From: Phormidium sp. OSCR
GTDB lineage: Bacteria > Cyanobacteriota > Cyanobacteriia > Cyanobacteriales > Geitlerinemataceae
DNA: 43,695 nt
Direction of reading: 5' to 3'
Assembly (NCBI GenBank): GCA_001314905.1
Contig: LJZT01000031.1
Coordinates: 1-43,695, forward strand
Shown in pieces: positions 1 to 43,695 of the stretch. Position 1 is the first letter of the stretch, and each line of letters opens with the position of its first letter. Below the pieces are notes generated by a model. That model made no database searches. It saw only the letters and a list, made by a program, of their open reading frames with translations, and was not told the DNA's origin. A program made the position numbers and the translations under genes.

Positions 1-96
1 TCCCTGTTCCCTGTTCCCTGTTCCCTGTTCCCTGTTCCCTGTTCCCTGTTCCCTGTTCCCTGTTCCCTGTTCCCTGTTCCCTGTTCCCTGTTCCCT
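1..96. repeat. Heptamer tandem repeat (STRR), CCCTGTT unit
   Basis: About 13 head-to-tail copies of the 7-bp unit CCCTGTT run from the window edge to about 96 with almost no variation, so the array continues upstream. The complementary unit (GGGAACA) recurs at 15641, 35855 and 40300, and a CCTGTTC/CCTGTTG version at 31097. All are outside genes. This matches the short tandemly repeated repetitive sequences known from cyanobacterial genomes. Confidence 0.95.
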
Positions 97-105
97 CTTC
101 CCCAT

Positions 106-133
106 AAAAAAGCCCATGTCAACGACACAGGCT
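106..133 (-). terminator. Intrinsic terminator of psbK
   Basis: Read on the minus strand, a 10-bp stem (AGCCTGTGTC with GACATGGGCT, two G-U pairs) closes a 3-nt loop and is followed at once by six T. It lies 28 bp beyond the psbK stop codon, the right place and orientation to end that transcript. Confidence 0.8.
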
Positions 134-160
134 AATGGATCGAATCCAAGGTCTGAAAAC

Positions 161-298
161 TTAACGGAAACCCACAGCGGCTTGCCAGACAAACGCCAGT
201 AAGAGGAAAAACAGGGGAATCAAGGGCAGAACATCCACTAAGGGATCGAAGATTTGATAGGCTTCCGGGAGTTTGGCTAAGAACAGAGCAGCATCCAT
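161..298 (-). CDS. psbK: Photosystem II reaction center protein K
   Basis: This 45-aa frame reads [19 protein letters not shown] at its start and ends in WQAAVGFR. It matches cyanobacterial PsbK: a short N-terminal propeptide, the conserved [37 protein letters not shown] pattern and one membrane span. PsbK is a small subunit at the periphery of the PSII core, in the thylakoid membrane next to CP43. The frame is too short for ordinary ORF cut-offs. An AGGA motif lies about 10 nt upstream of the ATG. It has its own candidate promoter (346-375) and terminator (106-133), so it is probably monocistronic although tgt lies just upstream on the same strand, a pairing seen in other cyanobacteria. Confidence 0.95.
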
Positions 299-345
299 TG
301 GGTTAAAATCCTTTTATCGCTCGATTTTTCTCATAATTCAAACAA

Positions 346-375
346 ATATTAACATAAGCTGTTGACTTGACTCAA
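346..375 (-). promoter_or_regulatory. Candidate psbK promoter
   Basis: On the minus strand a TTGAGT hexamer (370-375) and a TAATAT hexamer (346-351) are 18 bp apart, giving a -35/-10 pair about 48 bp upstream of the psbK ATG. The match is only partial, and the call is by eye. Confidence 0.4.
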
Positions 376-379
376 AATG

Positions 380-393
380 TTAACTTAAGTTAA
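380..393. promoter_or_regulatory. 14-bp palindrome upstream of psbK promoter
   Basis: TTAACTTAAGTTAA is a perfect 14-bp palindrome five bases upstream of the candidate -35 box of psbK. The position suits a dimeric regulator, but no known factor is recognised. Confidence 0.4.
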
Positions 394-413
394 GCAAAAT
401 CGAAAGAAAGTCT

Positions 414-1841
<1,428 letters not shown>

Positions 1842-1866
1842 CTTGAACCTACTACTGAGGTTCAAG
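1842..1866 (+). promoter_or_regulatory. Leader hairpin before 422-aa gene
   Basis: CTTGAACCT and AGGTTCAAG form a perfect 9-bp stem with a 7-nt loop, ending 15 nt before the ATG at 1882. A GGGGG tract directly after the stem is the only plausible ribosome-binding sequence. The hairpin could modulate access to it, and no T-run follows that would make it a terminator. Confidence 0.45.
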
Positions 1867-1881
1867 GGGGCTACAGACAAC

Positions 1882-3150
1882 ATGGCTAAATTCAACGAGC
1901 TGTATCTAGCAGAGCAGGACTTATATGATCACCTGCTCGATTTAGTAAAGGTCGAAGCGCCGGAACGGTTGCTCGAACGCTTCAGAACCCTGTTTGTCCA
2001 GGGCTCGGGTTATCCTGATCCTGAAATTGCTTCGATCATTCAGAGTATTGTCTCCTTAGAACAGGCTGAAGATGAGTTTAACAGCGTTCTCAACCGCTGC
2101 TGCCATATTCTCATCAATCACTGGCAGATGGAGACGAAGCATCAGCCAGCGATTCCTGAGTTGGTGAACATCATCAGTGACTCAGGCGATCGCCGGATGC
2201 AGTCGCGAGACGCACGACGTATTCAGAACCTACTGCAACAGTTCAAAAACAGCGACGAGTATCTCACCCTTCAGCGCTTAGTCCAAGTCGTCGATCGCAA
2301 CAAAGCTAGTGAGCAACCTCCCGAACAACGTCCCCTGGGAACATTGATCGGCCGCTACCCCTATCTCTATGCCCATTCTCTGTTAGGAGAAGGCAGTAGT
2401 TATGAACATCAACAAACCGTTCAAAAGCTACAGGCGCAGCGTCAAAAACAATATGAAGTTCACTTATCCAAGTATGTCGCCTATAAAGTAAAACGGGCAC
2501 AATTGGCGCGACAAAATCCTAAGTTACTCAAAAACCCCCGCATTATTCAACCGGTGAGAAATCCCACCTTATTGGGCGATCGCGAACTGTATGTCGCCGT
2601 CAAGCAGTTTTCAGGCCGGGCTGAGGGAGCCTATACCTACAAAGACCTGGCCCAAACCTTCCGAACCCATACCAGTCAAACACGAACCTACCGAGAATTT
2701 AAAGAGGACTTATTTGAATACCTGATTACAACCATTGATGAAGACTACGGCCGGCGCTTATTCTACGATAAGCTACATCAACATCTGATGAATACCCTGC
2801 CCCAATGTGACGACCAAAAACCGACAGACTTTTTGGTGGTGCGTACCTGTAGTCAGCTACTGAACTTCTTAGTCGTTGAAAGTCCTCAAAATCCTAACCA
2901 TTACGTTCTGATTGACCTTCTCTCCAACATTGGCCCCACCTTTGTCATGGCTCTGTTGCTGAAAATTCTGCTCATTTGTCGTAAAGTTCGTCCCTATTTA
3001 GAAAAACGGTTTTCGATTCTCTTTGACCACTATGATCAAAGCACCCGCGAAGCCGTCCGCTGGCTGATAGAATCATTAGAAAACTTGCAGGTTGCCCTGA
3101 GTACAAATTTTGGCTCAGCCGATCTCTCTATTCTCAGTCGCGCCTCTTAA
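1882..3150 (+). CDS. Conserved cyanobacterial protein of unknown function (422 aa)
   Basis: I do not recognise a named domain. The product is 422 aa, without signal peptide or clear TM segment apart from one hydrophobic stretch near residues 350-370 (FVMALLLKILLIC). It is rich in predicted helix. The middle (about 180-230) is very basic and Gln-rich (QKLQAQRQKQYEVHLSKYV). The composition and the HIP1 sites inside it look native. The frame could extend to a TTG at 1843, but that would put a perfect hairpin inside the coding sequence, so I take the ATG at 1882. A terminator-like hairpin follows at 3196. The GTPase gene starts 107 bp downstream on the same strand, so the two may share a job, but this is only context. 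Confidence 0.8.
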   Translation: MAKFNELYLAEQDLYDHLLDLVKVEAPERLLERFRTLFVQGSGYPDPEIASIIQSIVSLEQAEDEFNSVLNRCCHILINHWQMETKHQPAIPELVNIISDSGDRRMQSRDARRIQNLLQQFKNSDEYLTLQRLVQVVDRNKASEQPPEQRPLGTLIGRYPYLYAHSLLGEGSSYEHQQTVQKLQAQRQKQYEVHLSKYVAYKVKRAQLARQNPKLLKNPRIIQPVRNPTLLGDRELYVAVKQFSGRAEGAYTYKDLAQTFRTHTSQTRTYREFKEDLFEYLITTIDEDYGRRLFYDKLHQHLMNTLPQCDDQKPTDFLVVRTCSQLLNFLVVESPQNPNHYVLIDLLSNIGPTFVMALLLKILLICRKVRPYLEKRFSILFDHYDQSTREAVRWLIESLENLQVALSTNFGSADLSILSRAS

Positions 3151-3195
3151 AAGTGTCTTTGCACTCAGTGTTAGCTCCTCAGGATGCCACTTAAG

Positions 3196-3243
3196 AGGGA
3201 GATCCTCCGGGCTAATCCTGAGGGATTGTCCTCCCTATTTTTT
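3196..3243 (+). terminator. Candidate terminator or attenuator between two genes
   Basis: AGGGAG (3196-3201) pairs with CTCCCT (3231-3236), and the stem is followed by A and a run of six T. The loop is large (29 nt) and may hold further pairing. It ends only 15 bp before the GTPase ATG, so it could act as an attenuator within a shared transcript. Confidence 0.45.
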
Positions 3244-3257
3244 ATCATCATTTCCGT

Positions 3258-4688
3258 ATGCCTAACCCCCGTACTTCCAATTTTGAACGTGAACTCGATG
3301 AGGCGATCTTTAGTTTTGCCGATATTCAATCAGAACTTAATTACAAACGGGCAAAGACGGCGTTACATGAACTGGTAGAACGGTTAGATCTCTCAGACCG
3401 CGAACGGGCCGGCCTAGAAGCCGAACTTGAAGGCTTAGAGACCATGTTAGATAAGTTAGAGTCCGACGTGGTGCAGATTGCGGCATTTGGGATGGTGGGA
3501 CGAGGCAAATCCTCTCTCCTGAATGCGTTGGTGGGACAACCTGTGTTTGAAACGGGTCCGCTCCATGGAGTGACGCGATCGCAGCAAAGCGTCGATTGGA
3601 CCCTAACCCGCAGTGCCGTAGCTGAGGGCATTGACGACATTTTACAGGTCTCCTTACCCACCGTGGGAACGGCCCGGGTAGAATTAGTCGATACCCCCGG
3701 CTTAGATGAAGTTCACGGCCAAACTCGCGCTGAATTGGCTCATCAGATTGCCAGACGAGCGGATTTAATTCTCTTTGTGATTTCTGGGGATATCACCCAA
3801 GTTGAGTATGATGCCCTCTCGGAGATTCGTGAAGCCGGCAAACCTCTATTATTGGTGTTTAATAAAATTGACCAATATCCCGATGCCGATCGCCAAGCCA
3901 TTTATGATCAAGTGCGGAATGAGCGAGTGCGACAACTGCTGACGAGCGATCGCATTGTCATGGCCGCCGCCTCTCCCCTAACCCCGACATTGGTGCAGAA
4001 GTCCGATGGAAGCAAGGGCGTGGTGATGGAAGCCGGGAACCCCCAAGTGCAGGAATTGAAACTTAAAATCCTAGAGATTCTCCAGCGAGAAGGGAAATCC
4101 CTCGTGGCCCTAAACAGTATGCTCTATGCCGATGAGGTGAATGAGCAAGTCGTACAGCGAAAAATGGAGATTCGCGATCGCCAGGCCAACCGCCTCATCT
4201 GGAATGGGGTCATGGCAAAGGCCATGGCGATCGCCCTCAACCCAGTCACCGTCGTTGATATCCTCACCGCCGCCACCGTAGATGTGTTCCTGCTAATGTC
4301 CCTATCGCGGCTGTATGGCATTCCCATGACCCAAACCGGGGCGATCGACCTGTTACAGAAAATTGCCCTGAGTATGGGGGGAATTAGTGCCAGTGAACTG
4401 TTAGCGAATTTGGGCTTAAGTGGCTTAAAAAGTCTGTTTGGTGTCGCCACGCCGGTTACAGGAGGGTTAGCATTTGGAGGCTATCTCTCAGTGGCGATTA
4501 CCCAAGCCAGTGTTGCGGGGGTATCCACCTATGCGATCGGCCAGGTTGCCAAAACCTATCTGGCCAATGGGGCCTCTTGGGGGCCAGAAGGACCCAAGGT
4601 GGTCGTTCAGCAAATTCTCGATTCCCTCGATGAAAGCTCAATTTTGAGTCAGATTAAAGACGAACTGCAACAGAAGTTAGTGGGATGA
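3258..4688 (+). CDS. Era/dynamin-like GTPase with hydrophobic DUF697-like C-terminus
   Basis: This 476-aa protein has a P-loop GTPase domain: G1 GMVGRGKS (78-85), G2-region Thr in HGVTRS (about 106), G3 DTPG (145-148) and G4 NKID (202-205). A helical, charged N-terminal region (about 1-70) precedes it. The C-terminal part (about 310-450) is rich in Ala, Leu and Gly with repeated hydrophobic segments. It resembles the DUF697 region that follows GTPase domains in many cyanobacterial proteins and suggests membrane association. Family members are thought to act at membranes, but the specific role is unknown. The stop codon is 1 bp before the ATG of the broken nucleotidyltransferase. Confidence 0.85.
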   Translation: MPNPRTSNFERELDEAIFSFADIQSELNYKRAKTALHELVERLDLSDRERAGLEAELEGLETMLDKLESDVVQIAAFGMVGRGKSSLLNALVGQPVFETGPLHGVTRSQQSVDWTLTRSAVAEGIDDILQVSLPTVGTARVELVDTPGLDEVHGQTRAELAHQIARRADLILFVISGDITQVEYDALSEIREAGKPLLLVFNKIDQYPDADRQAIYDQVRNERVRQLLTSDRIVMAAASPLTPTLVQKSDGSKGVVMEAGNPQVQELKLKILEILQREGKSLVALNSMLYADEVNEQVVQRKMEIRDRQANRLIWNGVMAKAMAIALNPVTVVDILTAATVDVFLLMSLSRLYGIPMTQTGAIDLLQKIALSMGGISASELLANLGLSGLKSLFGVATPVTGGLAFGGYLSVAITQASVAGVSTYAIGQVAKTYLANGASWGPEGPKVVVQQILDSLDESSILSQIKDELQQKLVG

Positions 4689-4689
4689 T

Positions 4690-4995
4690 ATGACAACAGA
4701 CCGAGATTTAGACCAGATTCGAGAGGCGATCGCCAAATTCCCAGAAATTCACCAAGTCCTATTATTCGGCTCTCGTGCAAAAGGCAACCACAAACCAGGA
4801 TCAGACATTGACTGAGCCATTCAGGGTGAGTCCGTCACCCACACCACTATTTTCCAACTTGCTGATGTACTCAATGAAGATAGCCCCCTTCCCTACTTCT
4901 TTGATGTTATTGACTATAACAGCATTGACGAACCCAAATTAACCGAGCATATTAACCGCATTGGCGTTCCCATTTTCACCCGAACAAATCCCTAA
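4690..4995 (+). pseudogene. MNT-type nucleotidyltransferase, interrupted by an in-frame TGA
   Basis: The frame starts with ATG at 4690 and reads through the polymerase-beta signature LLFGSRAKG...GSDID (residues 24-41). It then meets TGA at 4813-4815, where the family has Leu in GSDIDLAI. After the stop the same frame continues with AIQGESVTHTT... to TAA at 4993, giving 101 codons in total, the normal size of a minimal nucleotidyltransferase. One base change (TTA to TGA) explains it, so it is either a recent nonsense mutation or a sequencing error. Such proteins usually pair with a HEPN protein as a toxin-antitoxin module, but no HEPN gene is adjacent. It follows the GTPase by 1 bp, and its end overlaps the convergent amylase gene by 3 bp. 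Confidence 0.85.
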
Positions 4996-6467
4996 CCCGG
5001 AACCCAAACCGACACCGACCCCGCCTCACAGGAAAACTCGGCCCATCCCTCATCATTCGTCACCACCGGTTCCGTAATATGTTCCGTTACATCAACATAA
5101 GTTGCATTGGCTTGTCCTACCTCCATAAACTTACGCCCCCCCTCACCATTACTCAAAATAACCGCCATTCCCCCAGGATGCTCGTCATCCCCCAACCGAG
5201 TCCAACCCACAGTATTCGGATGGTCAAAATAGTCATATTGGTCGCCATAGGCATAGATTTTACGAGCCATTAGAAACTTGTCAATCAACCATTGATGACT
5301 ATCCAACCAAATCTCATACTCCTGACCATCAGGGGCAGAATCCTTGTAATGAGCCCCATAGTAATCGGCGACAAACACACAAGGGTAGCCATCCCGTCGT
5401 AACAAAATCAAAGCATAGGCCAAAGGTTTAAACCAGCCCTCCACCACCGACTCCAACGACTGCAACGGTTGAGAATCATGGTTATCGACAAGGGTTACAG
5501 CCAACGCCGGTTGTTCCTTAACCAAACTATTATCAAAAATATGCCGCAGGTCATACTCACTGCCTTGATTGCTAGCATTACTAAAGTTGTAATGGAGGGG
5601 GGCATCAAACAACATCACATCGCCACCGGTCTCCTTGATAAAGTGATGCAAGGCGTCAATATTGCCCGACCAATACTCGCCCACAGCAAACAAAGACCGT
5701 CCTGCGTGATAGCGGACATGGCTCAGCCATTGAGGGAAAAAGCCCGCTTGAACATGCTTCACCGCATCAAAACGAAACCCATCAACATTGGTTGTTTCCA
5801 CATACCATTTTCCCCAATGTTTCAGTTCTTCCTGAACATCCGGCCGACTCATATCCAAGTCACAGCCCATTAAATAATCAAAGCTGCCCTTCTCTAAATC
5901 CACACCGTCATCAAAGGTTTTCCCGTCAAAGAGATAGACTACATCAGCATCGCCATCATAGGCGTTGTAATCTGCGGCGGTAAAGTGCCACCAATGCCAT
6001 TCGAGTTCTGAATGCTTCTTCTGACGGCCGGGAAACGTGAAGTGTGTCCAGGCTTGAATCGTTTGGGTGTCACCCACCGCTTCATGGCGATTGTGGGGAT
6101 TAAAGGGTGTTGCCTGAAACTCTTCTGTATGGTCTGCCCCCAGTTTATGGTTAAACACCACATCGGCATAGATATGAATACCAGCGGCTTGGGCAACTTG
6201 AATGGCCTTGATGTATTCATCCTTGGTTCCATATTTGCTGCGGATGGAACCCTTTTGATCAAATTCCCCTAAATCGAATAAATCATAGACCCCATAGCCC
6301 ACATCGTAGCCTCCCGCCGTGCCCTTATAGGCTGGGGGTAACCAGAGCGCGGTAAATCCTGCATCAGCAAGGGCTTGGGCGTTGTCTACAACTTGGTTCC
6401 ACAGGCTCCCATCAGCGGGGGTATACCAGTGGAAATACTGCATCATCACACCGTTGGCTTCAGACAT
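4992..6467 (-). CDS. Cytoplasmic alpha-amylase, GH13
   Basis: This 491-aa GH13 enzyme would hydrolyse alpha-1,4 bonds in glycogen or maltodextrins. Visible landmarks are region I DVVFNH (102-107), nucleophile Asp234 in GFRFDAVKH, acid/base Glu264 in AVGEYW, and Asp331 in LVDNHDSQ. The start MSEANGVMMQYFHWY and the whole layout match the intracellular Bacillus/E. coli AmyS-type subfamily (GH13_5). There is no signal peptide, so it acts in the cytoplasm. It reads toward the upstream plus-strand genes (convergent) and is probably transcribed alone or after the small membrane protein gene, 58 bp upstream. Other glucan genes here are phosphoglucomutase (17.7 kb) and a GH57 protein (36.3 kb). Confidence 0.95.
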   Translation of the reverse strand: MSEANGVMMQYFHWYTPADGSLWNQVVDNAQALADAGFTALWLPPAYKGTAGGYDVGYGVYDLFDLGEFDQKGSIRSKYGTKDEYIKAIQVAQAAGIHIYADVVFNHKLGADHTEEFQATPFNPHNRHEAVGDTQTIQAWTHFTFPGRQKKHSELEWHWWHFTAADYNAYDGDADVVYLFDGKTFDDGVDLEKGSFDYLMGCDLDMSRPDVQEELKHWGKWYVETTNVDGFRFDAVKHVQAGFFPQWLSHVRYHAGRSLFAVGEYWSGNIDALHHFIKETGGDVMLFDAPLHYNFSNASNQGSEYDLRHIFDNSLVKEQPALAVTLVDNHDSQPLQSLESVVEGWFKPLAYALILLRRDGYPCVFVADYYGAHYKDSAPDGQEYEIWLDSHQWLIDKFLMARKIYAYGDQYDYFDHPNTVGWTRLGDDEHPGGMAVILSNGEGGRKFMEVGQANATYVDVTEHITEPVVTNDEGWAEFSCEAGSVSVWVPG

Positions 6468-6525
6468 AACACCCTGTATCTCCTAGAGAGGTTTAATTTT
6501 TTTTGTAAAAGTTGGGATAGATAGA

Positions 6526-6816
6526 CTATTCCGCATCGGGTGACGAATCCTGGGCCTGGCGCTGTTGCCAAATGAGTCCGAGATAGCCGAGAATCGTTCC
6601 CGTGGCCAATCCCGTGAAGCCGCGATGGGAGATGGCAGCCAGTTCAGTCGTGGGGAAGGGTAACAGAAGACTGACCACCCAGAGTCCAACCCCAATCCAA
6701 ACCCCATTACGGCGCAATAGATAGCCCAAGAAGCCACCGGGAACAAGGGTGACGACAAAAAGTAGCCAAGAGAGGAGATTCGCCACTGAGGTGCGTGTTC
6801 CAGCAATGTCCACCAT
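6526..6816 (-). CDS. Small membrane protein, unknown function
   Basis: This 96-aa product has about three hydrophobic segments: 11-35 (LLSWLLFVVTLVPGGFLGYLL), 38-53 (GVWIGVGLWVVSLLLPF) and 64-82 (RGFTGLATGTILGYLGLIW). The C-terminal tail is short and charged. I do not recognise a named family, although it looks like a cyanobacterial conserved hypothetical membrane protein. It lies 58 bp upstream of the amylase on the same strand. An AGGGAGG-like sequence sits about 6 bp before the ATG at 6816, a good ribosome binding site that supports a real gene and this start. An overlapping frame (6483-6806) is a shadow. Confidence 0.7.
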   Translation of the reverse strand: MVDIAGTRTSVANLLSWLLFVVTLVPGGFLGYLLRRNGVWIGVGLWVVSLLLPFPTTELAAISHRGFTGLATGTILGYLGLIWQQRQAQDSSPDAE

Positions 6817-6935
6817 TGAAAATCCTCCCTTGTTCGATGTATATCTGATTGTATCTCAGGTTCCTCTGAGTTTGGGGTAAACCACCTCAGTCACCGAGGA
6901 CACAGCGATGACCTGTTGGAGATTAGGGTTGAGGA

Positions 6936-8894
6936 TTAGCTGGAAATGGTCCCGGTTAGGGGAGAACTGGCGTTGGCCATGGCTTGAACGGGAATCCGTC
7001 CGGCCTGGTGAGCCAGTCGTCCAGCGATAACAGCCATCCCCATGGCCTGTCCCATGATGACAGGATTTTTGGCCAGGGCGATCGCCGAGTTAATCAAGAC
7101 CGCATCAGCCCCCAACTCCATCGAAAACGCCGCTTCACTCGGAGTCCCAATCCCCGCATCCACCACCACAGGGACTTGAGCATTTTCGACAATAATGCGG
7201 ATATTAGCCGCCGTCTGAATCCCTTGCCCAGAACCAATCGGAGAGCCGAGAGGCATCACCGTCGCACAGCCGACCTCTTCGAGTCGTTTGGCCAACATGG
7301 GGTCAGCGTTGATATAGGGGAGAACTGCAAACCCTTCTTTCACCAGTTGTTCAGCGGCTTCGAGAGTGCCGATGGGATCGGGGAGAAGATAGGTAGAATC
7401 AGGAATCACCTCCAGTTTGACAAAGTTATTGTCCTCCTGTCCCAGTAATTTGGCCATTTCCCGTCCCAGTCGCGCCACGCGGATGGCTTCTTCGGCGGTT
7501 TTACAGCCAGCGGTGTTGGGCAACATCCAGATTTTTGACCAATCTAAGGCTTCAGCTAAGCCTTCATGGCCCGGAGCGTTAGTTTGCACCCGACGGACGG
7601 CAACGGTGACAATCTGACAGCCACTGGCGGCAATACTACCGCGCATGGTTTCAAAGTCCGTATATTTGCCGCTGCCGGTCATGATGCGAGACTGAAACGA
7701 CCGACCTGCAATGATGAGGGGATCGTGTTCAGAAGGATGAAGTGTTACTGGGTGGGGGGTCGGTTGACGAATAGAGGTCAGCATAGTCTCTGAGGTTGTT
7801 GTCTCTGAGGTGGTTGAGGATAATTGGGGGCGATTCCAAGCGAAGGCCTCTAGGAGAGGATCTCGCTGCTGGTTACAGATGAGATCGGCGATGAGTTTAG
7901 CGGTGATGGGGGCCAGGAGAATCCCGTTGCGGTAATGACCCGTCGCTAGGCTGAGGTTGTCACAGTAACTATCGCCGAGGATGGGCAATTCGTCGGGAGT
8001 GGCGGGGCGGAATCCTGACCAAATTTCCTGCATGGGATAATCCCCCAGGGCCGGATAGAGGCGGATGGCCCGGTCTAGGAGCGATCGCAGTCCCTCTGGG
8101 GTTGTTCCCGGCACAAAACCCACATCTTCCGAGGTGGCCCCGACCACAATCTCACCATGACCACGGGGAATGATATAAGTATTGGGGCCATAGAGAACTC
8201 GCCGTAGAGGCAGTTCCCCATTGACACGGGGGGCGCGGACGGAGAACATTTGCCCTTTAATGGGTTTAACGGGTACAGGTAGCAATTGATTCGACCAAGA
8301 GCCAGTCGCGAGAACATAATGGTCAGCACTGAGGAGTCCGGCGGCGGTTTGTACACCAACGATTCGATCGCCTTCCTGGGCGATCGCCTCCACCGTAACC
8401 CCCTCTTTTAGCCGAATATCGAGAGCCTCAACAGCTCCTAGGAGCGATCGCATCAAGGCCCGATTATCCACCTGAGCATCTTGGGGATACCACCAGGCCC
8501 CCACCACATCAGTTCCCAATCCTGGCTGATACCCCTGCAACGCCTGAGAATCAAGCCACAATGACGGCCCCGCCTCTGAAGTCGGGGAACTGGCCCGAGT
8601 GTCATAGACCGGGGCCAGGATGCCACAGGGCCAATATCCCGTCGCCATTCCCGAAAGACGTTCGAGTTTCTCCGTCCAATCCCGGTACAGCGATCGCGAC
8701 TGCAAACATAACTCCAACATCGGTCCCGAAGCCAACGCTTCAGCTTGGGGAGCTAACATTCCCCCAGCCGCTTGACTCGCCGCCTGTTGGCTATCTCGAC
8801 TCACAACGGTGACACTCGCCCCCCGTAACCTGAGTTCGACGGCGATGGACAACCCCATCACACCGCCACCAATAACTAAAATCTCACTACTCAT
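6936..8894 (-). CDS. thiO/thiG: Bifunctional glycine oxidase / thiazole synthase (ThiO-ThiG fusion)
   Basis: One 652-aa chain carries two thiamin-biosynthesis enzymes. Residues 1-355 are ThiO, an FAD oxidase with the dinucleotide motif [10 protein letters not shown] (7-16) and the C-terminal [14 protein letters not shown] and [13 protein letters not shown] blocks. It makes dehydroglycine from glycine. Residues about 389-652 are ThiG, which forms the thiazole ring, with the Schiff-base Lys493 in FVKLEVIPD and the phosphate-binding [12 protein letters not shown] Ser/Thr-rich linker (356-388) joins them. The fusion is known in cyanobacteria and channels the unstable imine. Only 39 bp separate the ATG from the next gene, and I see no TPP riboswitch in front of it. 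Confidence 0.96.
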
Positions 8895-8933
8895 GATCTT
8901 GACTGGACTCTCAACTCGATTAGCTTAAACGAC

Positions 8934-9290
8934 TTACCAAAGGGCGGGAATTGGATCATTGGCATCCGTTTCCGGTGTGGGTGTTGGACTCGGCGTAGGC
9001 GTTGGACTCGGCGTAGGCGTTGGACTCGGCGTAGGCGTTGGACTCGGCGTAGGCGTTGTCTGCGGAGCTGGTGATGGAGGACTCAAGGGAACCGCCTCGG
9101 GAATCGACTCATCCTCACTCGATTCGTCGGGGGAGGGAGTTTCATCAAACACCTGCGCCTCGGCCAGCCAGTAGAGAATCGCCATCGCCAACAGAACCCC
9201 TAGAACCACCTGAAAAATACGTTGCACAATAGGTTTGTTAGCCGGTTTCTTAACCGGTTTATCAACAGGTTTATCGACGAATTTGCTCAA
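8934..9290 (-). CDS. Single-pass membrane protein with Pro/Thr-rich repeat tail
   Basis: This 118-aa product has a basic, Lys/Pro-rich N-terminus (KPVDKPVKKPANKP), one TM helix at about 25-45 (IFQVVLGVLLAMAILYWLA), then an acidic segment and a low-complexity tail of TPTPSP units. The tail is encoded by four perfect 18-bp repeats. By the positive-inside rule the tail should face the periplasm. I know of no function. It may be a spacer or wall-spanning protein. It sits between ferredoxin and thiO-thiG, all on the minus strand and closely spaced, so the three are probably cotranscribed. The tail length should vary among strains. Confidence 0.75.
   Translation of the reverse strand: MSKFVDKPVDKPVKKPANKPIVQRIFQVVLGVLLAMAILYWLAEAQVFDETPSPDESSEDESIPEAVPLSPPSPAPQTTPTPSPTPTPSPTPTPSPTPTPSPTPTPETDANDPIPALW
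8983..9054. repeat. 18-bp coding minisatellite, 4 perfect copies
   Basis: GTTGGACTCGGCGTAGGC is repeated four times without mismatch. On the minus strand it encodes repeating TPTPSP in the tail of the one-TM protein. The absence of silent differences suggests recent expansion. Confidence 0.95.
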
Positions 9291-9297
9291 TCTCGGC

Positions 9298-9353
9298 GAT
9301 TGAGACTCGGCGACTGAGACTCAGCGACTGAGACTCGGCGACTAAGACTCAGC
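9298..9353. repeat. 14-bp tandem repeat at ferredoxin 3' end
   Basis: Four 14-bp units of the form GACTGAGACTCGGC, with one or two differences each, run from 9298 to 9353. The last unit contains the ferredoxin stop codon (9342-9344), and the others fill the gap up to the next gene. Confidence 0.9.
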
Positions 9354-9680
9354 CGTCCAAACCGGCTCCGTTCCTTGGCCCCAGAAGCCGTCAAACTTAG
9401 TCACCCGGACATCTCCGAGAACTTGGGTTTGACAGGCTAGACGGAGGGAACGCTGACCATCATGGGGGGGAAGCGATCGCCGGGTGCGATCGCGCCAATT
9501 GGCCTCAGACACCTGGCCCTCAACCGCCACCGCACAGGTTCCACAGGAGCCAATCCCCCGGCAATTAACCACAGAGGCGTTGCCATTGTACAGATCAATT
9601 CCGTGGCGCAGAAGAACGCGACGCAGATTCTCCCCGCGATCGCAGGTTACAGTTTGTCCAGCAGCCGTCACAGTTGGCAT
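9342..9680 (-). CDS. 2Fe-2S ferredoxin-type protein
   Basis: This 112-aa protein carries C40-x5-C46-x2-C49 and C83 in NCRGIGSCGTCAVAVEG and LACQTQV. This is the cluster-binding pattern of the beta-grasp ferredoxin fold, with the C-x5-C spacing of adrenodoxin-like rather than the C-x4-C spacing of plant-type photosynthetic ferredoxin. It would carry one electron at a time in the cytoplasm. The partner is unknown, and it is not the main PetF. The ATG at 9680 gives a normal N-terminus (MPTVTAAGQTVTCDRGENL). The stop codon lies inside a tandem repeat, so the last few residues may be strain-variable. The genes for the one-TM protein and ThiO-ThiG follow on the same strand. Confidence 0.9.
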   Translation of the reverse strand: MPTVTAAGQTVTCDRGENLRRVLLRHGIDLYNGNASVVNCRGIGSCGTCAVAVEGQVSEANWRDRTRRSLPPHDGQRSLRLACQTQVLGDVRVTKFDGFWGQGTEPVWTAES

Positions 9681-9833
9681 AATTATCTAATTATCTATAT
9701 GAGATGACAACGTTTATCCGTTCGCTTCGATATCTCGTCTCTATCTATTGTGTCAACTTGGCGGCTCAATCACAGCATCAGGTTAAAATTTGGGAGTGGT
9801 GAACCCACAACCACAAACAATTCCTCCTCGCCC

Positions 9834-11438
9834 ATGACTGCCAAACCTCTCTCCATCTACGACACCACCTTGCGCGATGGCGCCCAATGTGAAGGCCTAT
9901 CTCTCTCCCTAGAAGATAAACTCCGCATCGCCCATCAACTCGATCGCCTCGGCGTTCCCTTCATCGAAGGCGGTTGGCCCGGTGCAAACCCCAAAGATGT
10001 CAAGTTCTTCTGGCAGCTCAAGGAGCAGCCTCTAAAGCACGCCGAAGTCGTCGCCTTTTGTTCAACTCGTCGTCCCGGCCGCCGGGCCGCCGATGACCCC
10101 ATGCTACAGCCGATTTTAGCGGCAGGCACTCATTGGATTACCCTATTTGGCAAATCGTGGGATCTCCATGTCACCGAAGGCTTAAACACCAGCCTTGAAG
10201 AAAACCTGGCCATGATCCAAGACACCATCGAATACTTCCGTAGCCAGGGACGGCGGGTGATTTATGATGCCGAACATTGGTTCGATGGCTACAAACACAA
10301 TCCTGACTATGCCCTAAAAACCCTAAACGCCGCTGCTGAGGCTGGGGCAGAATGGCTGACCCTATGTGATACCAACGGCGGCAGCTTACCCCACGAGGTA
10401 ACGCAAATCGTCTCGGAGGTCATCTCAGAGTTAGGAGAGTCGATTCCTCTAGGGATTCATACCCATAATGACAGTGAAATGGCCGTTGCTAATGCCGTTG
10501 CCGCCGTGTTAGGAGGAGCGACCATGGTTCAGGGAACCATTAACGGCTATGGCGAGCGCTGTGGCAATGCCAATCTTTGCTCGGCGATCGCCAACCTACA
10601 GCTTAAACTCGGCTATCACTGTCTCGACGACGACCAACTGGCCCAACTGACCGAAACCAGCCGTTTTGTCAGCGAAGTGGTGAACCTGGCCCCCAACGAT
10701 CGCGCCGCCTTCGTGGGCCGTTCCGCCTTTGCCCATAAGGGGGGCATCCATGTCAGTGCCGTGCAGCGAAATCCTCTCACCTATGAGCATATCCCCCCCG
10801 AAGCCGTAGGCAACCAGCGACGGATTGTGATTTCCGATCAATCGGGCCTCAGTAATGTTCTCGCCAAGGCCCGCAACTTCGGTCTCGATCTCGATAAAAA
10901 CAATCCCGCTAGTCGCGAAATTCTCGATCGCCTCAAAGGACTCGAAAATGAAGGCTATCAGTTTGAAGCCGCCGAAGCCAGCTTTGACTTATTAGTCCGA
11001 GAGGCCCTCGGACAACGAGAGCGATTTTTTGAGGTCAAAGGGTTTCAAGTCCACTGTACCCAGGCCGGCGGCCATGAAGACAGTAACTCCCTCGCCACCG
11101 TCAAAGTCACCGTCAACGGTAGCGAAAGTTTAGAGTCGGCCGAAGGGAATGGCCCCGTTTCCGCCCTAGATGCTGCCCTGCGTAAAGCCCTCGTCGGGCA
11201 GTTTCCCGCCATCGCCGATTGTCATCTCGTGGACTACAAAGTCCGTATCCTCGATAGTCAGTCCGGAACCTCCGCCAAAACTCGGGTATTACTCGAATCC
11301 ACCAATGGTCATGACCGCTGGACAACCGTAGGGGTCTCGGCCAATATCATCGATGCCTCCTATCAAGCCGTCGTTGAAGGCTTAGAATACGGATTATTGT
11401 TGCAAAAAAATGCAAAAAAAGCAGTTCAGCCCTCCTAA
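9834..11438 (+). CDS. cimA: (R)-citramalate synthase
   Basis: This 534-aa member of the HMGL/alpha-isopropylmalate synthase family condenses pyruvate and acetyl-CoA to citramalate, the threonine-independent route to isoleucine. The catalytic TIM-barrel motif is DTTLRDGAQCEG near the start. Metal ligands are in GIHTHNDSEMAVANA, and GTINGYGERCGNANL follows. A C-terminal LeuA-type regulatory dimer domain covers about 390-534, normally the site of isoleucine feedback. The frame is open to 9750, but the upstream part has no family similarity. The ATG at 9834 gives the usual MTAKPLSIYDTTLRDG start. It is probably monocistronic, as 292 bp separate it from the porin. Confidence 0.94.
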   Translation: MTAKPLSIYDTTLRDGAQCEGLSLSLEDKLRIAHQLDRLGVPFIEGGWPGANPKDVKFFWQLKEQPLKHAEVVAFCSTRRPGRRAADDPMLQPILAAGTHWITLFGKSWDLHVTEGLNTSLEENLAMIQDTIEYFRSQGRRVIYDAEHWFDGYKHNPDYALKTLNAAAEAGAEWLTLCDTNGGSLPHEVTQIVSEVISELGESIPLGIHTHNDSEMAVANAVAAVLGGATMVQGTINGYGERCGNANLCSAIANLQLKLGYHCLDDDQLAQLTETSRFVSEVVNLAPNDRAAFVGRSAFAHKGGIHVSAVQRNPLTYEHIPPEAVGNQRRIVISDQSGLSNVLAKARNFGLDLDKNNPASREILDRLKGLENEGYQFEAAEASFDLLVREALGQRERFFEVKGFQVHCTQAGGHEDSNSLATVKVTVNGSESLESAEGNGPVSALDAALRKALVGQFPAIADCHLVDYKVRILDSQSGTSAKTRVLLESTNGHDRWTTVGVSANIIDASYQAVVEGLEYGLLLQKNAKKAVQPS

Positions 11439-11601
11439 TACCTGGCTAAACGCTGTCTAACTTCAGAATAATCCCAAAAACACAATTTCTCCGCAGCGGT
11501 CGATCCCGGCAGACGCGAACTATAATGGGGGGCAGTCGCCCAAAAACGGCAGTTCACAGGGAACGGTATTTCTTCTGTTCCCGACAATTTCTGTGATCGC
11601 C

Positions 11602-11656
11602 TTGATTTTTTGTAATCTAGGCTACATATTTTTAGTAGTTGCGATCGCACTATAAT
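11602..11656 (+). promoter_or_regulatory. Candidate porin promoters
   Basis: Two candidates lie upstream of the porin ATG. One is TTGATT (11602-11607) with CATATT (11625-11630) 17 bp apart. The other is a perfect TATAAT at 11651-11656 without a clear -35, about 75 bp before the ATG. Another TATAAT at 11521 has no -35 either. The rest of the 292-bp gap shows only a GGGAAC/GTTCCC inverted repeat (about 11559-11582). Confidence 0.35.
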
Positions 11657-11730
11657 GGTTAAATGTGTGAACAGCCCTTGGTGGCTTTTCGCGACATTCA
11701 ATGTTCCTGTGTTTTTAGGTGTGAGGGAAG

Positions 11731-13413
11731 ATGCGTAAACTAACATGGCAGATTCTGCTATTCAGCCCGCTACTCGCGGCATTCTGGGGGCTAAACGCTC
11801 CGGCTCAAGCTAAAGAGGCAGCCGTCGACAGCGATGTCAGCAGCCTCAAAGCTGACCGCCAGCTCGATGCCAACTTGGGCAGCAAACAACTCTCCGTTGG
11901 CGATTTCATCGAAGCCAACGAAGGTCAACGGCTTCGTCAAGACAACGGCGACGAGGAGGTGGTCTCGATCGACCAAGTCACCTCCGTCTCGCAGCTAAGC
12001 GACGTACAACCGACAGACTGGGCGTTCCAAGCGCTGCAATCTCTTGTTGAACGCTACGGTTGTATCGCCGGTTATCCCGACGGAACCTTCCGTGGCAACA
12101 ACTTCATGACTCGTTATGAATTTGCCGCTGGTCTCAACGCCTGTTTAGACCAAATCGTTGCCATCGTCGGTGATGGTGACAGTCTCGATCCGAGTGACTT
12201 AGCCACCATTCGTCGCCTGCAAGAAGAATTCGCCGCTGAACTGGCTACCCTGCGCGGTCGCGTCGATGGTCTCGAAGCTCGCACCTCGGAACTCGAAGCC
12301 AATCAGTTCTCCACCACCACCAAACTGGAAGGGGAAGCGGTGTTTGCGATCGCCGATGCCTTTGGCGGTGAAGACATCGACATCAACGACAACCAAACCG
12401 TTTTCCAAAACCGGGTTCGTCTCAACTTCGTCTCCAGCTTCAGCGGACAGGATCAACTCTGGACTCGTCTCGACTCCGGTAACGCCACCACCTTCAACAA
12501 CCTTGACCAAGGGGTCTTCACCCATAACTTTGACAACGGCAATGGGGTAAACATTGGCTGGTTGGCGTACTACTTCCCCCTCGGTGAAAATATCCAAGTC
12601 TATCTCCCCGCCGCCGGTGGTTTATGGCAAGATTTCGTTCCCACCATCAGCCCCTACTTCGAAGGCTACACCGGTGCGGAGAACGCCATCAGCAGCTTCG
12701 CTGAATCCAACCCCATTTACAAACTGGGGACTGATGCGCCTGGGATTGGTGCCAACATCGACATCACCGACAATCTCATGTTGTCTGCGGGGTATTTGGC
12801 CGGCGATGCGTCGAGTCCTGACCGTGGCAATGGTCTCTTCAACGGTGACTATTCCATCATGGGTCAGTTGACCTTTGACTCCGGTGACTTGCAAGTGGGC
12901 TTAACCTATAACCACGCCTTCTTCAACGCCTCCGGCGCAGACAACGGTATCTTTAAACTGGGGCCAGGAACAGATCGTGGGGTTCAACCCTTTGGTGATG
13001 CGGCTGCGCTCTACACCAACTCCTACGCTCTCTCGGCAGCCTACCAACTGTCTGACAGCCTCTCCCTCAACGCCTTTGGTGGTTTCACCGATGCTGAGTC
13101 CCTCTCGGCGGGCAAAGATAGTGCCGATATTTGGTACTACGGCTTAGGGATTGCCCTCCCCGACTTTGGTGGACCCGGCAACCTGCTCGGTCTGATGGCC
13201 GGTGCTGAGCCTTATGTCGGTGGGTTTAACGATAGCTCCTCCCGTAGTGCTGGAGCGGATGATACGCCCCTCCACGTGGAAGCGTTCTATCGCTACCAGC
13301 TCAACGACAACATCTCCATCACTCCTGGGGTGATCTGGTTGAGTGCGCCTCAAGGCAGTGAAGATGCTGATGATGCCTTCGTTGGTGTGCTGCGGACCAC
13401 CTTCTCCTTCTAG
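11731..13413 (+). CDS. SLH-domain porin (iron-uptake porin / OprB family)
   Basis: This 560-aa outer-membrane protein has a signal peptide (1-27, ending PAQA), then a linker and one SLH domain (about 85-145, VTSVSQLSDVQPTDWAFQALQSL...GCIAGYPDGTFRG...TRYEFAAGLNACLD). A short coiled coil (about 155-195) and a beta-barrel to the C-terminal FSF follow. This is the standard layout of major cyanobacterial porins, in which the SLH domain binds peptidoglycan-linked polymer and the barrel allows diffusion of inorganic ions, including iron. The terminal Phe is typical for BAM recognition. The gene stands alone between its own promoter region and a strong terminator, as expected for an abundant protein. 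The exact substrate cannot be told from sequence. Confidence 0.92.
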   Translation: MRKLTWQILLFSPLLAAFWGLNAPAQAKEAAVDSDVSSLKADRQLDANLGSKQLSVGDFIEANEGQRLRQDNGDEEVVSIDQVTSVSQLSDVQPTDWAFQALQSLVERYGCIAGYPDGTFRGNNFMTRYEFAAGLNACLDQIVAIVGDGDSLDPSDLATIRRLQEEFAAELATLRGRVDGLEARTSELEANQFSTTTKLEGEAVFAIADAFGGEDIDINDNQTVFQNRVRLNFVSSFSGQDQLWTRLDSGNATTFNNLDQGVFTHNFDNGNGVNIGWLAYYFPLGENIQVYLPAAGGLWQDFVPTISPYFEGYTGAENAISSFAESNPIYKLGTDAPGIGANIDITDNLMLSAGYLAGDASSPDRGNGLFNGDYSIMGQLTFDSGDLQVGLTYNHAFFNASGADNGIFKLGPGTDRGVQPFGDAAALYTNSYALSAAYQLSDSLSLNAFGGFTDAESLSAGKDSADIWYYGLGIALPDFGGPGNLLGLMAGAEPYVGGFNDSSSRSAGADDTPLHVEAFYRYQLNDNISITPGVIWLSAPQGSEDADDAFVGVLRTTFSF

Positions 13414-13477
13414 GACATCCTCACTAGAACAATGGTTTCAGGTCAAGTCCCCTGCTGACTGACCCTCTAATGCACAA

Positions 13478-13507
13478 AACCCCACAGCGAGTGTGGGGTT
13501 TTTGTTT
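13478..13507. terminator. Bidirectional intrinsic terminator
   Basis: AACCCCACA (13478-13486) and TGTGGGGTT (13492-13500) form a perfect 9-bp stem with a 5-nt loop. T-rich tracts follow on both strands (TTTTTGTTTT on plus, TTTTG on minus). It lies between the convergent porin and MBL-fold genes and can serve both. Confidence 0.9.
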
Positions 13508-13519
13508 TGGCGGCTGCTG

Positions 13520-14176
13520 CTAGAGTAGAGCTGGGGCGGCTTCATAGGCTTCTAAATCTAAGTCCGCCAGTTGATGATAGGCGTCTTCAATGGCCCGTTT
13601 ACCCCGTAAAAAGCCCGTACTAGCTCCAGGACAGATCAGGGCGAGACTCTCTGAGGAAAAGCGATCGCGTAACTGAGCCACACTCCGCAGTTGTCGTGGC
13701 CAATGAAAGGTTTTCGCCGTCCGTAACGGAACCACCTCTCCCTGGGGGTTGGGAAGCAGATGACGACCCGTAAATAACACTCCCCCTTGTGGCCGGTAAT
13801 ACAGACAGGCCGAACCGGGCGTATGTCCAGGAGTCCAAATTCCTTGAATATCCCTAGAAATCTGAATCTCTTGTTGAAATGACGTGACTTGCGCCTCAGG
13901 CAAGAGATAGGCTTCCTGTTCCTGGATAATCACCTGACAACCCGTGCTTTGCTGAAGTTCAGTGGCATTGCCAATACAGTCACGATGGCTAATAAACAGC
14001 GATCGCACCCCCCCCTGACGACTTAAAAACGCCTGAGTTTCCGGCGTCGCTGGGGGAGTATCAACCAGGACGTTGCCATCTTTTTCTACAATAAGATAGG
14101 CGGTTCCTCCCAGGGTTTGCCGATTGGGGGGAAACGCAAAAATATTCGCTCGGACAATGCGGGGTTCTTTAGACAT
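13520..14176 (-). CDS. MBL-fold protein with degenerate metal site
   Basis: This 218-aa protein has the metallo-beta-lactamase fold pattern (GGTAYLIVEKDGNVLVDTP, TPGHTPGSACLYY, GVLFTGRHLLP). The metal ligands are mostly gone. The HxHxDH motif is reduced to SHRDCIGN (only His64, with Asp66 shifted), the usual Asp of FTGD is Arg138, and the usual PGHG is PGAS (Ala185). His118 in GHTPGS remains. It is therefore probably not a dinuclear zinc hydrolase, and could be a binding or scaffold protein. Its ATG is 5 bp from the ATG of the divergent M50-like gene, so the promoters must lie inside each other's coding region. The length is short for a hydrolase. Confidence 0.85.
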   Translation of the reverse strand: MSKEPRIVRANIFAFPPNRQTLGGTAYLIVEKDGNVLVDTPPATPETQAFLSRQGGVRSLFISHRDCIGNATELQQSTGCQVIIQEQEAYLLPEAQVTSFQQEIQISRDIQGIWTPGHTPGSACLYYRPQGGVLFTGRHLLPNPQGEVVPLRTAKTFHWPRQLRSVAQLRDRFSSESLALICPGASTGFLRGKRAIEDAYHQLADLDLEAYEAAPALL

Positions 14177-14181
14177 ACGTG

Positions 14182-15639
14182 ATGACTTTCTGGTTACTGC
14201 TGATACTTGGACTGATTACCTACATTATCTTGCAGCGGAGCGTTGCTAACATCACGCGAACCCCCGTGTGGTTGCTGTGGTTAGTGATGATGACTCCGGC
14301 TGTGGTGTTGATCATCTGGGCTGAAATCACCCCCGACGATGGGGCCGTCCCCGCCTGGGGAGCGATCACCCTGATGACGGGTTGCTTTATTCTCTATCTC
14401 TGGCTCCTCTATCAAGGACGGCCCCCAACGGATGCACCGCCAGCGGCCACCGCTGCCGATGTCCCCTCCCCTCTCTCAACTCTCAAACAACAACTGCGGC
14501 CCATTGCCCCGGCGGAAGAAAACCAGCTGCGGGACTGTTTCAATTGGTCCGTGTATGCACTGCATCAACTCGAATACCGACCCCAAGCCGTGATTTGTCG
14601 TGGCCAACTTCGCACCAACCCCGATCGCGCCTATCGAACCATCCGCGACAATATCGAAAAAAAATTTGGCGATCGCTTCTTGGTGGTTCTCCAGGAAGGG
14701 GAAAATCGCAAACCCCTGTTTGTCATTGCCCCTAACCCCCAAAAAGAAACAAATACTCGTCCCGAAGAACCCACCGATCACCCGGCGATCGCCTTCGGAC
14801 TGTTTCTGATTACCCTGTTTACCAGTACCACCGTCGGCGTAGAACTGGCTGGAATTGAGAGCGATCGCTGGCAAGCCGATCCCAGTCTCCTCCTCCAAGG
14901 ACTGCCCTACGCCTTATCTTTGCTGGGCGTGTTAGGGATTCGTGAACTCGGGCGATATGCGATCGCTCGCCGACATCATCTCGAAACCAGTCTCCCCTAC
15001 TTCATTCCCTTTCCCTTCTTCCTGGGAACCTTGGGTGCATTCTTAAGGCTACGCTCCCCCATCCCCAACCGCAAAGTCCTGTTTGATAGCAGTATCATCG
15101 GGCCACTACTGACCTTTCTCGTCAGTTTTCCCCTACTACTTTGGGGACTCTCCCACTCCCAGCTTGTCCCCGCCACTGACACCTCAGGACTGCTAAACTT
15201 TGAGGAACTCATTCCCACCTTCTCCCTGCTCTTATCCCTCTGTAGCGGCCTGCTCCTGCCAGGATCTTTAGAGCCATCCCAAGCCATCGCCCTACACCCC
15301 ATCGCTATTGTTGGCTATCTGGGGTTAATCCTCAGTGCCTTCACCCTGATGCCCATCGGCCGCTTAGATGGTGGACAAATGGTTCATGCCATGTTTGGAC
15401 GACGAATGGCGGTGGCGATCGGGCAAATTAGCCGTCTCCTGATGCTGTTGTTGGCCGTCATTCACCCGGAACTCTTCTTATGGGCGATTCTCCTGTTCCT
15501 GATTCCCCTACGAGACGCTCCCGCCCTCAATGATGTCAGTGAGCTAGACAATCGACGGGACATTTTGGGATTAGTAAGCCTGTTTTTGCTGGCGTTTATT
15601 TTGCTGCCGGTTCCACAGATGTTGACTCGGGTTTTATAG
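14182..15639 (+). CDS. M50 site-2-protease-like membrane protein lacking HExxH (EGY3-like)
   Basis: This 485-aa polytopic protein resembles the plant EGY / cyanobacterial site-2 protease group. It has two N-terminal TM helices, a soluble segment (about 80-200) and a C-terminal membrane core with SLPYFIPFPFFLGTLGAFLRL and the second catalytic motif RLDGGQ (394-399). The first motif, normally HELGH in this family, reads R-E-L-G-R (254-258), so both zinc-binding His residues are replaced by Arg. This resembles plant EGY3, a pseudoprotease. Proteolysis is unlikely, and a chaperone or regulatory role is possible. I chose the ATG at 14182; a GTG at 14179 would add one residue. It is divergent from the MBL-fold gene with almost no intergenic DNA. 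Confidence 0.88.
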   Translation: MTFWLLLILGLITYIILQRSVANITRTPVWLLWLVMMTPAVVLIIWAEITPDDGAVPAWGAITLMTGCFILYLWLLYQGRPPTDAPPAATAADVPSPLSTLKQQLRPIAPAEENQLRDCFNWSVYALHQLEYRPQAVICRGQLRTNPDRAYRTIRDNIEKKFGDRFLVVLQEGENRKPLFVIAPNPQKETNTRPEEPTDHPAIAFGLFLITLFTSTTVGVELAGIESDRWQADPSLLLQGLPYALSLLGVLGIRELGRYAIARRHHLETSLPYFIPFPFFLGTLGAFLRLRSPIPNRKVLFDSSIIGPLLTFLVSFPLLLWGLSHSQLVPATDTSGLLNFEELIPTFSLLLSLCSGLLLPGSLEPSQAIALHPIAIVGYLGLILSAFTLMPIGRLDGGQMVHAMFGRRMAVAIGQISRLLMLLLAVIHPELFLWAILLFLIPLRDAPALNDVSELDNRRDILGLVSLFLLAFILLPVPQMLTRVL

Positions 15640-15640
15640 G

Positions 15641-15711
15641 AGGGAATAGGGAATAGGGAACAGGGAACAGGGAACAGGGAACAGGGAACAGGGAACAGGG
15701 AACAGGGAATA
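15641..15711. repeat. Heptamer STRR, GGGAACA/GGGAATA
   Basis: About ten 7-bp units fill the start of the gap between the M50-like gene and trmFO: first GGGAATA, then a run of GGGAACA, then GGGAATA again. It is the reverse complement of the array at 1-96. Confidence 0.95.
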
Positions 15712-15723
15712 GATCGCGATATT

Positions 15724-15795
15724 CTTGCCTCTTGCCTTTTGCCTCTTGCCTCTTGCCTTTTGCCTCTTGCCTCTTGCCTTTTGCCTCTTGCCTTC
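15724..15795. repeat. Heptamer STRR, TTGCCTC/TTGCCTT
   Basis: About ten 7-bp units alternate between TTGCCTC and TTGCCTT, 12 bp after the previous array. The complementary unit (GAGGCAA) appears at 35877-35904. Confidence 0.95.
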
Positions 15796-15872
15796 TTTTC
15801 CCAAGTTTTTTTGTCCTATTCAGACCAATTTTTGCTATAGGACAATTGTTGTTAAATTTTGAAGTTTGAATT

Positions 15873-17198
15873 ATGCCTAACGTACGTGTGATTGGTGGTG
15901 GATTAGCAGGAACTGAAGCCGCTTGGCAAGTGGCTCAATGGGGCGTTCCGGTGACGCTTCAGGAAATGCGCCCCTTGCGGCAGTCTCCGGCCCACCATTC
16001 CCAAGAACTGGCCGAACTCGTCTGTAGTAACTCCTTTGGGGCTAAAGCCAGCGATCGCGCCTCGGGATTACTCCATGAAGAATTGCGCCGCCTGGGGTCG
16101 ATTATTATTGGCAAAGCCGATCAACACAATGTCCCCGCCGGTGGTGCCTTGGCCGTCGATCGCGGTGTGTTTAGCCGCGATCTCAGCGAAACCCTGGCCC
16201 AGCACCCTCTGATTGACCTACAACGCCAAGAAGTGCAACAGATTCCCGAGGATGAAATTGTCGTCTTGGCCACCGGACCGCTCACCAGTGAGGCCCTAGC
16301 CGATGACCTACAACGGCTCACGGGCCGCCAGTATATGAGCTTCTTCGACGCGGCCAGTCCCATTGTGGTGGGAGAATCGATTAACACCGATGTCGCCTTT
16401 CGGGCCTCGCGTTATGACAAGGGGGATGCAGACTATTTCAACTGTCCCATGACCCAAGAGCAGTATCTGACCTTTTGGCAGGCACTCTGCGAGGCGGAAC
16501 AGGCCGAAGTGAAAGATTTTGAGCGGGAAACAGCTAAATTTTTTGAAGGCTGTCTCCCCATTGAGGAAATGGCTAAACGGGGCGAGGATACCATGCGTTA
16601 CGGCCCCCTGAAGCCCGTGGGGATTCGTGATCCGCGATCGCCTGAACGCTTTTATGCCATTGTGCAATTGCGCCAAGAGGACAAAGCCGGACAACTCTGG
16701 AATATGGTGGGGTTTCAAACCAACCTCCGCTGGGGAGAACAGAAACGGGTGTTTCGCCTCATTCCGGGCTTAGAAAACGCCGAATTTGTCCGCATGGGGG
16801 TGATGCACCGCAATACCTTCATCAACTCCCCCGAGTTGCTTCATCCCACCCTGCAATTCCAGCAACGTCCTAGTTTGTTGGCTGCCGGACAACTGATTGG
16901 TACCGAAGGCTATACCGCTGCTGCTGCTGGGGGCTGGTTGGCGGGAACCAATGCCGCCCGCATCGCCCTGGGGTTAGATCCCGTCTCTATGCCCGCAGAA
17001 ACAATGATGGGGTCCCTGTTCGGATTTGTCACCTCAGCCAGCCCCAAACATTTCCAACCCATGCCCCCTAACTTTGGCATTATCCCCAGTTTGGAGATAA
17101 GAATTCGTAATAAGCGCGATCGCTATGGCAAATATCGCGATCGCTCCCTCGACCGCTTGGCCACCTGGCAACAGACAGTTCAACCTGTCACTGTATAA
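15873..17198 (+). CDS. trmFO: tRNA (uracil-5-)-methyltransferase, folate/FAD-dependent
   Basis: This 441-aa protein makes ribothymidine-54 in the T-loop of tRNAs, using methylene-tetrahydrofolate and FAD. Family features are the N-terminal FAD motif [14 protein letters not shown] (6-19), LQEMRP, the [11 protein letters not shown] block carrying the functional Cys, and the C-terminal [16 protein letters not shown]. The length is normal, and the ATG at 15873 is the only start fitting the FAD motif. It stands alone, with repeat arrays upstream and a terminator 30 bp downstream. The protein is cytoplasmic. Confidence 0.96.
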
Positions 17199-17227
17199 GG
17201 GATTACAGTAATTTCGGGCGCTCGTCT

Positions 17228-17255
17228 CCTGGGCCTAACCCGCCCAGGTTTTTTT
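17228..17255 (+). terminator. Intrinsic terminator of trmFO
   Basis: CCTGGGC (17228-17234) and GCCCAGG (17242-17248) pair over a 7-nt loop and are followed by seven T. Confidence 0.92.
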
Positions 17256-17394
17256 GTCAAGAGGGTATTTACGTGAATTTGTCAATGATCCTAATCTCTT
17301 AAGTTTTGCTTTAGGATCATACCCAAGGTAGATTATTTACGAAATATTAAAAAAGTAAGATTGAACGACCAAAGTGATTGACAAATTCCCTGTT

Positions 17395-17604
17395 ATGTCT
17401 ACTCAACGCTGCCTCGTCCCCCCCGTTGCCGATCTCTTTTTCCAGGCTTGGTGCGCCGGAACCCTGGCTCCGGGCGATCGCTCTCAAGTTCGAGATGCCT
17501 TGCTCAACGACTGTATCAGCGACGAAGATCGACAAGCCATCGACCGTCTCATCCACTGTGTTCGCCGAGGCTGGCTGGTGATGGACTCACAACCGAGTGC
17601 CTAG
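17395..17604 (+). CDS. Small conserved protein of unknown function (69 aa)
   Basis: The 69-aa product (MSTQRCLVPPVADLFFQAW...) has no TM segment or signal peptide and looks helical. Two Cys pairs with wide spacing (C6/C19, C39/C54) do not form a known metal motif. The segment LTPGD-like LAPGDRSQVRDALLND followed by DEDRQAIDRLIHCVRRGWL resembles small cyanobacterial hypothetical proteins. The frame is open to 17374, but the upstream codons look non-coding and the ATG at 17395 follows an AT-rich leader. It precedes phosphoglucomutase by 120 bp on the same strand. Function unknown. Confidence 0.65.
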   Translation: MSTQRCLVPPVADLFFQAWCAGTLAPGDRSQVRDALLNDCISDEDRQAIDRLIHCVRRGWLVMDSQPSA

Positions 17605-19359
<1,755 letters not shown>

Positions 19360-19394
19360 GCCGCCAAGCCCGTAATAATCACAATCCAACCATT

Positions 19395-19769
19395 ATGTTG
19401 CAACCTGTTAGAACCGTTGAAATTTTTCAGAAACAAACCGAACCCGAACATTACAAAGCTGGGGATGTGATTTTCCGAGAAGGGGAACCTGGAGAGACCA
19501 TGTTCGGGATTATTGAGGGGGCCGTCAACCTAGTGGTTGATGCTAAAGTGGTCGAGACCATCGACACCGGCGATGTCTTTGGGGAAGGCTCCCTAGTGCG
19601 CGTCAACGGAACCCGGGCCTCAACGGCTGTCGCTCAAACCGACTGCACCCTGGCCGTGATGGATTTACAGAAATTCCTATTTGCCGTTCAAGAGACGCCC
19701 ATGTTTGCCCTAGAGGTTATGTATAGTCTGTCTCAACGGTTGCGGCATTTCAAACATCCCAACACCTAA
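19395..19769 (+). CDS. Single-domain cyclic-nucleotide-binding-fold protein
   Basis: The 124-aa product is almost entirely one cNMP-binding beta-roll: YKAGDVIFREGEPGETMFGIIEGAVNLVV (about 20-48), GDVFGEGSLV in the position of the phosphate-binding cassette, then TRASTAVAQTDCTLAVMD and a C-terminal helix. The cassette reads GEGSLVRVNGTRAST, which keeps Gly-Glu and the Arg-Ala pair normally contacting cyclic nucleotide, so binding of cAMP is plausible. There is no DNA-binding or kinase domain, so it may act as a small sensor or a subunit of another protein. It lies between pgm (35 bp) and a terminator. Notably, the ABC exporter 1.1 kb downstream also starts with such a fold. Confidence 0.88.
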   Translation: MLQPVRTVEIFQKQTEPEHYKAGDVIFREGEPGETMFGIIEGAVNLVVDAKVVETIDTGDVFGEGSLVRVNGTRASTAVAQTDCTLAVMDLQKFLFAVQETPMFALEVMYSLSQRLRHFKHPNT

Positions 19770-19824
19770 TCCCGACGGACTAACTCCAGCTTGCCGTCAT
19801 CATTTTCATCAAAATAGGGCAAAG

Positions 19825-19864
19825 ATCCCGGACTTCGAGTAAGACTGCGAGAAGTTCGGGATTT
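19825..19864 (+). terminator. Terminator after the cNMP-fold gene
   Basis: ATCCCGGACTTC (19825-19836) and GAAGTTCGGGAT (19851-19862) form a 12-bp stem with one G-U pair and a 14-nt loop. The T-tract after it is short (TTT), so termination may be partial. Confidence 0.6.
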
Positions 19865-20147
19865 TCGCGACGGAGACTCCCGCTCCTGACCGATAAACCC
19901 CATTCAGCCGGGAAATAGGCAACCGGCGGAACAACTCAACCAACCCTCCCGTCAGCGCAACCAGGGTACAACTGTCCTGACCCCCTGCCTAGGGTCAGGT
20001 ATTAGCGTGGAAGACACGAGATCGATTAGTATTGCCTTACCAGAGGCAACCAACCCCTGGTAACATCGGCCCGGCCATGAGCCACCTCGGTTCAGGTCTG
20101 ACATCGGTGTTTATAGATGACTCGATTAGATTGAATTGACAGGAGCG
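19865..20147 (+). promoter_or_regulatory. Structured leader region of the secretion operon
   Basis: The 283 bp before the foldase ATG hold no protein-coding frame that I accept but do hold hairpins. CCTGACCC/GGGTCAGG (19976-19999) is an 8-bp perfect stem. TTGCCT/AGGCAA (20032-20049) and TTACCAG/CTGGTAA (20037-20063) are two good stems that share bases and cannot form together. A TATAGA (20112-20117) is a weak -10 candidate without a good -35. I recognise no known riboswitch or small RNA family. Confidence 0.45.
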
Positions 20148-20903
20148 ATGACTGAAGTCTTCCGCGTCGGCGAGCAAGGAATTACAGCAGAAGAAATCCC
20201 TCAACTGCTCAAACGTTATCAGCTACTGCCACAGTTTTTGCAGGGGCTAGTCATCGATCAGGCGATCGCCGAGTTCACCTGTTCCGAAGACGAACAACAA
20301 GCCGCCGTCCAGAAATTTTGTAAACAAAACCAATTGACCTCTCCGGAGATCCAACAGGCTTGGTTGAAAGCCAATGGTATGACCCTCGAAGAACTCGAAG
20401 CCCTGGCCATACGACCGATATTATTACAAAAGTTTAAGGAAAAAACCTGGGGGCAAAAAGTGCGATCGCACTTTATGAGCCGTAAAGCCAGCTTAGATCA
20501 AGTCGTCTATTCCCTCATCCGCACCCAAGATGAAGGATTAGCCCAAGAACTGTACTATCGCATTAACGAGGGGGAACAAAACTTTGAAGAGTGTGCCCGC
20601 GACTATTCCCAGGGTCCCGAAGCCCGCACCGGCGGGAAACTTGGCCCCGTCTCCTTAAACCGACCTCACCCCGCCATCGGCAAACTCTTGTCGGTCAGTC
20701 AACCGGGACAACTTTGGCCCCCTCGTCCTCTGGCAGAATGGTTTATTATTGTTCGCCTTGACGAATTTCATCCCGCACAACTCGACTCAGCCATGCACCA
20801 GCGGATGTTAGATGAACTCTACGTCAACTGGCTGCAACAAGAAGTGCAAACCATTGCCGCCGACTACTTTAAACGCTTGTCTTCACCCCCAGCGTCCGTA
20901 TGA
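20148..20903 (+). CDS. PpiC/parvulin-like peptidyl-prolyl isomerase, first gene of secretion operon
   Basis: The 251-aa product has an N-terminal helical SurA-like region (about 1-115) and a parvulin-type domain (about 120-215). The latter contains the stretch SQGPEARTGGKLGPVSLNRPH (one residue over the cited core at 148-167) and WFIIVRLDEF. There is no signal peptide or TM segment, so it is predicted to be cytosolic, unusual for this group but fitting a role in keeping an exporter's substrate unfolded before transport. The start is the ATG at 20148, with AGGAG only 2 nt before it, closer than usual; the TTG at 20136 is an alternative. The end overlaps the exporter gene by 4 nt (ATGA), so translation is probably coupled. 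Confidence 0.85.
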   Translation: MTEVFRVGEQGITAEEIPQLLKRYQLLPQFLQGLVIDQAIAEFTCSEDEQQAAVQKFCKQNQLTSPEIQQAWLKANGMTLEELEALAIRPILLQKFKEKTWGQKVRSHFMSRKASLDQVVYSLIRTQDEGLAQELYYRINEGEQNFEECARDYSQGPEARTGGKLGPVSLNRPHPAIGKLLSVSQPGQLWPPRPLAEWFIIVRLDEFHPAQLDSAMHQRMLDELYVNWLQQEVQTIAADYFKRLSSPPASV

Positions 20904-23900
20904 CTCAGACCACCTCCCAACCCCAAATCTCCGATTTTCTCGCCCAAACGGCTCCCTTCGACCGCCTGCCACCCGAGCAGTTGCGTCAGTTAGCCGCTAA
21001 GGCACAACTCTTGCGCTATCGCATGGGACAGCCCCTGCTGGTGCGAGATAAAATGCCCGCGCAGATTTCTGTTATCTACCAAGGACAGGTCCGAGTTCTC
21101 GGCTACGATCGCCGTAATGGCCATTCAACCAGTTTGCGCTTAGTTGGTGCCGGTGAAGTCCTCGGTTGGATCAGTGTAGTGCGGGATCTCCCCTGTGAAA
21201 CGGCCCTGGCCTCGAGTGAAACCATTTGCGTGAGCATTAATGTCAATGACTTCCGCGACTGTCTGCGCAACCAGCCTGACTTTAACCGGGCCGTGCGAGA
21301 ACACCCGAGTCTGACAGAAGTCTTTGAACTCAGTAGTGCTGAACTGCAACGGCGAGCCGATGCCAGCGCCGATGTCAAAAGCCTCTGTTACGATCTCTGG
21401 TCTGAAGCGCAAATCATCGATCTCGACCCAGGGCAACATTTAGAGCCAGAGCGCCTCGATCCTCAACTCCTCTGGCTCGTCAGCCGTGGCGAACTGGCCG
21501 AGGCCAAAGTCGGCGATCGCCTCTACCCGGCCCGCTACAATCGCACGCGACTCGAACAGTCCCTACGCTTAGTCGGCGTTCCCTGGACGGCCAAAGTCAG
21601 TCAATCGGCCGGCTCAACCCGACTCCCCGCCGTCCCAGACCGGGACAACGACCCGGCCGAGGGCCAAGACCCCCAAGACTCCAACAACCAAGACTCCAAC
21701 AACGGCGACACAAGAGCCATTGTCCCCAGCAATAATGTCTCTAATAATCTCTCTAATAATGTCTCTAGTGCCAGCAATGCCCTAGCCAACATTCCCGAAG
21801 CCCCGCCACGACCGCCAGATCCGCCGCGAGACCCCCTCGCTCCCCCACCACGTTATCCTCACATTCGCGGTAGTGGTCCGATTGGCTCTCCCTTGGCCTG
21901 CTTCCATATGCTCTGTAAGCATATGCGGATTAACTTCCGCAAAGATGCCATCCGCAAATTGCTCGAACAGCAGCTAAAAACCAAAGGGGCCGTCTCACTC
22001 TACGGCTGCGGCACCATCATGCCCACCCTGGGGGTTCAAGCCCAACTCGCTCGCATCCCCAAAGGTTCCTTGGGACGGCTGCAAGCACCGGGGATGATGA
22101 AATGGCAAGATAGCTACGCCGTTCTCTACAAAATCACCGAGAAAGAAATTGTCCTGGCCGTCCCCGAAGTGGGGATTCTCCATCGCACCCCGGCCCAAGT
22201 GGCCGAAATGGTCGAAGCAGATGTAGCCGAAGTTGTCCTGGTTCAACCTCCTTCAGGGGATCAGTCCGAGAAGTTCAGCATGTGGTGGTTCCTCCCCTCC
22301 TTGCTGCGCTACAAGAAGGTCTTAATCGAGGTCTTTATCGCCTCCTTCTTTGTCCAGTTATTTGGACTGGCTAACCCCCTGCTGACCCAGGTCATTATTG
22401 ATAAAGTCCTCGGTCAACGCAGCATCGAAACCCTAAACATCCTCGGGATTTTCATGATTGGGGTAGCTCTGTTTGAGGCCTTGCTCACCAGTTTGCGAAC
22501 CTACCTCTTTGTTGATACCACCAACCGCATTGACCTGAACCTCGGCTCCGAGGTGATTGACCACCTGTTCCGACTCCCCCTCGGTTACTTCGATAAACGC
22601 CGGGTGGGGGATATCGCCGGACGGGTGAACGAGTTGGCCAACATTCGTCAGTTCGTCACGGGGACAGCTCTAACGGTGGTGCTCGATGCTGTCTTCTCGG
22701 TCATTTACATTGCCGTAATGCTGACCTATAGTTGGCTGCTGACGGCGGTCTCTCTGGTCACTGTTCCCTTCTTCACGGCCTTGATTGTCTTTGTCTCGCC
22801 CATTGTGCGGCGACTGCTGCTGAAACGGGCCGAACGCTATGCCGACGCCCAATCCTATCTCGTCGAAACCCTCAACGGGATGCAGACGGTGAAGGCACAA
22901 AACATTGAGTTGACCTCCCGCTGGAACTGGTACGAACGCTATGCTCGCTATATGAACGCGGGCTTCCGAACCATTCTCACTAACACCGCCGCCAGTTCTG
23001 TGGCTGGGTTCCTCAATAAACTTTCCTCCCTGTTGCTATTGTGGGTGGGGGCCTATTTGGTGATTAACCAGGAACTGACCTTGGGTCAGCTCATTGCTTT
23101 CCGGATTATCTCTGGCAACGTGACCGGCTCGCTGCTACGCTTTGTTCAGGTTTGGCAAAGCTTCCAGGAAGTGGGGATGTCCATTGAACGTCTGCGGGAT
23201 ATTCTCAACTCCGAACCTGAAAGCAACGAGAGCGATCGCCTCAACATTCCCCTGCCGAATATCGAAGGACACGTTAAATTTGAGGATGTCTGCTTCCGCT
23301 TCGTTCCCACGGGTGCATTAAACGTTGCCAATGTCAACATTGACTTTCCTGCTGGGTCGTTCGTCGGCATTGTCGGACAAAGTGGGTCGGGTAAAAGTAC
23401 CTTGATGAAGTTGCTACAACGGCTTTATCCCCCGGAAACGGGACGGATTCACATTGATGGCTATGACATCAATAAGGTCGAACTCTATTCCTTGCGCCGA
23501 CAGGTTGGGGTGGTTCTACAGGATACGCTCTTGTTCAATACCACCATTAAGGCCAACATTGCCCTAAACAACCCCGAAGCCACCGATGAAGAGATTATCA
23601 ACGCGGCGAAAGTGGCCGTGGCCCATGACTTCATCATGACGCTACCCCAGGGTTACAACACTGTTGTTGGGGAACGGGGTTCAGCCTTATCCGGGGGACA
23701 ACGACAACGGATTGCGATCGCCCGGACGGTGCTACAAAAACCCAACTTGTTGATTCTCGATGAAGCCACCAGCGCCCTAGACTACAACCTCGAAAGCATG
23801 GTTTGTCAAAACCTGGTCGAAGAGTTCCGAGGACGCACGGTGTTCTTTATCACCCACCGCTTACCCACCGTTCAGGGTGCTGACTGCATCCTGATGATGG

Positions 23901-23998
23901 ATAACGCGGCCTTAGTTGAACAGGGAACCCATGAAGAATTGATGGCACTAAAAGGGCGGTATTACTGTCTATATGAACAACAGCAGTCTCAGTTGTAG
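20900..23998 (+). CDS. HlyB/HetC-like ABC exporter with cNMP-like and degenerate C39 domains
   Basis: The 1032-aa product has these domains in order: a cNMP-binding-like fold (about 15-130), a linker region with a second domain and an Asn/Ser/Pro-rich stretch (about 235-320), a C39 peptidase-like domain (about 325-445), six TM helices (about 460-760) and an ABC ATPase (about 785-1025). The ATPase has Walker A GQSGSGKS (826-833), signature LSGGQ (930-934) and Walker B LLILDEATSALD. The C39 domain keeps Cys334 but has DSYAVLYK where peptidases have GHFVVLYK, and VP in place of the usual DP, so it probably binds rather than cleaves substrate, as in HlyB. The cNMP fold lacks the usual Arg. It is a type I secretion inner-membrane pump. 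Confidence 0.93.
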   Translation: MTQTTSQPQISDFLAQTAPFDRLPPEQLRQLAAKAQLLRYRMGQPLLVRDKMPAQISVIYQGQVRVLGYDRRNGHSTSLRLVGAGEVLGWISVVRDLPCETALASSETICVSINVNDFRDCLRNQPDFNRAVREHPSLTEVFELSSAELQRRADASADVKSLCYDLWSEAQIIDLDPGQHLEPERLDPQLLWLVSRGELAEAKVGDRLYPARYNRTRLEQSLRLVGVPWTAKVSQSAGSTRLPAVPDRDNDPAEGQDPQDSNNQDSNNGDTRAIVPSNNVSNNLSNNVSSASNALANIPEAPPRPPDPPRDPLAPPPRYPHIRGSGPIGSPLACFHMLCKHMRINFRKDAIRKLLEQQLKTKGAVSLYGCGTIMPTLGVQAQLARIPKGSLGRLQAPGMMKWQDSYAVLYKITEKEIVLAVPEVGILHRTPAQVAEMVEADVAEVVLVQPPSGDQSEKFSMWWFLPSLLRYKKVLIEVFIASFFVQLFGLANPLLTQVIIDKVLGQRSIETLNILGIFMIGVALFEALLTSLRTYLFVDTTNRIDLNLGSEVIDHLFRLPLGYFDKRRVGDIAGRVNELANIRQFVTGTALTVVLDAVFSVIYIAVMLTYSWLLTAVSLVTVPFFTALIVFVSPIVRRLLLKRAERYADAQSYLVETLNGMQTVKAQNIELTSRWNWYERYARYMNAGFRTILTNTAASSVAGFLNKLSSLLLLWVGAYLVINQELTLGQLIAFRIISGNVTGSLLRFVQVWQSFQEVGMSIERLRDILNSEPESNESDRLNIPLPNIEGHVKFEDVCFRFVPTGALNVANVNIDFPAGSFVGIVGQSGSGKSTLMKLLQRLYPPETGRIHIDGYDINKVELYSLRRQVGVVLQDTLLFNTTIKANIALNNPEATDEEIINAAKVAVAHDFIMTLPQGYNTVVGERGSALSGGQRQRIAIARTVLQKPNLLILDEATSALDYNLESMVCQNLVEEFRGRTVFFITHRLPTVQGADCILMMDNAALVEQGTHEELMALKGRYYCLYEQQQSQL

Positions 23999-24074
23999 GG
24001 GTCATGCTCATGTCTATCCTGTTAAGAATGCGAGGATGGGGCGCAGATGATCTGTCGAAGCCAAGGGAAAAGCC

Positions 24075-25658
24075 ATGAATATCGAACGAATTGAGTCAAT
24101 CCAAGAACAACCCGTAATCCTCGAACAGCCCGCCTTTTGGACTCGGGCGCTGATTTGGCTAATTGTCGCGATTACCACCTCAGGTGTCGTGTGGGCCTCG
24201 TTAGCCAAAATGGATCAATCCATCCCTGCTGAAGGGAAACTCGAACCTGAAGGGTCGTTGCGAGAAGTGAAAGTCCCAGCCGGTGGGGTAGTACGGGAGA
24301 TTCACGTGGCCGGGGGGGATGAAGTCAATGAAGGGGATTTACTGGTGACCCTAGACTCGACGGTATCGCGAGCTTCGGTGGAGTCACTGCGAGAGGCCCG
24401 CGATCAGCGGCGCAGTGAGGCCCGGGCCTTTCAGGCTCAAGCTGAAGGATTGGATCTCGGGGTCCTCGATGCTGTGGGTGAGTTCGATCGCACCCAAATC
24501 CAACGCATTCAGGCTCGCCGGGCTGAACTGGCTTCGCAACGAGATGCCACCAATAGCCAGATTCGTCAGTTAGAAGCCCAGTTAACGCAAACTCGGGGGC
24601 AAATTATGGCCCTCGATGCTCAGATTTCGAGTTTGCAAAATCGCCTGCAAATTGCTGAGGATGGACGCAATTCCGATCGCCGACAGTTAGCAACCGCCGA
24701 AGATCGCTTAGAGGAATCTCGACGACGCCTCGAACGCTCCCGCGCTGTGTTGGCCGAAGATGAAAACATCTTGGCTGATTTAGAGCCACTCCTCGAAGAT
24801 GGGGGCATTGCTCGTCTGCAAGTCACCCGCCAACGTCAGCAGGTGATGAACCGAGAACAGGAAGTCTCAAGCGCTCAAGATGACATTCTGGCCCGAGAAG
24901 CTGAGATTACGCAGATTCGCGACACTCAGCGACAACGAGAGTCAGAGATTGAGGGCTTACAGTCTGAAATCCTCTCCCGACGCGCCGAACAGGATCGCCT
25001 ACGGGGTGAACTTGAACGACTCGAAGAAGGTATCCAAGAGGCTCAGGCTCAGTTACGAACCATTCAAGCCACCTCAGAACGGGAAGCCTATCAGGCCATT
25101 TCTGAAAATCAGAAGCAGGATACTCAGTTAACCAGTCAGTTGGCGGCGGCGGAACAGGAGTTACGCTTTACGGAGTTGCGATCGCCCATTGATGGAGTTG
25201 TCTTCGAGGTTCTCCCCAACTTTGGGCAAGATGAAGACGGCGGTGGCTCTGGGTTTGTTCTCAACACCACTGAACCGGTCGTCACAATTGTGCCCAATAC
25301 CAACTTGGTGGCTAATGTCTTTGTCACCAACAACGATATTGGCTTTATCACCAGGGGAATGGAGGTCGAAGTTCAAATTAACGCCTTCCCCGCCATGGAG
25401 TTTGGCACGATTCCGGGAACCCTAACCTCCATTGGCCAAGATGTCTTGGAACCTGAGCAAAATCGCCAGTTTTACGCCTTTCCTGTCACCATTGAGCTAG
25501 AACAGCAACATTTTGATTTGCCCAAATCAGATATGCGCGTCCCCCTCCAATCGGGGATGGCCGTTCAAGCCAGTATTAAGGTGCGTCAACGGACGGTGAT
25601 GAGTTTATTCCTCGATCGCTTCACCGGTGGCGCCCGCACCCTGGAACATCTGCGTTAA
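24075..25658 (+). CDS. HlyD-family membrane fusion protein
   Basis: This 527-aa periplasmic adaptor joins the ABC pump to an outer-membrane TolC-like channel. It has a short cytosolic N-terminus, one TM helix (about 27-47, ALIWLIVAITTSGVVWASLA) and a split lipoyl-like motif (EGSLREVKVPAGGVVREIHV about 57-76; FTELRSPIDGVVFEVLPNFG about 370-389). A very long Glu/Gln/Arg-rich coiled coil (about 100-350) lies between the two halves, followed by a beta-barrel C-terminal part. The long hairpin implies a deep periplasmic reach. It begins 76 bp after the exporter and ends 1 bp before the next gene. No TolC homologue is in the window, as is common when one serves several systems. Confidence 0.94.
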   Translation: MNIERIESIQEQPVILEQPAFWTRALIWLIVAITTSGVVWASLAKMDQSIPAEGKLEPEGSLREVKVPAGGVVREIHVAGGDEVNEGDLLVTLDSTVSRASVESLREARDQRRSEARAFQAQAEGLDLGVLDAVGEFDRTQIQRIQARRAELASQRDATNSQIRQLEAQLTQTRGQIMALDAQISSLQNRLQIAEDGRNSDRRQLATAEDRLEESRRRLERSRAVLAEDENILADLEPLLEDGGIARLQVTRQRQQVMNREQEVSSAQDDILAREAEITQIRDTQRQRESEIEGLQSEILSRRAEQDRLRGELERLEEGIQEAQAQLRTIQATSEREAYQAISENQKQDTQLTSQLAAAEQELRFTELRSPIDGVVFEVLPNFGQDEDGGGSGFVLNTTEPVVTIVPNTNLVANVFVTNNDIGFITRGMEVEVQINAFPAMEFGTIPGTLTSIGQDVLEPEQNRQFYAFPVTIELEQQHFDLPKSDMRVPLQSGMAVQASIKVRQRTVMSLFLDRFTGGARTLEHLR

Positions 25659-25659
25659 G

Positions 25660-27282
25660 GTGGGGCGACTCTCGCGGCAACGCTGGGGGGTTATAGGGTT
25701 GGCGATCGCTCTGGTTGTGGTTAAACTCTGGGCGATCGCCCATCTCCCCATCCATGCCTCCCTGGCCCGCCACGATAACCTCCGCTACATCATCCGAGCC
25801 AGCCAACTCCTCGACCCCGATGTCCCCTATGATGGCCTCGTCCTCGCCCGTCAACCAGGATATCCCACCTTTATCGTCGCCAGCTATCTCCTGGGCCTGC
25901 CACTGCGATTTGCCCAGGAACTGCTCTATCTAGCCGCTGGCCTATTTCTGGCCCTCAGCCTCCAGCGTTGGCTCCAATCGGCCCGAGCCACAGGTTTATT
26001 TCTCATTCTCTACACCTTGGCCCCGTTTTCCTACCACTGGAACCGTCAAACCCTGCAAGAAGTCCTCTATCTTCCCCTCACGGCTGCCATCCTCGGGACT
26101 TGTCTCAATCTTCTTCAAGACTATCAATATCCCCGTAGAGTCCTCCTCAACGCTCTAACACTCGGCATCCTCGGCGCCGGGTTTTGGAATACCCGTCCTG
26201 AAGGCATTTGGATCGTCCCCGTTATTGCACTTTGCTACGGCTATATCGCCCTAAAACAGTCCTGTTTTGCCTCTCGCACCCGTTTCACCACTTTTGCTGC
26301 TGCGAGCCTACTGACGGTCGCGCCAGGGGTCGTCCTGACCTCGTTTATAGCTGGGATGACCTATCTCGACTATGGACTCTATCACACCTACGACCTCAAA
26401 GCCCCCGGACTCCGGGCCGCCTATAGCAGCCTACAGCGAGTTGCCCCAGAGCGGCAGCGCCCTCAAATCACCGTTCCAGCAGCAACCCGCGCCGAAATTT
26501 ACGCCGTCAGCCCCAGTTTTCGTCGCTTAGCCCCCCACCTCGAAATCCCCGCCGATGAGGGTTGGCGAGCCGCTTCCTGTGGCTTAGGGGTATGCGATGA
26601 TTATGCCGCCGGTATCTTTTTTTGGGCCGTACGGGATGCCGTCGAAGCCGAAGGATTCTATCAATCAGCACCTAAAACCGAAGCCTTTTATCAGCAAATT
26701 GCCCGCGAAGTCAATGGTGCTTGTGAGCGGAACTGGCTCGACTGTCAACCGCAAACCATCGTCAGTTTTATTCCCTCCCTCACAGGAGATCTCGTGATGC
26801 CTTGGTTGCGTCGTAGCGCTGAACTTGGCTATCAATTAACCCGCAGTTCCTTGGTATTGCGGCTCGATTCGGGCCTCGAAGATATTGAGCTACGAGAGCG
26901 CTATTACCGTCAGATTACCCGAGAAGCGGCCGATTTTATCGAGGTCCGGTCTTTGCCGGCAAATCAGCTTAAAGATGCTCTCATTACCGCCGTCTCTAAG
27001 CTGTATCAGTGGCTGTTCCCGGTTCTCTTGGGCTTGGCAGTCTTGGGGTGGATTTGGGGCGGTCTGAGGGTCTCCCAGGGGCTGCTCATTGGGGCGGGAA
27101 TGCTGCTATGGTGTATTCTCGTGCGGGTGCTGTTGGTGGCCTATATCGATGTTACCAGTTGGTCTGTTGGAGCCGGCGATCGCTATCTTCGACCCGTATT
27201 GCCCGCCTTCTGGCTATTGATGGTCATCGGACTTGAACTCGGGATGAGACGATGGCAACAACGGAAACCTCCACAATTATAG
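25660..27282 (+). CDS. Polytopic membrane protein, GT-C glycosyltransferase-like (first of three)
   Basis: This 540-aa protein has about ten TM segments, the first at 11-27, followed by the loop LARHDNLRYI with Asp39. In GT-C glycosyltransferases the catalytic acid lies in the first external loop, so the layout is suggestive. A large soluble loop (about 250-410) interrupts the membrane part, and four or so TM helices close the C-terminus. I recognise no named domain with certainty. The GTG at 25660 starts 1 bp after the HlyD stop, and a GTG at 25627 would overlap it. The position in the secretion operon suggests surface glycan or glycoprotein work. Confidence 0.75.
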   Translation: MGRLSRQRWGVIGLAIALVVVKLWAIAHLPIHASLARHDNLRYIIRASQLLDPDVPYDGLVLARQPGYPTFIVASYLLGLPLRFAQELLYLAAGLFLALSLQRWLQSARATGLFLILYTLAPFSYHWNRQTLQEVLYLPLTAAILGTCLNLLQDYQYPRRVLLNALTLGILGAGFWNTRPEGIWIVPVIALCYGYIALKQSCFASRTRFTTFAAASLLTVAPGVVLTSFIAGMTYLDYGLYHTYDLKAPGLRAAYSSLQRVAPERQRPQITVPAATRAEIYAVSPSFRRLAPHLEIPADEGWRAASCGLGVCDDYAAGIFFWAVRDAVEAEGFYQSAPKTEAFYQQIAREVNGACERNWLDCQPQTIVSFIPSLTGDLVMPWLRRSAELGYQLTRSSLVLRLDSGLEDIELRERYYRQITREAADFIEVRSLPANQLKDALITAVSKLYQWLFPVLLGLAVLGWIWGGLRVSQGLLIGAGMLLWCILVRVLLVAYIDVTSWSVGAGDRYLRPVLPAFWLLMVIGLELGMRRWQQRKPPQL

Positions 27283-27303
27283 GGGAGACAAACCTAAGCC
27301 AAA

Positions 27304-29475
27304 ATGAAACCCATTTCCATTACAATTCACCCAGATAAAATCATAAAATTTATCTGTGGTATCTTGACGATTTACCTTTTTTTTGCATTCCTACCAATTC
27401 CTCGACCCATTGGCACAGGATTAGACCCCTCCTGGAAATATGGAATTAGTCAACTTGCCGCTAATAACGTAATTTTCGGTAAAGATATTATTTTCACCTA
27501 CGGTTCATTTGGTTATCTTGTTCGTGGCGCAATTTTAGAGCAGAATTTCTGGGATATTTTTATCTTCAAAATCATCATTCATCTGATTTTATTTACCGTT
27601 GCGATCTGGCGTATTTTAAAATCCCGTCATTCCCTCGAAAAACTTTCCATCGCCATCAGTGTCAGTTTTCCTTATCTAATCTCTGACTTTTACGAAGCCC
27701 TACAAACCGAATATCAAACTCTATATATTATCATTATTCTGCTCTCCTTTCGGGAGATTTGGCAAGGCAAACACGCCCACTATTGGGCAGTCGGCATTGG
27801 TGCATTAGGCGGCTTTCTCCTACACAGTAAAGTCTCCATGGGACTGCAAGCCTCCGTTTCACTTTTTATCTTCTTTTCTGTTCAAGTTCTCTTAGGATTA
27901 CGCAACCGTTTCGGAGTCCGCAAAAATCTATTACTCCTTCTCGACTCCCAACTCGCAACCGCCACAACCGCCTTCCTCTTTTTACAAGTTGATAACTTTA
28001 GCAACTGGCTATCCGTTATCCTCAGCTTAGTCACCTCTGTTGTGATTGGTGTCGCCGTAATTCCCAAAATCCTCACCTCTCATCCTCGACTCCAACAAAT
28101 TTCCCAATTTACACCCCGCCTGCTGTATGGCATCAGTTTAGCCGTCATTATCCTGATTTCTCAACCCTCCCTCCTCGACTATCTCAACGGCTACTCTCAC
28201 ATTACCGCTGGCTATTCTGGGGGCATGAGTTATATCGGGTCATCCACTGAACTGACCCTAATTTTCTTAGAATTGCTGGGACTTTTCTGGCTCCTGCTGC
28301 TCGTCGCCCAATCGGGAAACCCCAGTTTTTCCGTGGCCATGATTTTGCTGACCCTGTTAACCTTTAAACATGGCTTTGTCCGTCAAGGCGCTCATGGACT
28401 GCGGTTTGTCTTTAGTATGCCCTTGATATTTGCCCTTTGTACCCTACAAATTCGTCCTAGATTTTGGCAAAAGTTCGCCTATAGCCTCCATCTCTATAGC
28501 CTGGTTCTCTGTCTCGTATTCCATAATTATTACACGAATCTATTTGCCGACTATTACCCCACTAACCTGGTTCGTCCCCTGGCCCCGGCCCTTGTGGCCG
28601 AGAAATTCAACTATTTCTGGAATCCCGTGTCCCTGAAAGCCGACTTACTGGCCCAAAGTGCAGAAAACTTGCAAGATGTTATCCTTCCGGCCCCAGTTCG
28701 CGAGGTAATTGGCGACGGTTCAGTGGATATTATTCCCCGCGAAACCTCCATGGTGGCGGCCAATGGACTCAATTGGCAACCTCGCCCGGTGTTCCAATCC
28801 CAAGCGGCCTATACTCCCTATCTCGATAACGCCAACCGCAACAGCCTCGCCAACTCGCCTCGGGATTTCTTGTTATATAACTTCCATACCGTCGATGGCC
28901 GACATCCCTTTTTCGATGCCCCGGCGACGGCAGTCTATTACACCTGCCATTATGGGATATCGCCCCAAGTCCCCGAATTAGTGCAACTGCCAGTTTTACC
29001 GAATTTAATGGTTTTAGAACCGCTGCCCCAATCCCGTTGTGGCGAGGAAAGAGAACGTCGGGAGTTATCCGTCGTTTGGGATGATTTTGCTCAAATTACC
29101 GCCGAGGATGGAGAGATGGTTCGGGCCGAGATTGAGATTGAACATTCATTTTGGGGACGGCTTGCCAAATCCTTATTTCGGGTTCCACCGGTGATGATGA
29201 CGGTTCGGGATATGTCCGGGGAGGAACGAACCTATCGCATTTTGGTGGCGAATGCTGAGAATGGGGTTTGGTTAAGTCATCTTCCCCGTCATGATGGAGA
29301 AGCATTTGCCTTTTTTCAGGGACAATTACCGCCGCGTACCTATAGCGTTAAGTTCTCAACCCTGAATCCGGGTCTATTTCAGCCTCGGATTCGAATGACG
29401 TTACGGGGATATGGGTTGGGTGAGTTTCGCGAACAGCCGGCGATGGCGGAGGAGATTTCTCGTGTTGCAGATTAG
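27304..29475 (+). CDS. Polytopic membrane protein of unknown function (second of three)
   Basis: The 723-aa product has TM1 at about 15-31, the loop GTGLDPSWKYGISQL with Asp41, then about ten more TM segments to about residue 410. A large C-terminal soluble domain (about 420-723) follows and is probably periplasmic. The organisation resembles oligosaccharyl-type GT-C proteins, with membrane core plus soluble tail, but no motif proves it. The first 900 bp or so are clearly richer in A and T (many Ile, Phe, Lys, Asn codons) than the flanking genes, hinting at a different origin. It follows the previous gene by 21 bp. The last codons contain the ribosome binding site of the next gene. Confidence 0.75.
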   Translation: MKPISITIHPDKIIKFICGILTIYLFFAFLPIPRPIGTGLDPSWKYGISQLAANNVIFGKDIIFTYGSFGYLVRGAILEQNFWDIFIFKIIIHLILFTVAIWRILKSRHSLEKLSIAISVSFPYLISDFYEALQTEYQTLYIIIILLSFREIWQGKHAHYWAVGIGALGGFLLHSKVSMGLQASVSLFIFFSVQVLLGLRNRFGVRKNLLLLLDSQLATATTAFLFLQVDNFSNWLSVILSLVTSVVIGVAVIPKILTSHPRLQQISQFTPRLLYGISLAVIILISQPSLLDYLNGYSHITAGYSGGMSYIGSSTELTLIFLELLGLFWLLLLVAQSGNPSFSVAMILLTLLTFKHGFVRQGAHGLRFVFSMPLIFALCTLQIRPRFWQKFAYSLHLYSLVLCLVFHNYYTNLFADYYPTNLVRPLAPALVAEKFNYFWNPVSLKADLLAQSAENLQDVILPAPVREVIGDGSVDIIPRETSMVAANGLNWQPRPVFQSQAAYTPYLDNANRNSLANSPRDFLLYNFHTVDGRHPFFDAPATAVYYTCHYGISPQVPELVQLPVLPNLMVLEPLPQSRCGEERERRELSVVWDDFAQITAEDGEMVRAEIEIEHSFWGRLAKSLFRVPPVMMTVRDMSGEERTYRILVANAENGVWLSHLPRHDGEAFAFFQGQLPPRTYSVKFSTLNPGLFQPRIRMTLRGYGLGEFREQPAMAEEISRVAD

Positions 29476-30910
29476 TCAAGTCGCTAGGCGGATATGGCGA
29501 CGGGTGTTGCGGCGGCGGGTGGTGGCGTTGGCTGGCTTGGTGGCTTTGGGGTTGTTTGTTTGTAGCAGCCTCCGTCATGGTTTATTTAAGTCAACGGCCA
29601 TGGATTTGGGCTTTTTTGACCAGGCGATTTATTTAATCAGTCGGGGTGAAACGCCGATTGTCTCGTTTTGGGGTCATCATGTGTTGGGGGGCCATGGGGA
29701 TTATAGTTTGTATCTGTTGGCGGGGTTCTATCGTCTCTGGGCCGATGTGCATTGGTTGTTGGCGATTCAGGGGATTTCGCTGGCGTTAGGGGGGGTGATG
29801 GTTTGGGCTTTGGCCCGCCAACGGGGAATTGCTGATGGAATGGCGACGCTGTTGGCGGTGGCGTTTTGGGCTTATCCTTTGGTGTTTAATGTCAATTTGT
29901 TTGATTTTCACCCAGAAGTAATGGCGGTTCCGGGGTTACTGGCGGCGGTTTGGTTGGCCCGGGCCGGTGGGAGTGTTTTGGGGTTTACGGCGTTGTTGCT
30001 GTTTGTGTTGGGATGTAAGGCGGTGTTATCGCTGACGGTGGCGGCGATGGGGATATGGTGGCTGCTGTTTGAGAATCGCCGCTGGGAAACGAGTGCCCGT
30101 TATGGTTGGCTGGCGTTGGGGTTGGGGGGAGTTTGGTTTGTCTGGGTGACGCAGGTTCTGATTCCTACGTTTCGTCCCGATGGGGTTGAGGCCCTGTTTC
30201 GCTATGGCTATTTGGGGGATTCGTTGGGGGAGATTTTGCTGAATTTGTTGGTTCAGCCTCAGTTGTTTTGGGGCAAGTTGGTCTCGATGGACAGTGTTGT
30301 CTATGTGGGGATGGTGGTGTTGCCGGTGTTGTGGGGGTTGTCCTGGCGTCAGTTGGCCCCGCTGCTGGGATTGTTGCCGACGTTGGGGTTGAATTTGTTG
30401 GCGGAACATCCTTTGCAACGGACGTTGGAACATCAGTATGGGGTGCCGTTGTTGCCGTTTTTGTTTGTGGCGGTGGTGGATGCGATCGCCGTCAGAGGAG
30501 GTTTATGGCGTAAGCTAGGCTATCGTGGGGTGATGCTATGGTGTTTGCTGGCTTTTTTGCTGTTGGCCAATCCCAATAAGCTATTACGGGGGTTTGGGAG
30601 TTTGGATACGTGGCAGGCGACGCGGCAAGCGGTGGCGTTGGTTCCCCCCGAGGCCCGGGTGTTAACGGATAATTATTTGGCCCCGCATTTGACTCATCGG
30701 CAAACGCTGTTGTTGTTGGGCCATCCGAGTCCGTTGCCGATTGATTTGGAAACGCCGGATTATGTGGTTTTAAATGGTCGCCATCCTTGGCCGGCGACGG
30801 AGGTGTTAGCGAGAGATTTGATTCTCCATTTCTTACAACACCCTGAGTTTGAGGTTCGCTATCAACGGGATGAAGTCTTTGTGTTTGCACGAGAAACTTT
30901 TGGGCAATAA
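29462..30910 (+). CDS. DUF2079 polytopic membrane protein (third of three)
   Basis: The 482-aa product shows the DUF2079 hallmark after TM1: TAMDLGFFDQAIYLISRGE (Asp48, Asp53), then HHVLGGHGDYSLYLLAGFY and LFDFHPEVMAVPGLLA. About ten TM helices follow, with a soluble C-terminus (about 390-482). DUF2079 proteins are placed in the GT-C-like membrane group, and their substrates are unknown. I choose the GTG at 29462 because GGAGGAG lies 7 nt upstream, giving a 14-nt overlap with the preceding gene; the ATG at 29411 lacks this site. Codon use is striking, with very many TTG, GGG and GCG codons, unlike the neighbours. A terminator follows directly. Confidence 0.88.
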   Translation: MLQISQVARRIWRRVLRRRVVALAGLVALGLFVCSSLRHGLFKSTAMDLGFFDQAIYLISRGETPIVSFWGHHVLGGHGDYSLYLLAGFYRLWADVHWLLAIQGISLALGGVMVWALARQRGIADGMATLLAVAFWAYPLVFNVNLFDFHPEVMAVPGLLAAVWLARAGGSVLGFTALLLFVLGCKAVLSLTVAAMGIWWLLFENRRWETSARYGWLALGLGGVWFVWVTQVLIPTFRPDGVEALFRYGYLGDSLGEILLNLLVQPQLFWGKLVSMDSVVYVGMVVLPVLWGLSWRQLAPLLGLLPTLGLNLLAEHPLQRTLEHQYGVPLLPFLFVAVVDAIAVRGGLWRKLGYRGVMLWCLLAFLLLANPNKLLRGFGSLDTWQATRQAVALVPPEARVLTDNYLAPHLTHRQTLLLLGHPSPLPIDLETPDYVVLNGRHPWPATEVLARDLILHFLQHPEFEVRYQRDEVFVFARETFGQ

Positions 30911-30912
30911 GC

Positions 30913-30954
30913 ACTCGCCGGGTGGTTGATGAATGGTCCACCCGACGAGTTTTA
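30913..30954 (+). terminator. Terminator of the secretion/GT-C operon
   Basis: ACTCGCCGGGTGG (30913-30925) and CCACCCGACGAGT (30938-30950) pair with one mismatch over a 12-nt loop, followed by TTTATGTTTTT. It starts 2 bp after the DUF2079 stop codon. Confidence 0.85.
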
Positions 30955-31096
30955 TGTTTTTATGTTTTTTATGTACTATGCTTACCTTTATTAAGATAAT
31001 TATTTATGCTCAATAAATTATGTACAGCTTATGATTTGTTATGTATAGCAATCAAAGATTGGCTTAGGATACTCTGAGTTGGGAGAGAATCCCCTA

Positions 31097-31127
31097 CCTG
31101 TTCCCTGTTGCCTGTTCCCTGTTGCCT
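31097..31127. repeat. Short heptamer STRR, CCTGTTC/CCTGTTG
   Basis: Four 7-bp units alternate CCTGTTC and CCTGTTG between the DUF2079 terminator and the next convergent gene. The preceding AT-rich 140 bp contain nothing I can name. Confidence 0.85.
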
Positions 31128-31148
31128 ATGATATGTATGAGCTGATTC

Positions 31149-31790
31149 TTAGGGTTGAATCAGATGTTTTTGAGATTTACGGTACTTATTTAACTGATAC
31201 GAACGGCGCAGAGGTTGATAAATAAGCATGACTCCAAGGGGAATAGCGGTTAGCACTGTGACCACAGACCAAAGTGGTACAAAACTTTCAGGACGTAACA
31301 GAGAGCCTAAACTAATGCCAAAGGCAACGGTAGACAGAGGCAGTGCGATCGCCGTAAAATCACCAAAGCCACGACGGTGCATAAAGCGGAAGGTTTCCGC
31401 AATTCCCCAAATGAGTATGACTGGGATGGTGACAAAGAGAACACCGATAATCATCATCAACACCAGGAACATCATGCCCCTCATCACCCAATGAATCATG
31501 ATTCCTGAGAGAGTGATGAGTTCTAGAAGCAGTGAACTCAAGAGAATCGGCAGCACAATTAAGACTGCGATTGTGAACCAGAGTTTCTGATCTTCAAATA
31601 GATGCAATGACCAAGCTGGCTCGTCCGGAGAATTTGCTTTTTGTAAGGGGCCAGTTTGAGTTTGAGATTGCATCGGGGATTGACCCCCCACTTGACGCTG
31701 GGAGGACTGTTCCTCGGTAGTCTGAGGAGACGGGGGAGACGGGGGAGACGGGGGAGACGGGGGTAAATTCGCGGGTGTGTCTTTGGTCAT
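31149..31790 (-). CDS. Membrane protein with Pro/Ser-rich N-terminus, unknown function
   Basis: The 213-aa product begins MTKDTPANLPPSPPSPPSP, a Pro/Ser tract encoded by 9-bp repeats, followed by a Gln/Ser-rich segment. Four TM helices follow at about 75-100, 103-130, 150-172 and 178-200. The C-terminus is basic (LRRSYQLNKYRKSQKH). The disordered head is probably cytosolic. The frame could extend to 31877, but that part is basic and atypical, so I use the ATG at 31790. It lies 70 bp downstream of the kinase gene on the same strand and could be cotranscribed. I know of no named domain. Confidence 0.7.
   Translation of the reverse strand: MTKDTPANLPPSPPSPPSPPSPQTTEEQSSQRQVGGQSPMQSQTQTGPLQKANSPDEPAWSLHLFEDQKLWFTIAVLIVLPILLSSLLLELITLSGIMIHWVMRGMMFLVLMMIIGVLFVTIPVILIWGIAETFRFMHRRGFGDFTAIALPLSTVAFGISLGSLLRPESFVPLWSVVTVLTAIPLGVMLIYQPLRRSYQLNKYRKSQKHLIQP
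31732..31758. repeat. 9-bp coding repeat, 3 copies
   Basis: GGGGGAGAC occurs three times in a row, with partial copies on either side. On the minus strand it encodes the PPS units of the membrane protein's N-terminus. Confidence 0.9.
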
Positions 31791-31860
31791 GATGATGCAA
31801 TGTTCCCAGTATTGACGACGATGCAAGTGGCTGCGATGGCTGTCTTTGGGCGATCGCCCC

Positions 31861-33219
31861 CTATGACAGTTTATCAATCGCCTGAGCTAGAGAGTCCGCC
31901 AGTGCTACCACAGCTCCCCACCAAATATGAACCCCAAAGGAGAGAACCGTGGCCGAGACAAACAACACCCCGAGCCGTTTCGTGGGTAACGCCGGAAGCC
32001 GTACCGGAGCGGGAGCGGTTTTCACCGTCACCGCCAGTTCCAACTGCTGAGGGTCAGCATTACTCTCAAACACTAAACGCCGCTCATAGACAGAATTGGC
32101 TACCAATTTGCCCGTATTCGCTCGCACCCGACATAACACCTGCTCCCCCTCAACCGAATCTGGAGTCACCCGTAACCAATGATGGCTTCCGGGGCGACTG
32201 GGGGGGTCTTTCGGGTGTGGTAAGACCCGCCAACGGCCCTGTAATACGGTGTCAGGGACAGGGTTTTTCAACATCACCGTTTCGGCAATCTGTTGCCCCA
32301 ATTGCGTCGCCTCCAAGACCACAGAATTGGGCTTGGCGACCACTTTAGGGACTCGATTGACATAAATGGGGTTGAGGGCAGCTAACGCCTCGGCAGCATT
32401 GGCATATCGGTCGCTCGGAGACGGTTGAACTAGGGTCTTTAACCAGTCTACCCAGCGCAAACTCAGTTTGGGAACGCGGGACTCAAAATCAATGGTGTAG
32501 CGATCGTCCATTAACTCACCAATATCCTGGGATTGGGTTTGGGTCAACAGACAAATTAACGTCGCTCCCACGCCGTATAAATCCGAGGCTTCCGTCAGAG
32601 GACGATTAAACAGTTGTTCGGGGGGCATAAATCCCAGAGTCCCCTTGACGACACTGCTCATGGCCACGTCCCCTTCGCCAATACGAGCAAAGCCAAAATC
32701 CACGAGATAGACCTGTAACCCGTTTGAGTCCGACGGTTCCGAGACTAAAACATTTTCCGGTTTGATGTCTCGGTGGATGACAGGGGGAATGCGGTTTTGT
32801 AGATAGACGAGAATCTCTAGGAGGGCGATCGCAATCTCCTTGACCTCCTGCGGCGAAAAACTCCGCCGTTGAGCCAGAGAGGGAGCGGGTTTATACTCCT
32901 GTACTAAACAAAAGCCGTTTTCAGTCTCAAAGGAATCGAGATAGCGGGGAATCCCTGGATGATTTAACCCCTTTAAGACCTGAATTTCCCGTTCACAACT
33001 GTCATAGGCCGACCATTGAGCCGCATCCCCAAAGAGAAATTGCTTGAGGACGACGGGTTCAGGGGAGTTGTCCGCTTGGGCGAGATAGGTCATCCGTCCA
33101 CCGGCTCGGTTTTGGCCGAGTTGACGTTGGATGTGATAGCCCCGGTCGGCAAATTGGGGAAATTGGCTCATGGGAACAGCAAACGAGTCCTGGGACAGCG
33201 TCAGTCGGGAGTTGAACAT
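31861..33219 (-). CDS. Hanks-type serine/threonine protein kinase, membrane-anchored
   Basis: The 452-aa product has a kinase domain at about 28-285: ATP-binding Lys59 (VVLKQF), Glu in CEREIQ (about 76-78), catalytic HRDIKPEN (149-156, Asp151), DFG (174-176), and the activation segment GTLGFMPPEQL. The glycine-rich loop is atypical (LGQNRAGGRMTYLA). A linker and a beta-rich domain (about 300-410) follow, then one TM helix (about 415-440) near the end. The kinase acts in the cytosol, and the short tail lies outside. The ATG at 33219 has AGGAAC 4 nt upstream; a second Met at residue 17 lacks such a site. Neighbours give no clear target. Confidence 0.93.
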   Translation of the reverse strand: MFNSRLTLSQDSFAVPMSQFPQFADRGYHIQRQLGQNRAGGRMTYLAQADNSPEPVVLKQFLFGDAAQWSAYDSCEREIQVLKGLNHPGIPRYLDSFETENGFCLVQEYKPAPSLAQRRSFSPQEVKEIAIALLEILVYLQNRIPPVIHRDIKPENVLVSEPSDSNGLQVYLVDFGFARIGEGDVAMSSVVKGTLGFMPPEQLFNRPLTEASDLYGVGATLICLLTQTQSQDIGELMDDRYTIDFESRVPKLSLRWVDWLKTLVQPSPSDRYANAAEALAALNPIYVNRVPKVVAKPNSVVLEATQLGQQIAETVMLKNPVPDTVLQGRWRVLPHPKDPPSRPGSHHWLRVTPDSVEGEQVLCRVRANTGKLVANSVYERRLVFESNADPQQLELAVTVKTAPAPVRLPALPTKRLGVLFVSATVLSFGVHIWWGAVVALADSLAQAIDKLS

Positions 33220-33278
33220 GGTTGTTCCTATTGTGGCACTTTCTTTTAAGTACCTGGTCCCTGGGACGCGATCGGGAT

Positions 33279-34667
33279 CTAAACTCCCACCCCTTCGACG
33301 GCTTCTGCGTCCAGCAGCGACGATTCAGAGGCTTCGGGATGAGGGTGATCATCGCCACCGCCCGAGGCACTATCTCCCGGTAGCCAGTGGATGAAGGGGA
33401 GAGGTAACAAGGTGCTGAGATTGGTTAACGTCACCAACAGCCAAAGATTCTCAAAGTTGGATTCGGTGATATTGAGCCAGTGCATCAGAACCGCCCCCAA
33501 TTCATAGGAGACCATTCCGGCAATGTTCGACACGGACATCAACACGGCAAATAAGGTAGCTTCGACGCCACTGGGACACAGACGAGCCGCTAATACCAGA
33601 ACTGGCATGAAGGCCAATTGTCCCATCACCGTCAGGATTAGACTGTCGCCGAGGCTAAACCAATGGTCATCGATACCGATCGCCCGGTTGGCATGAGTTA
33701 CCAGCAGTAAGGCACTCATCCCTAACACCGCCGAAAGGATGGTGGTCCAGAGAAAAATCTTGCGGAAGGGAACGGCTTTGAAGAAACGCTGAAACAGCCA
33801 AATTCCTACCAAGGAGGCCAAACTGGTCACTAGACGCACTCGTCCTAAAAATTCCGGTTGAAACCCCAGTTCGTTGGTGGTGAAGTAGAAAAAGGCCGAG
33901 TCAGCGGTGGGGGTGGCTTGCCAGAGGAAGAGAAAGGCCGTCGGTAGCCAGATGGATTTTTGGGAAATGGCGGCTTTCAGTTGACTCAGTTGGGTTTTCA
34001 CGCCGCTGAAGTCGGGGCGTTCGCCCGTTGGCTGTTCGGCAATCAGCCAAGCCACCCCGGAGACAATCAGAGGAAAGGTGGCGGTAATCAGGAAAATGCT
34101 GCGGCTGCTGAAGAGTTCTAAGAGAAAGCCACTGAGATAGGCCGTGATTAAGCCACCAATGGCTGATGCGGCCCAGGTAATCGACTGCAAGGACCCCGCC
34201 TTACTCTGGGACTCTTGGCGGGCTCGTTCGACGACGAGGGAGTCGGCAATGACATCACTGAAGGCCACCGAGAGGGACCCGAGGGAAATGGCGGCGATCG
34301 CCTGCCAGGGACGAGTCACCACCGTTGCCAGTAGCAGCCAGGATGCCGTTCCCAGCAATCCTGAGAGAATTAGATAGGGACGACGACGATAGCCGAAAAT
34401 AGGCAGGCCATCGGAGATGAAGCCAAATAGAGGCTTCACCATCCAGGGTAGAGCCACAATCCCAAACAGGGCTGAGGTTTCGGCGGGACTCAGCCCTAAG
34501 TCATCTTTGAGGAAAAAACTCACCGCCAAGCGAGCTAAGCCTAAAATGCCTTGGACAAAGTACACCAGGAGGATGGCCACCAGTTCTGGGGTTGGCTCAT
34601 TGCCGAACAGGAGTTTATCTCGTAGAAACTCCTTAAACCCCTGCAATCGCGAGGATGAGACGAGCAT
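33279..34667 (-). CDS. Folate/biopterin-type MFS transporter (FBT family)
   Basis: This 462-aa polytopic protein has about 12 TM helices. The start pattern (GNEPTPELVAILLVYFVQGILGLARLAVSFFLKDDLGLSPAE) and PWMVKPLFGFISDGLPIFGYRRRPYL are typical of the FBT/BT1 family, which includes the cyanobacterial and plastid folate transporter. It probably moves folates or pterins across the plasma membrane, but the substrate is assigned by family only. The C-terminus is soluble and acidic (HPHPEASESSLLDAEAVEG). The gene lies 59 bp upstream of the kinase on the same strand, so cotranscription is possible. The exchanger gene upstream is separated by a palindrome-bearing gap. Confidence 0.9.
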   Translation of the reverse strand: MLVSSSRLQGFKEFLRDKLLFGNEPTPELVAILLVYFVQGILGLARLAVSFFLKDDLGLSPAETSALFGIVALPWMVKPLFGFISDGLPIFGYRRRPYLILSGLLGTASWLLLATVVTRPWQAIAAISLGSLSVAFSDVIADSLVVERARQESQSKAGSLQSITWAASAIGGLITAYLSGFLLELFSSRSIFLITATFPLIVSGVAWLIAEQPTGERPDFSGVKTQLSQLKAAISQKSIWLPTAFLFLWQATPTADSAFFYFTTNELGFQPEFLGRVRLVTSLASLVGIWLFQRFFKAVPFRKIFLWTTILSAVLGMSALLLVTHANRAIGIDDHWFSLGDSLILTVMGQLAFMPVLVLAARLCPSGVEATLFAVLMSVSNIAGMVSYELGAVLMHWLNITESNFENLWLLVTLTNLSTLLPLPFIHWLPGDSASGGGDDHPHPEASESSLLDAEAVEGVGV

Positions 34668-34738
34668 AACGTAATAAATCTTAATGATTGCGCTAACTCT
34701 ATCTTAACCAGGCGATCGCCATTGAGACCCGACTCTGG

Positions 34739-34754
34739 GGACGGTTAACCGTCC
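34739..34754. promoter_or_regulatory. 16-bp perfect palindrome
   Basis: GGACGGTTAACCGTCC is a perfect 16-bp palindrome between the exchanger stop codon and the FBT gene. GCCCC/GGGGC follows 3-4 bp later. No T-run accompanies it on the minus strand, so it is either a weak terminator of the exchanger or an operator for the transporter. Confidence 0.4.
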
Positions 34755-34777
34755 GTCGCCCCCTGGCAAGGGGCCAT

Positions 34778-35851
34778 TCAGACGGGATGATAGAAAAAGG
34801 CCACACTCACCACCAGATAGGTGGCCAGTAACAACACCCCTTCAAGCCAATCGGAACGACCATCGGAACTCACGGAGTTGGCCAGGACGACCGCCACGAC
34901 TACGGCCACCAACTCGAAGGGATTGAAGTTTAAATCCATCGGTTGATCGAACAGCCAACCGGCCAAGACCAAAACCGGGGCCACAAACAGGGCAATTTGC
35001 AAACTTGACCCCATGGCCACAGCCATGGATAAATCCATCTTGTTTTTCATGGCCACTGTGACGGCGGTGGCGTGTTCAGCGGCGTTGCCAATAATGGGAA
35101 CCAGGATCACCCCAGTAAACAGGGCCGTCAACCCCAATTCTTCCGTGGCTACTTCCAGAGACCCCACCAGTAACTCAGACTCATAGGCTACGGCTAGGGT
35201 ACACAGAAGTAACACTCCCGACCACAACCAGGGATTGGGGGCTTCTGGGATTTCCCCAGACTCGAGTTGGTTTTCCGCTTCTCCCACATCGCAGAGATAG
35301 GCGTGGGTTTTCATCGAAAACAGCAGCGTCAAACCATAGACGATGATAAGGATGACCGCCACGATGCTAGAGAGTTTCTGAATCGTCAGTTCCGAGATCC
35401 CTTGGGAGGTGGCGACGACAGCGGTGGGAACTAAGATAGCGACGGTGGCCAGGTTCATTACCGAGGCGTTGAGGCGAGCAATCACTGATTGAAAGTTTTG
35501 GGATTTATAGCGAAGTCCGCCCAAAAACATGGAAAATCCCATCACCAGCAGCAGGTTACTGATGATTGAGCCGGTGATACTGGCTTTGACCACTTCGATT
35601 AAGCCGGCCCGCAGGGCAATTAGGGCGATAATCAGTTCCGTGGCGTTGCCGAAGGTGGCGTTGAGGAGGCCGCCGACGGTGGGACCGACGACAACCGCTA
35701 GTTCTTCGGTGGCGGTTCCCATCCAGGCGGCGAGAGGGATGATGGCCACGGCGGCGGTTAGGAAAATCACGGTGGCGTCCCAATGCAGCCATTCTCCGGC
35801 GATGGAGATGGGCATGAAGACCAGTAGAAATGAGAGGATGAGGGTTTTCAT
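34778..35851 (-). CDS. cax: Calcium/proton exchanger (CAX)
   Basis: This 357-aa antiporter swaps Ca2+ for protons. It has 10-11 TM helices and the two inverted alpha-repeats with the ion-binding motifs GNATEL (69-73, Glu72) and IIGNAAEH (254-260, Glu259), both intact. An acidic loop (EAENQLESGEIPEAP, about 191-205) separates the two halves, as in the family. The frame extends to 35887, but that extension runs into a heptamer repeat array, so I use the ATG at 35851, which gives MKTLILSFLLVFMPISI. In cyanobacteria such exchangers lower cytosolic Ca2+ and affect salt and pH tolerance. It appears to be monocistronic. Confidence 0.95.
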   Translation of the reverse strand: MKTLILSFLLVFMPISIAGEWLHWDATVIFLTAAVAIIPLAAWMGTATEELAVVVGPTVGGLLNATFGNATELIIALIALRAGLIEVVKASITGSIISNLLLVMGFSMFLGGLRYKSQNFQSVIARLNASVMNLATVAILVPTAVVATSQGISELTIQKLSSIVAVILIIVYGLTLLFSMKTHAYLCDVGEAENQLESGEIPEAPNPWLWSGVLLLCTLAVAYESELLVGSLEVATEELGLTALFTGVILVPIIGNAAEHATAVTVAMKNKMDLSMAVAMGSSLQIALFVAPVLVLAGWLFDQPMDLNFNPFELVAVVVAVVLANSVSSDGRSDWLEGVLLLATYLVVSVAFFYHPV

Positions 35852-35854
35852 GGG

Positions 35855-35954
35855 GAAGGGAACAGGGGAGAAGAGGGCAAGAGGCAAGAGGCAAGAGGCA
35901 AGAGGAAGGGAACACTTCGACAGGCTCAGTGCGGTGCAGGGAACGGGGAACGGG
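35855..35954. repeat. Composite intergenic repeat: heptamers plus dispersed repeat
   Basis: The block consists of GGGAACA-like units, then four GAGGCAA units (35877-35904), GGGAACA again, the stretch CTTCGACAGGCTCAGTG (35916-35932), then GGGAACG units. The middle stretch resembles a short dispersed repeat that I associate with many bacterial genomes, including cyanobacteria. Confidence 0.8.
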
Positions 35955-36281
35955 TGATGGGGGAACGTGGGTTTGTTGTTAACTGTTAACGATCAATTGT
36001 GAACTGTCAACGGTTGATCCCCATTTGTTAACAGGCGATCGCCCAAAAAATTTCAACATTGTTATGGCTATCAGTGCAATGTTTCGTAACAAAAATTGTA
36101 GTAACGTCACCGAATAGTATTGAATTTCATTGCTAAAATGACCATGCACTTTGACAAGCCTCAGAACGTCTCAGGCGATCGCCCAATGAGGTGCAGTCCT
36201 GTTAGAACTCTTGATCAGACCGCCGTTTCAATTCCTCAATCCTGACCTAATTACGACGCGTTTTTAACGTCCCTACCCCTT
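35955..36281. other. Intergenic region upstream of GH57 gene
   Basis: About 330 bp. An AT-rich stretch has repeated GTTAACTGTTAAC/AACTGTCAACGG-like words (35975-36015). A TAAAAT with upstream TG (TGCTAAAAT, 36131-36139) is an extended -10 candidate without a clear -35. Two GGCGATCGCC sites lie here. No GTA-N8-TAC (NtcA) site and no gene are seen. Confidence 0.5.
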
Positions 36282-38867
36282 ATGACCTTCACCTCTAAGC
36301 CGATGTCCACGGATGCTTTGAACGCCAACCTAGAGCGTTCCGAGACCCGAATTCCCCAAAAATCTGGAGTCTTTATTACCGTTCACGGACATTATTATCA
36401 ACCACCGCGAGAAAATCCCTACTTGGATGCCATTGAACGACAACCGAGTGCGAGTCCCTTCCATGACTGGAATGAACGCATCCATGCCGAATGCTATCGC
36501 CCCAATGCCTTTGCTAGAGTTTTGAACGATCGCGGCGAAGTGGTGGAGATTGTCAACAATTACGAATATCTCAGCTTCAACATCGGGCCAACCCTGATGA
36601 ATTGGATTGAACGGCATGATCCCGAAGTCTATGAACGGATTATCGAAGGCGATCGCGGCAGTTGCGATCGCCTCGACGGCCATGGCAATGCGATCGCCCA
36701 AGTTTATAACCACATCATCCTCCCCCTCGCCAACGACCGAGATAAACGGACTCAAATCCGCTGGGGTAAAGCCGACTTCCAAAAACACTTCGGCCGCGAT
36801 CCCGAGGGAATGTGGCTGGCGGAGACGGCCATCGACTATCCTACCGTCGAAGCGTTAATCGAAGAAGGCATCCAATTCGTGGTTCTGGCCCCGTCTCAGG
36901 TGCAACGCTGTCGCCCCCTCGTCACAGAGGACAATCCCAACCCCATCTGGTACGAAGTGGGCGGCGGACAAGTCGATCCCAGTCGTCCTTACCGCTGCTA
37001 TCTCAAAGATGCCCAGGGACGGCCTGACTCAGAACGTCCCTATCTCGATGTCTTCTTCTACGATGGGCCGATTTCGCGGGATATGGGCTTCAACGATGTC
37101 CTCGAAAGTGCCTATAACTTTGCCGGCCGTCTCGAAATTGCCATTCATGGGGATCATCGCCCGGCCCAAATTATCTCCGTCGCCACTGACGGCGAAACCT
37201 TTGGCCACCACAAACGAGATAAAGAAAAATGCGTCGCCTACTGTGTGACTCAGGAATTTCCCAATCGCGGCTGGACTGTCACTAACTTTGCCCATTATCG
37301 CAGTGTCAATCCTCCCACCTGGGAATGTGAACTCAAACCCGTCACCGCCTGGAGTTGTTCTCATGGCGTCGATCGCTGGCAAGATGACTGTGGCTGTGGC
37401 GGCGGTGGGGGAACCCAGCAGCAATGGCGGCGGCCCCTGCGAGATGCCCTCGATTGGGTTCGCGATCGCCTCGAAGGGGTCTACAGCCGCGAAGGGGGCC
37501 GCCTACTGCGAGATCCCTGGACAGCCCGCGATGAATATATCAGCATTTTGGGCGATCGCAGCCGCGAGAATGTCGCTGAGTTCTTACGTCGCCATCAAGT
37601 CCGAGAACTCACCGCCAGCGAACAAATTGACGCCCTACGACTGCTGGAAATGCAGCGTCATACCCTGCTGATGTACACCAGTTGCGGCTGGTTCTTTGAG
37701 GAGATCTCCCGTCCCGAGGGAACCCAAATTCTCCGCTATGCCGCTCGGGCCATTGAACTAGCCGGCCAAGTCACCGGCCAAGACATCGAACCGGAGTTCA
37801 TCGCCCAACTGGCCGCCGCCCCCTCCAATGTGCCGTTCTTCGGTGATGGGGCCGCCGTCTATCGCCATAACGTCAAACCCAACCAGGTCAGCATCGAACA
37901 GATTGCCGCTCATTATGCCATCAGTTCCCTGTTTAAGACCTATCAACCCGAACATCGCGTCTATTGCTACCAAGCCCGACAACTCGACTATCAACTGCAA
38001 CGGCTCGGAACCCTCACCCTGGCTGTCGGCCAAGCCGAGTTTAGTTCCGAAATCACCTGGGAGTCCGTGCATCTCACCTTTGCGGTCTTACATTTAGGCG
38101 GCCTCGACTTCCATTGCTGTATCCAGCCGTTTTCCGGTCGCCTGGAATACCGCAAGATGAAAGAAGCCCTCTTTGCGGCCCTAGAGTCCGCCAGTGCTGC
38201 TCAAACCATTCTGGCCATGAACCGTCACCTTGATGGCCAAACCTTTGGCCTGTCGGATCTGTTCGCCGAAGAAGAAGAACGGATTATTCACCAATTAGAA
38301 CGGCAAACCCTGCAACGGCTCGATCGCCTCTATGGGCAAGTCTATCGCGACAATTACGGCGTTCTCAAAGCCCTGCAACGCAATCATCTCAACGTTCCCC
38401 GAGAACTTCAGGTCGCCGCTGATATTGCCCTGAATCGACGCTGTTTAGAGGCAGTTCGCGGTTTGGTGCAACAACTGAACACCTTGGCTGAACAGCCGAC
38501 AAAACAAGACTATTGGATGGAACTGACCGCCATTGCCATCGAAGCCCAAACCATGAACTGTCATCTCAAGGTTCCCGAGGCGAAACAGTCCTTGGAACAG
38601 CTTATTTGGCGATCGCTGTGGCATTTGCTGCATACCAGCGACGATGAGTTGGGCGACCTGACTCGGGATGAGCGTATTGCCCAAATTACCAACTTGGTCC
38701 AGATTGGTGAGACCCTACAACTGGGGCTGGCTCTCGATCGCGTCCAGGAACTCTATTACGACTGGCTCAAAGGGGCCATCGCCGACAATAGCCTGCAACC
38801 GGGCGATCGCGATCTCCTGCAACTCGGCCAGATTCTCAAAGTCGATACTCACATTTGGCTGAGTTAG
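36282..38867 (+). CDS. GH57-family protein with DUF3536 region
   Basis: The 861-aa product has an N-terminal GH57 (alpha-glucan hydrolase/transferase) barrel: HGHYYQPPREN (about 34-44), the putative nucleophile Glu181 in GMWLAETA, and the likely acid Asp303 in ATDGETFGHH. A Cys-rich linker follows (CSHGVDRWQDDCGCGGGGG, about 357-375) and then a long helical C-terminal DUF3536 region. The family is common in cyanobacteria; members are thought to act on alpha-1,4-glucans, but the exact reaction is unproven. There is no signal peptide, so it is cytoplasmic. I keep the ATG at 36282; Met8 is an alternative, and neither has a clear ribosome binding site. It is convergent with the E2 gene. Confidence 0.93.
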   Translation: MTFTSKPMSTDALNANLERSETRIPQKSGVFITVHGHYYQPPRENPYLDAIERQPSASPFHDWNERIHAECYRPNAFARVLNDRGEVVEIVNNYEYLSFNIGPTLMNWIERHDPEVYERIIEGDRGSCDRLDGHGNAIAQVYNHIILPLANDRDKRTQIRWGKADFQKHFGRDPEGMWLAETAIDYPTVEALIEEGIQFVVLAPSQVQRCRPLVTEDNPNPIWYEVGGGQVDPSRPYRCYLKDAQGRPDSERPYLDVFFYDGPISRDMGFNDVLESAYNFAGRLEIAIHGDHRPAQIISVATDGETFGHHKRDKEKCVAYCVTQEFPNRGWTVTNFAHYRSVNPPTWECELKPVTAWSCSHGVDRWQDDCGCGGGGGTQQQWRRPLRDALDWVRDRLEGVYSREGGRLLRDPWTARDEYISILGDRSRENVAEFLRRHQVRELTASEQIDALRLLEMQRHTLLMYTSCGWFFEEISRPEGTQILRYAARAIELAGQVTGQDIEPEFIAQLAAAPSNVPFFGDGAAVYRHNVKPNQVSIEQIAAHYAISSLFKTYQPEHRVYCYQARQLDYQLQRLGTLTLAVGQAEFSSEITWESVHLTFAVLHLGGLDFHCCIQPFSGRLEYRKMKEALFAALESASAAQTILAMNRHLDGQTFGLSDLFAEEEERIIHQLERQTLQRLDRLYGQVYRDNYGVLKALQRNHLNVPRELQVAADIALNRRCLEAVRGLVQQLNTLAEQPTKQDYWMELTAIAIEAQTMNCHLKVPEAKQSLEQLIWRSLWHLLHTSDDELGDLTRDERIAQITNLVQIGETLQLGLALDRVQELYYDWLKGAIADNSLQPGDRDLLQLGQILKVDTHIWLS

Positions 38868-38881
38868 GGACGCTCTCGGGT

Positions 38882-38904
38882 GGGTGGGCCAAATCGGCCC
38901 ACCC
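38882..38904. terminator. GC-rich hairpin between convergent genes
   Basis: GGGTGGGCC (38882-38890) and GGCCCACCC (38896-38904) form a perfect 9-bp stem with a 5-nt loop, 14 bp after the GH57 stop. No T-run follows on either strand, so termination is likely but unproven. Confidence 0.6.
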
Positions 38905-38918
38905 CATCTGCATCGAAC

Positions 38919-38948
38919 TACAGGGTCAGCGATTACAGGGTCAGCGAT
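38919..38948. repeat. 15-bp tandem duplication over the E2 stop codon
   Basis: TACAGGGTCAGCGAT occurs twice in a row. On the minus strand the first copy encodes the last residues SLTL and the stop, and the second repeats SLTL and a stop just downstream. Confidence 0.9.
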
Positions 38949-40228
38949 TGAGGATTGGTTTCAATCAACTGAGCCAAATCCTTCAGGAACGCCGCTGCAT
39001 CAGCACCATAAATAATCCGGTGATCACAGCTAATGTTCACTTGCATCTGACGTTTAACCCCCATTAAGCCGTCATCCGTGGCCACCACCTGGGGACGAGA
39101 CGCACCAATGGCCAAAATTGACCCCTGGCCGGGAGGAAGAATGGCATCAAAGCGATCGACCCCAAACATCCCTAAGTTCGATAGCGTAAAGGTGCCACTG
39201 TTGTATTCCTCGGGTTGGAGTTGCTTACTACGCGATCGCGCCACCAGGTCCTTCCAGCTACGGGACAGGGAATAAATATCCACTTGGTCTGCATTTTGCA
39301 GAACCGGCGTAATCAAGCCCCCATCGGGCATTGCTACCGCCACAGACACGTTAATACTGCTGTTATAGCGCACCCCTTGCTCCGTGTAACTGGCATAGAG
39401 TCGGGGGTGTTTTGTCAGAGTGACCGCCACCGCTTTGGCCAACAGGCCCGTCATCGTCACCCCTTTGGACTTGATTTGTTTATAAAGATGATCCAGAGCA
39501 TCCGTGGTGATGGTATAGCCCACTCGGAACACCGGCACCGATAAACTGGCGTTCATATTCCGCACCACAGCCCCTTCCAGGGTATTGAAGGGAACCACCT
39601 GGCCGGGGGTAATCGCCGGGGCAGGACTCGGGGCTGGAGCCGTTGTCGCCGCCGTCATAGGAACGGGGGCAGCCGCCGGAGCAGCGGGCATCACTGGGGT
39701 CACGGTCGGCGCAGACACCGGCTGTCCGGCGGCCTGTTGCACATCTTCGGCCACAATCCGACCGTAGGGACCACTCCCTTGCAGGTTGCTCAGGTCAACG
39801 TTGAGTTCTTTGGCCAGTTTCCGGGCGCGAGGAGAAGCCACGGTGCGACCACTGGGACCACGGCTAGAGCCGTTTTGACTCGTAGCCGCCGCAACAGGTG
39901 CAGGCTCTGGAGTGGCGGCCGGAGTTGGGGCCGCTGAGGCGGAGGAACTGTGCTGTTGTGCTTTCTTCTGAACTTCGGGAATATCTGCTTCCGTCTCCGC
40001 TAGCAGTGCGATGGTGCTACCGACTGGGGCAACTTCACCGTCACCGACTAGGATGGCGGCTAAGTAACCGTCATAAAAGGATTCAACATCCATATCGGCT
40101 TTGTCGGATTCAACGACAACAACCGTCTCACCTTTGTCCACTTTGTCGCCGGTGGCTTTCGTCCAAGAGACGATTTTGCCTTCGGTCATGGTGGAACTGA
40201 GGGCGGGCATGAAAATTTCGTGGCTCAT
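38933..40228 (-). CDS. pdhC: Dihydrolipoamide acetyltransferase (E2) of pyruvate dehydrogenase
   Basis: This 431-aa E2 moves the acetyl group from E1 to CoA. It has one lipoyl domain (1-77, lipoyl Lys43 in ESDKADMDVE), an Ala/Pro-rich linker, an E1/E3-binding domain (about 130-165, ASPRARKLAKELNVDLSNL), a second long Ala/Pro linker and the catalytic domain (about 200-431) with CDHRIIYGADAAAFL near the end. The start is the ATG at 40228 (MSHEIFMPALSSTM). The upstream extension to 40369 is encoded by heptamer repeats and is not protein. The genes for the other subunits are not adjacent, as usual in cyanobacteria. The last codons lie in a tandem duplication. Confidence 0.95.
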   Translation of the reverse strand: MSHEIFMPALSSTMTEGKIVSWTKATGDKVDKGETVVVVESDKADMDVESFYDGYLAAILVGDGEVAPVGSTIALLAETEADIPEVQKKAQQHSSSASAAPTPAATPEPAPVAAATSQNGSSRGPSGRTVASPRARKLAKELNVDLSNLQGSGPYGRIVAEDVQQAAGQPVSAPTVTPVMPAAPAAAPVPMTAATTAPAPSPAPAITPGQVVPFNTLEGAVVRNMNASLSVPVFRVGYTITTDALDHLYKQIKSKGVTMTGLLAKAVAVTLTKHPRLYASYTEQGVRYNSSINVSVAVAMPDGGLITPVLQNADQVDIYSLSRSWKDLVARSRSKQLQPEEYNSGTFTLSNLGMFGVDRFDAILPPGQGSILAIGASRPQVVATDDGLMGVKRQMQVNISCDHRIIYGADAAAFLKDLAQLIETNPQSLTL

Positions 40229-40299
40229 AGGGGGCGTACCGCGCTCTACATTCGTATAGTCTGCAAATATCCAAAGATACCATATTGGGGAGGGGGCAA

Positions 40300-40362
40300 G
40301 AATAGTGAATAGTGAATAGGGAATAGTGAATAGGGAACAGGGAATAGGGAATAGGGAACGGG
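40300..40362. repeat. Heptamer STRR, GAATAGT/GAATAGG/GAACAGG
   Basis: About nine 7-bp units of the GGGAATA/GTGAATA/GGGAACA kind lie between the E2 start and the terminator of the PEP-CTERM gene. They stay in frame with the E2 gene only by chance, since seven is not a multiple of three. Confidence 0.92.
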
Positions 40363-40367
40363 GCAAC

Positions 40368-40397
40368 AAAAAACAGACGCAGCGTCGCTGCGTCTGT
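40368..40397 (-). terminator. Strong intrinsic terminator of the PEP-CTERM gene
   Basis: ACAGACGCAGCG (40373-40384) and CGCTGCGTCTGT (40386-40397) form a perfect 12-bp inverted repeat with a 1-nt centre. On the minus strand it is followed by six T (40368-40373). Confidence 0.92.
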
Positions 40398-40451
40398 TGG
40401 AAGTTCCTTTTTGGTTTGCCTTACGGCGGTGATGGGTTAAACGCGTCTGGT

Positions 40452-41333
40452 CTAGGCGTGGCGTTCCCGTTTGCGGTTGAGCATGACGCCACCGACGGCC
40501 AACAAACCTAAAATAGAAGCCGGTTCAGGGACGGATTCGGGGTCAACATCGGCAGAGGCTAAATTGCCTGCCATGGCCATGCCATCGTTGATACATTCAG
40601 CGAAGATGTGAGCAATGAAGTCACCGCTGGGCAGTAAACTGCGATCAAAGCTAAAGCCAAAGGTTTCGCTGCCAACGCCACCTTTGCCAGCAAAATCTAA
40701 TCCTAAGGATGTCAGTGCCGTGGCTTCGAGCATATTGATGCCACCAACCCGTTCTCCTGAGGCGATCGAGGTCGTAACTTGGTGTTTGCCATTAATACCG
40801 GATTGCCAGTAGGCATCATCGCTTTCAAGGTCGGCCATGTTCGCACCGTCTCCGAGACGATTAACCGTGTTGGCATGATGGGTTAAATGGTCGAATCCCG
40901 AGTTTTGCGCAGCAACGTTGGTGCCGGTGACGTTTTGATAGACTCCAGCTTCGCTGACACCGCTGTTAGTACGGTTGGCAAAGTTAATGGCGAAAAGATT
41001 GCCATCAGCATCGTCTAAGCCATCACCAGTGAAGTTGAAGAACAAGTCCCCATAGCTGATAACACCATCATTAGCATAGCCGGAGTTAGCACCATCGAGA
41101 CCGAGGTTGGAGTTCATGCCGATGTAGACTTGGCCGTCTTTCTCCATCATGGCCATGCCATAGAACTCAAAGGCACTGTCGGACCCTACAATACCACCGA
41201 TTTGGTGACCATCGGTGGAGGAGTCCATTGCATAGTTCCACTGAGCCATGGATGGGTTGACGCCTAAACTCAAAGACGCCAGGGTGAATCCGGCGGTGAT
41301 GAGAGAGGTTTTGGTTAGAAAATTAGTATTCAT
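40452..41333 (-). CDS. PEP-CTERM surface protein, XDD3-like
   Basis: The 293-aa product has a signal peptide (1-31, cleavage after SMAQ-type site) and a secreted domain rich in Asp, Asn and Gly. The domain starts WNYAMDSSTDGHQIGG and has the phrase FEFYGMAMMEKDGQVYIGMNSNL. The C-terminal sorting signal is VPEPASILGLLAVGGVMLNRKRERHA: the PEP motif, one TM helix and a basic tail. This layout means export, recognition by exosortase and release or anchoring at the surface. I recall similar proteins as the XDD3 exosortase-dependent family, with moderate certainty. The start is the ATG at 41333; the longer frame to 41510 is not signal-peptide-like. A strong terminator follows the stop. Confidence 0.88.
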   Translation of the reverse strand: MNTNFLTKTSLITAGFTLASLSLGVNPSMAQWNYAMDSSTDGHQIGGIVGSDSAFEFYGMAMMEKDGQVYIGMNSNLGLDGANSGYANDGVISYGDLFFNFTGDGLDDADGNLFAINFANRTNSGVSEAGVYQNVTGTNVAAQNSGFDHLTHHANTVNRLGDGANMADLESDDAYWQSGINGKHQVTTSIASGERVGGINMLEATALTSLGLDFAGKGGVGSETFGFSFDRSLLPSGDFIAHIFAECINDGMAMAGNLASADVDPESVPEPASILGLLAVGGVMLNRKRERHA

Positions 41334-41869
41334 AGTCAAGTCCTGGGTGGTTTTATCTTTGTCTGTACGCGATTCTGAACTAGGTCGTTTTCCCTGATGT
41401 CTACAATCTATTCCTAGGCAGAGTAGGAAGCAAGGAACATTGATAGTCTTGTTTAAGTCTTCATCTAAAAATGCCTTTTTTGAAGTTTGTGTAAAGATTG
41501 GTTGGCTCATTTTAGTTTGGAACAGTCAGTCTAGAAAAGCAATATTTCAGTGTAATTACTAATAGTAACTTACGTGTAATTACGCAATTAAGAGTTTTGG
41601 GTCTGCCAGGTTATAGCAAGTTGCCAGGTTTGACGGTTTGTCATACTAAAATACAGTCAGTATGTTTCAGTATTCTTCTTGATATTTTTTTATCATTTGA
41701 TTCTTATTTATAAATATTTTGAATAACGAATAGGGTAGATAGAGGAAATTATTGACAATCGCTGCCACTCTGTCGCCACTCCACAGAGCCAAAATCCCTA
41801 GCTATAGCTCTACGTGTAAACTCTTAAATACGCATAGTATTTTTTAAAAAATACGTGTATATACGTAAA
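41334..41869. promoter_or_regulatory. Repeat-rich, AT-rich upstream region of the PEP-CTERM gene
   Basis: Direct repeats stand out: TGTAATTAC at 41551-41559 and 41575-41583; TGCCAGGTT at 41604-41612 and 41622-41630 (18 bp apart); TACGTGTA at 41571-41578, 41811-41818 and 41852-41859. TACGCAAT, TACGCATA and TACGTAAA occur nearby. CATACT/AGTATG (about 41642-41664) is an inverted repeat. The region is far richer in A and T than the coding DNA. It looks like a large regulatory region, but no known factor site is recognised. Confidence 0.45.
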
Positions 41870-42052
41870 TCAATCCTCCCCAGTCAAGACGAGACCGGGA
41901 AAACCCGCGCCTTGAGAAGCGTTGCGCAAAGGAAGCGATTGTGATCTCGATCTATCTGCAACCCCAGGATCTATCACCCAGACGGTTGGGTAACTGTCAC
42001 GAGTCTTGGGGATAACAATCAACTCAGGACAGGGTTTAGATCGTCGCGCCAT
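41870..42052 (-). CDS. Doubtful small protein (60 aa)
   Basis: A 60-aa frame (MARRSKPCPELIVIPKTRD...) is open on the minus strand just inside the long AT-rich gap, and local base composition returns to the coding norm here. It has no recognisable domain, TM segment or signal peptide, and no good ribosome binding site. A longer frame to 42112 would overlap the next, divergent gene. It may be a small gene, a gene remnant, or chance. Confidence 0.25.
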   Translation of the reverse strand: MARRSKPCPELIVIPKTRDSYPTVWVIDPGVADRSRSQSLPLRNASQGAGFPGLVLTGED

Positions 42053-42097
42053 CTTAGATAGACCCAGATAATAAAGACAGTTGAATTGAGAAGCGCG

Positions 42098-42367
42098 ATG
42101 AATCCCTTGCAATCTATGAATCTATCTGGCTCGGGTCAGCCCTTAGGCCCGAAAGCCTCCTTTGACTTACGAACGCAACTGCAAAGCCTATTGTGGTCTG
42201 TGGAATTGCTGGAATTGCGGTTAGAGCAGGATGTGATGCTACAGATGAACCGAGATGCTTTGTTGCACGAGATCGAACAAGTCCGCAACACCATCGAGGC
42301 GACTTGTAATACCTGCGATCGCCTCAGCTATACCTCCGACACCCTGCTCGGGACTTCGTCTCCATGA
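42098..42367 (+). CDS. Small helical protein resembling a histidine-kinase DHp hairpin, without the His
   Basis: The 89-aa product contains SFDLRTQLQSLLWSVELLEL (21-40) and then, after a turn, ALLHEIEQVRNTIEATCNTCDRLS (about 58-81). The two helices and the first motif resemble the H-box hairpin of sensor kinases (SHELRTPLxxILGxLELL), but the phospho-acceptor position is Phe22. There is no ATPase domain. The ATG at 42098 has no strong ribosome site; a TTG at 42086 is an alternative. A related small protein that keeps the His follows 217 bp downstream. It may be a dimerisation partner or decoy for a kinase. The similarity is judged by eye. Confidence 0.65.
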   Translation: MNPLQSMNLSGSGQPLGPKASFDLRTQLQSLLWSVELLELRLEQDVMLQMNRDALLHEIEQVRNTIEATCNTCDRLSYTSDTLLGTSSP

Positions 42368-42476
42368 GCGATCGCCTCCCATGAGACTCATCTTCAAGGC
42401 CGTTACAGAAATGTCCTTGCCCATGATTTTCTACGGATTTCGATGAGTGATATCAGTATTTACACTGATAAAACGA

Positions 42477-42505
42477 TTGAATTTACCCCATATCTTGCGT
42501 AGAAT
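42477..42505 (+). promoter_or_regulatory. Promoter upstream of the H-box protein and rph
   Basis: TTGAAT (42477-42482) and TAGAAT (42500-42505) are separated by 17 bp, a good sigma-70-type match. Transcription would start near 42512, about 73 nt before the ATG at 42585. An ATCAGT/ACTGAT hairpin (about 42452-42469) followed by AAAA lies just upstream. Confidence 0.6.
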
Positions 42506-42584
42506 CACGAATATTTCGAGCCTCGTTCAACTGAGTTCTCTCGCAGATTTCTCCAATTGACTCCTAAGCGACCCCTACCGACCT

Positions 42585-42812
42585 ATGTTGTACTCTAGTT
42601 TGCCCATCATGACCGAGCCTTCATCGCGTCAACCCCAGTCCGAGTTGCCATTGGAACAGACCCATGAGTTCCGTAACTCCCTAAACACTATCTTCATGTC
42701 CCTCGAACTGCTCAAAGATGACAGCATTGATGACGAGGAACGGCAGAGTTACCTCAACTTCATCCGAGCTGCCGCCGAGCAAATGAAAACAATTCTCGAC
42801 CAGGCCCGGTAA
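42585..42812 (+). CDS. Small orphan H-box (DHp-like) protein with conserved His
   Basis: The 75-aa product reads QTHEFRNSLNTIFMSLELLKDD (core 27-46) followed by a second helix DEERQSYLNFIRAAAEQMKTILDQ. The motif H27-E28-F-R-N-S-L matches the kinase H-box HELRxPL with His and Glu kept. There is no catalytic ATPase domain, so it could be a free-standing phosphotransfer or dimerisation module. A Met at 42609 (MTEPSSRQ) is an equally likely start. It lies 66 bp upstream of rph on the same strand, behind a good promoter, so the two are probably cotranscribed. Function unknown; the DHp similarity is an inference from motif and length. Confidence 0.7.
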   Translation: MLYSSLPIMTEPSSRQPQSELPLEQTHEFRNSLNTIFMSLELLKDDSIDDEERQSYLNFIRAAAEQMKTILDQAR

Positions 42813-42877
42813 ATCGGGGATATCTCAACCCAGATTTCGTGGCATCATACTCCCAGACGATTTTCCTAACTTGACTT

Positions 42878-43618
42878 ATGCCCTGGCAACGTCCCGATGG
42901 TCGCGCCCCGGATCACTTGCGTCCCATTCAATTCGATCTCAACTTCACGGATTTTGCCACCAGTTCCGTTCTGGCTCATTCGGGCAAAACTCAGGTTCTC
43001 TGTACCGTTACCATTGAACCGGGTGTTCCCCGATTTCTCAAAGACAGTGGCCAGGGCTGGCTGACGGCGGAATACCGGATGCTTCCGAGTGCAACGCCGC
43101 AACGCCAACGACGAGAATTGCTGAAACTCTCCGGGCGCACTCAAGAGATTCAACGTTTGATTGGCCGGAGTTTACGAGCTGCGGTGGATCTGACGGCTCT
43201 TGGCGAGCGAACCCTTTTGATTGATGCCGATGTTCTGCAAGCCGACGCGGGAACTCGCACCACGGCCATTACGGGGTCTTGGCTGGCCCTAGCCTTAGCT
43301 CTCGATCGCCTCGTCCAAGCCGGGGAGTTGGAGCGTTCTCCTCTGACTCATGCGATCGCCGCTGTTTCCGTCGGCCTGATTGAAGGACAAGCACTTCTGG
43401 ACCTAAAATATGAGGAGGACGTGGCCGCTGATGTGGATTTGAATGTGGTGATGACCGATCAACTTGAGGCGATCGAGATTCAAGGTACAGCCGAATCCGG
43501 CAGCTTCTCCCGTTCTCAACTGAATGCTTTACTCGATTTAGCTGAGCAAGGAATTAAACAACTCCTCGACGCTCAAAAAGAGGCCCTATCAAGTCAAGGG
43601 TTAGTTAACAGCATCTAA
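42878..43618 (+). CDS. rph: Ribonuclease PH
   Basis: This 246-aa phosphorolytic exonuclease trims the 3' ends of tRNA precursors using inorganic phosphate. The family motifs are complete: [13 protein letters not shown] near the start, [46 protein letters not shown] with the phosphate-binding Thr/Arg, and the acidic metal site [16 protein letters not shown]. The length is normal. The ATG at 42878 is the family start (MPWQRPDGR). It probably shares a transcript with the small H-box protein upstream. The enzyme is a cytoplasmic ring hexamer. Confidence 0.97.
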
Positions 43619-43640
43619 TTTATTTACATTTACTCACAAA

Positions 43641-43661
43641 CACTAACAGCATATGTTAGTG
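43641..43661. promoter_or_regulatory. Operator-like inverted repeat at window end
   Basis: CACTAACA (43641-43648) and TGTTAGTG (43654-43661) are perfect 8-bp arms around 5 bp. They lie immediately upstream of a new ATG at 43669, and GTTAGTA recurs inside its first codons. The arrangement suggests an autoregulated gene. No T-run makes it a terminator for rph. Confidence 0.5.
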
Positions 43662-43668
43662 TGATGAC

Positions 43669-43695
43669 ATGACGTTAGTACCCCTTCGCAAAGCC
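43669..43695 (+). CDS. Start of a truncated reading frame at the window edge
   Basis: ATG at 43669 opens a frame of nine codons (MTLVPLRKA) that runs off the window. It is too short to identify. The palindrome directly before it is typical of small autoregulated genes such as antitoxins or repressors, but this is a guess. Confidence 0.35.

Follow-up and report, generated by a model that had tools for sequence, protein, structure and literature searches.

Gene organisation of the locus

The analysed stretch of DNA, called the window in the following, comprises 43,695 nucleotides of contig LJZT01000031.1 from Phormidium sp. OSCR. It carries two small genes, P1 and P2, which are followed by rph (Table 1). 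The two genes lie on the plus strand at a distance of 217 bases from each other, and 65 bases separate P2 from rph. P1 starts with an ATG, with an in-frame TTG being present upstream at 42086. For both genes the coordinates of the open reading frame (ORF) were confirmed; in P2 an alternative second in-frame ATG would yield a protein of 67 aa. Upstream of the pair we found a gene for a 2-oxoacid-dehydrogenase acyltransferase and, on the opposite strand, an ORF that appears PEP-CTERM-like by eye and has no Pfam match. Scanning ten neighbouring proteins (nine ORFs of the window from 31152 on and one from genome G001) revealed no two-component domain, receiver domains included, such that no partner is indicated nearby. 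One of the ten matches a Ser/Thr-type protein kinase domain.

Table 1. Positions of the genes and the intergenic element within the window.
Feature	Position	Strand	Characteristics and evidence
P1, DHp-like hairpin of 89 aa, Phe22 in place of the His	42098..42367	+	motif F-[DE]-L-R-T, Gln29, Trp33; profile and shuffle tests; dN/dS
Conserved P1-P2 intergenic element	42383..42439	+	two nearly invariant arms, variable-length loop; possible interrupted RNA hairpin
P2, 75-aa DHp-only protein	42585..42812	+	Pfam HisKA match, two-helix model, dN/dS
rph (RNase PH), conserved downstream neighbour in 8 genomes	42878..43618	+	Pfam RNase_PH and RNase_PH_C; synteny; context only

Domain content of P2

P2 matches the HisKA domain of Pfam (PF00512) over residues 26-73 with an E-value of 4.4e-9 and a score of 36.7 bits, which lies above the gathering cut-off of 26.9 bits. 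The H-box reads H-E-F-R, in which His27-Glu28 occupy the H-box position and the phospho-acceptor histidine is present. The AlphaFold model of the P2 monomer is a two-helix hairpin (helices 23-43 and 50-74) with a pLDDT of at least 90 for 47 of the 75 residues. When the P2 profile was compared with PDB sequences, the isolated GacS DHp (7n0e_A) was the top match (E = 1.4e-4), and among the NCBIfam families ChpT matched weakly. No HATPase match was obtained for P1 or P2 in the Pfam and NCBIfam scans, and both ORFs stop after helix 2. DHp denotes the hairpin through which HisKA kinases dimerise and dock. Judged by these matches P2 is a HisKA/DHp domain without anything else, and neither P1 nor P2 can by itself be a kinase.

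Relation of P1 to the DHp domain

In P1 the H-box position is occupied by Phe22-Asp23. Pfam does not recognize the protein: HisKA matched none of the 8 orthologues at E-values up to 1, and no Pfam family scored above its cut-off for the P1 of the window. We therefore turn to family-specific profiles. A DHp HMM was built from 12 stand-alone DHp proteins, all of which match HisKA at E-values up to 0.01 and none of which is a P1. Among the 5296 ORFs of the fetched loci, a set that is enriched in DHp proteins since many loci were fetched using P1 or P2, this HMM found all 8 P1 orthologues with E-values from 9.1e-8 (genome G008) to 9.3e-4 (P1 of the window, the weakest). In the reverse search all 13 non-P1 matches of a P1 HMM were also matched by the DHp HMM, the best of them being a Tyr-bearing protein of genome G007. 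Alignment-to-alignment comparison with hhalign gave E-values of 1.3e-7 for P1 against the 12 stand-alone DHp proteins and 1.3e-5 against the 8 rph-linked P2 alone.

Permuting the columns of the P1 alignment 2000 times gave at most 11.8 bits, and shuffling it 2000 times in blocks of seven columns gave at most 25.5 bits (95th percentile 13.4 bits); no randomised version reached the highest real score, which was 30.1 bits. In the same test the six P1 of the genus of the window scored 16.7-19.1 bits (P1 of the window: 16.7 bits). Since a few block shuffles exceed these values, the case for kinship rests on the family as a whole and mostly on genomes G008 and G009. Detection of all orthologues by a P1-free profile, together with shuffles that stay below the best score, argues that P1 is a diverged DHp in which Phe replaces His. 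The aligned cores read F-[DE]-L-R-T-[QR]-L-Q-[ST]-[LV]-L-W-S for P1 and H-E-F-R-[TSAN]-S-L-N-T-I-[LF]-M-S for P2.

The AlphaFold model of the P1 monomer is a two-helix hairpin as well (helices 18-44 and 46-83), which with a mean pLDDT of 72 is less certain. In structure searches it retrieved kinase DHp entries (4biz, 7n0e and chimeric LOV-kinases), while the P2 model retrieved entries of HK853, KinB, SrrAB and ERS1. In both searches many unrelated helical hairpins were found at similar Z, such that the models were set aside as evidence of kinship. Comparing the P1 profile with PDB sequences provided only a weak kinase match (KdpD, E = 0.3).

The first-pass annotation had described the two proteins as resembling isolated histidine-kinase H-box hairpins, the 75-aa protein with His27 and Glu28, the 89-aa protein with Phe at the His position, both with a second helix and neither with an ATPase domain. 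The residues and the two-helix architecture were found as described. For P2 the hairpin assignment and the HisKA relation, which was to be checked by HMM search, hold in Pfam itself; for P1 they hold by the family-specific profiles and fail by Pfam.

Conservation of the pair and selection

The first-pass annotation took the neighbouring His-bearing and His-less partners for a possible minimal phosphotransfer or kinase-titrating pair, and it proposed a search for the pair near rph in other cyanobacteria. The pair is indeed kept there: P1 was matched in 8 of the 99 genomes searched, among them that of the window, and all 8, which represent three genera of one family, have the gene order P1-P2-rph. 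In the 7 genomes other than that of the window a GNAT-cluster gene comes next after rph, where the contig of the window ends. The closest P1 in named records are those of Phormidium willei BDU 130791 (90%) and Phormidium sp. SL48-SHIP (89%); more distant ones are found in Baaleninema simplex PCC 7105 and Geitlerinema sp. BBD 1991-9. The genus of the window presumably bears the GTDB name Sodalinema.

With the P1 profile, P1 was found in 8 of the 14 family genomes, and two further genomes matched weakly via DHp-only ORFs. The same-genus genome G003 gave no match to P1, P2 or rph; as rph is missing there too, this is explained more simply by a gap in the assembly. In genome G007 rph begins 58 bases into its contig, such that its upstream side lies beyond the readable sequence, and in genome G011, which is 61% complete, the gene ahead of rph resembles adenylate kinase by eye. 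No pair was seen in the approximately 1.5 kb ahead of rph in genomes G010, G012 and G013.

Across the order, with at most 13 candidates scored per genome, the P1 profile matches at least 15 of 388 genomes. The matches listed comprise the 8 orthologues and 8 further ones with E-values of 3.7e-6 or worse. Of the latter, six were examined and bear a DHp (G007, G011, the second locus of G009, G463, G519 and G079); the others belong to G032 and G096. A scan of 386 genomes of the phylum with the DHp profile, again with at most 13 scored each, provided short ORFs only in this family among the matches listed; as long ORFs fill the match list, this falls short of proving that short ORFs are rare elsewhere. 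Checking for a mobile or phage origin, we obtained no match of P1 to plasmids and no relative in viral contigs.

Pairwise dN/dS values within the genus were 0.02-0.15 for P1, 0.08-0.22 for P2 and 0.03-0.12 for rph, as calculated from six genomes (five for rph), with one P1 pair yielding no ratio due to saturated synonymous sites. Most within-genus changes of the three genes sit at third codon positions, and over residues 18-42 the P1 sequences of the six genus members do not differ. P1 and P2 both evolve under purifying selection. Small proteins that lack a catalytic domain and have a strongly diverged relative (L106, see below) might be taken for functionless remnants of a truncated kinase. 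The low dN/dS of 0.02-0.22 in all computable P1 and P2 pairs, the synteny across three genera and the invariant motifs, however, leave hardly any room for such decay.

Exchange of the acceptor residue in a DHp-only lineage

The first-pass annotation had reckoned with a histidine that varies among orthologues as evidence against its reading. At the acceptor site we found His in all 8 rph-linked P2, and Phe in all 8 P1. Seven other DHp-only ORFs of the family carry His in three cases (G007 and G009, both beside a phytoene-desaturase-like gene, and G011), Gln in two (G010 and G012), Tyr in one (G007, at a separate locus) and Pro in one (G008, beside a phytoene-desaturase-like gene). The Pro member, L106, is strongly diverged, has Ser at H+4 and gives no Pfam HisKA match. 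Since little of the conserved regulator-facing surface is left in it, not every member of the lineage retains this surface. Within the rows examined, each of the nine genomes with two or more DHp-only proteins has both His and non-His kinds, which are adjacent in eight and at separate loci in G007 (His and Tyr members). One kind alone is present in G010 and G012 (Gln) and in G011 (His).

For comparison we used 40 kinase rows, i.e. ORFs that were fetched with P2-like queries and classed as kinases by their length (over 300 aa); they were obtained from 46 rows over 300 aa by dropping identical rows and two odd fragments. All 40 have the acceptor His and a proline at H+5, which is absent from all 23 DHp-only rows of the family. 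This proline is linked to helix bending in kinases according to the available part of PMC4211667, and its absence fits a loss of the kinase cycle.

In a tree the 23 DHp-only rows of the family are split from 46 other rows by one branch with a support of 99/95, based on 65 usable columns with several long branches, a bootstrap that had not settled and an alignment steered by a profile to which some of the same proteins had contributed. Two odd fragments, the second piece of L071 and L096 412, were left out. Including both changed the support of the family branch to 99/96, placed the L071 fragment inside it and left P2 without a single group; the grouping of P2 itself is weak (76/47). On the tree, changes between His and non-His occurred at least three times in the family and four times in all. 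Together with the variety of acceptor residues this indicates that the hairpin was kept while the acceptor was repeatedly exchanged. As far as these alignments tell, the pair belongs to a family-specific DHp-only lineage that stands apart from the kinase rows.

This separation bears on the possibility that P1 and/or P2 titrate a kinase by entering the DHp dimer of the full-length protein and poisoning it. Single-domain microproteins are known to poison their parent proteins in this way. The DHp is the dimerisation domain, and the DHp-DHp heterodimer of RetS and GacS blocks autophosphorylation, as the accessible text of PMC12148439 describes. A closely similar kinase DHp was, however, not seen: a P2 query against the own genome at E-values up to 0.001 returned only P2 itself, and when the own genome was searched with a DHp profile that included P2, the runner-up locus scored 72 bits compared to 108 bits. 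Among the fetched rows the kinases nearest to P2 are at most 44% identical and come from other genomes. With the lineage set apart from the kinase rows at 99/95 in addition, we consider titration rather unlikely.

A second possibility is that P2 serves as a DHp-type phosphotransfer protein between receivers, with P1 modulating it. Spo0B and ChpT work in this manner: they are DHp-like dimers which hand on phosphate although they are not kinases. Each of them has a degenerate ATPase-like domain, which is missing from P1 and P2. His27-Glu28 is invariant in the 8 rph-linked P2, and a survey of thermophilic cyanobacteria classes stand-alone HisKA proteins as phosphotransfer proteins in its accessible part (PMC9953108). 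Against this role, His is lacking in four of the seven further DHp-only family rows (Tyr, Gln, Gln, Pro) and in P1, and none of the ten scanned neighbouring proteins gave a receiver-domain match. Given the non-His acceptors, the lineage as a whole cannot have phosphotransfer as its common task. P2 may perform it, but as the main function of P2 it would be improbable. From its residues P1 cannot be a His phosphotransferase, whereas P2 can in principle.

The 84-aa proteins L049 and L050 of another family were considered as lineage members and rejected. They keep the proline and group with the kinase rows, and thus look like a separate truncation. L105:2845-3207 (G463, another family) is a DHp-only ORF with a Gln acceptor, R-T-Q-L as in P1 and a HisKA score of 29.7 bits; it possibly represents an independent His-less DHp-only protein. 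L052:6728-7402 (G023) and L053:2-487 (G090, cut by the contig start) are PAS-HisKA-like proteins without an ATPase domain, and each is adjoined by two ORFs that were named response-regulator-like by eye.

Regulator-facing residues

In EnvZ, with H243 as acceptor (accessible part of PMC5727384), the specificity residues T250, L254 and A255, corresponding to +7, +11 and +12, set the choice of the response regulator, and R251 and M258 (+8 and +15) also coevolve with the regulator (available excerpt of PMC2991266). At the sites +7, +8, +11, +12 and +15 P2 has N-T-M-S-L, invariant in all 8 orthologues. The corresponding residues of P1 are Q, S or T, W, S and L, which are likewise kept in 8 of 8 except for +8. 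Neither Trp at H+11 nor Gln at H+7 occurs in any of the 40 kinase rows. The pattern fits, but does not prove, that two docking surfaces are kept for different partners or modes. As nearly the whole first helix is conserved, conservation of the regulator-facing sites does not stand out.

P1 furthermore keeps an invariant [DE]-x-x-T. At H+4 all 8 P1 as well as the Tyr and Gln members have Thr, while P2 has T, S, A and N in 3, 2, 2 and 1 of 8 cases. This would be in agreement with a division of labour in which P1 acts as a His-less phosphatase and P2 as the acceptor. For CrdS the accessible part of PMC3510030 reports a Thr/Asn as phosphatase residue and much activity retained in H371A: the half-life of the phosphorylated regulator was 2.6 min with H371A, 0.7 min with wild type and 53.5 min alone. 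The DHp of HK853 alone shows phosphatase activity too, which is, however, diminished in H260A (available part of PMC5727384). The H+5 proline is gone from both proteins, and the corresponding CrdS mutant P376A lost much phosphatase activity; moreover, the Pro member L106 carries Ser at H+4. Altogether such a division of labour appears very unlikely.

Proposed role of the pair

That both genes are kept by selection with the DHp part alone suggests a regulatory pair acting on two-component signalling. Among the readings considered we tentatively favour, at somewhat short of even chances, that P1 and P2 are docking or dimerisation modules which would modulate two-component proteins in trans rather than autokinases. 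We infer dimerisation, docking, partner and direction of the effect from the observed domain content, homology, pairing, synteny, selection and residue patterns. Each hairpin would probably form a four-helix bundle, as a homodimer, a P1-P2 heterodimer or a heterodimer with a kinase, and its first helix would present a surface facing the response regulator. P2, in which the acceptor His-Glu is kept, could also accept or donate a phosphoryl group. P1, with Phe at the acceptor position and other residues facing the regulator (Gln at H+7 and Trp at H+11), would only bind: it may tie up a regulator, block it or dephosphorylate it weakly, or it may join a DHp and thereby inactivate that DHp. A more specific version, which we regard as doubtful, has the His-bearing and the His-less hairpin heterodimerise into a two-part non-catalytic regulator that tunes a response regulator or kinase in the manner of microproteins.

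Relation to known systems

With the HisKA domain (PF00512) of histidine kinases P2 shares the above-cut-off match, the H-E-F-R and the two helices. The pair differs from these kinases by lacking an ATPase or sensor domain and the H+5 proline, and P1 in addition by lacking the His and a Pfam match. HisKA-only proteins were counted in thermophilic cyanobacteria, with 0-3 per genome in the accessible table rows of PMC9953108. In the available part of that survey they are only counted, while the proteins described here form a syntenic lineage that includes a His-less paralogue and in which the acceptor changed repeatedly.

DivL of Caulobacter is a His-to-Tyr pseudokinase that works by binding a regulator (accessible part of PMC4211667). 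Like P1 it has a DHp without acceptor His, and in the P1 orthologues the non-His residue is conserved (Phe in 8 of 8); binding of a regulator is established for DivL. According to the same excerpt DivL has retained the proline (Pro555) and contains PAS as well as CA domains, whereas P1 is the hairpin alone.

RetS and GacS provide an example of a heterodimeric four-helix bundle, formed by the isolated GacS DHp and RetS (7N0E; available text of PMC12148439). The GacS chain of this structure ranks first among the PDB sequences matched by the P2 profile; P1 and P2 were modelled here as monomers only. According to that text RetS and GacS are naturally full kinases, and the isolated GacS DHp is a construct.

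Stand-alone HisKA proteins (PMC9953108) and a His-less DHp regulator, DivL (PMC4211667), are thus already known from the accessible parts of these sources. Among the publications listed in searches of the open-licence PMC literature, none dealt with two neighbouring, conserved DHp-only proteins of which one bears and the other lacks the His. As far as this literature was searched, the new element is such a natural pair within a lineage with repeated acceptor exchange. The genome surveys found there count stand-alone HisKA proteins and leave their function unexplained. A His-less member such as P1 escapes Pfam altogether. If the proposed role is true, nature already employs the lone DHp hairpin as a regulator. 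The pair would then offer testable inhibitors or adaptors of two-component signalling of 75-90 aa, and a simple system for what a DHp is capable of without ATPase domain and without histidine.

Intergenic element and further observations

The element between P1 and P2 has a 19-nt core, of which exactly one exact copy is present in each of four same-genus genomes that were searched whole. In all 6 genomes the element could fold into the consensus hairpin, although that of genome G002 lacks one pair. No covariation was found in it, and its folding energy was unremarkable (z from -0.6 to -1.5 for three elements folded alone). The best fold of the element of the window itself departs from the consensus in the outer stem. 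Given the lack of covariation, the ordinary energy and this differing fold, we treat the hairpin as a lead and not as a finding. Rfam provided nothing above the gathering score over 41400-43695, and promoter and terminator scans were near chance.

By eye, three of the DHp-only ORFs of the family adjoin phytoene-desaturase-like and phytoene-synthase-like genes: L045:13066-13353 (G009, His), L046:8017-8253 (G007, His) and L106:3089-3400 (G008, Pro).

Divergently from P1 a small, putatively coding ORF (MARRS...LIVIP...RDSYPTV) is located on the minus strand at 41870-42052. The version in the window has no Pfam match, and that of genome G005 appears by eye to be cut by a stop, while a similar ORF is present in genome G006.
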